Shown one piece after another: positions 1-64,000 of a stretch of DNA of 64,000 nucleotides. The stretch is from Acrasis kona (taxonomy: Eukaryota > Heterolobosea > Eutetramitea > Acrasida > Acrasidae), in assembly GCA_026419775.2 (NCBI GenBank), contig JAOPGA020001789.1, positions 62,001-126,000 on the forward strand, read 5' to 3'. Numbering within the stretch: position 1 is the stretch's first letter; each line of letters begins with the position of its first letter. The notes under the pieces were generated by a model. The model saw only the letters and a program-made list of their open reading frames with translations, was not told the DNA's origin and did not search any database. Made by a program: the position numbers and the translations under genes.

Positions 1-89
1 TGTGATTAATTATATTTGCTTGTGAAACTTTCTACATTCCAACGTTGTGTTTGCATGTGAACAAAATACTTACCTGTGTTATTTTTTAG

Positions 90-499
90 GAAGAGCTGGA
101 GCAACGGGTAGCAAATTCAGAATCTCAGTCGGTTTGCCAGTCGGTGCCGTTATGAACTGCGCAGATAACTCTGGAGCTAAGAACTTATACATTATCTCAG
201 TCAGAACTGTACAAGGTCGTCTAAACAGATTACCTGCCGCTTCTCTTGGAGACATGGTTATGGCCACAGTCAAGAAGGGAAAGCCAGAATTGAGAAAGAA
301 GGTCATGCCTGCAGTCGTTGTCAGACAAAGAAAACCATGGAGGAGAAAGGACGGTACTTTCATCTTCTTCGAGGATAACGCTGGTGTCATTGTGAACCCC
401 AAGGGAGAAATGAAGGGATCCGCTATTGCCGGACCTGTTGCCAAGGAGTGTGCTGATTTATGGCCAAAGATTTCATCATCAGCTGGTTCAATCGTATAA
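90..499 (+). CDS. RPL23: 60S ribosomal protein L23 (uL14), 5' end outside window
   Basis: Structural protein of the large ribosomal subunit, at the subunit interface. The product runs from [13 protein letters not shown] through the uL14 core ([36 protein letters not shown]) to [15 protein letters not shown] and a TAA, so all but about the first five residues of the usual ~140 are here. Exon 2 starts at 90, after a pyrimidine-rich acceptor (attttttag). Bases 1-89 are intron with no usable ATG, so exon 1 (the usual MSKRG start) lies upstream of the window. An intron right after the start codon is common in ribosomal protein genes. Identity is certain; only the 5' boundary is missing. Confidence 0.97.
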
Positions 500-861
500 A
501 TTACAACAAGTTAAAAAACTACTTTTATTTACTATTATTCTTTCTTATCTTGATGTGCACTATGAGTTTGAATATTCAACAACTTTCTTGATGTTCGTTA
601 CAAACCATCTTATTGAATTACATCTCTTTAGAAGTGCCGAGTGCAATACCCTCTGCATAAGATTACTTACTACTCATTAAGTTACAGAGATGCATGCTTC
701 GCTACAGATTGAGCGCAATTCTTAATTATTCGCAGCATCGAAACGCATGCTCAAATGTTCACACATACATGTCTTATGGTGTTCAAAATTATGTTCTCAA
801 AACTCCTTTGTTTAAAAATAAATTTTTAGTAGGTTGACTTCCATCACTGAAAGAAAACAAT
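500..861. other. intergenic stretch between RPL23 and UFD1
   Basis: About 360 bp of AT-rich sequence with no convincing ORF. It should hold the RPL23 3' UTR and the UFD1 promoter. I see no hairpin, tRNA box or repeat here. Confidence 0.6.
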
Positions 862-1918
862 ATGAACACGTTTAACGGGGTAAGGATTGATACCTTCCAA
901 AGACAATATAGAGTTTATTCAGGAGCATTTTGTGGGAAGAGTCACATAGATAATGGAGGAAAAAGTAAATAATCAACGTTTCTTGATACTAACATCTGAT
1001 CAGTAATTCTTCCCACCTCGGCTCTTGACGAGATTGCAAGACTCAATATCGTATATCCAATGTTGTTCAAGATAACAAACAACAAACACAGCACCCACAC
1101 CCATTGTGGAGTACTTGAGTTCTCTGCAGAGGAGGGCAGAGTGTACATACCGTTCTGGATGCAGGTATGATTTAAATGAAAGGTCACGCCATTAATGACT
1201 TAAATAGGAACATTTACGTTTAAATCCTGGACAAATGGTCACAGTAACGAGCGCCACTTTGCCCAAGGGAACATTTGTAAAACTAAGGCCACAGCAAAAG
1301 GCGTTCATAGAGGTCAGCGATCCGAAAGCAGTTTTGGAACAAAAGTTGAGGAACTTTTCATGCCTCACAAAGGGCGATACAATCATGATCAACTACAACA
1401 GCCAGAACTATTTGATCGACATTACAGAAGTGGCCACGCCAAGCGGCCAATGTAGCGCCGTTAGTATTGTAGAAACTGATGTTAGCGTGGAATTCGAGCG
1501 TCCGCTGGACATGCCTCCAAGTCCAGTCAAAACTGCACCCACCGAAGATGTGTTCCAAATTCCAATTCCAGTCAAGAAAAAGAAATCACAAGAGAAGGAG
1601 GAGGAAAAGGAGGAACCCAAATTTGTACCCTTCCAAGCAGGTGGTAGGAGACTGGATGGGAAGAGCATCAAGATGGGAAGCAGTCCACCAGTCAAACAAG
1701 GAGTGCCTCCACCCGCTGAGACCAAACCTGCACCCACCACCACCACCACCACACAACCACCATCGACAGGTGGAGGAGGAATGGTATTTGGAAGCAGCAA
1801 AAAAACACCTTCCACTACATCGACGACTGCTGCGAAACCACCTGTAAAGAAGGAGGAGGAGAAGCCTCAAGAAAAAAAGTTTAATGCATTTTCAGGTCAA
1901 GGCAGATCATTAAAATAA
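862..1918 (+). CDS. UFD1: Ubiquitin fusion degradation protein 1 (UFD1)
   Basis: Cofactor that, with NPL4, directs the Cdc48/p97 ATPase to ubiquitinated substrates (ER-associated and chromatin-associated degradation). Spliced from exons 862-964, 1004-1164 and 1208-1918 (introns 39 and 43 nt), giving 324 residues against about 307 in human. The N-terminal double-psi barrel is complete: [50 protein letters not shown]. The linker ([30 protein letters not shown]) follows, then a low-complexity K/E/P/T tail. Two p97-binding SHP-like boxes are visible: [11 protein letters not shown], and FSGQGRSLK at the extreme C-terminus. The ATG at 862 begins the homologous region directly. The stop codon is separated from the convergent RME-8 stop codon by only 5 bp. 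Confidence 0.95.
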
Positions 1919-1923
1919 AAAAT

Positions 1924-4900
1924 TTAATCGTCCCATTCATCTTCGTTTTCATCTTCTTCGTCTTCCTTGTGATCAATCTTGGACATGGCCGCAAATAATG
2001 GATTGACAGAGTTCGATGGTCCTCGTGGTCTTGATTTTGGTTTGTCAGGATTGCTTACTTTTCGTAGAACTGTTCCTCTTCTGATGCTGCTTAGCAAATC
2101 ACCTGCGTCTTCGAGTACCTCTGGTCTCTTGATGTTGGGAGCTCCTGTTGGTGGTGGCGGTGGACCTGAAGATGGCGGCGGCGGCGGTGGACCAGAGGAT
2201 GGTGGCGGTGGTGGTTTTGGTGTAGCCATTGATGGAGGAGGTGGTGTAGCCATTGGTGGCGGTGGAGGAGGAGGTGGAGGACCTGAAGATGGCGGTGGAG
2301 GAGGTGGAGGACCAGAAAATTGAGCCACTGGAGCAATTTGAGGTGTTGGTGTAGGTACATTTGGTAATGTTTTGGGAGATGGAGGTTCAGGTAAATTAAC
2401 CGACTTCTGAGCAGCTGCTTTAGGGGTGGGAGGTAAAACTACCGGAGATTGAACCGGAGGGGGTGGATTCGACACCAATTGAGGAGGTGGCGGTGGCAGA
2501 ACAGTAGAAGGCGTCGGAGGCAAATTCGACCCGCTTGGCGTCTTTTGCAACACTGGCAATGGCTTACTACTAGACCTCTGTCTATTCAATGCTACTGGTG
2601 GAATTTGACTAGGTGGTTGTTCGTTCGCATCGCTAGCAATCACCACAGGCACAACAACTCTCGACACAGTGGGCACGTGTTTCACTCTAGTCACGTACCT
2701 ACCCTGATGATCCACTTCGCTAAGTGCAGGCAACATGGGCGCATTATCTTGAGGCAACACCACACCAGCATACTCCCTCCAATCCTCCTCTCTAGGAACC
2801 AACACCTGACTATAAAAGTCGGCCCCCATACAAGGCATCGTGACTCATCACCTTGATCACCTGTGCAGCCTTAACCTGACAGTTTTTATTATCCATGCCG
2901 TGCATCACGTTATCAAACAAAAAGTCATGTTTGTTAGCTTGTATCAGCGCTCTGACGCTGACGCTGCTCCTTCTCGTGATGCTCAACAACACGTACAAAT
3001 AGCTCTCGGTGATGTCAGGCATGCACTGCATCTGATCAAACACGTTCAACACCAAATTCCTTTCGTTTATTTTATTAATAACTTGAACGTTTTCTTTACA
3101 AATTAAATACAGAATGTGTAGACTGCTCAACACCGAATCTATTAATACCTTTTCCTTCTCCAAGACGCCAATCAAGATGACGACAAAGTCACCAGGAAAG
3201 TGCAACATGTTGGGTTGATTGGTTATTAATAGATAGATGCTCTTGAGTATGACCAAACTCTGATCGGATGCAATTCCCTCCTTTTCTTGATAAGCGGCTA
3301 TTAGGCTCGTCAAGAAATGATCAGGGTTGACCACTTGGTATTTTGAATGTTGTGGTTGGTTGTACATTCTCAAGTAAATACCACCGGCCATCAATTCGTT
3401 CCTCGTGGCTTCATATACGAGTGCAGAATGTCCCAATCTATAAATAATTTCTTGGTTGACCGAAGTCAACCATGGCGACAAATACGACTTTAAATATTGA
3501 CGCAATTGTTCTCTCATGCCATTCTGCCAGATCATATCTGGCCTCTCGTGTAATGTTTCGAATGCAATTACCGATTGAGTGCATCCTTGACTCTTATCTA
3601 ATTTGAATCGTTTGTATGAGAGGTGGAGGTAACACGTGTACCAAACACGGCTCCAATGTTTGATCTGATCCATTCATGCATTCTTGTAAAATGTAACTAG
3701 ATCGGGCGCGACATGAATCTCCGAAATTGTAAACGCCACAAAAGATCGATAGCAGCGCCAACATGACGCCCGAATGTGTTGAGATTGTCGATCAGCATGT
3801 ACCTTCGATCTACGATCATGAAAATTAAATTCAAAATGGATTCCAACGAGAATTGTGCGCTTTGATTGAGCGATTGAGTGAGGGTGCTCATGACGTATTT
3901 CATGGCGGGTACCAAATTGTAATCTAAATTTTCGCACATGAAATGGAAACATTTTGGATTGGATTCGCACATTTTCAAAAGAGTGAAACAAGCGTGGGAG
4001 TATCCAGCGTTGGATAATGTTTTGTTTTTTAACAAGTCGAACATTAATTGTAAATGTTGTGGTTGACTAGATAATTGTTCGATTAATTGTAAACAAGCGG
4101 CATGTTTGGTCAACAATAACATGATGCTCATGACCACCATGTCCAATTCATGACTCGATTTGGATTCTTGATTCGTAAAATTCAACAATGCAAATGCATA
4201 CTCGGATGCATTCAAAATGTTGAACGATCCGTTCGATTCGTTATAAATTCTCACAAACACATTTGCGATCACCATCTCATTCTTGATGTAATCATAAATC
4301 AAGTAATCATATTGCACCTTGTTATCGGAGTAATCCAATCGCTTCAGCTCGTTTCTATGAGTTTCGATGAAAAGCGACAGTTGACATCTCATTTCAGCAT
4401 TCCAAATCAAATGAGGATCGCAACAATCTTGATCATACATTTTAACAAAGTCCTGTGGTCTTTGTAAAGAATCACATAGTGGAATGGGTAACATTTTTTC
4501 GACATCTCTCTTTACGAAATCAACGTGATCGTTGTAAAGCCTGGATGCTTGGGAAATGGCCAACAAGAGAGCCAATGCATATTGACCATCGCCGAAGGGA
4601 TCTTTCTGACCCATAGTGATGGTCCTCAACAAGATATAACCCATACCATAATGCCACATCTTTAACAAGAAGAAAACATCTTCGTCGGATGTTGTGAAAT
4701 TCTTGATCAGCTCACATGCTAATTCATGAATCTTGCTTCTTTGTGGATCGACGTTACTGCTATCGATACAATGCATCAATATTCTTGGGAGCGATAAATC
4801 TTGTAAACAGCTCACCCTCACCACATCCAACCTGACGATATAAGTCAACAACATGAGCGTGTTGATGAACCACTCTAATTGGATCGGATCAGCATTGACT

Positions 4901-7900
4901 TCGCACGATCCATACGAACGAGAGAGTAACGATAAAATGATGACATGTCCCGAAAATTGATTTACTAATTGATTTGCATTTCCGCTGTTCATGACCCTTA
5001 ATAACACTTTGGTGCTCAATAAAATCAATTGGCTCCATTTCGAATCGGTAGATGAACAAGATGTGTTGTTGATGATTTGTAAACATTGTTGAATGGCATC
5101 ATAGTCGTGTTTGAAATTAATCTTTTCGAATAACAATAATTGCACCCTTAATAACACTTCCAAATGATCCGCTTGTAATTCGTATGATGTTGATTGTGGA
5201 TCCACAAATGTGATTTGATTAAATTGTTGAATCACTTGATGCAACACGTGCAATTCGTTGAGAATTACAAATAATTGATGTTGTGGTAATAACAACGTGG
5301 ATAGATAATATCCAGCTACATATAGTTCGTTCTCTACGTCAGGATATACCACCTTGTATCGATCCATAAATGATGATGACGATTCGATCTTATCATTTAC
5401 CCATTCATTTACTTGTGAATGTAAATGTTGTCTCATGGATTCGTTCCAAATCAAATCAGGTCTCATTGTTTCGGAATTGAACAATTCACAGAATGATTCT
5501 GGCGATTGATTCGAATCACAAAGTGATTTGATCAGTGGATCGGGTAGTAATTGAGATAAGTATTCCTTGTTTTGATCCACGCAGCTCGATTGCAAAAAGC
5601 GAGCGATTGCTGGGGTCATGGTCGCGCTCTTGTAGAAGCAATACAAGTAAATTCCAGTTTCATGTAACGAATGTAACAAATCTTTGGCAATGCAACATAA
5701 AGTGGCCAATAGATTTGCGGTGGCATTTCTCACATTGACATCGTTCGAAATCATGCATAGTACAATGTGATGGAGGTAATCAGGATGGGATAACAACAAC
5801 GTGACCACTTTGGGTAATGGCAATAGAATTTGACCCTGTTTTAGATTTCTCATTCTGAATCGACACAAACTGGCCAAGATTTGAATCACGCTCATTCTGA
5901 TTTGATCCTGATCCGAATCAGAATCGTTCGTCGGTCTTAAATGTAACATGAAGGATGGAATCATTCCTTGATGCATCGCGTCCATGTTAATGTCGTCATC
6001 CAACAAGTGACCGACCAATATGATGACTTGTTTGGTGACGTTCATGTGCATGCTTAATTTGGTCATGTGAGCGATCAAATTATTCAAATGCGGAAATGCA
6101 ATGTTTTTGGATCGCAAGTAGTGGTGAGCCACTCGATCCATCGCCTTCACGATCATGATTTGTACCGGAATGTCTTGATCGGGTTTGGATTGCATCATGA
6201 TTAATTTATAATACAATTCCTTGATCAACATGCACGCATCGTCCACCTTACACATTTTTTCGTCATTCACCAACAAGTCCAAATAATAAAATTGTATCTT
6301 GAAATGTGAATCTAAACTGGGGTAATTCACTTTGAATTCTTCGTGATTCCAAATGTGATGTCTGTCCGGAAATCTCGATTTCATTTGATCCAGCGCTCGA
6401 ATCTGATGTACCAGTTCCGATCGTAGTTCTTGCATCGTCGTTTCGTTCCATATCACTCTTGCGTTGGTTTGCGGGAAATGCAATCTTTCTAAAATTAGAT
6501 CCCATTGATCCGTCCTCTTGACCACTTGTACCGCTTTTTGTTTCTTACGTACGAGACCAGTGATGGATTGTGGGCTCGCTAACGAGATGGACTGTGGACT
6601 GTTCAGTGGTTGTTTATTGTTGCTGGTCGACTGAGAATCTTGTAAACGTGCATCTTGAACGAATGGACGTGGCAACATGCACTCGATCACTTTGATGGCG
6701 GGTTGATGGAAACTGATCAATAAATCGGCCATGCGTAAGCTGGATGCTCTTTGTAATGGACAATTACAAAACAAGGATTCGTGAATGTGATAAATCAAAA
6801 TGCCATTCATCAACATTTCTTCCTTCAAAGTGGCCGAGTTTACTTTGGCGCTGCCGTGCACCACGCTGATGGTTTGTTCGTCTGCGCTCATGATGTGGAT
6901 TAACAAGGACGTGCAAATTAGCATGGTGGAGATTGATTGATTCCTGCACAACGTGTATAACTGTTTACGTAGCTGAATGCAAACCAAGATCAAAGTTTTG
7001 TAAACTTCTTGGTTATTTTTAGATTTCAAAATGCGATCGAAACATTTTAATGTGTGATTGATGGTCATGATGAATTGTTGATCGAATGTTAAAAGTTCTA
7101 ATTTGCGAAGTGATTCGGGAGCGGTTATTTTTGGAATCAAGTAATTTTGTAAAGCGATTTCTGCTTTGTCCGATTTGGTGTGCTTGCTCATGAGTTCCAA
7201 TAATGTTAAACTGGAGAAGAATCGAACTCCCGTATCTGATATTTCGAACAAACACTTGATCACGTAATCTAATCCCTTATTATCTTTTGCTTCCTCGATT
7301 ACGTTCTTGTTGAATAATGTCTTGTGAATGGCAGATAAACACATTTGAATGTGATGATTTCGACGACCTTGACCTTCTTCGATGATTTTGATTAAAAGTT
7401 TGGTGATCGATCTAAAGTGACTTTTTTCAATGTATGTTGGTGCGATGGCATAACTCGAAATGAATTCTCCAATCACTAACATGGAGTCCTGATCACTGAG
7501 CGTGTCGACGTGAGATAATTGTTTCATTAGTGATTCTGCATATTCTTCTCTTGGTAATTCCGATAAGTTGGAATTGGGTCCACCTTCTCTGATGCCTCTC
7601 CATATGGGTTCAATGTTGACGGGAAGTACTGCATTGTTGATTTCCATGCTAAGCATGTTGTCTTGTTGACTGGGAGTGAGAGGTGTCGAAGGTGTAGTGA
7701 ATGGTTGTGATCCTGTTGAAGGCGTTCCTAATGGAATGTTTCCTGTGCGTGAATAGAGTTCGATGAGGTCCAACAATACATTTTCTCTGTCGTTAGAAAA
7801 GTATTTGTAAATGTGATCATTGTTGTACTCGATACCAAACATTTTAGAATCGTTTGGATACCTCACCAGGCAGAAAATGTCGCTAATTTTGTGTACGGCA

Positions 7901-8804
7901 TGTACCAGGTTGGTTTGGGTGTCCTTATCGATGATGTATTCCTGACCAAAGCACAATGTGCGTCTCCTGGTCTGATTTTTAGTTTCAAAAGTTGATAAAG
8001 TACTTACTAGAACACTGTCTTCATCTTGTTTGATTCTGTCGACAGAGTGGCTGGTGAGGTGTAGCTCATTCAATAAGGTATTTCTCTCCCGAAGGCGGAC
8101 GATGCTGTCTTCTGTCACCTCCTCTACCTGCATCTTTTCAACTCCAAGAAGCTCAACAGCGTTGCATAGCGCTAAACATAATTGTCTGGCGTCGTTGTTG
8201 ATGAAGTGATGAATTCTTGATGAATTCTTATATAAAATGCAAACAGTATTAGTGTTGTTTTTGACGATGTATAATCTATCAACATCCATCAAGTCGTAAG
8301 TTGATTTGTTCTTCAAAGTCGTAACGTCCTTCTTTATCAAACTAGCGCCAGTTATAAGAAGTTCATAATCAACCCTTTGGTTGCTTTTTGTAAGCTTAGT
8401 TGCGTAAAAACGCTTAATGTCCTTAGGTGGACTCATACGATACAAATGCGACAAAAGTCGGGCTCTATTCGCGCTAGTGAACGTTTCTTTTTGTACTTTC
8501 GTCTTTTTATATTGCAACGTGAAATCATCCTTCTTCTTGGCGTCTAAAGGTGTGAGCTACATTAAAAATCCATATGAATTATACAAACCAAGAGATATAT
8601 TTGTTATCGAAGAGTAATCAACCTCTAATTTGAGACTCTTCGCTCCCTGTACTGTAAAGTCGTGTACTTCAACACTATGCTCGTTAATTTCAGAAAAGTG
8701 GGTGTAAAATACCTCTTTGGGGTTAAATTCATGATCCTCTTAGATTTTCCAATGAAAGCATGCTGCAGTACAAAGTACTTGCCCAGCAAGTTTTCGTTGC
8801 TCAT
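1924..8804 (-). CDS. RME-8: RME-8 (DNAJC13)-like endosomal protein lacking the J domain, with C-terminal WH2-acidic (VCA-like) tail
   Basis: RME-8 is a peripheral early-endosome protein that normally recruits Hsc70 through a J domain and regulates WASH-dependent sorting tubules. Exon 1 is 8589-8804 and the intron is 8544-8588 (45 nt); the rest is one long coding stretch (~2,270 residues). The start MSNENLLGKYFVLQHAF aligns with the family's N-terminal PH-like region. All four family repeats are present: VIWNETTMQEL (~6440), LIWNESMRQHL (~5445), LIWNAEMRCQL (~4400), MIWQNGMREQL (~3530). The GYF_2 domain between repeats 1 and 2 and the J domain between repeats 2 and 3 are absent; the flanks of the J site (ENELYVAGYYLSTL ~5310; HLEVLLRVQLLLFEKI ~5160) are joined by a ~40-residue linker. 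After the normal RME-8 end come long proline runs (~2140-2560), a WH2-like DLLSSIRRGTVLRKV and an acidic end DEEDENEDEWDD. Four one-base frame breaks (near 8722, 3705, 3610, 2826) lie at or next to short homopolymers and look like sequence errors, though decay cannot be excluded. Confidence 0.85.
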
Positions 8805-9033
8805 CCACTGATGTTGATTTTTCCCTTTGTAATGAGCGTCTTGTTCCACCAGGTTGTAACTTCTAATTTCAGGTTCGACATTGAATGAGGGCCCGCACAT
8901 AACGACGAGGATATAGTGTATTACACAAACAACAACAAAAGTAGAAAATAAGTTAATTAAGAATAATGTTTAATCATTTTGACGAATCCCTTCGAACGAG
9001 TTCTCCTCCACAAAGTTTCTTTTAAAATACCAT

Positions 9034-9372
9034 TCAAAAGTAGCCTGGATAGTACAATTGAAATTTATCCAACCTGTGTTTCCTCACTGGCACAACACGG
9101 CTTTGAACATCAATCTCTTCCTTGAACGTTGATGGTGGAATTGTTAATTCTTGTGTGAACATTACTATACAAAGCGTCAGACACGATTAAAGTTCGGGAT
9201 GATTACTTTGTCGTCCTCTAATTAATGGGTTGTTGTTTTTGATTAATTTAATTTTATCAACATAACTGTCTTCAAGTTCGAATGTTGTTGCAACTCGCTG
9301 TAGTGATATTAATGAAGTTATCCTCATGATGGTGTTGTACAAGGTCCGAAGCGAAGATGATTGAGCACTCAT
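9034..9372 (-). CDS. small protein of unknown function, 98 residues, two exons
   Basis: Exons 9207-9372 and 9034-9164 flank a 42-nt GT-AG intron and join in frame. The product begins MSAQSSSLRTLYNTIMRI, is basic in the middle and ends LYYPGYF. A leucine/tyrosine/arginine-rich first helix followed by a basic linker could suit a small mitochondrial (LYR-like) protein, but the diagnostic L-Y-R triplet reads L-Y-N and I do not assign it. It is divergent from the MORN gene, whose ATG lies 150 bp away. The unspliced frame stops inside the intron, which supports the splice. Start choice (9372 rather than 9399) is uncertain. Confidence 0.45.
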
Positions 9373-9522
9373 CTTGACAAGTGTATGAGTGGCATACATT
9401 GAACCGCCTTCATTATCACAATGAGTTGCATAAAAATCTTACCGAGAAGTATCTGAAATAGAAGAAGGATTTGTGGTAGGATCATTGTTCGTCAACCAAG
9501 TTGAGCGCTCATTTTCATTGCA

Positions 9523-9987
9523 ATGTCGAAGGCCAAACCAGCTGGAAAACAATCAAGAGGGAAGGACAAAGGAAATCTAGAGGAGGTAGAACCTGTAATA
9601 ACAAAAGGAACTGGCATATTTATGTACAGTGAGGACATTAGATATGATGGAGAGTGGATGCTAGTCGATAATGTAAAAGTCAAACATGGAATCGGAACTT
9701 ACGCTGAGGGACAAAATATCTATGAGGGATCGTTTGAAAATGATCTTGTTCATGGAAAAGGTAAAATGACTTTTCAAAGTGGAGCACAGTACGAGGGTGA
9801 CATAAACAAAGGAAAATTTGAGGGACACGGAACGTATCTGTGGCCAGACAAATCGTGTTACGTTGGAGAATGGAGAGATAATCGAATGCATGGTCAAGGA
9901 ACTTTTACCAGTGTCGATGGAAAAGTATGGCAGGGTGCTTTTTACAATGGAACTGGTGAGGGGATGCAAAGAGAACTGAAACTGTAG
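9523..9987 (+). CDS. MORN-repeat protein, MORN2-like
   Basis: Single-exon, 154-residue protein made almost entirely of MORN repeats after a basic 20-residue leader. Units such as DIRYDGEWMLVDN, NIYEGSFENDLVHGKGKMTF, QYEGDINKGKFEGHGTYLWP, CYVGEWRDNRMHGQGTF and KVWQGAFYNGTGEG give about five tandem hairpins. Length and lack of other domains resemble MORN2. MORN proteins act as scaffolds at membranes, basal bodies or axonemes; that role here is inferred from the family and from other ciliary genes in the window. The ATG follows directly on a short 5' leader. Confidence 0.85.
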   Translation: MSKAKPAGKQSRGKDKGNLEEVEPVITKGTGIFMYSEDIRYDGEWMLVDNVKVKHGIGTYAEGQNIYEGSFENDLVHGKGKMTFQSGAQYEGDINKGKFEGHGTYLWPDKSCYVGEWRDNRMHGQGTFTSVDGKVWQGAFYNGTGEGMQRELKL

Positions 9988-10030
9988 TGTACATTAAATT
10001 GAATTCATCAATAATTTATTATTTACAAAA

Positions 10031-10609
10031 CTACTTGTTTTTTCTCATCGTCTTTAATGTCATTTTATGTGGCTTTTTTGTTTCATATTTTTTACGCATT
10101 ATACTATCCAGTATATTATTGATCACCTGTTTACTAAAGCTTCGATCTGTTATGGGAGACGAGGGAGTCATCGGTAGCTTGGAAGGAGAAGGCGGAGAGG
10201 TGATAGACTCAGTGCATCTATCGTATTTCCCATTCCCAAAGTTGTAGTTTTTTCTCTTTCTACCAGCATTCAGATTACGAGGAGCAGATAGACTTATATT
10301 GTTTTTGAATGATGTGAAAAGTGTCAAAGAGGGTTTGACTGCATCTGAGCTGTTTTGCAGTTTGCTAATGTACGAATGGGATTCATTCTCAGCATCTGGT
10401 TGGACAAAATCTATGCACTGCTTCCCAGTGTCCAGATCAGTGAAATCATGGTCAATGTCAGGGTCTTGTTTAATCTCTATCACGGAAGATGCACTCTGTG
10501 TGTCACTGTGAGACCATATGGAACTATCTAGTCTGAGTTTCCACGACAATGACCTCCGGTTTTTAAACGTTATCCTATCAAAGAATTCGCACAGTTCTGT
10601 ATCATACAT
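10031..10609 (-). CDS. hypothetical basic, low-complexity protein (192 residues)
   Basis: Intact single-exon ORF on the minus strand. I do not recognise a family. The sequence is rich in Ser, Asn, Lys and Asp, has an S/P cluster (TSPPSPSKLPMTPSSP) that looks like proline-directed phosphorylation sites, and ends in a strongly basic segment (RKKYETKKPHKMTLKT) that could bind nucleic acid or act as a nuclear localisation signal. There are no membrane segments. Its stop lies 43 bp from the convergent MORN gene, and its start faces TMEM138 across 159 bp. Confidence 0.55.
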   Translation of the reverse strand: MYDTELCEFFDRITFKNRRSLSWKLRLDSSIWSHSDTQSASSVIEIKQDPDIDHDFTDLDTGKQCIDFVQPDAENESHSYISKLQNSSDAVKPSLTLFTSFKNNISLSAPRNLNAGRKRKNYNFGNGKYDRCTESITSPPSPSKLPMTPSSPITDRSFSKQVINNILDSIMRKKYETKKPHKMTLKTMRKNK

Positions 10610-10768
10610 CGTTTTGTTTTATAAGTCCACTACGTCTTCGTAGATTTCGAATTAATCAATGACAAGCCTCTATTTACAAATTTCCTTTTAAGGACAGGAT
10701 TCTGTCTACAACACCTTACAATCATATAACCGCCATCATCTCAAACAATTTTTTTAGTCAACTCCCTT

Positions 10769-11309
10769 ATGTTAAGCTATCGTATTAAGGCTCTAATAGT
10801 CCACCTCTCCATATTTGTTGATATTGTTATTAATGCAATTTCACCATCTATACAAGGTCCAATACCAGTTTCTGCTGTGTTTATAGCGTAAGTTTACAGT
10901 TCATCACTAGTTGCAATTTTATTTTAGAATCCAATATGCATCCATACTACTTGTAGGAATTTTCATGTACCTGATCGCCTCCAGTACTTTGTTGTTCAAA
11001 GCAGGCAACTTCATAGGTATACTTCGAAAGTTCAGAGTCTATTTTGTATTAACTGCCTGCCACGCTGGAATGCTAATCGTACCAACAATATTAAGAATAG
11101 TAAAGTGGGTTTTTCTTACGAAACAATTAACTATGTAGCTTCAAATTGTCGGAAATAATACAGCATCTAATGCCTGGTCGCTTTGGTACTATTGGATTTT
11201 ATTCTTTCTACAACAATTTGTTTCTATTGTATATTACGTGGGGATTTTAAGAATTTGCATAATTATGTCTGATGGAAAGTTAATGTATCTACAGGTTCGT
11301 CCTACTTGA
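10769..11309 (+). CDS. TMEM138: TMEM138-like ciliary membrane protein
   Basis: Small four-helix membrane protein needed for cilium assembly in animals (Joubert-syndrome gene, transition-zone/vesicle traffic). Spliced from 10769-10887, 10928-11099 and 11139-11309 (introns 40 and 39 nt), 153 residues against 162 in human. Recognisable blocks: the N-terminus MLSYRIKALIVHLSIF, then IQYASILLVGIFMYLIA, TLLFKAGNFIGILRKFR, VYFVLTACHAGMLI, and the last helix WYYWILFFLQQFVSIVYY. All junctions keep the frame, and in the unspliced sequence the frame closes at a TAG that ends intron 2. Identity rests on block-by-block recall of the human protein. Confidence 0.75.
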
Positions 11310-11696
11310 TCTCTATATAGGAGCGGATCCTCTTGCGGTAATTACCAGAGAAAGATAGCTTAAGCAGGATTGAATCAACAATTATAATTTTGAAATCATG
11401 AAGAATTAATAGACGAGCTTGATTACATCTCACACGCTGGAATATAAACGTGTATTTACAAACTTTAATAAAAAACGCATATTATGTTTCTACTTTATTC
11501 CTCACTCTTTAAGTGTTCTTCCAACGCATGCTATCTGAACTCGGTTAAGGAAAATGAGATATGTCTATAAGTCAAGTAGCTTCCTGTGGAATTACAAGAT
11601 TTACTGTGGTTGATTCTATTCAAATCTTTACTCGAACTCGGAAACTTGAAGTTCAATTTCTTGAAAATATTCGAGTATTAATATTTAAAATCAAAG
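11310..11696. other. intergenic stretch upstream of RNR small subunit
   Basis: 387 bp, AT-rich, with no ORF of note. It should carry the RNR promoter; I cannot point to a defined element. Confidence 0.5.
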
Positions 11697-12725
11697 ATGA
11701 CGAGAGAGAAGATTGAACCAATGCTTGTGGATAATAAAAATAGATTTGTACTCTTCCCCATACAACACCATGAGTTATATGCTATGTATAAGGCGGCTCA
11801 AGCGTCATTTTGGACTGTAGTACGTCGCTTGCATTTCACAACTTACTAATTATCATTTCAGGAAGAAGTAGATCTTGAACAGGATATTGGAGATTGGAGA
11901 AGAATGACTAATGACGAGAAACACTACATTAAGCATGTACTTGCATTCTTCGCTGCAAGTGATGGCATTGTTAACGAAAATCTTTGTGCCAGATTTATGA
12001 ATGAAGTGCAATACCCTGAGGCGCGGGCTTTCTACGGTTTTCAAATAATGATAGAAAATGTACATTCAGAGATGTACAGTACACTTTTAGAGACTTACAT
12101 ATCAGATTCGATGGAGAAGAGAAGACTTTTTAACGCAATTGAAACCATACCAGCTGTCAAGAAAAAGGCAGATTGGGCAATGAAGTGGATAACTTCTAGT
12201 AATTCATTTGCAGAGAGACTGATCGCATTTGCGGCTGTCGAGGGAATATTCTTCTCTGGTTCATTTTGTGCTATATTTTGGTTAAAGAAAAGAGGGTTAA
12301 TGCCTGGTTTAACATTTTCAAACGAATTAATTTCTAGAGATGAGGGCTTGCACTGCGATTTTGCTTGTTTGTTATATACAATGTTAGAATACACAAGGCT
12401 TCCAGAGGAGCGTATACACGAAATTATTTCGGATGCCGTGGACATTGAAAAAGAATTTGTGACGGAAGCATTACCGGTTAGGCTTATTGGGATGAACGCT
12501 GAACTTATGAGCAGGTACATTGAATTTATCGCTGATAGATTGTTATATTGTCTTGGATACAGAAAAATGTATAATTCGGTTTGTCCATTTGAATGGATGG
12601 ATATGATTAGCTTACCAGGTAAAACAAACTTTTTTGAAAGAAGAGTTTCAGAATATAAAAAGTACGGTGTTACACATTCCGCGCAAAAGGACGAAAGAAT
12701 ACTTGTCACAGATGCTGAGTTCTAA
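11697..12725 (+). CDS. RNR2: Ribonucleoside-diphosphate reductase small subunit (class I R2)
   Basis: Provides the diferric-tyrosyl radical that the large subunit uses to reduce ribonucleotides. Exons 11697-11816 and 11862-12725 (intron 45 nt), 327 residues, close to the minimal eukaryotic R2. The metal-site blocks are intact: [13 protein letters not shown] (first Asp), [20 protein letters not shown] (Glu and His pair), the following MYSTLL with the radical tyrosine, [19 protein letters not shown] (Glu), and [12 protein letters not shown] (Glu and His). The C-terminal heptad VTDAEF matches the R1-docking tail. The splice replaces a frame closed by stops in the intron. No catalytic residue is missing. 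Confidence 0.96.
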
Positions 12726-12904
12726 TAAACGTATATTCAATATTTGATGTGTATTATTGCCTCATGTCCCCATCACGTGGTCCTTCCTCTTCGTTATTAT
12801 TCTCCCCATTGTAAAAGTCCAACCACTCATCAACCAACCATTTGTGAAAATTATTTTCGTGAAAGAAATTCTGTGAAATCGCTGTACACACGCCACAACG
12901 CACG

Positions 12905-13462
12905 ATGTCCAACGTACAAAAAGTCCAAACCTTCGGAAGAAAGGTACAACATTCTTGATATTATAGTAATGATATAACGTACAATAGAAAACCGCTATTG
13001 CCGTAGCACAATGCACTAAGGGAAAGGGATTAATCAAGGTAAACGGTGTCCCAATCGAACTTTTGCAACCAGAAATGCTTCGCTTCAAGGTTTTCGAACC
13101 CATCCTTATTTTGGGTAAGGAGAGATACAAGGAAGTCGACATCCGTATCCGTGTTCGCGGTGGTGGAAAAACCTCACAAGTATATGGTATGTTATTAATG
13201 TGTGAAAATGGAAAGCCTAATACATTTAGCCATCCGTCAATCCATTGCCAAGTCATTGGTCGCCTACTACCAAAAATGTAATGCACACATATTTCTTAGT
13301 ATTCTTACATGAACAGATGTTGACGAAACTTCCAAGAGAGAAATCAAAGAATCCCTCCTAAAGTACGATCGTAACTTATTAGTTGCAGATAGCCGCAGAA
13401 GAGAGCCCAAGAAGTTCGGAGGTCCAAAGGCCCGCGCAAGGAAGCAAAAGTCTTACCGTTAA
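12905..13462 (+). CDS. RPS16: 40S ribosomal protein S16 (uS9)
   Basis: Small-subunit ribosomal protein whose C-terminal tail contacts P-site tRNA. Four exons, 12905-12943, 12988-13186, 13230-13277 and 13317-13462, separated by introns of 44, 43 and 39 nt, encode 143 residues (146 in human). Order of blocks: [101 protein letters not shown], and the invariant basic end KQKSYR. The first intron again falls just after a very short first exon, as in RPL23. Confidence 0.97.
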
Positions 13463-13561
13463 ATTACACAAAATACATATTGTTTTCAAAGAGATGTTTT
13501 TACTTTCATTGAACTTTTTCGATAACACACACAAACGCTTGGATATTTGAAAAATGTACAT

Positions 13562-16558
13562 TTATTGTCCAGACCTCTCTAGTAGACTTGGCTTCACTAC
13601 CTTTAAGAACAAATCCTCCAATGAAGCATGATTCACACTCCAATTTATGGTAAACCCATCTTGGCGTGCCAGTCCGAATTTATGTCTTTCTCTCTGGTCG
13701 TCCATTACGGAGAACAGATGAGAAAGTTTTGTATCAATTTGTTGCACTCTGAAAACAAAGTAAGGATCATCTCCATAATCTAATTGCGAGTTTGGCAGCA
13801 GACTTTTTACGAACGCTGTGATCCGCTCCTCTACACTCTCTAAATTACCTTCTCTTTGCGTCATGATTGAACTCATTGAGAAGTCCAAAGTTGTTGGTTT
13901 GTGCTTCATGACGCTAACTGTTATTTTGTAGCCAGTCTCAAATTTCCTCTTCAAGTGCAACAGTGTTCCCAAGCATTGTAGGCTACCCTTGCGTAAGATC
14001 CCGATCCTGTTGCAGAGTGCCTCAGCTTCCTCCAGATCATGTGTTGTTAACAAAATACATCTATTCTTATTCATGGCAGCACCTGTCACAATCTTCCAAA
14101 TGTCTCTTCTTGAAGCAGGATCTAATCCAGTTGTAGGTTCATCCAGTAGAACGAGTTGTGGAGATCCAGTCAGTGCCATTGCAATACTCAATCTCCTCTT
14201 CATACCTCCACTCAAGTCCTTTGCTAGACGTCTTCTTGCCTCCTCTAAGCCAACTTCTTCTATGATCTCTTTGACATGTTGATATTCACGTCTGAAACCG
14301 CCTCTCAAACCCTTTATTCTGGTCAAAAACAACAAGTGGTCTTCAACTGACAATTGCTCAAACAAAGTATCGTGTTGTGGACACAAGGCTAACATTTTAT
14401 TCTTTTGTGCTGTCTTGAGGTCTAGTCCATTTATTGTGATATTACCACTGTCCAGCGGTGTGAAGCCTGATAATATATTTATGAAGCTTGTTTTCCCTGC
14501 ACCATTCTTTCCCAACAAACCAAAACATTCACCCTTATCAAGAGCAATGTACAAGTCATTTAATGTTGGTCTATTTACATCTGGGTTCGAGCCATACGTT
14601 TTGCGAAGTGCTTCAACTTTGAGACAAACACTACGATCACCAAAATCATCATTAATGATCGCGTTCTTCTCAGCTTTAACATCATCTTCCCCTGAAGGAG
14701 TTGAAACAATATCAATATGAGTGTCCTCTAAGCTAGACATATCCTCTCGCTTTCTTTTGAATCTCTTTAACCAATTCATGATGGCACGACTATACTGTTG
14801 TTTTTTGAATAGATCAACCAAGTATTCGAACAATGTCGAGAAGGATAGTAAAACAATAGTTTGGACAAGCATAATACAAAAGAGTGCATAGATTTGTCTA
14901 TCCAAATCCTCTATACCATGGACATTGTTGGGTGGGCCATACCTGAACATGATAACTGCAAAGCACCGATATAAAACAAATGGAGGATAGATCAAGTACC
15001 AAACAGGAGGCATACCTGTATCAAGAAGTAGAATATTAAATGCAGCAGCCAAGACCATATTTGCCAACACACATAGATATCCAAACACGGCAGCATAACG
15101 GGGTTGTCTAATAAAACAAGTAAAGAAGTAACCTAACGCTATTTGTAGATGTCCCCATAGACACAACATAATAATATAATGAACAGGATTACCCATTACA
15201 AAGAAACTATAACCACCAGCAAATCCTACGCTCACAGTAAAGATTGCTACAACAGAATACAAGATATAGTCGAATAGATATTGTACAACGTCATAAAAAA
15301 ACAAAGATACACCAAACATTCTTATATAATCACGCAGGGTATTACTTCTCTCCTTGATTCGATCAAACATGTACATTGGCATCAAGAACTGCACAGATAA
15401 TGGTAAAAACATAAATGTTGTAAGTGTGACTGCTAGTGAGTGAGACATGGATTCACGATCTTCATATTCCTTGAGGAGTTTAGGAAACTTTTTAACATAT
15501 AAACTATTTAACGGAAGTTCTTGTTCGGTGTGCATCTTCAAGAAAGCTTGGCTTAAAGTATTTACATATCGCATGAAGACTTGTTCTGAATAACCATTAT
15601 ATGATGAAATCAAATTTGTTTCTGACTGCACATCATAAGATACAAGTAGCTCTGTATCGGTTGACTGGATATTTTTAATTGTGTAAGATACAAATGGATA
15701 ATTAAGGGATCGTGTCCTGTCGCAATAATAATGATTATTTTGCTGTTTAACACAATCAGTAAAGTACTTTGAACCCTCAATCAATGCAGAATAGAAATGT
15801 TCAGTGTTCTGGAAGGGAACCCCTCTGGGGCTCAGGGAACAAGATTTATATTTATTTGCAGGATCAAGGAACATTGTCTCCGCAGTTTGTACATTTGACA
15901 TCAATGAAGCCGCATTTTGATTTTCTGTCAAATCAATGAAACCATATACTTGAGGTGTGACGGCGCATAGGTAGTAACGTCTTTGATGAATCTCTGACCT
16001 ATTGACGGGTAGTCCGCAACAATGTCTATTTAATCTAACGTAGTAGTAGTCGTTAATCATCAAAGGTTGACTATCTTGAGTTGGTGTGTTTGTTCGATCC
16101 AAAATTGTCTCGGGCACACCTTGTCATTTATCAAATCAGCAAATTAAATGATGCTTACGTAAATCTGTCCAAAAAGCTATTAGTGGGAGTAATAGTACAA
16201 CAAGCGAGAAGAGTATCTGCAGAAAGTTTTGAGCGTATTGCCTTCTTTGCTTCGCGACGTTTTTCAGGAACTATAGTTGATGATGATTCAATGTTGCAAT
16301 AATACTTACAAGTGCCCTAAATTGAGAATAGACAAACCAAATGGGCCCTTGCTGTTGTTGCGGTTCTTGATTTAATAAAATTGATCTTGTTTGATTCTGT
16401 TCGTTTGTATCTGCGTCTTCGTTTATTGGAATTTCGTCACTAACATCCTGTAGTTCTATTTCTACAGCTCCTCTCCCCTGCACTACGTTGGATGGACTGT
16501 CAGTGCCTATTGGACTATCACGTGGTTCCATCATGTTTGAATAAATATAAGATGCCAA
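13562..16558 (-). CDS. ABC transporter, subfamily A-like half transporter
   Basis: Lipid/sterol-type exporter of the ABCA fold with one membrane domain and one ATPase. Exons 16310-16558, 16159-16270 and 13562-16119, introns 39 and 39 nt, about 972 residues. Order: Ser/Asp-rich cytosolic leader; basic amphipathic stretch KNVAKQRRQYAQNFLQILFS leading into the first membrane helix; large exoplasmic loop with Cys and NXS/T sites; about six further membrane helices; nucleotide-binding domain with Walker A GLLGKNGAGKTS, signature LSGGMKRRLSIAMAL, Walker B LVLLDEPTTGLDP and H-loop TTHDLEEAEALC; short regulatory tail. All ATPase residues are present. A single half-size unit would have to dimerise, as in the ABCA-like half transporters of plants and protists. 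Confidence 0.93.
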
Positions 16559-16833
16559 ATCAAGAGAAAAGATTGAATAGAATTACAAAACAAAATTAGA
16601 ATGGTGTCGTTTTTATCCCGTCGACCTTCGATTAGCATTTGGAAAGTCATAATGAAGCTAATTATGTGCACAATTTCAAATTCACGCCAATGGATATGCA
16701 CCGCAGAAATACAACGAAGTGGAAGTAATTTAAGGTTATGTGGCGACATAAAATCAACACATGAAAACACAAATTTAGATGAAGGACCAGCAAAGGTTAT
16801 TTATTTGCGGACATTTTAGCAGCTAGTGATATT

Positions 16834-17205
16834 CTATCCACTACACCCTGGTCCATAAATAATCTTAAAGTTTGGCTGACAGCTGTGGACGCCAGTTTTT
16901 GCAATATTGGTGGCGACGACACTAGTAAAAGTTTTGTAAAACATCTCCTTTGTATTGTCCTCCGAATCCACGATCAACATCTTGTTCAATTCTATGCCGA
17001 TAATGGCGAAATCATAATTGTGTGGGGCGCCATTCGTTATTGATGCGAACAATGTGGAGTACCTCGGTCCTTGTCCCCTTATGAATACGTTGTTGACTTG
17101 TAGTTTTTAGGCCTTCAAAACTTGTTCAAAATTGTTTTCTTACAACTCTTCTACTCTGAGTTGGCCATAAGATGCTTTGCTTCCTGGAACTTCAACAGAA
17201 CACCG
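16834..17205 (-). pseudogene. decayed ORF of unknown family with two in-frame TAA codons
   Basis: Reading the minus strand, one frame looks protein-like from about 17205 to the TAG at 16834-16836: VPGSKASYGQLRVEEL, stop, ENNFEQVLKA, stop, KLQVNNVFIRGQGPRYSTLF, ending IIYGPGCSG. Both internal stops are TAA, each one C-to-T change from CAA (Gln). I do not recognise the family. The ORF sits next to and divergent from the rvt gene, which also contains one in-frame TAA. It could instead be an exon set with unseen introns; no donor/acceptor pair removes the stops cleanly. Confidence 0.35.
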
Positions 17206-17255
17206 GAACGTACAATAATATCAGCGCGTTTTCAAAAAATCTAAACAAAAAATAA

Positions 17256-19811
17256 ATGAAAACAGTATCACAACAAGTGCTCTCCAAAACAACGGTTGCA
17301 AAGTTGAAGGAAATTAAAAGACAAAGAGAGTTCTTGGAAAAACACTACGATGATGTGCTATCCGATGCTGACAAACAAAGTTCCAAACAACGTGAACTAG
17401 GGGTACTTCATGAAGGAATCAAGAAGGTTAAGGACCACCATAAACATTTTCGTGATATAGACTACGTTGAGCTCCAAATGAAAAGACCATGTTTTTACGG
17501 TGGGGATGGAATATCCAGATGGACCGTCAAGCTAAGAAAAGAAATAAAGAATGGCAGAAGAAGACAATTCCAAACCAAATTGTTTTGCAGCGTCTTGGAA
17601 GAGTGGTTGAGGAACACAACCGAAGAAAGCTCATGGGTTGAAGTAACAAGCGAGAAAGTTGTCAAAGAGAACAACTCCAAGTTGACCGAGCTCATTGACG
17701 CTGCATTCGCAACACCGAACAAGGACTACACAGAGAGCACTCTAGAAGCATTCTCCAAAATATTCAACGACTATGAATTATCATCCATTGTTCATTACAC
17801 TTCTACTAAAGATGATGCCCTCAAACAAAAAGTAACCAAAAAAGAAGTCGTGGCTGCCATCAAGAACAGTATCATCAAGGGGCTCATTACCAACGCCACC
17901 ACTTCTCGAGAGCTACAAATTCTGTGCGATGATGATTTGACCGTTGGAGAATTGTCAGATCTAATGAGCATCAAACTTTAAGACATTGAAAATTGGAATT
18001 GGAAATTAGATGGAGATTCGCCACCTGCATTTCGCTTTGAGAAATTCTCGAATGGAAAGATTAGATACTTTGTGACAGCCGAGTACCTCGATATCTTATT
18101 CTTACAAATCATTGGGACGCGTATTGGTGTATTGGTAAAATCTAGTTTGAAAAATGCATACTTGAGTAGTGGATGCTACTCTACGAGTATTTACCGCAGC
18201 ATCACAAACGGTCACTTCTTGTCTCTTTTACCAGACAATGTTTGTGAGGTTGAGACCGATATGTATCAGAGAACAGAGAGAGAAGAAGAAAGGGACTCGG
18301 AGGAGGCCTCCGAGAACACAAATGACATTGATTTGATGGCAAAGAAAGATATTTTAAGACTTGTTAATCGTCATTTGGGTCATGCTAGGGTAAAGTCTCC
18401 TGCTGAGGGTATGGTGGTACTATCTACTGACATTCATGACTTTAGCAACGGCTTGCCACACTCTACAATCCTCTCAGTGATGGATAAATTTGGTTTTGGT
18501 GACCATCTTGATTTTTTTAAAAAGTTTCTAAGCGTGAAAATAAAATATAATGAACGAGAGGGCAATGTTGCAAGAGGTGCACCTCTTCGATATGCACTAA
18601 CTGATGTTTTTTGTGAATGTATCATGTTTGTTTTAGATTATCAAATGAATAGGTTATCCGATATGTCAATAGTGTCGCAAGATGATCCATTGGAGCTATT
18701 TAGATGTTGCGATGATACTTACATGTTATCAAAGTCCTCTAAAACTATTTCTAAAGCCTTTAAGCAATACTCATCCACTTTATCTGCATTCGGAATGAAA
18801 ATAAATGAAAAAAAATCTGGTTGTTGTATAATTAACTTTCCTCGTGGTACACTTCAAAATAATACCACCTACTTTAATGCATTTTTTAATAGAAGTGAAC
18901 AAAACCAAATCAAAGATCCTCTTCCAAGACCTAATATTGATGAGAGTGATTTAAAGGGTATTGTACCGCACAATGACGTGTGTTGGGGATTTTTGAAATT
19001 ACATGAAGATGGTTATTTTAGAGTGAATTCAGTCAAGTTTAATGAATTTAAGAACACAATGATCGAAAAGGTCAAATCTGGTTCTTCGTTAATGAAGCAA
19101 GTGAATGTTTATAATAGTCAGTTAAAGGTATTGGACATGTATGTTGGTAAGGGAGCTGACATTAATGACTGGTTCTATAATGATTCAGTATTAAATGCTT
19201 ACGAGGACATTCATGCACACTTTGGTGACGAAAGTTCATTAGAGTACTTTAAAAGAGTCATTAAGGAAAAGTTCCTTGGTGAATCCAAAGTAGATGTGAT
19301 GGAGGCATGGGCGTATTGGCCAGTCACTGCAGGTGGATTGGGACTCACTCATGCATTAATCGAGCCCTTTATAAACTATCACCATCAAGTTCAGGATTAT
19401 CAAGTGCAAATCACAATTGTACCGAAAGATTGGTGCCCTATTCGCAGACGCAATATGAATGTTAGGGAGATTAAAGAAAAGACTGGAGGAGATCCCAATG
19501 CCGAAGCGATATCATGGACAAATGAAGAGGAAGCGGAGAGGGTGTGGACGTATTGGAAGAATTTTGGAGTATTAGCTGGAGGAAAACATGATCTCGACCC
19601 ACCGCATACTGCCGAATTTGACAAACTAGTTGCCATGTTCTGTAGCAGAGGAAGCGAGATGAGACAGTCCGGACAGAGCAACTTGAGTACATACTGGAAG
19701 TGGATCGTATTTAACTATTCTGATCAAGTCTTGAGTACTTTTGGAAGTTTGGAATTTGCATCTGCTGGTTCCATTCCAATTAATCTCATTTTGAGCACAA
19801 AGAGGGGATAA
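17256..19811 (+). CDS. rvt: rvt-type (domesticated, non-mobile class) reverse transcriptase, one in-frame TAA at 17979-17981
   Basis: Reverse-transcriptase-related cellular gene of the rvt class described from fungi, some plants, rotifers and bacteria. The frame is open for 852 codons with a single TAA. Residues 1-241 form a basic helical N-terminal region. Catalytic motifs after the TAA: motif A VVLSTDIHDFSNGLPHSTIL, then VMDKFGFGDHLDFFKKFL typical of rvt; motif B ARGAPLRYALTDVFCE; motif C LFRCCDDTYMLS with the DD pair; motif D FGMKINEKKSG. The C-terminal block TYWKWIVFNYSDQVLSTFGS, then SIPINLI, matches the conserved rvt C-terminus. No long terminal repeats, inverted repeats, integrase or RNase H were seen nearby. 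The TAA may be a real nonsense mutation, a read-through site or an error; protein-like sequence continues in the same frame straight after it (DIENWNWKLDGDSPPAFRFE). Confidence 0.85.
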
Positions 19812-19911
19812 ATAAATTGTTTGTTGTAATTAAAATGTGTGACGATCAAAATAAAAATTATTAATAAATCTGTTTATTAATCCGAGTACGTTAAAATAGA
19901 AAATCAAAATC

Positions 19912-20148
19912 ATGAGCAACATCGACAGTAACTCTACCACCATAGCACAACAACAACAAGACGCTAAAGACGGATTCTCAAATAAAGAGTTCGATCGTAA
20001 CAGAACACAAAACAATGAATCGTCTGTAGATAGCAACAGACATCAGGAGAAGGATATGACTCTAGACAAGGACGTTAAGGACACTGTGATTTCTTCTGGT
20101 TCAGAAATTAAGCAAGCAGCACAATCACAGCAACCTATTATTAATTAA
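19912..20148 (+). CDS. small hydrophilic Gln/Asn/Ser/Asp-rich protein (78 residues)
   Basis: Intact short ORF downstream of rvt on the same strand, starting MSNIDSNSTTIAQQQQDA and ending IKQAAQSQQPIIN. It has no hydrophobic core, Cys or recognisable motif. Composition is that of a disordered protein. It may be a real small gene (ATG in an A-rich context, TAA stop, AT-rich flanks) or chance; I found no family. Confidence 0.35.
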   Translation: MSNIDSNSTTIAQQQQDAKDGFSNKEFDRNRTQNNESSVDSNRHQEKDMTLDKDVKDTVISSGSEIKQAAQSQQPIIN

Positions 20149-20315
20149 AATGGATAATTTGCATCCTGTAAAAATAAATCAGTTTTCGGCACATATGATA
20201 TTTATTGACATTTATTGTTGACAATCACACTTTTGACTCTTCCAAATCAATAATCTGTGTGAAGGTGAGATTTGTAAAATGTATTTATCGGACACAATCT
20301 TGTACTCAATTTGGT

Positions 20316-21248
20316 TTAATCATTACTAGGTTTAGGATTCTTCACTCTGTTCCATGTCATGAACTTGTTGTCCTCTAAAGTAATTTGCTGAATAAATGCA
20401 ACTATATTAGCTCTACACCCATGGTTGTATGTGGGTACTTCTTCTTTCCTTCTGTAGGCACTTTCGATTTTATATGATTCGTAGCTGGTTTGATTGATGC
20501 AGATCATGTACAAATGATTGCAGAACATTAAGAAGGGGAATAGGGCTAGTACAAGAGCAGTTATAATCGACGGAAGCAAGACTGCCATTGTAAACAGAAT
20601 CCTTCCATTGGGCTCCGAAACATTCGTAATTGAGGACGCAACTCGGTAGAGCGAGTTTCCACACAAAAACGCACAAAATGACAGGAAGATAGATTCAATT
20701 ATAAGAAAAGACAAAAAATGTAATTGATTTTTTTCACCAACACAATTCCCGATCCAGACACAGTGGTGGTCGAATTTTGATATTTGTGCCTCACATACTT
20801 TGCAATATTTACTGCGAGGAGGTCCAACCGCTCGTGTTTTGGCAGGCGTATGATGTGGTATCTCAATTTCAATAGAATGTTCTTGTGTATTGGTTCTTTG
20901 TTTGAGAGGAGTTATTGCCTCTTGGCAAGGTTGTGGTGTTATCGCTTCACTATTACTCGGTTGCTTATTAATTATGCCGGGATCTTTGAATCTTAAAAGT
21001 TCTAATAAATACAAACTGAAGCAATAAAGTGCAAAGAAGGGTATCGAAACTATGAAATTATCCCATAATATCGAGTCCATAAACACAGCCATAACCAAGA
21101 CGTAAATGTATCCAACAAAAACTAATCCCCTCATCAATCTCTCTGTTGATTTGTTATTTTCTCGCTCGCTGTACTTAGTTTCATCAAAACAACAATGAGA
21201 GCAACATTTTTTGCATATCCAGTCGCAAATATCATCTGCATCAACCAT
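20316..21248 (-). CDS. DHHC-type protein S-acyltransferase (palmitoyltransferase)
   Basis: Multi-pass enzyme that transfers palmitate to protein cysteines. Single exon, 310 residues. N-terminal Cys-rich segment (WICKKCCSHCC), two membrane helices (GYIYVLVMAVFMDS and NFIVSIPFFALYCFSLYLLE), a cytosolic Cys-rich domain PPRSKYCKVCEAQISKFD followed by the catalytic HHCVWIGNCVGEKNQ, and two more helices (SFLIIESIFLSFCAFLCG; LFTMAVLLPSIITALVLALF). The DHHC tetrad is complete. Topology and length are those of the four-helix DHHC family; substrate and compartment cannot be read from the sequence. Confidence 0.95.
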   Translation of the reverse strand: MVDADDICDWICKKCCSHCCFDETKYSERENNKSTERLMRGLVFVGYIYVLVMAVFMDSILWDNFIVSIPFFALYCFSLYLLELLRFKDPGIINKQPSNSEAITPQPCQEAITPLKQRTNTQEHSIEIEIPHHTPAKTRAVGPPRSKYCKVCEAQISKFDHHCVWIGNCVGEKNQLHFLSFLIIESIFLSFCAFLCGNSLYRVASSITNVSEPNGRILFTMAVLLPSIITALVLALFPFLMFCNHLYMICINQTSYESYKIESAYRRKEEVPTYNHGCRANIVAFIQQITLEDNKFMTWNRVKNPKPSND

Positions 21249-21421
21249 TGTTGTAATGATGTCAACCTTAAAATTTTACACAACTTGATCTAACATGACA
21301 CCAATTGCGCCAAGCGGCTGGTAATGATCATAAAGTTTAGATGAGGACGAAGAAGTCTGATGATTAATTAAGAATACAAAAAACGTGTGATTGTTGTGTC
21401 GTGGAACACCCAAAATGATTA

Positions 21422-23281
21422 TCATTTATGGATACTTCGGACCTTAATACAAGACGACAAAAACTTTATGATGGGAGAAACAACCGACATGACATTATTT
21501 ACACTTTTTTTGTATTTTTTGTATTTCTTATCTTCATACACATGCACATGGAAGTCTTCTTCAGATTTCTGTACTTTTGGTGTTCTTGACTGCGCGTATA
21601 ATTGTTGCTCTAACTCCAAACTCTTCTCATTCTCTTCTATAGAAATTTCCTCTTCCTTGATTACATTCATCAAATCATTGATAGTCTCCGCTACTTTAAT
21701 ATTAGTGTTCATCATACCTCTCAAATCGGAATTGTTTAATCTCTCCATGTGCTTTTGCTTCTGTATCACCAATTTGAGTTGCTTCACAATTAGGCACAAC
21801 TTCGCAATCTTATCCTGCATCTCCGATTTTGTCTTTGCATCCGCTTCATTGTTCCTCTGAAAGTGTAATGTCTGCTCATCCATGACTCGATCTGCCGTTC
21901 TCAGCTGTTCGTTTTCGGAGTGAACATTCTCTAATTGTTTGCGAATGGAATCTATTTGGGTGTTCAGACTATGATTCTCCTGCTGTAGATGCGTTAGCGA
22001 TAGTTGTTGACTTTGCATTTGGTTCTTGATGTTGATTACTTGCTGGCTGTTCTTTTCAAATAAATCCATTTTTGAGCTGCTGTCTCTATCCATCATTTGT
22101 TGGGTGACTTCTAGAGTAGAAAGTTTTTTTGTACATATATCCATCTCAGATTGTAATTTCGATAGCTTGTTCTTGTATACTGTTGCATCTTGTAGGATGG
22201 ATTCTTTTTCACTCTCATTTTCAACTTGCTTTTTTATAAGTAAGTTTGCATGATCCTGTAGCTTTTTATTTGTTTGTGTTATTTTGCTCATATCGAGCTC
22301 TAGCTGTTTGTAATTGATTATGTCCTGATTGTTCTTATCTCTTAGCGTCTCTAATGTCTCTTTTAAAGTGGCAATTTCATCTTTCAATGAATCAAAATCA
22401 TATTTTTGAGATTGGTCTTTTTCTTGCAACTGTTGAAATTTACTATGCCACTCTGATGATAACTTCTTCGCTTCTGACAAGTCTTTTCTAAGAGCGTCGA
22501 CTATTGTCTGAAGTTGATCTGACTTGTTTTGATTTAGGTTCGATTCGTTAATGACCCTTTCTAACGTTTGTTTTGCGTGCTCATAATCCAAATGTGCTTT
22601 ATCTTTCTCATACTTATCTTTTTCGCCTTGCTTTTCTAAAATTACAATGTTCTTCATGTATTTCTCCTGTAACTGTTTTATTTCCTTCTCATACTGTAGT
22701 TTGATTTTATTGGTATCCTTTTCCATGTTTTTTATTTTTGTTTTATTTTCGGCTGACTCCCTTTCAATAGTTTCCAACTTGGTTGTTAAATCTTTGGTAC
22801 TATCGCCTTCTTTTAACTCCATTTCACGCAATTGGTTCCTCAGATCTTCAACTGTCTGTTCTAGGGGCAGTGACTGCTCTCTAACTTATGTAAAATGTTT
22901 ATCAAATCAAGCTACAAACCTAATATGTTTGCTCTGCTCTTCGTTTAGTTTCTTTTGCAGCTGCAGCTCCATTTCTAAAAACTGCACTTGCTGTTGGAGG
23001 TTGTTAATATAAGATTCCTCAATAGAAGTCTCATTGAGAGATATGGACCTTTCAGATTGCGCTGATGCTGGTCGCGCATTTTGCTTCCTTCGACCATTTC
23101 CCATTATACTTAGTGTCGGACTTGGTGCTCGTCTATCAGTTATGCTACCATTGCTTCGAGGAGTACTGGCTCTCAATACTCTTTGTACATTGCTGCTACG
23201 ACTATTTATCAATTCATGTATTGAAGGTGAATTTATGCTGACTGATAGTCCGTTAGAGGGACCACCATATCTTCTACTCAT
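21422..23281 (-). CDS. long coiled-coil protein (606 residues), possibly centrosomal/ciliary
   Basis: Exons 22920-23281 and 21422-22880 around a 39-nt intron; the join (KHIR to EQSLPLEQTVEDLRNQL) restores one frame. The N-terminal ~90 residues are disordered and rich in Ser, Arg and Asn (SNGLSVSINSPSIHELINS). From ESYINNLQQQVQFLEMELQL onward nearly all of the protein is heptad-repeat coiled coil, rich in Glu, Lys, Gln and Leu, to a basic tail with KKYKKYKK. The layout of a basic head and a long coil recalls IFT74 and related ciliary proteins, but I could not match a diagnostic motif, so no name is given. Confidence 0.8.
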
Positions 23282-23585
23282 GTGCTTATTTATTTACAAA
23301 ATCTTCAACCGCTTTCTGTTTGTACTTTCGTGGGCGGGACTTTTATAGAACAAGGTATCAGACTACTATTGGTATAATTTGGAGCACTCGCACAATCAAT
23401 AACAATAATAAATGCGAAATATAAAGAACATTTTTACTCAAACAGTCAATAATCTTCGTTATTATCTACTTCATCATCCAAATTACTTTGGAATTCTTCC
23501 TCGATTTTCATAAGACTGCGTTGTTGATAAGAATATTGTTTGGTCACAAAAATATACTAAGACAGTCAAAGATACACTTTTCATA

Positions 23586-23811
23586 ATGACTACCCTCTTC
23601 AAAAAAGAGAACTGGACAGAAGGAGGTGAGACTGAGTTTTTGATTCATTACACAAAAGACGAACCAGGCAGTATCAAGAAAGTATTATCCACAACGGAAT
23701 CGTTTGAATCTATGGAACAAATGCAAATATCTTCTTCTGAGTAGTGAGATAATCTGAAACCAAAGACGACATTACATCATTTTTTACAGACATTTTGTGA
23801 AGGACTTCTGA
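23586..23811 (+). CDS. candidate small spliced gene (58 residues)
   Basis: Begins MTTLFKKENWTEGGETEFLI. The unspliced frame ends at a TAG that overlaps a GT donor at 23741. A 49-nt intron with a strong acceptor (cattttttacag) to 23789 joins in frame to HFVKDF and a TGA at 23809. The peptide is acidic and hydrophilic, with no known motif. On the opposite strand, ~23453-23560, a short frame ends LDDEVDNNEDY and could be the last exon of a different minus-strand gene; both cannot be right in full. Confidence 0.3.
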
Positions 23812-23869
23812 GAAGGAAGTGCAACAAAGATAAAACAAAAAGAATAATAGTACATAAATATTGATGTTT

Positions 23870-26636
23870 TTAATATTTTTCATTGTATGTCTCTGTGCTT
23901 ATATAAGTTGTATCATCATTCAATTTCTCAGTCAATTCATATTCTGACTTTCTCTTCTTCTTGGATTTGCATGCAACCAAAACCAAAAAAGCAATAAGCA
24001 CAACCAATAACAAATAAGCTGCCCCTAACAAAGAAGCAAGCACAATGACAACAATGAATAAAACATTACGTCTGTCCGGAACTTCCTTTTCAACCACACC
24101 AGGAATGATACCACCCACAACTGAAAAGGATCCACCAGCAACGACCAATGAAAAATCCTGTCCATATCGATTTTTAGGCTTCGCCACATTAAAACCTCTC
24201 ACATAAATCATGACATTAGTCAAATCAATACTCGGCAACACAACTTTTTCAACATTATTAATACCATCACGCACGTCACTCGGTTGTGCACTATTTCCGA
24301 ATCTTGTAATATTATTGTAAACAACAACAAGATCCAAATCATTCACAAGAGCAAAAGCAGAAGAAGGAGAAGCAGGAGGATCCGTCCACACAAGCGTAAC
24401 GCTCATCGGCGTACCATCCTTCGGCGCATTCCAAGACGGTATACTAACCGAATACTGATCGCCGGTATTAACAAACAACAAATCGGAAATCCACAAATTA
24501 TTTTTAGAACCAGACAAGTAAAGAACATTAATCAAATTAATCAACCCAAAACCATTATATAATTTTTGTTGGTTCATGGGTAAGTCTTTTAATAAAATTT
24601 TTTTATCAGCATAATTAGGTCCATTAGCAAATCCCTGCAGAGGCGACGCAGAGGCAATCATGACGGCTTTGATAAGCGATGCGCTCGGAGAGTTAAATTG
24701 CGACATGATGCCTTTTCTCACGCCGCTCGGATAAAACCCATCCACAAAGTACTGACGAATAATCGTAGCCGCTCCAGCAGCAACAGCAGTGGCCATGGAC
24801 GTGCCCGACATGACCCTTACTTGTGAATTATTGGAGGGAACGTTACAATCGGGAGAGTACCACAAACTAGCAGCAGATACCACGTAGTGACCGGGTGCGA
24901 CTACATCTGGTTTGGTGCGACCATCTGCACAGGAACCAGTGCTTGACATTGGCGATAAATTTTGAATCGAATACAATTCTGGATTGTTTTGTACCATGAG
25001 ATTGGCACATTCCGGACAGCATTGTTGCCCAGGATCGACGTCCGCTCCACCATATTGCTTGATTACTTGCGAGATTGTACAATTGTCGAAACAACAATCG
25101 GTCGCATTGCGCATTCGATCTGCCATCGTACATGCATTTCCGACGTTACCATGATTTTTACAAATGTTTTGTAATTCGGTAAACATTTGTAATGTGTTGT
25201 ATTCCAAGTCCATAAATTTGGAAACATTCATCCACGATTGTAAACTCGAACTAGAGGCTCCGACTGTGATTGTGTTTTTTGATTGTTGAGGTCCATCGTA
25301 TAATGTCTTGAGTCCGAAATTTCCTTCGTTGCCAGCGGCGGTCAGCACCAAGAAATCAGGATTGTCGTAAACAAAACTATCTACTTCCATTGCATTCTTA
25401 TTGTAACCGCTCATGGTGTGCACTCCCATTGTGAAGACATAAATACGCGCGCCGACGCTGTAGGGCCATGGAAGTAGATCGGTCTCATAATTAAATGGTG
25501 GGTATAGCACGTAGGTGCTGTATGGACATGTTTGGTTGGGGTAAAAGTAACATACGCAATTGGTGCTGTTGTCGTAGCACGAACAACCACCTGGTCTTGA
25601 ACAACCGTAGTCTGCTGCGGCAATGCGAGAATTGTAGGCAATGCCGTTGTATTTGCTCAAAACGTCGGATGTGTTTTGAAAATTGCCAGAGATGCTTCCT
25701 GCAATGTGCGTGCCGTGTCCGAATAGGTCATCGTCGTCGTCACGAGTGTACCTGTAGTACCCTGCTATTTTTCTGTGTTTTAAAATCTTTTCTGGTGATA
25801 GTGGTGGACCTAGTGGAGTAACTTCTGGTATGTTTGAGTCTGAGTCGATAAAGAAACAACTATTTACGTCCAGTCCGCTATCACCGAACGAAACGATTTG
25901 ATTAGTTCCATCCAAACCAACGTCGTGAAATATTGTGAAATTTGGTTTTTGTGTCTGTACTTGCCATTTTACGTCACTGTTTAGTGTTTTTTTCTCTATT
26001 ATCGTCTCTTCTATCCAATGTACGCGATGGTGGTTGGACAAGTGTTGTATTATGACATCTAGTTGTTGGTTGAGTGTTTGTAAAATTATTTTGTCCTTAG
26101 AAGTGACTTGGTGGTTGATCACTTTAGCGCCCGCTGTTTTTAGCTTGTCGAGAATTTCTTGGCTAATTGTTTCTGCTTCGTCTCTGGTTGTTTCGAACAG
26201 CATAATTGACAGCAGCATGGTTTTTGGTTGCTCTCCTCTATTAATGTTTCTCGATTTGTCCTCCAAACTCGAGCTGACTTTGTAGATGGGAAGATAATTT
26301 GTAATAAATAACACTGATTCTATATTCTTGGCCTTTTGAATATTGATTTTGTTTGAATACACCAGAAAAGTGTGCTCAGGTATGTATGTGTTTAATTGTA
26401 TTCCCGTGTAGCTTTCAAAATTATCTTTAGCATCATGAATATAATCGCTACTCTTCTTAAACTTGATAAGATACTGTCCAAAATCATTTACATCTTTTGG
26501 GGTCAGCTTGTGTGGTTAATAACATGTTACCTTCTTCTATAGATCTTTTATTTACTGATATCGTCCTTCTATTCAAATAAATATCACACAAACATATATG
26601 AAAGGTGAATAAGAGAACGATCAGCGCGCTCTTCAT
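23870..26636 (-). CDS. membrane-anchored subtilisin-like serine protease (peptidase S8)
   Basis: Type I membrane protease. Signal peptide MKSALIVLLFTFHICLCD, pro-region, then the S8 domain: catalytic Asp in IVSFGDSGLDVN, His in LFGHGTHIAGSISG, oxyanion Asn in LTAAGNEGNFG, and Ser in VMSGTSMATAVAAGAA, with KPDVVAPGHYVVS before it. A Cys-rich insert (CSRPGGCSCYDNSTNCVC and CCFDNCTI) lies between His and Ser. A beta-rich C-terminal domain is followed by one membrane helix (VLFIVVIVLASLLGAAYL) and a cytosolic KSKKKRK tail. The signal-peptide ORF and the main ORF are one base out of frame at the CCCCAAAA run around 26495-26502; removing one A joins TTQADPK to DVNDFGQYLIKF. About 920 residues. All catalytic residues are present. 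Confidence 0.92.
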
Positions 26637-26690
26637 ACTTTTACAACCAACCGAATCCAATCTGAATTGAAAGGGACGCGCAGGAATCAA

Positions 26691-27143
26691 TTTTTAGGGG
26701 GAGATCAGAAATTTTAGTTTTAAAATCAATAATAAAAGGGTATCGTCTTGGTATCAATCATTTTAGGTGGGGTCAAAAAATAGAAATTTAGATAGAAGTT
26801 ATACTTTACTATTTGTCCTTCTTCGAATATATGCGAAAAATTTTAAACCAATTTTTAAGGGATAAAAGCCTTGAAATCAATAGGGGGGTTAAAAAATTGA
26901 TTTCTGCGCATCTCCAAAGCAGAATCACGAAAGACGTCAAAGTTCTTATAAGTTCCAAATTCTCATAAACAATCAATCTACTAGATTTATAATGCTCCTA
27001 TAAACAAAATGATTGTTTAATGTTAAAACTATTTGTTGTGATCAACATTAAAAACTGGCAACTCGGGGAATCGGCGTATCTCTCCGCATAAATACCTTGT
27101 AATGATTTTTTGATTGTCACAACAAGATCAAAACGAAGATAGG
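26691..27143. other. AT-rich intergenic stretch with diverged G-run repeats
   Basis: About 450 bp between the divergent subtilase and GST genes. Three loosely similar units combine a tcaat/ccaat core, a T-run, an AGG(G) run and an A-run (about 26685, 26755 and 26845-26900). They may be promoter elements or relics of a short tandem repeat. No ORF is supported. Confidence 0.4.
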
Positions 27144-28079
27144 ATGAGCGGATCAAAGATATTTGATTATCAAAAGGAGACGCAAACTGGTGCATTTAAG
27201 AGAACCGAGTCTGTGTTCCGCAATAGCATCAAAGACGAACCAAACAGTGAATTTCCTGCTGAATCTGGACGTTACCACTTGTACGTATCACATGCTTGTC
27301 CATGGGCTAATCGTACAGCGATCGTTAGAAACCTCAAAGGACTTCAAGATCACATTTCCATTAGCACAGTAGATTGGCTGCTTGAGGAGAAGGGATGGCG
27401 CTTCGGACACAAGGGAGATGCAGACCCTGTACATAACTATGAGTTTTTACGCGAAGTCTACCTAGAAAATAACCCAGACTACGAGGGAAAGGTCACCGTT
27501 CCTGTTCTTTATGACAAGAAGACAAACAGGATTGTAAACAACGAGAGTAGCGAGATCATTCGTCAGTTAAATTTCGAGTTCAACAAGTTTGCCAATAACA
27601 AAGAATTGGACATTTACCCAGAGAATTTGAGAAAAGACATTGATGAAGTCAATGATTGGGTTTATAACACTGTAAATAACGGAGTGTACAAGAGCGGCTT
27701 TGCAACCAAACAGGAACCATACGAGGAGGCCTTTGATGCATTGTTCAAGTCACTTGATCGCCTAGAAGACATCTTATCCAAAAACAAGTATCTAACCGGG
27801 GACTCCTTGACTGAGGCTGACGTTCGCTTATTCACTACTTTAATTCGTTTTGACCCAGTATACTTTGGACACTTCAAATGCAACAAGAGACAATTACAAA
27901 GCTACCCTAACCTTTGGAACTACACTAAACATTTATATCAAATACCAGAAATCAAGGAAACCATACATTTTGACCACATCAAGTCCCACTACTACGCATC
28001 CCACAAGAAGATCAACCCAACAGGAATCGTACCAAAAGGACCAGAAATCAACTTTGACGAACCACATGACAGAAAATAA
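27144..28079 (+). CDS. glutathionyl-hydroquinone reductase (Xi-class GST, ECM4/YqjG family)
   Basis: Reduces glutathionyl-hydroquinones via an active-site Cys. Single exon; the product from MSGSKIFDYQKETQ is 311 residues, the usual size. The N-terminal thioredoxin-like domain has the family motif HACPWANRT with the catalytic Cys, WLLEEKGWRF, VPVLYDKKTNRIVNNESSEI for glutathione binding, then an all-helical C-terminal domain with VNDGV-like NTVNNGVYKSGFA, LTGDSLTEADVRLFTTLIRF and QSYPNLWNYTKHLYQIP, and the tail NPTGIVPKGP. The open frame extends upstream without an ATG, so 27144 is the best start; an upstream intron cannot be excluded. Confidence 0.93.
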   Translation: MSGSKIFDYQKETQTGAFKRTESVFRNSIKDEPNSEFPAESGRYHLYVSHACPWANRTAIVRNLKGLQDHISISTVDWLLEEKGWRFGHKGDADPVHNYEFLREVYLENNPDYEGKVTVPVLYDKKTNRIVNNESSEIIRQLNFEFNKFANNKELDIYPENLRKDIDEVNDWVYNTVNNGVYKSGFATKQEPYEEAFDALFKSLDRLEDILSKNKYLTGDSLTEADVRLFTTLIRFDPVYFGHFKCNKRQLQSYPNLWNYTKHLYQIPEIKETIHFDHIKSHYYASHKKINPTGIVPKGPEINFDEPHDRK

Positions 28080-28097
28080 ATTTTAATGTTTTTTAAA

Positions 28098-29183
28098 TTA
28101 TACTTTGGTTAACTCTTCCTTCACAACATTCTCTATTGTTTCTTTGTCTTGAAGCACACGTGCGTATACTCCCTTTAAAATGTCTCCACTTCCGTTCAAT
28201 TTTAATCTCTCTTGCTCCTCTGTATGTATGACCCGGAGTGAGTGTTTTCCAATCTTTTTGGTATTTAGGTGGTTGTTAATGTAGGGTAGCGCAGAAAGCT
28301 CTAGAGTGGCTCCATCAAAAGTTCTTTGTGATCTCATGTTGTAGCTGGTTAATTTCTTGTCATGTTTAGGTGTGTCATGGTCGTAGTTTGAAACACTTGC
28401 CAAACTGAACCAACTGTATGATTCTGAGAGGTAACGCTTCACCATGGTAGTGTGTTGAGGGAAACGGGTCAAACCTGACAAGGACAAGAATAAACCAATC
28501 TTGATGTCTTTCCTCTTGCGTTCTTCGATGACTTCATTCAAGATGGGATCGATAAGGATTACTTTATCAAAGAAGGCCGGATCTAATGATGCTAAAGCAA
28601 TGTTGGCCCCATACGAGTGTGCAACGAGAATGTGTTTCACGTTGTCACCTTGACTCTTTGAAGTGTCTTTCAATGCCGAGTATACGGTTCTTGTTCCGTC
28701 AATTAGTACTTCATTTACAAATCTATCCCACTCGGCGACGGTTTCGTTCTGTGGTAGCTGAGCTCTGGTATAATCACCTGAAAATCCTCTACCTGGTCTA
28801 TCATAGCTACAAACTCTGTACTTTGGAGACTCTGATGAAAGTAAGGATTGTGTTAGTTTGGAAAAACTAGCGTGTGAGCCTGCCTCTGCTGGCTCAAAAT
28901 AAACAACACGCTCGTACTGATCATACTTGCTTTCACACTGCCAGTAGGTATCAACAGATGAAACATGGTCGGTTTTAAGAGTTTGTCCACTTTTGTGAAT
29001 AGTGTTTTTTTCGAACACTAGCAATGTCCTGTTACTTAAAAATCCGAACAAAAGAATAGCGATCAACGTATAAAGAGCATGTTGGGCATATGATAATAAC
29101 TTATCAGACAGAGCCTGCTTGACCACTACTTCTTCATCTTTTTCGGCCTTCAGAGCTTCCTTGACTTCTTTTGTCTTTCCCAT
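28098..29183 (-). CDS. membrane-anchored alpha/beta hydrolase
   Basis: Single exon, 361 residues. A basic, Lys/Glu-rich leader precedes one membrane helix (ALYTLIAILLFGFL), then an alpha/beta hydrolase fold: VVYFEPAEAGSHASF (HGG-like strand region), VCSYDRPGRGFSGD, and the nucleophile elbow LVAHSYGANIAL with Ser flanked by His and Gly. DKVILIDPIL fits the acid strand, and a late His (RVIHTEEQ) could complete the triad. This is the general ABHD layout; the substrate (lipid ester or peptide) is not predictable. Its stop lies 18 bp from the convergent GST gene. Confidence 0.85.
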   Translation of the reverse strand: MGKTKEVKEALKAEKDEEVVVKQALSDKLLSYAQHALYTLIAILLFGFLSNRTLLVFEKNTIHKSGQTLKTDHVSSVDTYWQCESKYDQYERVVYFEPAEAGSHASFSKLTQSLLSSESPKYRVCSYDRPGRGFSGDYTRAQLPQNETVAEWDRFVNEVLIDGTRTVYSALKDTSKSQGDNVKHILVAHSYGANIALASLDPAFFDKVILIDPILNEVIEERKRKDIKIGLFLSLSGLTRFPQHTTMVKRYLSESYSWFSLASVSNYDHDTPKHDKKLTSYNMRSQRTFDGATLELSALPYINNHLNTKKIGKHSLRVIHTEEQERLKLNGSGDILKGVYARVLQDKETIENVVKEELTKV

Positions 29184-29491
29184 TGTTGTTTACAATTATT
29201 TTTTGGAACAACCACTCATTTGTTTTTTGATTTGCAGTGGGGTGATCAAGAAAGTGAACTGTTTGTTATAGATTTCATCCTCGCTGTGCTCTTTCCAACG
29301 TTTTGTTTTAAATACATGTCATCCATTATTTATTACAGTTCTACGTCTCTACTTTCCAGACCATCAATTAATTCTCCACCATTATATTTAGGGACATTGT
29401 TACGCTATAAAGGATTCCATACCCGCTCTCATATTTTCATCAAATTTGATTGTGGTTGATTTGCCCCTTTCTATTAGAACAAATTTTGACC
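29184..29491. other. intergenic/5' leader between hydrolase and the next ORF
   Basis: About 300 bp; a short frame (29220-29459) runs through it but has poor protein character. Several cag/tag acceptor-like sites suggest 5' UTR introns of the downstream gene; none can be fixed. Confidence 0.3.
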
Positions 29492-29878
29492 ATGATGAAT
29501 GAAGGTGGTAACGCCGGGCTGGAGGACACCAGCACAGACAGAGACTATCAATTGCAAGTAACTGAATTTTTCAGTTCCTTGAGGGATATGCTCAAAAGCA
29601 AACTACACACTGCGAGCGTGGGGTCCTCAAATTCATCTTCCGCTCACTCTCGCACATACTCAAATCACGATGATCTTCACTCTGTCGAAATTCTTGAGAG
29701 GTTTCAAAACTTTTATGACGAACTAAATGCAAAGCTGAGAACTCATCTTTCCGAATCTTTGAGCAATGAAGCGAGAAAATTAGTAGTACATGAAGTATGT
29801 AATTTAATACCGACGGCGCAACCTAACACCAACAGGCAAAAATGTGTATATACCATAACTATTTGGAGATTTTACTAG
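29492..29878 (+). CDS. short acidic ORF, possible N-terminal exon of the SLC26 gene
   Basis: Starts MMNEGGNAGLEDTSTDR; contains a helical segment (LQVTEFFSSLRDMLKSKL), a Ser/His-rich linker and a second helix (ERFQNFYDELNAKLRTHL). The frame stops inside sequence that looks like an intron (gtgtat at about 29843). Joining the donor at 29843 to an acceptor before 29896 would fuse it in frame to the SLC26 ORF (QKS to TDRMNSD), but that acceptor is weak. It may therefore be a separate small protein. No family recognised. Confidence 0.35.
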   Translation: MMNEGGNAGLEDTSTDRDYQLQVTEFFSSLRDMLKSKLHTASVGSSNSSSAHSRTYSNHDDLHSVEILERFQNFYDELNAKLRTHLSESLSNEARKLVVHEVCNLIPTAQPNTNRQKCVYTITIWRFY

Positions 29879-29907
29879 AAATTGGTCATAAAGAAGCAAC
29901 CGACAGA

Positions 29908-32319
29908 ATGAATTCCGATGTCATGACAGACGATCAACAATCAGTAAAAATCGACGTTGATCAAGAGAACAACTCGGTCGAATTGACGCTACACGATTTG
30001 AGCGAACAGGCCTCGCTCATCAGAAGCAACTTTTCGTCAGGAGGTCACTTTGAATGGAATTTATCAAAAAGACGCATCAACAGTCCGACGAATCAAATAC
30101 CCTCGATGCACAACACCAACGAAGACTTGGTATCGCCCGGAAATGAAGAAGGAGAAGAATTCAAAGTTCACAACATGTTATTCAGAAACAAGAAGGCACT
30201 CGTCAACATACCGTTATGGAAGAGAATTTTATTATTCTTCGCACAATTCCTGCCCATCGTCACGTGGCTACCGGAATACTTCAAAAAGGAAAATTTCCTA
30301 CCAAACATCAAGTCCGATCTCATCGCAGGAATAACCGTCGCCATCGTCATCATCCCACAATCGATGGGTTACGCGCTCGTTGCAGGAATGCCGCCCATCA
30401 ACGGTCTCTACACTTGTTTCATACCCACATTACTCTACCCATTCTTCGGCACGTCCAAACAATTAGCACCAGGACCAAGTGCCATCGTGAGCTTGTTGTT
30501 GAGCAGCGCCATTTCGGGTCTAGGTCCCCAAACAACCGAACAATACGTCAACTATGCCATCTTATTGTGTCTGCTGGCGGGTGGTGCTTACTTTGTTTTG
30601 GGATTCTTCCGAATGGGATTCCTGGTCAACTTCATGAGTCAACCTGTTTTATCAGGCTTCACCAGCGCATGTGCGATCAGCATTGCCATGACTCAAATCA
30701 AATATTGTCTGGGCGTTCACCCAGAGAAAACAAGCGGAACTCAATTGTATTGGGCTCTGTGGGTGTATGGCAAGGCCATATTCACTCCCACATGGAAGGG
30801 CAACGACATGGGAATTCACTGGCCGACTGCAGCGAGCAGCGTCGTGTTTTTTGCACTCTTGTACTTTTTTAACGACTGTTATATTCCATTGGGTAAAGGT
30901 CGCAGGTTCTATCCTGGTAAAATCATACCCGGTCAATTGGTAGTTGTTTGCTTTGCTTTGTTTGCTTTCTATCTATTAGGACTCATTGCAGGTCAACATG
31001 GACCTAAGGATGTTTTTGGAATTGAAATATTGGGAAGCATCAAGACGGGTCTACCCACTCCTGGCGTTCCTAAATTCTATACCTTCGTGGTCAACTCCAC
31101 CCTGAGTCAGTTGAATGGCACCTTGGCACCAGGACAAGCCACTGCGACGCCCATCGGAAGAATGTTAAACAATGAAGCGGAACCTTCCTCTCAATCTGAT
31201 GTGCTCGTCGGTTATTATGTAGGCGATGGCATCATCGACAGTAATAAATTATTAGCTTGTGCTTTGATCACCATCACGGTGGTCATTGTTGGTTTTTCTG
31301 AGGCTTTTAGTGTTGCTAAGTTCTACGCCACTCAAAAAAATTATAGAATCGACGCTAATCAAGAAATGATTGCATTGGGCATTTGTGCAATTGCTGCTGG
31401 TTTCTTCCAAGCTTATCCTAGTTCTACTTCGTTCAGCAGAAGTGCAGTGAATGCACAAGTGGGCGCTGCTACTCAAATGGCCACTTTTATAACTGGTTTG
31501 TTCATGTTTTTGGTGTTAACCGTGATCACTCCGCTGTTTTATTACTTGCCGAAACCTTTCCTCGGTAGTTTGATCATTATTGCAGTTTCTCACTTGTTGG
31601 ATTGGCACACCGTCAAAGTAACATGGAGAACGAAAAGAAGGGATACCTTGTTGCTTGCAGTTGCCTTTTTATCCACATTATTCTTGGGAGTAGAGTGGGG
31701 AATTGTGGTGGCTGTTTTTATCAGTCTGGCGCTTGTGATTTATAGAACTGCACGTCCTCGCTTCAACGAAATGGGTCGCATGCCCGGTAGCATTGATTAT
31801 TCCAGCGTAAAGAGATTCCCGAGGGCCATCACTCTTCCGCATGTTCTTGTGATGAGATTCGACTCTGATTTGAGTTTTACTAATGTGTCCTACTTTATGG
31901 AAAAGATTGAAAGATATTTGGAGAGAGCAGAGAATAACGGTAATGATGTTTTTGTGTTTGTGTTGGATATGACCGGTGTGAATCAAATCGACAGCAGCGG
32001 TGTTGCTGCTTTGATATCTGTGAAGGAGTTGTTGGACAAGAAGGGAGTCAACTTTTATTTTGCAGAGACAAAAGTTGAGATTCTGAGAATTATGCAACGT
32101 GGTGGCGTCATTTCGGACCGTTGTGTTCCTGAGACTCACATGTATCACTCTTTACACGACGCAGTGTTGCAGGCCAAGCATGATGTGAAGGATGCTGTTC
32201 AGAGGAAAATTACACAAGATGGAAGAAATTTGCAACTGGTAGACGATAAGATTTTGGCATCAAATGTTGGTGGAAGTGTGGTGGTGGATGATGATTTTAT
32301 GAATGGTTCAAGAAATTAA
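29908..32319 (+). CDS. SLC26/SulP anion transporter with C-terminal STAS domain
   Basis: Sulfate/anion exchanger. About 800 residues from MNSDVMTDDQQSV. Disordered N-terminal ~110 residues, then the SulP membrane domain (KSDLIAGITVAIVIIPQSMG, LVAGMPPINGLYTCF, APGPSAIVSLLLSS, MGFLVNFMSQPVLSGFTSAC) with about 12-14 helices, QAYPSSTSFSRSAVNAQVGA, and a STAS domain (VFVFVLDMTGVNQIDSSGVA). All family blocks are intact. The upstream frame is open to about 29842, so the exact start is uncertain and a 5' exon may exist (see 29492). Confidence 0.95.
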   Translation: MNSDVMTDDQQSVKIDVDQENNSVELTLHDLSEQASLIRSNFSSGGHFEWNLSKRRINSPTNQIPSMHNTNEDLVSPGNEEGEEFKVHNMLFRNKKALVNIPLWKRILLFFAQFLPIVTWLPEYFKKENFLPNIKSDLIAGITVAIVIIPQSMGYALVAGMPPINGLYTCFIPTLLYPFFGTSKQLAPGPSAIVSLLLSSAISGLGPQTTEQYVNYAILLCLLAGGAYFVLGFFRMGFLVNFMSQPVLSGFTSACAISIAMTQIKYCLGVHPEKTSGTQLYWALWVYGKAIFTPTWKGNDMGIHWPTAASSVVFFALLYFFNDCYIPLGKGRRFYPGKIIPGQLVVVCFALFAFYLLGLIAGQHGPKDVFGIEILGSIKTGLPTPGVPKFYTFVVNSTLSQLNGTLAPGQATATPIGRMLNNEAEPSSQSDVLVGYYVGDGIIDSNKLLACALITITVVIVGFSEAFSVAKFYATQKNYRIDANQEMIALGICAIAAGFFQAYPSSTSFSRSAVNAQVGAATQMATFITGLFMFLVLTVITPLFYYLPKPFLGSLIIIAVSHLLDWHTVKVTWRTKRRDTLLLAVAFLSTLFLGVEWGIVVAVFISLALVIYRTARPRFNEMGRMPGSIDYSSVKRFPRAITLPHVLVMRFDSDLSFTNVSYFMEKIERYLERAENNGNDVFVFVLDMTGVNQIDSSGVAALISVKELLDKKGVNFYFAETKVEILRIMQRGGVISDRCVPETHMYHSLHDAVLQAKHDVKDAVQRKITQDGRNLQLVDDKILASNVGGSVVVDDDFMNGSRN

Positions 32320-32336
32320 TAATAAATATTTTTTCA

Positions 32337-33971
32337 TTAATTAAAAATTGATCTTGTGGTGTTGAGTGCTGTCGAGTTGGAGCCAACGGTGTAATTACCT
32401 CCGTATAGTAGAGGGAATAATTTGGTGGTGATGCTAGGTAGGAAACCTGCTGTGGGAACTCCTGAAAGAACTCCACATTGAACAGAATAACACTGTTCGT
32501 CTGCTCCTTGTTGTGGATTGCACCAGTAGAAACCAATAATGCTGTATAGATTTCCTCCTGCAAAGTTGATTATTGGGAGAAATGCTGCAATCCAAAGAAA
32601 TAATGCTACAATTGTTTTCGCACTTCCTACCGTCATCGGTGGTCTTTTACTCAATCTCAATAATTGCCACTTGGCTAGATATATATCTATAATGCTAACT
32701 ACAAGAGACACCAGGGTGATCAATGGAAATGCACATACACCACTAAAAGTTAAGAATAACTTGTAAATCTCGTTCAAGTGAGCTTCAACTATATCAAAGC
32801 TAGGCAATTTTTCTTCAGCTATCTTGGCACCTTTTCTCTTTTTGTTGATCAAGTACATGATTAATGGAGCAAGCACATTATAACAGTTTGTCAACACAAA
32901 GTCTAGAACAACCTGAACCATGTATGTACTTCCAAGAACTGTTAATATACAAGGTACAGAAAAAAACCCTTTGACAAGCACTGAGACCCATACATTGGCC
33001 AATCTGAAAGAAATGCTTTTGACTCCATGACTAGTTCTGTGGCTACTGTAAGTTTTATGCTTCTCGAATTCTGTTAGCTTTTCACTGAATGCTTGAAAGA
33101 TGATATTCATAATCGATATTACCACACAAGAAGCCAACATGAATGGAGTCATAATCCACTGATTGGCCGTGATCTTTTGCCCTAATGCTCCTGCAACATT
33201 AAATAACACCGAAAAGTTCATTGCTATCGTTATTCCTAGCGTCACGCAGAACTGAAATAAAAGTAGAGAAAGGAATATAGTGTTGCTGATCATTCTTCTT
33301 AAAACTTGACTACATCTGCTCACTTTAATGTTTGCTTCAATAATATCTGTATTCTTTCCTCCTTGTATCTTTTCCTCACAGTCGAAGTATTTTCTTTTCC
33401 TGAATTGATATTTTACACTGTAGAAATATACAAATGGTAGACAGAATGATAAAATTATAGTCACAATGTTAGTACTCCTCCATAACCACACTATACTGGG
33501 AGAGAAGCTAGAACTGAATAGAAATGGTGGCATTACCCCTTGTTTTAAACCTGAAAGACCGTAGTCACCAACAAATATGTCTTTGCCACTAGCTATTAGA
33601 TAGGCGACAACATTTGGCACCTGTAACAAAAACATCAAAAAGTAGAAAGCTATTAAAAGCTTCATAAAGTTAAAATACAAGTGAATACTGAAACCGAGCC
33701 TCAGTTCGATGGTGGACCATTTGGCTATAAATGAAAGTCTTTCGTATTCTGTTTCGCCGCCTTCTCCGTTAATTGGAGAAAAAAATGGTTGTCCTCTTTT
33801 GGTGTATTTTACTTCATACCCTGGAGGCGGTCCGTTAGGCCCAAGCATAGTACTTGAAGAATTATAATGCGTCTGTATATTCTGGAGGTCAGCGTTGACG
33901 TTGGCATCATATATTGTCGGTATGTCGTCAGGTGAGTGCGGAGTCACCGAGCTGTACCTCAACGCACTCAT
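32337..33971 (-). CDS. multi-pass membrane protein, TMC/anoctamin (TOS superfamily)-like
   Basis: 544 residues, single exon, about nine to ten hydrophobic helices after a 70-residue cytosolic N-terminus with a Pro/Gly patch (GPNGPPPGYEVKYTK). The segment IIFQAFSEKLTEFEKHKTYS resembles the anoctamin 'LT.WE.H.T' signature. The stretch VSIIDIYLAKWQLLRLSKRP resembles the TMC domain before its last helices. These families share one fold (channels and lipid scramblases), so I assign the superfamily and not a member. The short length suits protist forms. Divergent from MsrA, with about 117 bp between the start codons used here. Confidence 0.55.
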   Translation of the reverse strand: MSALRYSSVTPHSPDDIPTIYDANVNADLQNIQTHYNSSSTMLGPNGPPPGYEVKYTKRGQPFFSPINGEGGETEYERLSFIAKWSTIELRLGFSIHLYFNFMKLLIAFYFLMFLLQVPNVVAYLIASGKDIFVGDYGLSGLKQGVMPPFLFSSSFSPSIVWLWRSTNIVTIILSFCLPFVYFYSVKYQFRKRKYFDCEEKIQGGKNTDIIEANIKVSRCSQVLRRMISNTIFLSLLLFQFCVTLGITIAMNFSVLFNVAGALGQKITANQWIMTPFMLASCVVISIMNIIFQAFSEKLTEFEKHKTYSSHRTSHGVKSISFRLANVWVSVLVKGFFSVPCILTVLGSTYMVQVVLDFVLTNCYNVLAPLIMYLINKKRKGAKIAEEKLPSFDIVEAHLNEIYKLFLTFSGVCAFPLITLVSLVVSIIDIYLAKWQLLRLSKRPPMTVGSAKTIVALFLWIAAFLPIINFAGGNLYSIIGFYWCNPQQGADEQCYSVQCGVLSGVPTAGFLPSITTKLFPLLYGGNYTVGSNSTALNTTRSIFN

Positions 33972-34088
33972 GAGGTGTTAATTAAATGTTGTTTACAGTT
34001 GTTAAAAACGATAATGACATTATTACAAGTCAGTCTAAAATTATCCTTAAAAAGGATAAAAGAAAAACTCAAGCGAACCGAGCTTCAA

Positions 34089-34763
34089 ATGAACCGAGAC
34101 AAGGCGGCGAATTTGAACACTGTGTCAGCCCTTAAAGTCAAGAATGAAACTGCTACTTTTGGTCTCTCATGATTTTGGACCCCCGACTCAATCTGTAAGT
34201 TGTTTTAGGGCATTGATTTAATAATTTTAGTGGGAGTACAAAAGGGGGTAATTAGAACAAGAGTTGGATATGCTGGCGGAACCAAAAAGAATCCTACGTA
34301 TAGATCAATTGGCGATTATACCGAGAGCATTCAAGTTGATTACGATCCTGAAAAGACTACTTACAAAGAACTAGTTCAAGTATTCTATGATGAGCACAGT
34401 CCATCTAGATCAAGTAAACAATACCAATCTGCCATATTTTACCACGATGATGATCAAAAAGAGATCGCATTACAAGGCAAAGAAGACTTTGAAAAAAGAG
34501 TCGGCTCAACTGCAGTGCTTATACAAAGAATCGGAGACTTCTACTTGGCGGAGGATTATCATCAAAAATTTTATTTAAGGCAGAATAGTGATGTTCTGAA
34601 AGAATTAAATCTGGACAACGAAGCTTTGATCAACTCTCCGATAGCAACTAGATTCAACTGTTATGTGTCTGGAAGAGGAGACTATGAGGAGGCTAAGAAG
34701 GATGTCGCAAATCTCAACCTATCAGAAGGTGTCTCGAAGAGGATTTTGAACAGGTTAAAGTGA
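34089..34763 (+). CDS. MSRA: peptide methionine sulfoxide reductase A, probable selenoprotein (TGA at the catalytic Cys)
   Basis: Reduces methionine-S-sulfoxide. Exons 34089-34194 and 34231-34763 (intron 36 nt) give 212 residues. The family catalytic block reads ATFGLS-TGA-FWTPDSI; the TGA (34170-34172) falls exactly on the Cys of the GCFW motif, so selenocysteine is the simple reading. After it: GVIRTRVGYAGGTKKNPTYR, DYTESIQVDYDPEKTTY, FYDEHSPSRSSKQYQSAIFY, and a resolving-Cys candidate FNCYVSG near the C-terminus. A SECIS-like hairpin begins 10 nt after the stop codon. The first ATG used is 34089; an earlier in-frame ATG at 34014 would add a Lys/Arg-rich presequence (MTLLQVSLKLSLKRI) suitable for mitochondrial import. 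A TGA nonsense mutation is the alternative, but the position and the hairpin argue against it. Confidence 0.88.
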
Positions 34764-34772
34764 AAGTACATT

Positions 34773-34843
34773 AATAAATTACAATGACGCTAAGAGATGC
34801 AAACCGTTATGGGAAATCTCAGTGCTGAGGAAATTAATTTATT
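34773..34843 (+). promoter_or_regulatory. SECIS-like element in the MsrA 3' UTR
   Basis: Eukaryotic SECIS layout: helix I AATAAATT (34773-34780) pairs perfectly with AATTTATT (34836-34843); 5' core ATGA (34784-34787); 13 nt later the unpaired AAA (34801-34803); 3' core TGA (34826-34828). Helix II includes GAGAT/ATCTC pairing above a small internal loop and a GC/GC clamp. A second small stem (ACC/GGG-type) closes the apex, as in form 2 elements. It lies wholly in the 118-bp gap between the convergent MsrA and cyclase-like genes. Judged by eye; no folding energy was computed. Confidence 0.75.
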
Positions 34844-34881
34844 TATGAAACATTCAATAAACAATTGTTCTAATTCTAGTT

Positions 34882-37410
34882 TTATTTTTCGATAACTCTG
34901 GTTTTTATCAATCTCTCTTGCATCAGCTGTTGTGTCTTCTTCAATTCTTCAATCTTTAGTTCCATGTATGCGTTGTAATCTTTGGAAGCATTTAATGCAC
35001 TTCCAGTCTTAAGAGGTGGGACTTCAGGAAATCCTTTGAACTTGGATGTTGTGGGAGGTGATACTGCACCCCTAGGACTGTTTCTTGGAGAGTCAAGACC
35101 ACGAGGGGACAGAGCGCCATTGCGTTTCTTTTTAATACTGTTTGCACTAAGAAGAGACATATCAAGCTTTAATATCTCAACCTCGAAGGATTGAATTTTC
35201 TTTTGCATTTCACCAATGCTCTCTTTACGCATTACTTCCAGTCCGGTTTGTAAGGATAATATATTCTTTTTCACTTCTTCGGCTTGATGCTTTTCAGAGT
35301 CACCAACTTGTTGTGCATTGTACAAATCGACTAGAGAGTTCATTTTGAAAAATTCATGATCTAAATCTCTCATTTTGGTACGGATGGACTCGTCTATTGT
35401 ACTTTGTATAGAATCAAGTTTTTTATAGAGGTCATCGACGAGACTGCTTTCTTGTGCATTTTCTACAAAAGCATATTTTCGGAAACAAAGCTTAACAGGA
35501 AGAACAAGTTTTGGACATTCCTTTTCGCTCAACCCCTCCATTTCAATCTCCGGTAGGTCCTGAACATACATGGAATTGATGATTTCAGGTTCCAAACGAT
35601 TAAAAGCTTCTTTACTAACAAGAGTGTGACCACCGGCTGCATAGCGAGCAATAATGGTGGCCCTTCTGACGGCCTCAAACTTACTTTCCTGGACTACATC
35701 AACAGCAATGCGTGCACGAAGACCTCTAAATATATATTGGGTGTTATCATTATCCTGATCAAACAAACAATTATCAGGACTTTCCAACAGACTCTCAGGC
35801 CAATTAGCACTGAGAAGTCTTAGATGAACCATTTGAGAAAACTTTATTGCGTTTTGTAAATTTTCAAAGCCACATAAGATGGTGTCACTACTTGACTCCA
35901 GTTGACCGTTCTGTGAATTGAGCTCCACTCCAAAGCACTCATTTATGCACAACTTTAGGGTGTCATAATACACATTTAAACAATCAACTGCATCTTGATC
36001 CGGAATAGACCAGAGTTGACCCATGTCTGTGGAATCACAAAAAACAATACAATTTAAATTACACAAGGATGTAACAGTACTACACATTCTTATATGACCA
36101 TGTTTCTCGGACTCTATTGTCTCTAATCTCTTGAATAATTGGTTGATTTTTGATTCGCATGACTCAACAGTATCTTTAACCACCGAAATGCTCTTTGAAA
36201 CATCAGAACACTATTGACACAATGTGAGTGGAATGTAAAAATAAAACAATTACTTTTTGACGAATGTATTCCGCTAGTTTCGCATCTGTTTTGGGTGATG
36301 ATGGTGATTGTATTCCACTATTGGCTGTAGTTGGCGCATCATTATTACCCGCTATGGATAATTGTTTTCGGATGGAGCGAGGTGTTGGTATGGCGTTGAA
36401 TGAGGAGTGGTGGTGAAGTATTGGCGTCTGTGATACTGACTCTTCCTTTTCATCCAAAATAAAGTAAGGGTCAACTCTGTTTCTGTGTGTATTTATAACC
36501 TAACCGTGAGAGCGTTGCAAAAAATGTGTTCTTACGTATAACTGCTCTTGAGTTTTCAACCACAACGAGGAGATGTTCATTTTTAATTTGGCTGTCTTGG
36601 AATGTTGTACTTGTAGAGGTATTATAACGGTTCTTGTTAATGTTGATGAATTGGTAGAAAATATTGGAGGGGGTGTGGTAAATTCTACAAGATTGACAGT
36701 AGCGGTTGCAACTACATTTTGGTCGGACCCTTTGTGCTTGATGGATTAAGATGTGATAAGAATTTGTCAATTACCTCAATAATGTCAATTTTTAAAAGTT
36801 TTTCTCTATGAGAAGGATTCCCTAGGGCAAAATCAACAACCATGTCAAAAGAAGCCTTGAAGGGTTTCAGTTATGTTCAAGCACAAGACTTACATTCCAC
36901 TCACAAGAGTAAACTAACCGTTGCCCCGTCTTCATTATACTGTGCCTCAGGGCCATACTTTTTCGGTTTCTGTTTCTGTTTGTTGAATCATTCAACTTTG
37001 GGGTAGAAGTTGTTAAGATTACACCGCCTGAGTTGTTATAACTATCTATAAAGTCATATTCCTCTAAACTATCCAATAGCTGAGATTTGATTGTTTGCAT
37101 GCCACTGGAGCCTTTTAAAAGTTATGTGTTGCTGAAGGACTAACTGCATTACCTTTCGTTTTATCAAGTTTCCAAGATACAGAGTACTTGCTTTGCAATC
37201 TTAAAAAGTGAGATGGAGAAAGGTTGCAATGGCTTACAGTTGTATAAGAGAGTCTGCCATTAAATAGTTTGGATCAGATGGGTTAGGCTTAATGTTAAAG
37301 TCATCAAGGGAGTATATCATAATTTGAAACATGCAGCGAAAAGTAGTGCAGTCTGAATCACCGTCATCACTGAACGATTTGATGGATGCAGACTTTAGTA
37401 GCTTCTTCAT
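34882..37410 (-). CDS. NT-C2 domain plus degenerate class III nucleotidyl cyclase-homology domain protein
   Basis: Exons 37238-37410, 37153-37199, 36894-37111, then ~36500-36855, ~36254-36475 and 34882-36210; placed introns are 38, 41, 38 and 43 nt, and one near 36475-36535 is unresolved. The N-terminal half is an NT-C2-like domain (TFRCMFQIMIYSL, SVSWKLDKTKG, LVYSCEWNASFDMVV, TATVNLVEFTTPPP, RTVIIPLQ). The C-terminal half has a cyclase-homology domain (NCIVFCDSTDMGQLWS, ILCGFENLQNAIKFSQMVHL, FRGLRARIAVDVV, RRATIIARYAAGGHTLVS), then a coiled coil and a basic tail. The metal-binding Asp region is altered and the usual Gly-rich D-loop is poor, so catalysis is doubtful. One G appears missing in the GGG run near 36725. 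Confidence 0.7.
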
Positions 37411-37694
37411 TGTTGCAACTAAAAATGTCAACCGTCACTGAATTTTTACAAAATGGTGGGTATGAATCACGACCAATTAAGCTCGTTGAAAATTTTCCTG
37501 AACCTGTAGAAATATTTATTCGGGAGTAACTTTTGTTCGTTTGCTACATCAATGTTGTAAAGAATAAAATGCATTTTGTTTTACAAAATTGTAAGCTTAC
37601 TCTCCAACTTGGGACTTGTCGAGTAAGTAGAATCATTGGTTATTTGCTGAACACAGACGCAGTGAGCAAGAGGAGTGGTAATAAAAAGGCGCAA

Positions 37695-38518
37695 ATGTCA
37701 GATGCCGAAGATTGGTTGTTAATATTTAACGAGAGTCGCGAAACACTCCAAAAAATTCGTGAAGCCGTAATTTTAAGAAATCATAAACTGAATAGTGGAG
37801 GAGAAGATGTCTTTAAACTCAACGCTAACATTCGCCAAAGTTTCAAAAATCTGGACCGTGACTTGCAAGATTTGAAAGAAACTCTACCAGGACTCAACTA
37901 TGCTGTGTAACTATTCTTTTTTATTGATTTAACACTTTAGTTCTGACAGGGAAATAGCAAGAAGAAGGAGTGAGCTTGACAATGTAAAGCAAGAACTTCA
38001 AGAATTGAACAACCAATTCAAAAAGCCTTCAAATGCTTCTCAAGGAAGATCGTAAGTCGGCCATTCACCTTACCTCTGACATGTAAAAGTGAACTATTAG
38101 GAAAACAAGGAGACTATGTGAACGACGAAGAACCAGAAGTCATGAGAGGAGCTGACGACCAGCAAGTGCTTGTTTACCAACAAAAAGTAATGCAACAGCA
38201 AGATAGAAACTTGGACCTTCTCGGAGAGTCTTTGGAAAGAACCAAACATGTCGGAATTGCGATAGGAGATATACTCGACGAACAATCAAAACTTTTGGAG
38301 AATTTAGACACTGACGTACAGAGAACTAACAGAGTATTTTTTTTACATTTTCACAAGACAACTAATACATAAAATAGAATATTCAAAAGCAAAACTCAAG
38401 AATTGTGAAACTTTTAAAGAGTTCAAAGGCTCCCTGGATTCTTTTGTTAATTATTGTGCTGTTCATTATTCTGATTGCGCTCATAGTTGTGATCGTCAAG
38501 TTTGTAGCATTCAAATAA
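37695..38518 (+). CDS. Qc-SNARE, SYP5/syntaxin-8-like
   Basis: Membrane-fusion protein of the endosomal/vacuolar route. Exons 37695-37906, 37941-38051, 38090-38333 and 38378-38518; introns 34, 38 and 44 nt. An N-terminal three-helix region (DWLLIFNESRETLQKIREA, DLQDLKETLPGL) is followed by a linker, then the SNARE helix VYQQKVMQQQDRNLDLLGES and LERTKHVGIAIGDILDEQSK with the central Gln, and a C-terminal anchor WILLLIIVLFIILIALIVVI. The second junction uses the acceptor ending at 38089, not the nearer one at 38100, because only the former keeps the frame. Length (~235 residues) matches plant SYP5 proteins. Confidence 0.85.
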
Positions 38519-38690
38519 ACATTATTTTAATCAAAAATATTTCTTCTTGTTATGCGTCTATCAAATAATTATGGTATTCGTTGAAATGGAGAGTCTTATT
38601 GATTCAAAAACGAACGAAGTGACGTTGTGTGGGTTTGAAGTTGGCCGCTAGTGAAACTATTTTTGAATATAATTTTTCACCAACAAACAG

Positions 38691-39402
38691 ATGACAGAGA
38701 TACAAGAAGACGAATATGGCAGTTCTCACGTAGTAGAAACAAATGAGGGAAGTGCAGATGAAGCTATTGACTGTAATTTTATTGGTGCTTGATCACTATA
38801 ACCTCTTAAAGATAATAGCGTTCATGCGCTTGAACGGAATTGGAGCTTATGGTTTGATAATCCTTCAGGAAGAAATAGATCATGCGTGAAGCTAGTCTAC
38901 ACTTTTGACACTGTCGAAAGTTTCTGGAGGTAAATACAGTGTGTTAAATTAAACTACTCACTAATTAAGCGTGTACGATAACATAAAGAAGCCTTCTTCC
39001 CTTAGTAAAGGCACAAACTATAGACTTGTAAGGTGCTTTTTGAACTAAACATTTTACACATTATAGTTCAAAGAAGGGATAGAGCCAAAGTGGGAGGATC
39101 CACAAAATGCTATTGGTGGAGCCCTACAGTTTACTGTTAAGGGCAACATTGACGACCAGTGGCTTGACCTTCAACTAGCCACAATCGGTGAGAACTTTAC
39201 GCACATAGATGCAATATGCGGTATTAACGTTTCTTTAAGAAAGGCTGGTAACCGTGTTGAGATCTGGACTAAGAACTCAAAAGATGAAGATGTCACAAGA
39301 AGCATAGCTCAAGAAATGAAACAAGTTTTAGATATCGGAATAGACGAGACCATCTCATTCAAGTCGCACAAAGAAGAGTTAGGTATCAATTACAAAATAT
39401 AA
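38691..39402 (+). CDS. EIF4E: eukaryotic translation initiation factor 4E (cap-binding)
   Basis: Binds the mRNA 5' cap. Exons 38691-38772, 38812-38929, 38970-39027 and 39067-39402 with introns of 39, 40 and 39 nt; 197 residues. The conserved tryptophans are in LERNWSLWFDNPSG, DTVESFWSVYDNIKKPS, GIEPKWEDPQNAIGG and DDQWLDLQLATIGENF; RKAGNRVEIWTKNS is the phosphate-contact strand. The acidic N-terminal tail (MTEIQEDEYGSSHVVETNEG) is short. An isolated upstream ATG at ~38571 opens a short frame that ends before the gene. Because Heterolobosea and their relatives often have several eIF4E paralogues, the class is not assigned. Confidence 0.93.
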
Positions 39403-39490
39403 CATGTTACAATTAAATTATAATTATGATGAAAGAAAATGCATTTTTAGTCAACTCATCTTTATTTTTACATGAATTCATTACACTAAC

Positions 39491-40393
39491 TCAACGATTC
39501 TTGGCTTCATTAATCTTCTCCTGAACATCCGTACTCTCTCCAAGCTCAAAGAAGGATATCAAAAGTAGAAGGTTGTGAACAATGACCAACCCACCAGTTG
39601 CAAAGCTTGCAAGTAGAATTTCGCTTGAGAACATTATTGCAGCGTAAACAACAATGTATACAATCCTTCCACCAATATTGTATACGTACAATAGAGGGGT
39701 GCATCCTTTGCTTAACGCAGACACGTAAGTTACAGCGGTACATAGTTGAAGTAGTCCGAACCATCTAATCCAAAGTTGAACCAAAGGTGGCGATCTCTGA
39801 CCCAATTTCTCGCACCACAAGTTCGGTATGAACAGAGCCGCACAACCCTCCAAGCATAGTAGAGATACTGTCATGATGTTGCTGAATTGTGACGGTTTAG
39901 AAAAGTTGGAGTATGAAATCTTTGAAGGAGTGTCCGTTAGTTTGTTTATCAGGATCAAGGTGACCGTAAGCAGGAACCAAACTAGCTCAAGAGAACCCAG
40001 TACATGTGGCAATGATTTGTGAGAGTAATTAAAATAGTATCCGCTTAGGGCGTAGAATAACATAATTGGTATACGAATAAACGCTAGTGTTACATACATT
40101 ACATCATACTTGAGTGCGTATACGAACAAGTACAATAGACCTAGTACGATTTGCGCACCTCCCATCGCATACGGCCAAGGTCCTCCATGACCAATAAATC
40201 GGTTGGTTAGTCCAAACAACGATGTAACTTCTAAGAATTTCTTTGGAGAGAATGTCGCCAGTAGTCCGAGTGATATTTGCGATAGCGCGATTAGAAGAAT
40301 CAGAGGTTGCCTTTGTATGATATCATAGCGTGTGACAATATCTCTGGATTCTGCGCTGAAAGTCCTCGTCTTTCCAACCTGTTTGCGATCCAT
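39491..40393 (-). CDS. multi-pass membrane protein of unknown family (300 residues)
   Basis: Single exon. After a short basic N-terminus come about eight hydrophobic segments. The two halves look alike: each starts with a helix followed by a tryptophan/glycine turn (PLILLIALSQISLGLLATF ... GGPWPYAMGGAQIVLGLLYL versus MTVSLLCLEGCAALFIPNLW ... WIRWFGLLQLCTAVTYVSAL), which suggests an internal duplication of a four-helix unit. The cytosolic tail ends DVQEKINEAKNR. No known transporter motif was recognised. Confidence 0.7.
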   Translation of the reverse strand: MDRKQVGKTRTFSAESRDIVTRYDIIQRQPLILLIALSQISLGLLATFSPKKFLEVTSLFGLTNRFIGHGGPWPYAMGGAQIVLGLLYLFVYALKYDVMYVTLAFIRIPIMLFYALSGYYFNYSHKSLPHVLGSLELVWFLLTVTLILINKLTDTPSKISYSNFSKPSQFSNIMTVSLLCLEGCAALFIPNLWCEKLGQRSPPLVQLWIRWFGLLQLCTAVTYVSALSKGCTPLLYVYNIGGRIVYIVVYAAIMFSSEILLASFATGGLVIVHNLLLLISFFELGESTDVQEKINEAKNR

Positions 40394-40690
40394 TATCTAG
40401 ATGTAACGTTACGTGTCAATGTCACTTCACAAAAAATAATAGTGATTTTAGCGGGTTTTTAAATCTATTTTGATAAGAAAATTTGGGCTCTATGTGTTTA
40501 GTCCTTCATTAGTGCTCTCGCCATAACCATTTTTTCATCCTTCTGGTTACAACAGTTGCCTATCACAGTATTGTGTGATATCACCACAGACAATGAAGGT
40601 TGACGCAACGTCGTTTCCCATTACAACAAAAAAGAGAATCGATTCTGTATCAAAAACACTCCCTAAAGTTGTTATTCTTTTTAGACCTAG

Positions 40691-40933
40691 ATGGAGAATA
40701 GAGAAGTCACAATCCTTTGCGATACAACAGCCCTTCAAGAATGTTTCAAAAAATACCCTACAAATCGAGAAAAGCATTGTGCAAAATACATTGAAGAATT
40801 CAAACAAGCATGTGCAGTTAAATCGAAGTAGGTTCATGAAAGTAATCAATTTAACGATCACAGAGAAATGAAGGAGAAGTCTCAATCAAGTGGTTCATGT
40901 ACAACGTGTGAGGAGGTCAACAACCTAAAATAA
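40691..40933 (+). CDS. small CHCH-like cysteine protein (68 residues)
   Basis: Exons 40691-40827 and 40864-40933 (intron 36 nt). Starts MENREVTILCDTTALQECFK; the two-helix part has cysteines at LQEC, EKHC and KQAC, followed by a tail with SGSCTTCEEV. The helix-Cys pattern (spacing 7, 11, 10) resembles coiled-coil-helix-coiled-coil-helix proteins of the mitochondrial intermembrane space, but is not a perfect twin CX9C. An acceptor-like ttctttttag at 40684 just upstream suggests a 5' UTR intron. A longer frame through this region in another phase is less protein-like. Confidence 0.5.
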
Positions 40934-41082
40934 ATTCACAATTTATTCAACAGACAATAAATCAACCGTTGCATTTACACTCTATTCGATATTACACCTG
41001 CAGGAGATATTAACAGTGTTAATATTAATATCCGCACCACTCAATAATTAATTTAATGATCTTTGATTTGTACAATGTATAT

Positions 41083-42461
41083 TTATTTTTTACTTGCCCT
41101 AAATCTTTTAAATACATCAGCCATATTAATAACGACTTGAGTTTGTAATTCATCAAATACATTTAGTAAAGATTCATTTTTCTGGTCCTCTAGTTCTTCA
41201 TCGCTCATGAAGTTCAACTTTTCCTCAATATCATCTTTAAATTTGACGGGATCAGGAAGATTAAGTTCCATAGGAGAGCCACTATTTAGATAGTTTTTTA
41301 CAATCTCACGTCCTTTCTTTAGAATCTCATACTCACCTTTGAATTCTTTATATACTTGAATATCCTCCCAACAGACTATTTTGAGTTATTGAGTACATTG
41401 TTACAATTTTGTTGGCTTACGTATGTCTTCAGGGCAGAACGAGTTGACCGCATATTTCTTTAATTCATTTCTTGCGGCTGGGTCGTCTAAAGTGGATTGA
41501 ATGTCGCTAAAAGAACCTGAAATAAATGGTTCATGCTTGTCGTCTTTTACTTCAACAGTTTTGTAGTATTTTATCACTGGTATGAGCACGGCCAAGATAT
41601 TTTCGATTACGATTGCAAAGATTGGAATTATAGCGGCAGGGAAGTATTGCTCAACATACAAGGTATATTGGGGTATGGACTGGACAATCACAAAGGCACA
41701 GCAAAAGACTGAGTAACTAATGGTTGTAACAACAAGCTCTCTACTTATACCATAGGAGTCGTTGACTTTCAAAATTATCATAGCAACTATAAATGCCACT
41801 TCCACAATGGCATATACTACTATCGGAATGATCGCAAGCAAGGAAACCACATAATTTGAAGTGCACCCGTATGGAGAGAATTTATTCTCACCAGTTATAC
41901 CTGTGACCGCCCCAGTTACTATCAACCAATATGCAGCATGAAGCGATAAAAGTATAAAAAAAGCGAAAGTTGCTGGTTTCCTCTTCCTGATTTTTACTAA
42001 AAATATGATCCTCGCTGCATTTCTATTCTTTCTCTCCTCTGTTATTCCCTCTTGAGAAATTTTCGTCTGCAGTCGACTAATGGTGTATAGCAAGAAGAAT
42101 CGAAATGTCCTCAAAACTATTGGAATAATGATTGGTGGGTACATAACAAAAAAGAACGACATGTACAGAAAGCAAGGGAAGATGCTCCTACCAATCACTA
42201 TTCTCAAGCTCATGGACCATACCACAATGTTTCCCGCAATCAATGAGATCACCATCAAATTAATCCCGCGATACAACATCCCTTGTGCTTTTCTTGCTCT
42301 GTATACCATGATTATCAACAACAAAACAAATAGGAAGTGCCCTCCCGCTTAATTGTTAATAGCAAAGTTTACACTTCTTCCTTACCTAAAAAACCATAAA
42401 GCACTCTCACCCACACAAAGTCATCATTCAAGTCAGTGAAGGTGCGGTTGGTTCTGTTCAT
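41083..42461 (-). CDS. seven-transmembrane protein with C-terminal RGS domain (7TM-RGS)
   Basis: Plasma-membrane regulator of heterotrimeric G proteins, the layout of Arabidopsis RGS1. Exons 42386-42461, 41421-42347 and 41083-41375; introns 38 and 45 nt; 431 residues. Short N-terminal ectodomain with NRT sites (MNRTNRTFTDLNDDF), seven helices (HFLFVLLLIIMVYR, LMVISLIAGNIVVWSM, CFLYMSFFFVMYPPIIIPIV, TFAFFILLSLHAAYWLIV, YVVSLLAIIPIVVYAIVEV, TISYSVFCCAFVIVQSI, AAIIPIFAIVIENILAVL), then RGS: IQSTLDDPAARNELKKYA, SFCPEDILCWEDIQVYKEFK, LQTQVVINMADVFKRFRAS. The RGS domain is split by the last intron, and the splice rebuilds the LxWED block. Confidence 0.9.
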
Positions 42462-43099
42462 GTTTTAAGACTAGATTTCAAACGTCAAATAAAATAATAC
42501 TTTTGGAAAAAACTTAAAACGACATGGTCATGCTTTCACACAAAATTGGAACAAGCAAAAAAATCCGTGCGACAATAGTGAACAAGATGATGGTGCAATG
42601 CATTCCCGTTACAACAAGAGAAGAACAGAAAGAAGCTATTTTCACGATGTTTTGTTCTTTATAATTTCATTTGAACTTGGCAGGTAGCCCAGTACTATCT
42701 GTTAAGAGTGATTGACAAGATTGCTAAAAGATATTATTCTTGAAACTGCGGGGAAGTCCTTATAGTTCTTATACCAACTTTCAAAGAAACAAAATATTAT
42801 CAAATAATAAATTAATAATATTAATAACTAATTTGATCAGAATTATGTTTTGTTTTATGTATCATTTTAGGGTCGTGATTTTACAATTGTGGATTATATG
42901 TACACATTGTTGTTTTAATGATGGAACTATTGTTTTTTTGACGGATATAAACGTTTGAGGATCCGGTTGAATGTGCAAGAAAATGTTGAAATTTATTACA
43001 ATAAATCAGTTCAACATTTCCTTGGAGGTTTGAACTTCACCATGGTATAAATTGAAATTTTATAGAACATTTTCAAATCAACAAAAGCAAACATACAAC
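42462..43099. other. AT-rich intergenic stretch
   Basis: About 640 bp without a supported gene. A 46-codon frame at 42524-42664 and a 72-codon frame at 42740-42958 have no recognisable features and may be chance. Confidence 0.4.
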
Positions 43100-43300
43100 A
43101 TGGTACACCACACAACACCAGCAAAGTCATTCGCAACTATTGCGGCTACAAAGACACATACCATCAAACAGACGAAGACAATAAAGAAGGATTCAACATG
43201 CAAGTTTATCAAGCCAACAATGTTCGGAGACATAACATACTATGAAGTAGGGGTTAATTCATGGAACCAACCAGAAGAAGCTTACATGTACAACACATAA
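43100..43300 (+). CDS. small Thr/Lys-rich ORF (66 residues)
   Basis: Begins MVHHTTPAKSFATIAATKTH, followed by a basic stretch (TIKQTKTIKKDSTCKF) and an aromatic C-terminus (ITYYEVGVNSWNQPEEAYMY). A mild bias toward Thr, Lys and aromatic residues and an AT-rich flank support coding weakly. No family or partner seen. Convergent with the DEP gene. Confidence 0.3.
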   Translation: MVHHTTPAKSFATIAATKTHTIKQTKTIKKDSTCKFIKPTMFGDITYYEVGVNSWNQPEEAYMYNT

Positions 43301-43440
43301 AAGACAAGGTCACCATGCCGACAAACTGTAACATATATACGTAAATAAAACATCTTGAACTAATTAATGTTGTTTGGTATCTTCTTTACAAGGAAAGGTC
43401 GTAATCCCGCTAAAAGAACAAAAAAAGATAGAACAAATGT

Positions 43441-44592
43441 TTAATTCAAAATTTTTGTGCATTTATACTCAACTGTACATGTTATGTTGTGCATTCCTTT
43501 CGACGCATCAACTATCTCTTCAACAGATCTTTCAGGTTCGTTAATCCCAAACGTTACATATGTAACAACAACATCGTCATGCATAATTTGTTTTTCATCA
43601 AGAAATACAACATAACACGTTTTAGGGAAAGAATTAATTGTCACCTCCTCATTTATAATCCATTTCTTGTGCTCACCCAATGTTTGTGCTTCCTCTGTAG
43701 ATATTACTTTGTCCGCTAGAACAATCTTGCAATATGTACTTTGTCGGAAGGATCTCGATCCTTTCGTTTTTACTTGAACGGACTTAATCTCTACCTGATA
43801 CTTGTCTTTGACTGAAGACGATGTTTGATAATCGCATAGCCGTAGCTCTGATTGTATTTTATAATAAAGTGTTTGGCTAATGATGTCATTTACTATTAGG
43901 GTGCGATCTGGTTTTGCTTGGCAGACGCTAAAGTTCGAGGTTTTTCGAAGTATTGTGGGACTCATTGGCTCTATACAACGTTGTCTTAGCACTTCTTTCT
44001 TGAACCTGAACAGTGAATTGTCGTCTCGAAACTGTTGATGTCCCCCAACAGATTCTATCAAACCACTTTCTTGCATATTTTGTGCAATTCTAACAGCAAC
44101 AAGCCTATTAGTGTTAAGAGCCATGCATAACCATGTTGTAAATTCACTCGCCACAAAGCACTTGGGATGTAGTGACGTCGAATATCGGTCCTTTATCGTC
44201 ACACCAAGCTCACTTTTTGCGTTACGAACCAATACTTGTATTTTTATTTGATAATCTTGATTGAACCCAGATGTTTTGAAAGGTTGTATGGTGTTGAGTA
44301 GTGCATAGTCACACACATCCATGATGTTCTTTGTTATTTTAAAGTTTCTTCGGTCCAATATTGTATATTGATTCTACTCCGATAACTGCGTTATATTTGG
44401 TAAGCCTGTCAAACATCCACCTTCACTTAGAAACAGCAGTTCTACAATTACAATGCTATTCGGACACCTATTACAAAAGCCATAATTTTGGTTGATGTGG
44501 GAAGTGAGATTTTTTAGGCAAATGTGATCATTAGTTCCCATCTCCTCTTGGCTACAAATTCGATTGATCAAAGTTAGAAGTCCGCAGGCCAT
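43441..44592 (-). CDS. DEP-domain protein
   Basis: DEP domains tether signalling proteins to membranes or GPCR tails. Exon 2 (43441-44347) carries the DEP domain: GVTIKDRYSTSLHPKCFVAS, EFTTWLCMALNTNRLVAVRI, AQNMQESGLIESVGGHQQF, DDNSLFRFKKEVLRQR. A C-terminal beta-rich region (VQVKTKGSRSFRQSTYCKIV ... VTYVTFGI) could be a C2-like domain. A 39-nt GT-AG intron (44348-44386) removes an in-frame TAG and joins exon 1 (44387-44592, MACGLLTLINRICSQEEMG) in frame; exon 1 is Cys-rich and of unknown fold. Further 5' exon sequence may exist (frame open toward 44640). The donor gttatc is weak, so the start could instead be MDVCDYALL at 44322. Confidence 0.75.
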
Positions 44593-44735
44593 TAGCTGGC
44601 AGTCAAAGTTCGAGTTAACTACAATTTGGTTTTGCTAGTGGAGGACGACTTCTACTTGTTGATCAAGTTTATCTTCTCGCCTTACTAATGCATTTGCTTG
44701 GTAGAATATGGAAACAATTTTTTATTAGATAAAAA

Positions 44736-45342
44736 CTACTTTGGGTCCAAGATTATTTGTGTTGCCCTGAATAAGCACAAGTCCTTGCGAGATCCATCTT
44801 TTTCACTCAACTTATAGACTGTGCTTTCCCAAACATGTGTAGATTTTCCCCTATGGAGCACTTTGCTCTCAGCATACACCGTGTCTCCCTCTTTTGCAGT
44901 TCCAATGTGATTGCTCTTCAACTCTATTGTTGTGAAGTTATGTTTGTTGGTCGGTAGTTGGGTGTAGCAACCAAAACCGCACGTGGTGTCTGCCAGAAAT
45001 ACCATACAAGCAGCATGAACGTACCCGTTAGCGGCCATGTGATGCCTTTTGATTTCCATCTAAGAATGTCAGTCTGGTTCACAAAGCCTGAAGTTCAGAA
45101 ACCTTTGCTTTAATTTGTCCATTTTCTCCAACATCAATAAGATCAAATCCAAGGTGAGAAAGTACACCAAAGCTCTTGTTTGATAATCAACACTTATTAC
45201 ATTTTCTACGCACCTGCCTTTGCTGCAAAAAATCCCTCCACTCTTCTTTGGTTTTATCGAAAAATACATTTTGAGATACTCTGCGAATAATTTGCGTTTT
45301 GAACGGTACTTTGGTGAGGCTCTTGAACCTGAGGTTGAACAT
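44736..45342 (-). CDS. hotdog-fold acyl-CoA thioesterase (PaaI-like), probably mitochondrial
   Basis: Exons 45214-45342, 45103-45174 and 44736-45059 with introns of 39 and 43 nt; 174 residues. N-terminus MFNLRFKSLTKVPFKTQIIR is basic with no acidic residues, like a mitochondrial presequence. Core: LSHLGFDLIDVGENGQIKAK, then MAANGYVHAACMVFLADTTC (the helix of the HGG/D motif, here NGYVHA with Asp in LADT), FTTIELKSNHIGTAKEGDTV and ESKVLHRGKSTHVWESTVY. The catalytic Asp is present and the usual HGG is NGY. The start codon lies only 27 bp from the start of divergent ELP4. Confidence 0.85.
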
Positions 45343-45369
45343 ATTTTTGTTGTGTGGTCTTACAATAAA

Positions 45370-46590
45370 ATGAAAACAAGCACATTCATAAGGAAGGGTG
45401 CTAGACAACAAACAGTCCCACCTGGTGCTAAACCATCAGTTCACAATGGACAGCTTCTAATATCATCTGGACTTCGTGATTTTGACAGCATCGTTGGGGG
45501 TGGTTTACCTGTAGGCAGTTTGATTTGTATTCAAGAGGATCGCCATTCACAGTACGCACAAAACTTTATTAAATACTTTTTATCGGAGGGTTTATCCTGC
45601 GGCCATTCATTGGCATATTCTCTATCGCCCCTCAACAGCATCAATTCATTTCTCCCACTAAATCACACAGAGAGACTCAAAGCAGGTCAAGCGTCTGTCG
45701 AAGATGAGGAAGACGATGCAGAGTCGCAACAAAACGAACTCAAAATAGCCTGGCGGTACAAAGAATTTGTTGATCAACAGGTTGCCGCTAAAAAATTAAG
45801 AAAAACCACAACTCCAATAACGCACCAACAAAAAGGAACCGTTTCATGTCACGAATATGACTTATCGAGAGAAATACAACCAGAGATTTTCGAAAAACAC
45901 AAAAGCAACATGACAAAGCTTCAACCAAGCAACTACAAAGCACTCCTAAAGGACATTTACGACCGTGTGAAATCATTAAGGTCAGATGCATCAAACCGCA
46001 CTGCGACCAGCATATTACGCGTAGGTCTCCAATCTATCGGTAGCATTCTATTCAATGACAATTCACAATTGATCCCATTCTTGTATGCGCTAAGAGGTTT
46101 AATGAGGTCCTCAATGAGCACGTGCGTGTTTACTTTATCAAAGGAGTGCATTTCCATCGATAAATTAGAATCCCTTCGTCACGCATGTGACATTGTGGTG
46201 GACATGAATTCCTTTGTTGGCGCAGACATTGACGTCAGCGATTGGGAGTTCAAAGAATACAGCGGACTGCTCGACATGGTCAAATTACCACGCATCAACT
46301 CTCTAACCACAAATTTCACGCCTGATTCTTTGAACTATGCTTTCAAGCTGAAGAGAAGAAAAATGTACATTGAGAGATTGAACTTACCACCGGAGGAAAC
46401 GAGAGAGGCGAGTAATCCTGATAGACCAAAGTATCAAGAGTCACAGGCAGCAAAAGCAGAGGAGAGCGAGAGGATCATGAGAGATCTTTATGGTGCCTCG
46501 GAGGATCAGGTGATGAGTTGTTCGGGTGGCGTTGGTATGGTACATCATCACTCCAAAACATCAAAAATACAAGACACACTTGACTTTTGA
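45370..46590 (+). CDS. ELP4: Elongator complex protein 4 (ELP4/PAXNEB)
   Basis: RecA-like subunit of the Elp4-5-6 hexamer that supports tRNA wobble-uridine modification. Single exon, 406 residues from MKTSTFIRKGARQQ. N-terminal block ISSGLRDFDSIVGGGLPVGS and LICIQEDRHSQYAQNFIKYF is the family hallmark (Walker A absent, as usual). LKIAWRYKEFVDQQ, YDLSREIQPE, RVGLQSIGSILF, FLYALRGLMRSSMSTCVFTL and RHACDIVVDMNSFVG follow the family order. The C-terminal FKLKRRKMYIERLNLPPEE is also conserved. Linkers rich in Glu and Gln differ. The frame extends upstream to 45220 but would overlap the divergent thioesterase exon. Confidence 0.92.
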   Translation: MKTSTFIRKGARQQTVPPGAKPSVHNGQLLISSGLRDFDSIVGGGLPVGSLICIQEDRHSQYAQNFIKYFLSEGLSCGHSLAYSLSPLNSINSFLPLNHTERLKAGQASVEDEEDDAESQQNELKIAWRYKEFVDQQVAAKKLRKTTTPITHQQKGTVSCHEYDLSREIQPEIFEKHKSNMTKLQPSNYKALLKDIYDRVKSLRSDASNRTATSILRVGLQSIGSILFNDNSQLIPFLYALRGLMRSSMSTCVFTLSKECISIDKLESLRHACDIVVDMNSFVGADIDVSDWEFKEYSGLLDMVKLPRINSLTTNFTPDSLNYAFKLKRRKMYIERLNLPPEETREASNPDRPKYQESQAAKAEESERIMRDLYGASEDQVMSCSGGVGMVHHHSKTSKIQDTLDF

Positions 46591-46716
46591 AATAAAAATA
46601 ACATGTTGATATGCCTGAGGACTGTTCTAATATGTAAACAGTTGCATAATCAAGCTATAATAAAAATTAGGCTGTTTTGATTCTGAATTACACTTTGTGT
46701 TTTTGTAATCATCAAA

Positions 46717-48068
46717 ATGGGAAACACCAGTACATCTGTCGATACCATCGATGAATTTGCCCCTCCAGACATCTCCGATCTGCCAGACGATGCGATTATG
46801 GAGTATAACTCTTTATATTGTGGGCGAAGAGTGGAGTTTCCATGGACTGCCACTTTTAGAGGCATCACTGTGAACGAGGGACGACGTAAACCAGATCTTA
46901 TAAAGCAGATTTGCGGGGAACAATTTATAGTAGCTTTGACGAGTTTGTATTACGTTGAAATTGATAGCTAAACCTTTAGCAAGAGGAGAGCTATTATACC
47001 TACCACCAGAGGAAGACGACTTCAAAATAGTGTCTACTCAATACTTGATATCGAATATATCTACTGGCAGAGAGCATGCGCTCGCGTTAGACTGTATTTA
47101 AAATTTGTAATAACGTCCACTTTAACATTGTAGACTGTGGAGGAGTATGGGCGTTTGGAAACAATCTGATGGGTGTTTTAGGTAATGGAGAGACATCTGT
47201 CATATTTAGTGATGCTCCCACCAAAGTCAAGAACATTAAAAAAGTTAATTCAATAGTGGCAGGTGGTTATTTTAACTTTGCATTTACTGGTACAACTTTA
47301 TCTGATCTAAATCTAACAATGCTAGATAATGGAATATATAGTTGGGGATGTAACAGGCATGGAGAGGTACATAAATGCTAGATTTTATCTAATAATACTG
47401 TAGTTGGGATTAGGTGACATAGTGGATAGACTTTTGCCTGAACTTGTGAGCAAACTAGACCACTCAATAATATGTAAAATATCTCCTGGATATTCTTTCT
47501 GCTATGCTCTCACAGTAATACTTTTTATTGTATATTTCTGACATTTAAGATGAGTGGTACTGTACTTGGTTGGGGTGAAGGTGTAGGAATACTTGCTAAT
47601 AGAAAAGATCAACCAAACTTATATACGCCTACTCAGATCCTTATGCCAAAAGATTCGCGCTTTGTAGATATCAGCTCTGGTTCAAATCATACTGTTGCCC
47701 TTAGCAACGACCTGAAGGTTTACGTTTGGGGACGATCTCTTAATATTGAAGGAGTAGAGGCCATTGCTCCTCGTCATATAAATTTCAATGACAGTTGTAC
47801 AAAATTGTATTCTAATTGCACGTCTGACTATACTTTCTTTGTGACTGACACAAATTATGTATATTCGTTCTTCACAAACTCTAGGCTTGATGTGAGGAAA
47901 AAGTCTCAAACTGACTTGGAAATTAAGAGATTGGACGAACTGAATGGACAAAAGATTTGGGATATTTGGTGCGGAGAAAACTCTGTTCTTATCGCATGTG
48001 CTAATTTTTATCCGATGTTTATAATTGAGAACTTCAATGACATTGATGTTGTATGTTTTGATGATTAA
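46717..48068 (+). CDS. RCC1-repeat (beta-propeller) protein
   Basis: Exons 46717-46942, 46980-47093, 47134-47366, 47404-47514 and 47550-48068, introns 37, 40, 37 and 35 nt; 400 residues. It reads as about five to six RCC1 blades: ISNISTGREHALALDYCGGV, VWAFGNNLMGVLGNGE, GIYSWGCNRHGELGLGD, FCYALTMSGTVLGWGEG, VDISSGSNHTVALSNDLKVY. Every junction preserves phase and joins recognisable blade sequence. RCC1 folds serve as guanine-exchange factors or scaffolds; the sequence does not say which. The repeat spacing is less regular toward the C-terminus. Confidence 0.85.
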
Positions 48069-48109
48069 AATTGTTCGTTGTAAAATATAAGGAAAGTTGA
48101 CTGACCTAG

Positions 48110-49135
48110 ATGCATCCTAGATTGTCACTATTGCTGATCTTGTTCGCCGTTGGTTTGACTTCGGCTTCCTCAATAAGCAAAAACAATGATATAGATGCGT
48201 TTGCTGATGCAAATGCAATGTTTATTAGTATGTACTCTGATGCAAAATTAGACGTTCTTTCAAAATACATTTATCCTTATCCTTTAATTGTAGTTGATAG
48301 TAAGGACAGGGAACTTCACTTTTATAAGCGTTCTGAAAATCTAAAAAAGGACCAAAAGTGCCAAAACCCACTTTATTGTACAAATTTAAATTATTACCCT
48401 AATTACTTTATTAATATTAAATCCGTTGTGCATGTACCGGTCTCCATGTACCTGATCATTAAATCAAATTACATCCGCAACAAACAAGACAAGTTTGATA
48501 GTGTCTGCCTTGACAACCTCAAAACTCTCCATAAAAAAATAACAAGTGGTGTATTAGACTCTGTCTATAAAACGTTCAACACCAGCGCTCAAGACAATCA
48601 AGATGCCGTACTAATTCTAAACCAAACGGCAACCTTCATAGACGAAAGCCTACAAAATGGATTCATTCCAGAACAAAAGCTTAGTACTTTTCTGAATGGA
48701 CATTTACCTGCAATGATGAGACTTACAAATTCTGCAACAAAGAACATCATGTCCCGCATAGTCGAACTGGTCGATAATTGGCGCAGTCAATCACAAATAT
48801 CCGAACATGCATGGAACAACACGCGGGTGTTTATACATGGTGCTGACACCAGCAGAGAGGACAGCATGGAGAAGATTGCCTTCACTTGGTTACTCGGAGA
48901 GAAGAGAGAAGGGAACAGAGTTGTGTACGATGAAGTTGGCGCCAAGGATGTAGACCTTTTGGACAAGGCAGCACATTACACACTTGATGTAGAGATGAGC
49001 AAGGCCATTTTTAATGTGGAGTGGAGAATGCATAGAGATGTAATGGGGGACGCAGCAAGGGAGTATGTTGGATTGGATCCTGTAAAATCAAAATCATCAT
49101 TATCGTGCCCATTTTCGCATGTAAAAGNAAAATGA
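48110..49135 (+). CDS. secreted protein of unknown function (341 residues)
   Basis: Starts with a clear signal peptide (MHPRLSLLLILFAVGLTSAS). The mature part is helical, with two Cys early (KCQNPLYCTNL), one in the middle, and one late (LSCPFSHV), and several NXS/T sites (NTSAQD, NQTATF, NNTRVF). C-terminal DLLDKAAHYTLDVEMSKAIF and EWRMHRDVMGDAARE look conserved but match nothing I know. The N at 49127 lies in the penultimate sense codon. It follows the RCC1 gene by 41 bp on the same strand. Confidence 0.7.
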   Translation: MHPRLSLLLILFAVGLTSASSISKNNDIDAFADANAMFISMYSDAKLDVLSKYIYPYPLIVVDSKDRELHFYKRSENLKKDQKCQNPLYCTNLNYYPNYFINIKSVVHVPVSMYLIIKSNYIRNKQDKFDSVCLDNLKTLHKKITSGVLDSVYKTFNTSAQDNQDAVLILNQTATFIDESLQNGFIPEQKLSTFLNGHLPAMMRLTNSATKNIMSRIVELVDNWRSQSQISEHAWNNTRVFIHGADTSREDSMEKIAFTWLLGEKREGNRVVYDEVGAKDVDLLDKAAHYTLDVEMSKAIFNVEWRMHRDVMGDAAREYVGLDPVKSKSSLSCPFSHVKXK

Positions 49136-49166
49136 TTTATGTACAATTCATTTGTATACAAAGTAT

Positions 49167-50835
49167 TTAACTAAAAAGTTCTTTAAACTCATCTCTTTGT
49201 TCCGTTTCACTTTCGGTCTTGTTCTCGCTCGTCTTCTTTTTGACTTCTATTGGAGGTGACCTGAACATGAGTGGTTTTCCAACCTTCTTTTTAACAGGAC
49301 CTTCTTGAGACTTTTTGAGATTGGTGTGCTTTCTTTCTTTTTGTTGTTGTTTGAGCTTGTCCGTTCTTTCGTCGCGAATGTTTTTACGTCTCTCCTTTTC
49401 TCTTTGTCTCTCTAATTTTTGAATAAATAATGGATCACCCCAGCTGGCCATAATGTTAAGTAGTTCTTCTAGTTTGCTTTCTATTTGGGTCAGCATGTGT
49501 AGAGGGTCTGAGTCATCATTGAGGGGAATTTCAAAGCCCGCCTCTTCGTAAATCTCCTTGATTTTTGCTTTGAGTTTTGTGAGCTTGTCGATACTTTCTT
49601 CGTCGGTGTGCTTTTTTGCTCTAAGCTTTATTACTTTGCTCTTTTCCTCTTCTTGAGCAATCTGTTCCTCTAACTTATCGATCTGAGATTTGAGGTTTGC
49701 AGATTCGTTGTCCCTTTGAACTTTAAATTTGATGAATAATTCTACTTACATGTTTTTCTTGGTCTCCCTATACTGCTTTTTAATTTCCTCAAGTTGCTCC
49801 TCATAATCTTGTGAGTTTTGGATCAAAAATAGGTTGTTCTCCTCCAAATCTGAGAAGATGTGCAAGAGTTGCTCTGGGTTCGTAAAGTACATTTCAGTTG
49901 CATACTCCTCCATGTCATCTTCGATTTCCGGTATTACTGTCACAGCTTCTATTTTACTGGACGATGCCGTGCGCTGTACAGTTGGTCTATTTGATCCAGA
50001 GTTCCTTCGGGCGGGAGCTAATTTTTGATTCGCATCGTACGCTTTCTCCTCAATCAACTTCTGCCTCTTTTCTTTTTGCTGCTGTCTGAAACTTTCCGGA
50101 GTCAACTTGTCCAAAAACGCCTTGTATCTTTTACAATTCTCTAGCTGTTCGTCAAGCTTCACAATCTCATTTTTAACAGCGCTTATTTTGGTGTTCAGTT
50201 TTTTGATTTCATTTTGTTTGGCTTGCTTCTGCTTTGTTTCGTTTTCTGCATCGTTCATAGCTTCTACAGCCTGCATGTCATTTTCTGTTAAGAACTCATC
50301 GAATTTTTGAGCATCCCTCATAAGCGCTTGCTCTTCGAGCTGTAGGCTCCTCTCCCTTTCTTCCGCTTTCTTTTCTAGCTTTTTGACTTCGAATTTTTTG
50401 GTGTCCAAGCTCATCTGAATCAAAAACATCTTTCTCTTTTTTTCTATAAAATCGGTCATGTTTTCCTTTTCATGTGGTTTTATTGTTTGTTTCGTTATTG
50501 GCGGGAACATGTTATTGGTTTTTAAAAAGTTTTGTCTCCCTCATTACTCTTTCGTACTCCTGTACTTCAGAGTTTTTGTGTCGAGTCACATTTAGTCGAG
50601 AAGACCATGTTGATTTTTCATGAACAGGAAGTGTTAGAGAAGCAAGTTTCTCCTCCCTCTTCCTCCTCTTCTCCTCATCTCGCATGACAAACACCTCTTC
50701 ATCAGTAGGTGTTCTAAATGGATTATCCTCCAAGTCATTTTGAATTTTGCTGGTTGTGTATTCCTCTCCGTATTCTAATTCATTCTCATCAGCTGGTGCG
50801 CTAATCGAGTTCTTATGCGACACCATAGATACCAT
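49167..50835 (-). CDS. CFAP100: Cilia- and flagella-associated protein 100 (CFAP100/MIA1) homologue
   Basis: Coiled-coil axonemal protein of the MIA complex that tunes inner dynein arms. N-terminal block NPFRTPTDEEVFVMRDEEKR and LPVHEKSTW, then DFIEKKRKMFLIQMSLDTKK, LMRDAQKFDEFLTENDMQAV, EAMNDAENETKQKQ, EQLENCKRYKAFLDKLTPES, and EMYFTNPEQLLHIFSDLEEN with LFLIQNSQDYEE; this order matches human CFAP100 (CCDC37). A 36-nt intron (49714-49749) adds the last exon 49167-49713 with DGV-free coiled coil and a basic tail. The 5' and main ORFs are one base out of phase at the TTTTTAAAAA run near 50518-50530, probably an assembly slip. About 540 residues. Confidence 0.88.
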
Positions 50836-50971
50836 ATTTTTTTGTAAAAATTCAGTAGTCGAGTATAAGTTGTAAAGTNATGGCGACTGAAATTCAGAGG
50901 AGAGAAACCTTCAAGCAAGAATAAGACAACATGTACGAAATGATAAAAAGTTTAACAATAATTTTTTTTAT

Positions 50972-51943
<972 letters not shown>

Positions 51944-52074
51944 TTATTAGATCCCGGAACTCAAGTTCTAAAAATATTACCCCGACCAACTGGAAGTTGA
52001 TTACAAAATTATTTATTTAATTCCCTCCAACACAAACCTAGTTATGACAAAGTAAAAAAGCATCGGAATATGGT

Positions 52075-52690
52075 TTAATCGAAATTTAGGTACAGAGTGT
52101 GAGTTCTCTCCAAGTATTGGGCTGCTGCATTGGTGATTTGTGGACAATTCATAATATCCAAAGTGTGTTCGTTAATATGTACAATTGCAGCGTTGGTCAT
52201 TTGTGGGCAATTGCTCATGTCTAGGGTGCATTCCTTTGAGGTTTTCAAATGCTGCATCAGAAACTTGTGTACAAATGCTCCATCAGTAATTTGTCGGCAC
52301 TCAATGATATCAAGAGTGTTAATTTCTTCGAGGTGCACAAACGCTGCGTTGGTGATTTGTTTGCAACCACTCATGTTTAATGAATGTATTCCCTTTAGAT
52401 TTAAGAATGCTGCATTGGTAACATATAGCAATAGTTCACCCAAAGTGTATTCCTTTAAGATGCGCTTGTGCTGCATTGTTAACTTGTGTACAGATACTTG
52501 TATCAGGGTATGTATTCCCTTGAGTGGACAAAGGCTGAGATTTGTTTGCATCCTTTCAATCTTAGTGTGTTCCTTTGAAATGAGGGAACACCGCATCAGT
52601 GAGTAGTTTGCAACCCGTCATATCCAATTTGTGTATACCTTTTATGTTTCCTTTTGCAATGTCTGAATCCTCTGCTCTTACCCTAACAAT
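52075..52690 (-). pseudogene. degenerate leucine-rich-repeat gene
   Basis: Minus-strand tandem units of about 25 residues with the pattern 'L.GIH.L.MS.C.QITNAAFVHL'. Recognisable copies: FLNLKGIHSLNMSGCKQITN, FVHLEEINTLDIIECRQITD, KECTLDMSNCPQMTNAAIVH, EHTLDIMNCPQITNAAAQYL, and upstream in another frame KGIHKLDMTGCKLLTDAVF. Several copies are shortened or shifted in frame (for example KTSKECTLD, and the jump near 52590), and no start, stop or splice pattern gives a full product. It is best read as an eroded fragment of an expanded LRR family. Confidence 0.7.
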
Positions 52691-52877
52691 ACACGTCTTA
52701 AATTTTGTCAACCTCGGGGCCTACTGTGTACAAGAAAGAGGCAATGTGAAAAAGAACGTCTTCGCAACCGAAAATAAAACTTATTATCTCTATCAATTTT
52801 CATTCTTTTGTGAATAGAATTATTGTCATCCTCTTTGGGCTCTTCTCTGGTTCTTGTAATTTTTGTAATTTGTTGTA

Positions 52878-54605
52878 ATGTCGTTCTATGCACACAGAGA
52901 AAACTTGAATATATTCGAAGAACTCAATATAAAAGTACCGGCCGCTAATGAGGTCACGATTGGAGAGATGCAGACTCAAATGAAAACTGCATCGCATCCT
53001 AAGGATGTAGATCTGTTCAATTACCTTTCGCATGGCGGTGCTATTTATCCAAACGTCCACATACCTACAGACCAATATAAACCAGAGTTATTAAACAAGG
53101 ACCAAATACTCTTACATCAGCGCGATGAACGGACGCTGTCCCAGACTTTGTACCAACATTATGCTCCACAGACAGTGAAAAACCTGTGCGGAACCGTTTC
53201 AAACCTTTACCAAAGAATGGTGGAAAGAACCGAATTATGCGCACACTACTTCACACCACTTCAAATGCTTGTCCGCTCACGCGTTCCAGAGGATACCTAT
53301 GGACCAGAACCTACTACAAAGGTAGATTTTGAGAAACTACCAGCAAGAACCCTAGATTGGCATAGCAGTAACTTCAAGTTGGCAGTCACACTCCAAGATC
53401 AATCCGTCTACTTTTATGATGTTTTACAAGAGCGTAAGAAGCAAAATTTCAATTTTATTGACATGCTGTAGAATGGAGTCCTCAAGTGCTTCAACATGAA
53501 TTTCACCGCGACGTGCGCGTCTGTCGTTACAAACCAGGACCGATAGACCAATCAGTACTTGCTGTCGGCACACGTCATGGAATATGTTTATGGGACACCA
53601 CTCAACGACTCACACCACTTCTCCAACAGCACGCAAGTAGACAACCAAAGGACCAGACCCAATATGGAGCTTGCATCTTTTTGAAGACAAGTGCACCAGT
53701 TACTACCTTGGATTGGTTCCCAGCAAGAAATCAAGTTTTGACGGAAACAATGCTAAGCCATGAGGTTTCTGACCTAGATCAGATCAGCCAAGACACCTTT
53801 GTGAGTGCGAGTGAACATGACCACAGAGTTTTCATTTGGCAATTGATGCCAAGGCCCATCATTACGCATTCTGACTATGAACAGAACGAGAACCTACAGC
53901 AAGTTTGGAATCACGACTGGAGATGTGTTAGGGTGTTGAATAAATGGAACGGTGGCATCAAGGCTGTTTCATTTTCTCCAAACGGTCATCTCTTGGCCGT
54001 ATTTACAAAGTAAGCATCTTTATTGTTTTTTGAAACTCTAACCCATTCATAGTTCAAACGTTTTTCACATTTATGAAACAAGAGGATGGACTTCGGAGAG
54101 ATGGTCGTGCTTTGATGCACCAGTCAGTGCTCACTGTTGGAGCGCTAATGGAGAATTCCTCATCTTGTCGACGGTTGGTGGAACCATTCTACACATTTTA
54201 CAGTTTGGAAATAAACCACCACGCATCGACGGTCAGCACATTACAAAAATCCCACTACACTACATGCCAGCAGTTCAACTATGTGGAGTCATTAGAGAAA
54301 TTGCTTTAGATCACGAAGGAGGAGAGAGACTTGTCGTGAGCTTCGAAGACTGCAACATGCTGGCAGTAATGAGATGTAACTTTGAGATGGTTGGTGCAAG
54401 AATGACATGTTTACCTCTTGGATTTATCAAGGGTCCACTTGAAAGTCGCTCAGCACATCACCTCAAGTTTTGGCCAAACTTCAAGAAGGGAGCTCTGTTG
54501 AGTGTAGTTTGGGATACTGGAAAGTTATCCTTTTATCCATTCTATTACGTGGATCAGAATGTAGGATGGAACCGATCTATAAGTATTACGGACAAGTATA
54601 AATAA
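52878..54605 (+). CDS. AAAS: ALADIN nucleoporin (AAAS) homologue, WD repeats
   Basis: WD-repeat protein of the nuclear pore cytoplasmic side. Exons 52878-54009 and 54053-54605 (intron 43 nt). The N-terminal helical region is followed by propeller blades: LPARTLDWHSSNFKLAVTLQ, VLAVGTRHGICLWDTTQRLT, FVSASEHDHRVFIWQLM, IKAVSFSPNGHLLAVF, VFHIYETRGWTSERWSCFDA, HCWSANGEFLILSTVGGTIL, and the ALADIN C-terminal block LKFWPNFKKGALLSVVWDTG with FYPFYYVDQNV. At about 53467 the frame slips by one base (NFIDML to VEWSPQVLQHEF), not at a homopolymer. About 560 residues, near the human 546. Confidence 0.88.
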
Positions 54606-54640
54606 AAAAGAGAATGTTGTTTGACACTCAATGATGCTTT

Positions 54641-55774
54641 TTATGTATTTGATTTTAGATCCAAGTTAACAACAGATACCTTGTGCAAGTTGCAGTGCAA
54701 AACTACATCTACACCTATTAAATGTGAAACTCTGTTCAGTGAATGTAGGGTGCAGAAACATTGATCATCTTCGTTGAATTCTGCATCAGCATAGTGTTCC
54801 TCTTCGTCGCTTCCGTCATTGTCCTCGTCGTCTTGGGAGTCACACTTGACCAAGTAAATGTTGATTCTCTTTATGCCTCTTATCTTGCTCAATCCTTTTG
54901 CAAAATTACTATCTACAATTACAGAAGTGTCATTAACGCTCATGTCAATCTCCTCGATTTCAGAACCTTCCATTCTAGTAAAGTCGGAGAACAGGAAAGA
55001 CCACCTGACGTCAAGTTTTTTGATTCGAAGTTTGCTGAAGCAAGCCTCTCCGTCAGAAAATGAATCTGCGTACTGGTCCAAAACAGGGTCGAAACCTGGA
55101 AGTTTGGGGTCAGGCCCAACTGCAAGCTCTTCAGAAATGTAGTTGCGGAGCATGCCAAAATTATACATGGTGGAAATTAATCTCATCCTTAGTTTCTTCA
55201 AGGAAAGTTTCTTGAATGATATACTTGTTATGCATGATAAATTGTACTCCTTCTCATCAATGTACATTTCTTGGAGATTGGTAAGCAGGCTCATCCATAT
55301 CATACAATCTGGTACAGGGTCAGATGTGTCTATACAAAGTGTTAGTTTTCTCGTACAGGGTGGCGGCACCAAGAATGTATGTATTCTGTTTGTCTCGGCA
55401 GTATTTCCCAATAACAGCAAACTGTACATTTTCAATAAATGTTTGACAGATGTGTGCCAGTGGAAAATGTATGGTCTAGTGTAAACTGCAAAAAACTCTT
55501 TGCTAACAAGTATGAATTTCAACCTCAGCTTTTCATCAAAACGCAAGAAGGACATGATTGATCCAAACAAATCCTTCTGGGACAGCAGTGGATAAAACTC
55601 CCCAATTCTCTTGTACATTGTATTTGTATTCTTATCAATAAACACTTGTGGCAATGGTTCACCGGACGCATTGTTGACGGTAATCCTTTGAATGTTCAAC
55701 CGGTCCATCTCCAAATAATTTATTCCTTTGTAATCATTTAAACCAATAATAGAACATACAAATGGATCTAACAA
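54641..55774 (-). CDS. F-box-like protein
   Basis: Single exon, 377 residues. The segment SQKDLFGSIMSFLRFDEKLR and LKFILVSKEFFAVYTRPYIF fits an F-box helix pair, placed after an N-terminal strand-rich part. The rest alternates hydrophobic strands and helices in an irregular leucine-rich manner (KLTLCIDTS, LLTNLQEMYIDE, KLRIKKLDVRWSFL, EIEEIDMSVND, GIKRINIYLV), as in LRR-type F-box proteins that recruit SCF substrates. An acidic insert (CDSQDDEDNDGSDEEEHY) sits near the end. The stop is 35 bp from the convergent ALADIN stop. First ATG at 55774 or MDRLNIQRI at 55708. Confidence 0.6.
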   Translation of the reverse strand: MLDPFVCSIIGLNDYKGINYLEMDRLNIQRITVNNASGEPLPQVFIDKNTNTMYKRIGEFYPLLSQKDLFGSIMSFLRFDEKLRLKFILVSKEFFAVYTRPYIFHWHTSVKHLLKMYSLLLLGNTAETNRIHTFLVPPPCTRKLTLCIDTSDPVPDCMIWMSLLTNLQEMYIDEKEYNLSCITSISFKKLSLKKLRMRLISTMYNFGMLRNYISEELAVGPDPKLPGFDPVLDQYADSFSDGEACFSKLRIKKLDVRWSFLFSDFTRMEGSEIEEIDMSVNDTSVIVDSNFAKGLSKIRGIKRINIYLVKCDSQDDEDNDGSDEEEHYADAEFNEDDQCFCTLHSLNRVSHLIGVDVVLHCNLHKVSVVNLDLKSNT

Positions 55775-55785
55775 AACATTACAAT

Positions 55786-58700
55786 TTATTTAAAATATTC
55801 ACTAACATGATCTCCACCACCATGCTCCTGTTGCTGCTGCTGCTGCTGCATTGGCATCTGACGCTGCTGATGGAACTGAAATTGTTGCATACCTTGTTGT
55901 TGCTGATGTTGAATTCTTTGTAAATTTCCATTCTGCTGCAATTGTTGATTATGATTTACAAATTGAAAACGCGTGTTGGGATTATTGTTGTTCGCATATG
56001 GATTCGCATTATTCAACAAACCCATCATGGTAGTTGGCATGGGCGGTGGTGCCACTTGCCTATGACCCTGCTGTTGATTATTCGCGCCATAGTTCAAAGG
56101 AACGTGATGCATACTCGTGCCCTGCACAATCGCTCTGTTCAATCCACCACCACCATTTCCTCCAACATTGACGTGATGATGACTATTACTGCTCTGCTGT
56201 AGTTGCTGTATCAATGGGTGATTCACCATTCCCTGTTGCTGTTGTTGTGGTTGATGAATGAATAAATTGGTATTGTGTTGAGGCGTTATTGTGGTATTGG
56301 TATTTGTGGCAGCGTTAAATCCACCGCCCATGTTCCATTGGAATATAGGAGGTGCATGTGCCATGTTACCCTGCGATAGGTTGTATAAATTAATTTTACT
56401 ACCACCAGCGGACATGACTCCAGTGTGTGGTATTTGTTTTTTATTAAACCTTGGAGCGGTTGATTTCTTCTTCCTACCTCTTTTGCCACGATGATCGTCA
56501 TCGTCGTCATCTTCATCATCTTCGTCTTGATCATCGTCGTCTTGGTCCTCTTGTGATGAATACTTTGCATCTTCGTCATCGTCGTCATCTTGTTCCTCTT
56601 CGATATGATAATCATCATCATCATCATCAGATGCAGCATTTGCTTTGTACTCTTCGTCTTCATCTTGATCAGCGCTCTTCTTTTTCTTTTTAGAAGACGA
56701 CGACGATGATGATGATTTCTTTTTTGACTTTTTAGATTCTTCAGGTTCATCATCTTCATCGTCCTCCGATAGGTGCTCCAATTCTGCATAAGACGTTCTG
56801 TTTTTCAAACCTCTCGATGATCGAGTGCGACTTGCTGGCGTCGTGTTATCCTCTGGTGGTGGTGGTGGTGGCGTTGATTGTTGAGGCGTGAATGGCAATT
56901 GGTGAATGGTAGATGATGATTTGGTGGGTGTGTTCATGAACATGGGAGATGATTGTGTTAATAGTGTTAACATTGATGTTGTGCCGTGTGGTTGTGTTGG
57001 TGGAGTGAATAACATTGAATTGGGCATGGGTGGTGGTGGCACTCTGTTAGGCGTTCTCATGTTGTTGTTGTTGTTATGATGAATCAACGAAGAAGCAGCA
57101 GAGGGTAGTGGTGGCAATGATGGATGATGGTTGTTGTTCATGGGCGAATACACTTGGATGGGATTGTTGGGATTGGTGGATGATTGGAATGATTGTAGTT
57201 GCTGTAACTGATATTGTTGTTGCTTCAACATGATCATTTCGCGTTGCTTGTTTTGTTCTTGTAATTGCTTAGCTCTTTCTGCTTCTTGTTGCTCTCTCTT
57301 TTTTCTTGCTGCTAATTCTCTTGCCTCGTTCTCTGCTTGTTGTTTGGATCTCTCCATTTCTCTCTCCATTGCATAGGCCTCAATGTTTGGAATGAACGTG
57401 TCTCTGATTTGATCTGCAATCGATCGCTCCGATTCGAATTCCGAATCTTGCATCTTGATCACTAATTCCTTAAAGTCATTCACTGTGGCACACAACACGC
57501 TCCATTTGCCGTTCTGTACAATCGTATTGTTGTCGTCGAAATTTAGATTGGCATCATTTACATCACGATGATGATGAACATCATCTTGATTTGATTCGAA
57601 TTGAACGGGTGCCTTTTCTAAAAATAACCTTCCGATCTCTTCTCCAAAGTACCATATTAAATCTCCGGTGCTCTCGAATTTTCCTAATGGAGCGATCCTC
57701 ATGGTGGTGTCATAATGTGTTCTAGAGTACTCGATCACTCTTTGGTTGGTATCGAATTTCCAATCCATGAGCGCCCTCAAGATGATCACCCTCCATGATG
57801 CATTTAAATTGTTGAAGTCACAATTGAAGAGCGGATTGGTCTGCCACAGCCAATACTTTGTTGGTAGGGACGTGATCTTGTTCTTGAGGATGCTCATCCA
57901 CGTCGTGTTGGATTCGTCAATGTATGATAATGATTTGCGATCGATGGCTGGTCCTTTGATGACCCTGATGCAAATGTCGGATATGAGCTGATTGTATTTG
58001 GAGGGATTGAGCATTGCTGATTCAAAGTCTTGTGCGTCAAACTCTGATATTTTTAATATGGGTCGTAGTAATTTACAGCAGTAGCAAACGTAGGCGAACT
58101 CCCACATGTTGCGTAACGTTTGTGTTTCTTTTATAGTGTCTCTTGGGATGTTTGCATTGTTGTTGTTGTTATTCGTCATCATCTATCATGTTATGTTTGA
58201 AGGTGAGTGAGTGACTTACGCTGAAAGGATTGTGAATGTTGAGGTTGGGATCAGCATTGTATTGTTTGTACACTTCGCCCATTCCATCATGTCCGTTATA
58301 GACTGGAATGTTCCATTGTGGACACCTGCTTTGATAATTTTGAATGTCCGGTAGCCTTCCACGCGAAACACCAGGATAGGCGTTTGGAGGTTTGAATTGT
58401 TGTTTGATGGCTTCCCGTTGAGCCTCTGATAGATTAGAGTCGTCGTCAGGATTCTTTGGCTTTCTTCCCTTTTTGCGTGGAGTCTTGACCTCTGTGTCCT
58501 CTTCTTCCTCTAATAATTCATAATCAGTTTCATTAACCTTGACACCGTCATCTTGATAATCCTGGTCTTCATTTTCCTGTTTTGTTTTTGATAGTTTCCT
58601 CTTTTTGCTTTCTTTTTGTTGTGGTTGCGGGAGTTCAATTCCTGCAGCAATCATTGCTTCCTTCTCCTTTTTGCTCTTTCTTCCCCTCTTCTTCTTTACA

Positions 58701-59296
58701 ACGGGCACGGCATCGTCGAATTTTCTTTGATATTTTTTGCACTTGTCTGCATCTGGTAGAGATTCGATCATTCTTTGCACCTTGGGATTACTTAGACCAA
58801 AATATTCTGGACCAGATACTGTCGTGTAAATTCTACCACCTGCCTCATTGACGCGCTTGATAACGTTCGTCCAGCACCTTGTTGGGGTGCTTGATGTAAA
58901 AACTGTTTCTTGATCGTCAGAAGGAGTCACTTTAAAAACGGGTCCAGAAGGTCCCTCCTCCACTTCGCAAGTATAAATAGTTCTGTCACCTGGATTTTTA
59001 TAAGATGCATAATGGCGTTCAGCTTTGTATCCAACTGGATAAATGTATTTTTTGGTATGGTATTCTGGTTTATCCCATACAATGGTACCTATCTCTAGAA
59101 TGGAATTTATTCCTATCTTTGGGTTTCCTTCTTCAGACTCTGCCCCACCTTCATGTGGAACAAGAAGCTTTTCAACCACGACGTCACGACTCCCGTTTTC
59201 GGGATTAGTCAAAACGAAAGTTAAGCGAATGTCATTTGCTGCTTTATCGTTTATAATTGGTTCCTCTTCCTTAAGAATGTCTTCTGAATTGCTCAT
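55786..59296 (-). CDS. FYRN/FYRC-DDT/WHIM fusion protein (CECR2-like chromatin factor)
   Basis: Exon 1 (58220-59296) and exon 2 (55786-58182) join in phase across a 37-nt intron; unspliced they would be two overlapping same-strand ORFs. 1,157 residues. Residues ~70-180: FYRN and FYRC (GTIVWDKPEYHTKKYIYPVG, YKAERHYASYKNPGDRTIYT, PTRCWTNVIKRVNEAGGRIY, VSGPEYFGLSNPKVQRMIES). Then AT-hook-like KKRGRKSKKEKE. Residues ~380-620: DDT and WHIM segments like CECR2 (MWEFAYVCYCCKLLRPILKI, SWRVIILRALMDWKFDTNQR, MRIAPLGKFESTGDLIWYFG, GKWSVLCATVNDFKELVIKM, RDTFIPNIEAYAMERE). A charged coiled coil, Pro/Asn-rich linker, a long Asp/Glu stretch and a Gln-rich tail follow. No bromodomain or PHD finger is seen. 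Probable nuclear remodeller subunit. Confidence 0.85.
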
Positions 59297-60058
59297 TATA
59301 TGATACTATGGATACTACAGCAAGTTGACAGGTTATGGGTGATGAAGACATTTAAGAACTTACTAGTGTGACGTTTCCCCTCCTTAGTAATCGCGAACCA
59401 CGTCCCCACACGAACAACAGTGTTCTTCCAAATTTTGGCGCAGACAACGAAATATCGAAAAAATATTAACAAAAATTTAACAGGCAGAAATAAGAGGGTT
59501 GTGAACGTCAGGATTGCCGGTGTGGATTCAATGTTGGTAGTATGTATTTATTGATTGCGTGTTGGGATTTGCCTTCTTTGATGAGCACAGTGCTCGTAAG
59601 AGTGGGGGATTATACACAGGCAAGTGTACACAGGTAGTATATGTGTAGAAAAATACCATCAAAATCGTGTTTGGATTATCATACCAGCATTATCAATAAA
59701 TTGCCAAACATCTCATCAAATCATACGATAGTTGACTTTTCGACTTACGGAGGCAGTGTACACACGAGTTCAATATATATGCGCATGATTTGATATTGGG
59801 AAGTCCTTTGTTGAGATTGTTTCTAATTAATATAATACTCTGAAACCAAGAACATTTCGCTCATGACCCATTAATCTTTGAACAAAAGGATTTCTGTTCA
59901 AATCTCATAAACTTTTATTATCTTACATAAATTATAATACTTTAGCTCCATCTCCATCTCCTGATGCATAATGTAGATTTTGTTGATTGGCTTAGTTGGG
60001 TCGTGTTCTTCCATTTTGAACGCTTTGTACAAAGACCTCAAAGTGGATTATCCTTAAT
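59297..60058. other. long intergenic region
   Basis: About 760 bp between the divergently placed FYR-DDT start and the minus-strand gene ending at 60059. It holds a perfect 6-bp inverted repeat (GAGCAC-A-GTGCTC, near 59583) and the weak SECIS-like hairpin at 59874-59908. No tRNA or ORF is supported. Confidence 0.5.
59874..59908 (-). promoter_or_regulatory. weak SECIS-like hairpin downstream of the 60059-60665 gene
   Basis: On the minus strand: ATGA, 11 nt, AAA, then GAT, with perfect pairing TTTGAACA/TGTTCAAA between the core and the apical A-run. Spacing fits a SECIS, but there are two extra bases between ATGA and the helix and helix I is poor. Taken alone it could be a chance hairpin. Confidence 0.25.
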
Positions 60059-60665
60059 CTAACTGGCATTCTGACACCATTCGGTCAACAAAGTAGTTTT
60101 GTTCTACATGTTAAAAATTTGAATAAAATGCGCTTACTTGAAAAGCTTTCTCAACTTGAAGTTCGTAGTATTTCTCGCCATACTTCGCGCTAGCCTCTTG
60201 ATGATAAACTTTAATACAGATGTGATTTCTTTTGCATCAGTCTTTTCCAGGTATTATATTGACATTAGTTCCCTTCTTGGCTTCTTGGGCGAATGTTAAT
60301 GGGAAATCTTTGTAGTACTCAATTAATTTATCATCTGGAATAAATTTCAAGAGCGAGAATGAGAAGAAGTTGCCTGCAATACCCCAAACCACAGGAATCA
60401 TGTTTCCATTGTGAATGTTTCTTTCGCATGCTGCCACCATTGCTGCTTGCGTTACACCTTGCCCGATAGTTTGGGCACTTTTGAAAGAGCATGACGTTAT
60501 AGATAAATCTTCTTTTTGATGACGGTACTGCACCATATTCGTCACGTCAACATTAGGTTTGGTCGAAACAAGAGATGAGGCAACTTGTTGATTATGTTTT
60601 GAAAATAAATTCACATCCACATTAGAATAGACTGGAGATTCTAAGTTATTGTAAAGAGCAACCAT
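60059..60665 (-). CDS. unknown protein with an in-frame TGA (candidate second selenoprotein)
   Basis: From MVALYNNLESPVYSNV the frame stays open to TGA at 60237-60239 (…VNIIPGKD-TGA-CKRNH) and continues in the same frame with protein-like sequence (VYHQEASAKYGEKYYELQVE) to a canonical donor at 60137. A 34-nt intron (60104-60137) joins in phase to NKTTLLTEWCQNAS and TAG at 60059. The TGA is followed directly by a Cys codon, giving a possible Sec-Cys pair. No family recognised. Alternatives: translation ends at the TGA, or two small indels put the region in another frame (TDAKEITSVLK). The weak SECIS-like hairpin downstream gives limited support. Confidence 0.4.
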
Positions 60666-62061
60666 GTCCAAGGCAGATAACATGCGGTCTTACAGAAATA
60701 AGATATTCACACTTTTACTTTTGGACAGCTTATGCGTAGGCATCAATGTACCCGTTCTACCCCAGATGGTTACGTACCAAATGAAACAAGATGTATCAGT
60801 GGCATCTAGTTATTTTGGGCTGATAATGTCGATGACTGCACTGATAAACTTTGTGGTATCCCCACTAGTTGGAGCATTGAGCGATAAATATGGCAGAAAA
60901 AAATTACTGCTTTTTTCAACGTATGGAAGCTCTCTCCATTATTTCATACTCTTCCTTGCCATGTATTTCTTCCAAGATGTTCGCGGAATATATATGATCA
61001 TCCTTGGTAGGATAGTTTCTGGTATCACAGCACATTCTATAATGTTGTCTTTCGCATACATTTCAGACATATCAGACAGGAAAAACAGAGCACAATACTT
61101 TGGTCTCATTGGAACTTCGTTTGGAATTGCATTCTTGATCGGTCCTGCTCTTGGTGGAATACTTGGATCTAAAATTCACTTAAGCGTGCCTTTCGCCCTG
61201 ACATCAACCATACAATTTTTAAATGCCACAGGAATGCTTTTCTTCTTAAAAGAGTCTTTACATTTACAGGACCACACCGCATCACCAGAGGACAGTAGCA
61301 ATGACACTTGCGATTCTCCGCTCGAGTCGGAAATACAAAACTCAATAAACGAGGAGAGCAAGAGTGACGAAATAGTTTTTAACCAAGATGCGAAACACCA
61401 CCACTCAGGCGAATCAATATGGAAGCGAGCCAATCCGTTAAACTCTTTTGACATTTTATTAAAGGATCCCTTCGCCACCGTTTTATCACTGGCAATGTTA
61501 TTTAATGGCATTGCACAGACGGGTTTCCAAAATGTATGGGTTCACTACACTAATCATAGATTCGGATGGAGCACGCTACAGTGTGGACTCTTTTTCACCA
61601 TTGGAGGAGTCTTTACGGCTATTGTTCAAGGCTACATGTTAAAGCACATTGTGGCATCCATTGGGGAGAGAAAATGTGTGTATTATGGATTTATTTTGAG
61701 CACAATTTTAAACTTACTTCTTTCTGTTATTAATCAAGGGTGGATGTTGTATCCATTAATTCCATTTAATGCGCTCAGTGGTGTGTCATTACCAGCCATG
61801 AGAGCTCAAATGACGAAACAAAGTCAAGGGTCTCATGTGCATGGCGCATTACAAGGTGCTCTTGCCAGTCTTCAGACACTATCCAGGATTATTGGACCTC
61901 TACTGACCACAAATCTGTTTAGATATGTAACTTCGGAAAAGTCTCTTATCGCTTTCGAGGGTGCGCCTTTCTTACTATGTGCGTTTTTAGAGTTTGTGTC
62001 TCTGGGATTTATAGTTTATGCTTTCAACAGTAGGTTTGCTGGGAAACAACAAGTCGAATAA
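60664..62061 (+). CDS. major facilitator superfamily transporter (MFSD14/TetA-like)
   Basis: Twelve-helix secondary transporter, 465 residues, single exon. The first helix begins IFTLLLLDSLCVGINVPVLP, the MFS motif A follows helix 2 (LVGALSDKYGRKKLLLFS), motif B-like IILGRIVSGITAHSIMLSF in helix 4, and GLIGTSFGIAFLIGPALGG in helix 5 is typical of drug/sugar antiporters. A charged central loop (HLQDHTASPEDSSNDTCDS) divides the halves; GLFFTIGGVFTAIVQGYML begins the second half. It resembles MFSD14/Hiat1 and TetA; substrate unknown. Its ATG (60664-60666) overlaps by two bases the ATG of the divergent gene (60663-60665, minus). Confidence 0.9.
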   Translation: MSKADNMRSYRNKIFTLLLLDSLCVGINVPVLPQMVTYQMKQDVSVASSYFGLIMSMTALINFVVSPLVGALSDKYGRKKLLLFSTYGSSLHYFILFLAMYFFQDVRGIYMIILGRIVSGITAHSIMLSFAYISDISDRKNRAQYFGLIGTSFGIAFLIGPALGGILGSKIHLSVPFALTSTIQFLNATGMLFFLKESLHLQDHTASPEDSSNDTCDSPLESEIQNSINEESKSDEIVFNQDAKHHHSGESIWKRANPLNSFDILLKDPFATVLSLAMLFNGIAQTGFQNVWVHYTNHRFGWSTLQCGLFFTIGGVFTAIVQGYMLKHIVASIGERKCVYYGFILSTILNLLLSVINQGWMLYPLIPFNALSGVSLPAMRAQMTKQSQGSHVHGALQGALASLQTLSRIIGPLLTTNLFRYVTSEKSLIAFEGAPFLLCAFLEFVSLGFIVYAFNSRFAGKQQVE

Positions 62062-62079
62062 ATTTAATGTACAATTACT

Positions 62080-62298
62080 TTATTCAGATGTTGATAATTT
62101 TTCTACGGGTACTTCCCCTAGTACTAGTTTCCTTCTAGGTACGTATACATTAGATTGAACATATTCCTCGCCAGGTCCAACGGGACTCAAAATTGGAACA
62201 ACCGATTCATCACAAGGTGAAACTGGACTTCCAAAAAGCTCATCACTAGCAGACATATACTCCCTTCTTCTCTCGGTGTTTGGTGATAGTGATGACAT
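62080..62298 (-). CDS. small Ser/Pro-rich protein (72 residues)
   Basis: Intact short ORF starting MSSLSPNTERRREYMSAS, convergent with the MFS gene (18 bp between stops) and divergent from PWP1. Rich in Ser, Pro, Glu and Val (SPVSPCDESVVPILSPVG), with SP sites; no hydrophobic segment. Could be a regulatory or disordered peptide; no family recognised. Confidence 0.35.
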   Translation of the reverse strand: MSSLSPNTERRREYMSASDELFGSPVSPCDESVVPILSPVGPGEEYVQSNVYVPRRKLVLGEVPVEKLSTSE

Positions 62299-62672
62299 GA
62301 TGTTGTTGTTTTACGTTTGTTGTATTTTAAATTGAAGATAACCAAATCAAGTAAATTCCATTTAGAACGTTACAACAGATTCTGATGTGTCGTTGAATCA
62401 GTTACAATCAATAATTTAGTATTTAATGGGTCATTGTTTGCCCTTTTATTGTTTTCATGGAGTTTATGACTTTAATACATATACTCGTATGTTGGTTGTT
62501 TGTACGTTGAAACTTTTTACTTAGTTCGGTACTCATATGGAGGTTTCGTTTAACGTTACCTTCATGCGTTTTGTCGTGCTGAGTTTTATAAATATATTAA
62601 AATGTGAATCTATTCTTGTTGAAGTATGCTTACAACATTTGTGTGTGAAATTGTTCAATTCCTTGTTTGAAG
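62299..62672. other. intergenic stretch upstream of PWP1
   Basis: About 370 bp, AT-rich, presumed bidirectional promoter region. Nothing else seen. Confidence 0.5.
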
Positions 62673-64000
62673 ATGGACGAAGTCGATGCAGGTGCTAACT
62701 TTGCGATATCATCAGTATGCTGGGTACCCCGAGGTGCCTTTGCATTGAACCCAAAGCGTACCCAACAGCCCACTCAAGAGGATATAGATAGAATGATGAA
62801 AGAGGGTCGAGTTGGTATTTCAACTGAACAAATGGACGAAGAGGATGATCAAGGTGACGCACAAAACAAGGATAATTATGACGATGCTAAAATAAATGAG
62901 GAGCTAAAAGAGTTCGATTTTGAAAATTATGACAACTCCGATGAGGAAGAGGGTGTCGACGAATATAACTTCACAGACGAGTACTTTAAATCTCTTGGAG
63001 GTCGAAACGCTCGAGCATTCAAAGACAACGCAGAGGATCCATACCTGAAAGGCAATGATTCGGAATCAAGCGACGATGAAGATTATGATCTCGATGAAGA
63101 GGACATTCAACTCTTGGCAATATCGAACGAAGAGGATGCAACCACTTCGCTACAAGTATACGTATACGAGGAAGAAGAATGCAACTTGTTCCTACATCAC
63201 GACGTTCTACTTCAAACATATGGTTTGTGCGTCGAGTGGCTAAACTACGATTACGACAAGAGTGGAGGAAAGCACAGTCTAGTCGCAACTGGAACATTCG
63301 AGCCAATCATTGAAATATGGGATGCAGACGTCATCGATCCTCTCGAACCAATCATTGTACTTGGAGAAGCCAACCAAGCAGGAGGAAAGAAGAAAAAGAA
63401 GAAACAAACTTCAGAATCACATACTGGCGCCGTGTTGGGTTTGGCATGGCACAGAACACATCACAACATTATTGGATCAGCAAGCGACGATAAGACGGTG
63501 AAGCTTTGGGACATTTCTACAGGCAAGGTCAGAACAACATTAACGCATCACACGGAACCAGTACAAAGCATCAAGTGGCATCTCGTCGAAGATAACATTC
63601 TACTCACTGGTGGTTTTGATAAAAAGTGTAGCATTGTTGACTGTGGCAGCAAAAAGGCGATAAATTTCCAAGTAGGAAGCGACATTGAAAGTATGGTGTG
63701 GAATCCTCATCAACCAAATGTATTTTCGGTTTCATGCGATGACGGAAAAGTATTTAGTTTTGACATTCGGAACAACGGCAGTGCCTTGATAAAATTACAA
63801 GCACATGACAAATCTTGCAGTGATGTGAGCTACAACAACAAGGTTCCAAACATTTTAGCAACCGGTTCACATGATGGAAAAGTCAAGATTTGGAATTATG
63901 CAGATCAAAAGTTATTGTACGAGAAGAACATGGGATTGGGAGATGTCTATACTGCTTCCTTCAATTCCGATTACTTGTTGGCTGTTGGTGGTGCAAACGA
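62673..64000 (+). CDS. PWP1: PWP1 (periodic tryptophan protein 1), 3' end outside window
   Basis: Ribosome-biogenesis and chromatin WD-repeat protein. The frame is open from the ATG at 62673 to the window edge, 442 codons. N-terminal block ISSVCWVPRGAFALNPKRTQ is the family signature, followed by a Asp/Glu-rich region. WD repeats: CVEWLNYDYDKSGGKHSLVA and TGTFEPIIEIWDADV, GAVLGLAWHRTHHNIIGSAS and DDKTVKLWDISTGKVR, VQSIKWHLVEDNILLTGGFD, MVWNPHQPNVFSVSCDDGKV, YNNKVPNILATGSHDGKVKI. PLEPIIVLGEA, then a KKKKKK-rich spacer, matches the family insertion. The last one or two blades are missing only because the window ends. Confidence 0.95.
   Translation, partial: MDEVDAGANFAISSVCWVPRGAFALNPKRTQQPTQEDIDRMMKEGRVGISTEQMDEEDDQGDAQNKDNYDDAKINEELKEFDFENYDNSDEEEGVDEYNFTDEYFKSLGGRNARAFKDNAEDPYLKGNDSESSDDEDYDLDEEDIQLLAISNEEDATTSLQVYVYEEEECNLFLHHDVLLQTYGLCVEWLNYDYDKSGGKHSLVATGTFEPIIEIWDADVIDPLEPIIVLGEANQAGGKKKKKKQTSESHTGAVLGLAWHRTHHNIIGSASDDKTVKLWDISTGKVRTTLTHHTEPVQSIKWHLVEDNILLTGGFDKKCSIVDCGSKKAINFQVGSDIESMVWNPHQPNVFSVSCDDGKVFSFDIRNNGSALIKLQAHDKSCSDVSYNNKVPNILATGSHDGKVKIWNYADQKLLYEKNMGLGDVYTASFNSDYLLAVGGAN

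Follow-up and report, generated by a model that had tools for sequence, protein, structure and literature searches.

J-domain-less RME-8 homologues joined to a putative VCA tail in Acrasis kona: nucleation-promoting factors of a probably new class

The window analysed here, a stretch of 64,000 nucleotides from contig C937 of Acrasis kona, carries on its minus strand a gene for a homologue of RME-8, a protein that in animals connects endosomal sorting to the control of actin. The main part of the RME-8 body lies in an unbroken frame of 1619 codons (3700-8556), which matches the Pfam model RME-8_N (PF19432) with 149.4 bits, and the body as a whole runs from 8556 to 2825, interrupted by single-base slips. 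Three of the four IWN repeats stand in the main frame, as RVIWNETTM (6433-6459), DLIWNESMR (5431-5457) and HLIWNAEMR (4387-4413). Homology departs from this frame at about 3775 and is picked up, by three-frame translation and by alignment to a related protein from a metagenome (P0001), in a second frame between two slips (3600-3776, HSGVMLALLSIFCGVYNFGDS...LPPPLIQTIQI) and then in a third (2825-3598), where the fourth repeat appears as IWQ (3512-3538). The four-repeat RME-8 body described in the first-pass annotation is thus present, with the qualification that its last repeat is a variant. A further coding region at the N-terminal end (MSNENLLGKYFVLQ..., 8560-8804, minus strand) is provisional: it was assigned by eye, from its similarity to the N-terminus of a published Acrasis protein discussed below (P0002), and its exon limits are uncertain, as an intron and/or an additional frame slip may be involved. 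Two other reading frames in the window may be mentioned here, a plus-strand frame of 609 aa (17982-19808) whose weak reverse-transcriptase match (E 2.1e-4) is below the cut-off and which is possibly a retroelement remnant, and a minus-strand open frame of 798 aa (55789-58182) for which Pfam (E up to 0.001) gave no match.

The body is followed, on the same strand, by the 3′-terminal open reading frame of the gene (1924-2844, 306 codons), in which proline runs, a WH2 motif, a helix resembling the central (C) domain of VCA regions, an acidic end and the stop codon succeed one another. The proline-rich region (2149-2520) consists of an upstream block (2428-2520) and a main block (2149-2316), the latter preceding the WH2 motif DLLSSIRRGTVLRKV (2056-2100; Pfam WH2, 20.8 bits, E 0.00029); then come the partial C domain NPLFAAMSKI (1975-2004) and the acidic end (1924-1965), made up of EDEEDENEDEWDD with its Trp (1927-1965) and the stop codon (1924-1926). 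The reading of this region as polyPro-WH2-C-A was upheld as regards order, and the proline runs, the WH2 motif and the acidic EDEWDD were all recovered in place. The 3′ end of the gene is fixed by its convergent neighbour UFD1 (1208-1918, plus strand; UFD1_N2, 112.9 bits), whose stop codon is only 5 bases away from that of RME-8. At the other end of the tail frame, the passage from body to tail is marked by a run of five G residues (GGGGG, 2823-2827) at which the frame slips, with homology to RME-8 on either side: YGADFYSQVLVPREEDWREYAGVVLPQDNAPM in the window corresponds to YGHTLEEKLTTDHGEIWEEYKEIQVPPPNMPL in P0001, and the homology ends within the tail frame at ADFYSQVLVPREEDWREYAGVVLPQDNAPML (2731-2823), which aligns to ...YGHTLEEKLTTDHGEIWEEYKEIQVPPPNMPLAESLL of P0001. 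That the tail adjoins the body on the same strand, as had been proposed, is correct, and homology continues between them, but the frame changes from body to tail, and three slips had gone unmentioned.

A second RME-8 gene is found on contig C440 (97,161 bases), and it presents the same architecture in a simpler form. One uninterrupted frame of 735 aa comprises the fourth IWN repeat, proline runs, a WH2 motif (20.6 bits), a complete C motif (LENDLFAAIGGRRGAI) and an acidic end (SDDSDFDD). RME-8_N matches the C440 protein with 119.5 bits, as against 149.4 bits for the window copy, and the two proteins are only 23% identical over their best stretch, so they must be regarded as old paralogues. Where compared, the C440 protein is 100% identical to P0002 (A0AAW2YZF7), which is listed by NCBI and UniRef as “DnaJ [Acrasis kona]”; this published gene model ends at a single-base slip in a TTTTT run of the C440 copy (around 3313-3332). 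The public entry is therefore called DnaJ although no DnaJ domain was found in it, and its end at the slip hides the tail. RME-8_N matches were obtained at these two loci only in the assembly searched, and neither this model nor a query with P0004, a relative described below, disclosed a third, J-bearing RME-8 locus in its 37.35 Mb; the published size of the genome is 44.02 Mb (PMC11589745), which leaves room for a missing third copy.

Three-frame translation and alignment to relatives place the slips of the window copy at about 3770-3780, at 3599-3606 and in the GGGGG run (2823-2827), and all three appear to run in one direction. Reads produced by 454 sequencing are prone to errors in single-base runs. 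The Acrasis assembly was made from 454 and Illumina reads (PMC11589745). The slips in the window are most likely errors of this 454-based assembly, and two other explanations for them appear much weaker. Three single-base slips within about 1 kb, and perhaps a fourth near the N-terminus, are what one might see in a decaying pseudogene, with C440 as the working copy; this is improbable, given that 1619 codons are open, that the frames are otherwise open between the slips, that the tail motifs are intact, and that an assembly containing 454 reads has a like slip in the TTTTT run of the C440 copy. The shared direction of the window slips could also be taken as a sign of programmed +1 frameshifting, by which a short tail-less RME-8 and a long tailed form would be made from the same gene. 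We give this very little credence: the last window slip and the C440 slip both fall in runs of five identical bases, the kind of site at which 454 reads tend to go wrong, and the C440 slip lies elsewhere in the protein, with no common slippery site to be seen.

Relatives were sought with a profile of three RME-8 bodies cut ahead of the proline region, and this tail-free search returned three proteins: P0001, P0003 (2275 aa) and P0004 (1944 aa). Since the query stopped short of the proline region, it exerted no selection for the tails seen in P0003 and P0004. P0003 contains, in one database protein, everything from the fourth IWN repeat through a WH2 motif and a C-like helix, ending ...GDLLAQIRAKKALKKV...NPLLAAIMAKQQAMNNK, and P0004 continues from the fourth repeat to an acidic end and so has the whole VCA in one protein (...GALLDSIVKGTTLKKA...LMDALAGALAARRTAM...DDDEEDDEWE). 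Both are known as protein records alone, possibly from one organism. P0001 (2106 aa), which gives the top BLAST score to the window copy, has no WH2 among its residues, and its record may break off at an intron or where a contig ends. A WH2 tail is therefore present in four of the five RME-8 homologues (window, C440, P0001, P0003 and P0004), three of these four also having an acidic end, while by a loose pattern all five have the four IWN repeats, with the variants IWQ (in the window copy), IWD, MWN, VWT, IWT and IWK. A tree of the five rows separates C440 and P0004 from the window copy, P0001 and P0003, a grouping that is weak because of a warning of long branches meeting. Searches of viral contigs yielded no relative of P0004, and the profile of the three bodies had no match among solved structures. 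The same fusion thus exists beyond the window, in the C440 paralogue and in P0003 and P0004, each of which joins RME-8 to a WH2 tail.

These proteins also bear on whether the tail might be a separate neighbouring gene or the product of an assembly join. The change of frame between body and tail would fit such a reading, as would the published C440 model, which ends at a slip of its own. We nonetheless rejected it as very improbable: the C440 fusion lies in a single frame, P0003 and P0004 are single database proteins, RME-8 homology runs across the GGGGG slip into the tail frame, and the UFD1 stop follows 5 bases beyond the end of the tail, so that the tail is not an artefact of a neighbouring gene. 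On the same grounds (the C440 frame, the two database proteins and the homology across the GGGGG run), the proposal that a regulator and an actin-nucleation tail are combined in one polypeptide stands, the nucleation itself being a predicted activity. RME-8 body and WH2/acidic tail almost certainly form a single polypeptide.

The tail has to be judged against the actin machinery that Acrasis encodes in any case. Its genome includes ARPC2, a subunit of Arp2/3, a WASP with WH1 and PBD, and a WASH that has its own VCA, together with strumpellin and SWIP. There is also a SCAR-like protein, for which Pfam gives no match and which we take to be SCAR from its similarity. On the endosomal side, where RME-8 binds SNX1 through its C-terminal half, there are two loci for VPS35 and three matches for Vps5-type sorting nexins (71, 52 and 28 bits); the model also matched in three bacterial controls, in each case below the cut-off. 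The FAM21 model had no match anywhere searched, the Acrasis genome included, which is no proof of absence. Replacement of WASH by the RME-8 tail was considered and rejected; with WASH, its VCA, strumpellin and SWIP all encoded, the tail would add to the WASH complex and not replace it. Several further loci came to light in this inventory. The N-terminal domain of WASH has one further, incomplete match (C530:57757-57903, 49 positions, 34.6 bits), perhaps a WASH fragment or pseudogene. An ankyrin-repeat protein (C855:8071-8397, minus strand; Ank E 5.7e-7) that carries proline runs and, at its C-terminus, a WH2-like motif and an acidic end, without a Pfam WH2 match at E up to 0.01, is another unusual putative Arp2/3 activator. 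A protein at C511:71236-71508 (plus strand), with 619 aa inside the locus, has what appears by eye to be a long coiled coil and, at its end, proline runs followed by a WH2, a C motif and an acidic terminus. Finally, near-identical proteins at C825:14123-14344 and C974:3036-3257, maybe one locus assembled twice, are exemplified by the C825 protein, which has an N-terminal LIM domain (48.4 bits) and a CAP C-terminal domain (193.1 bits), the CAP N-terminal domain not being listed.

The tails have low-complexity sequence, and taken singly the motifs all score modestly. None of the four RME-8 tails reaches the Pfam WH2 cut-off of 23.1 bits, and the WASP of Acrasis, at 20.7 bits, is below it too. 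The WH2 motifs were also tested against published residue classes (PMC3298513), with a linker of 3 to 12 residues: the window copy, with a 4-residue linker, and P0003 pass, C440 and P0004 pass only in a widened form, and Acrasis WASH fails even the latter. In 20,000 shuffles per tail, for which the WH2 pattern was made slightly wider than published so as to admit all four tails, the WH2 pattern arose once for the window tail, once for P0004 and never for C440 or P0003, and a WH2 together with an acidic end arose in none of the 20,000 shuffles of any of the four. The acidic end contains an aromatic residue in the window copy (EDEWDD), in C440 (SDFDD) and in P0004 (DDEWE); the end of P0003 is without one.

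The tail as a unit was compared with a VCA profile for which four Acrasis proteins (SCAR, WASP, the ankyrin protein and the coiled-coil protein) supplied the VCAs. The profile was run against 1,213 sequences, namely open frames of at least 40 aa in the DNA examined (which include the four training proteins) and the five RME-8 homologues. The window tail frame was matched over positions 3-64 of the 64 in the profile with E=3e-7, and the C440 frame with E=8.8e-7; for the joined full-length versions the values were 9.4e-6 and 2.8e-6, and for P0003 and P0004 they were 0.012 and 0.047. Among these 1,213 sequences the best unrelated one reached E=3; for Acrasis WASH itself the value was 4.2. Of the profile searches for WH2 and CA that had been suggested as a check, the VCA profile finds the tail at E=3e-7, and the Pfam WH2 model, at 20.8 bits, falls short of 23.1. 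Chains of solved structure were also compared (E up to 10): all six matches of the window tail are to WASP-family proteins or MIM, though weak (E 0.046 to 1.1), as are seven of the nine obtained for the C440 tail, whose best match, N-WASP at 5.1e-7, is summed over the tandem WH2s of that chain and whose two unrelated matches have E 0.28 and 6.1. On a possible origin of the tail from WASH the signs are mixed: the C motif of C440 (LENDLFAAIGGRRGAI) resembles that of Acrasis WASH (FMSDLFQKIQFRRKAI), but its short WH2 linker is of the WASP/SCAR type. Pfam revealed no WH1, SCAR, WASH WAHD or IMD domain in either Acrasis copy or in the relatives. Because Pfam misses the N-terminus of Acrasis SCAR as well, kinship with SCAR is excluded solely through the homology to RME-8.

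The C motif of the window tail is degenerate. The published pattern requires three hydrophobic residues spaced by three, a basic doublet and a hydrophobic residue (Kollmar 2012, PMC3298513), and it is passed by C440 and P0004 and failed by the window copy and P0003. NPLFAAMSKI of the window aligns with NDLFAAIGGRR of the C440 paralogue and NPLLAAIMAK of P0003; LFAAM is kept, but the window motif has no hydrophobic residue at the third spaced position and no RR/KK doublet. The short helix LFAAMSKI recorded in the first-pass annotation is accordingly a C domain in its hydrophobic part, but a partial one that does not conform to the published pattern, and with no basic doublet the Arp2/3 activity of the window copy is less certain than that of C440. 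It is important to stress that the test is strict: when the pattern is slightly relaxed, SCAR and the ankyrin protein of Acrasis fail it all the same, and its WASP, WASH and coiled-coil protein pass. A tail that binds actin monomers or profilin-actin without activating Arp2/3, at least in the window copy, so that the roles of the two Acrasis copies would be split, is consistent with the loss of the third hydrophobic residue and of the doublet that C440 and P0004 possess; it is an unlikely reading, though one that deserves some weight. Against it, the window copy has retained the acidic end with its Trp, and the full C pattern is also failed by Acrasis SCAR and the ankyrin protein. We prefer the reading of the tail as a VCA, more firmly for the C440 type than for the window copy.

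The second respect in which these proteins depart from the known RME-8 concerns the J domain. The DNAJ domain is a highly conserved feature of RME-8, and four IWN repeats define the protein (Norris et al. 2022, PMC9642905). No match to DnaJ (PF00226) was obtained in any of the five homologues (E up to 10 for the window and C440 copies, up to 1 for the others), and no DnaJ domain was found between IWN2 and IWN3 of the window copy. In the Acrasis genome as a whole there are 37 DnaJ matches, none of them on the window contig or on C440. An HPD triplet does occur, at residue 924 of the window copy and 857 of the C440 protein, between IWN1 and IWN2, which is not the position of the J domain. With no DnaJ match, the window protein is best described as an RME-8 homologue and not as a DNAJC-type J protein; the missing domain had been overlooked at first, and the predicted protein is not simply animal RME-8 with a tail added. 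Weakened J domains are already known in RME-8, since a figure legend in the same paper reports that key DNAJ residues are mutated in certain species (PMC9642905). In human DNAJC13, whose major known partners are FAM21, SNX1 and HSC70, the J domain and the disordered C-terminus each oppose endosomal localization (PMC12404652). The two regions that act in this way are the two that are altered in the Acrasis proteins.

Comparison with known systems helps to define what is new. Like RME-8/DNAJC13, the Acrasis protein has RME-8_N and four IWN repeats, followed by a C-terminal region that is expected to be disordered; it differs in that no DnaJ domain was found and that its C-terminus carries proline runs, WH2, a C-like helix and an acidic end. 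With WASP, SCAR/WAVE and WASH it shares the plan of a family-specific N-terminus, a proline-rich region and a C-terminal WH2-C-A, but its N-terminus is that of RME-8, with no WH1, WASH or IMD domain found, and Acrasis encodes WASP, SCAR and WASH separately. A further analogy is WAML (IMD plus VCA; Kollmar 2012, PMC3298513), in which a membrane-associating module is likewise joined to proline runs and a VCA; there the module is an IMD domain, reported from Entamoeba species (PMC3298513), whereas the Acrasis module, with about 1,900 residues, is the body of RME-8. The RME-8-FAM21-WASH connection of animals concerns the same compartment and pathway, but through separate proteins, where Acrasis has one polypeptide. 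In the literature searched, which left subscription papers and preprints mostly outside, no RME-8 or DNAJC13 with a WH2 or VCA tail was found, and the view that the arrangement is undescribed thus stands within that literature. A paper pairing RME-8 with WH2 discusses, in the passages covered, the VCA of WASH and names RME-8 in its references only; the literature searched had nothing on RME-8 in Naegleria, or on Acrasis together with Arp2 and WASP. The accessible main text of the WASP-family survey (PMC3298513) has no word starting with RME or DnaJ, that of PMC5461030 none starting with RME, and that of the Acrasis genome paper (PMC11589745) none starting with WASP, Arp2 or actin.

Taken as a whole, the domain assignments point to a real and apparently undescribed domain architecture, shared by two old paralogues and their database relatives, which would probably place RME-8-VCA among the nucleation-promoting factors as a new class. 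The proteins can be seen with good confidence as J-domain-less RME-8 homologues whose disordered C-terminus became a VCA-type activator of Arp2/3, and Arp2/3 activation on endosomes is probable for at least the C440-type proteins, less so for the window copy taken alone. Location on endosomes, binding of actin and activation of Arp2/3 are in each case inferred from domain content. Animal RME-8 binds PI(3)P, SNX1 and FAM21 (PMC12404652), and on this model several steps can be envisioned: the N-terminal region, whose counterpart in RME-8 is PH-like, would attach to endosomal PI(3)P, and sorting-nexin and retromer partners would bind to the IWN solenoid, both as in animals; the proline runs may take up profilin-actin or SH3 proteins; the WH2 motif would hand over an actin monomer, and the C and acidic end would engage Arp2/3. 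Branched actin would then form directly at the RME-8 microdomain with no need to recruit WASH, and sorting would be coupled to tubule-pulling actin within one molecule, while loss of the J domain would abolish the recruitment of Hsc70.

The broadest form of this proposal, somewhat less secure than its parts but still favoured, is that J-less RME-8 with a VCA represents an ancient, undescribed class of Arp2/3 activator that nucleates branched actin in Acrasis and other organisms in parallel to WASH, the tail predating the split of the Acrasis paralogues. In animals, separate proteins connect RME-8 with sorting nexins, Hsc70 and the WASH complex, and there is no settled view of the way in which these activities work together. 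A lineage that has fused the RME-8 scaffold to a putative Arp2/3-activating tail and dropped the J domain would be a natural experiment on this question, and the fusion argues that control of actin, besides uncoating, may be a core output of RME-8.
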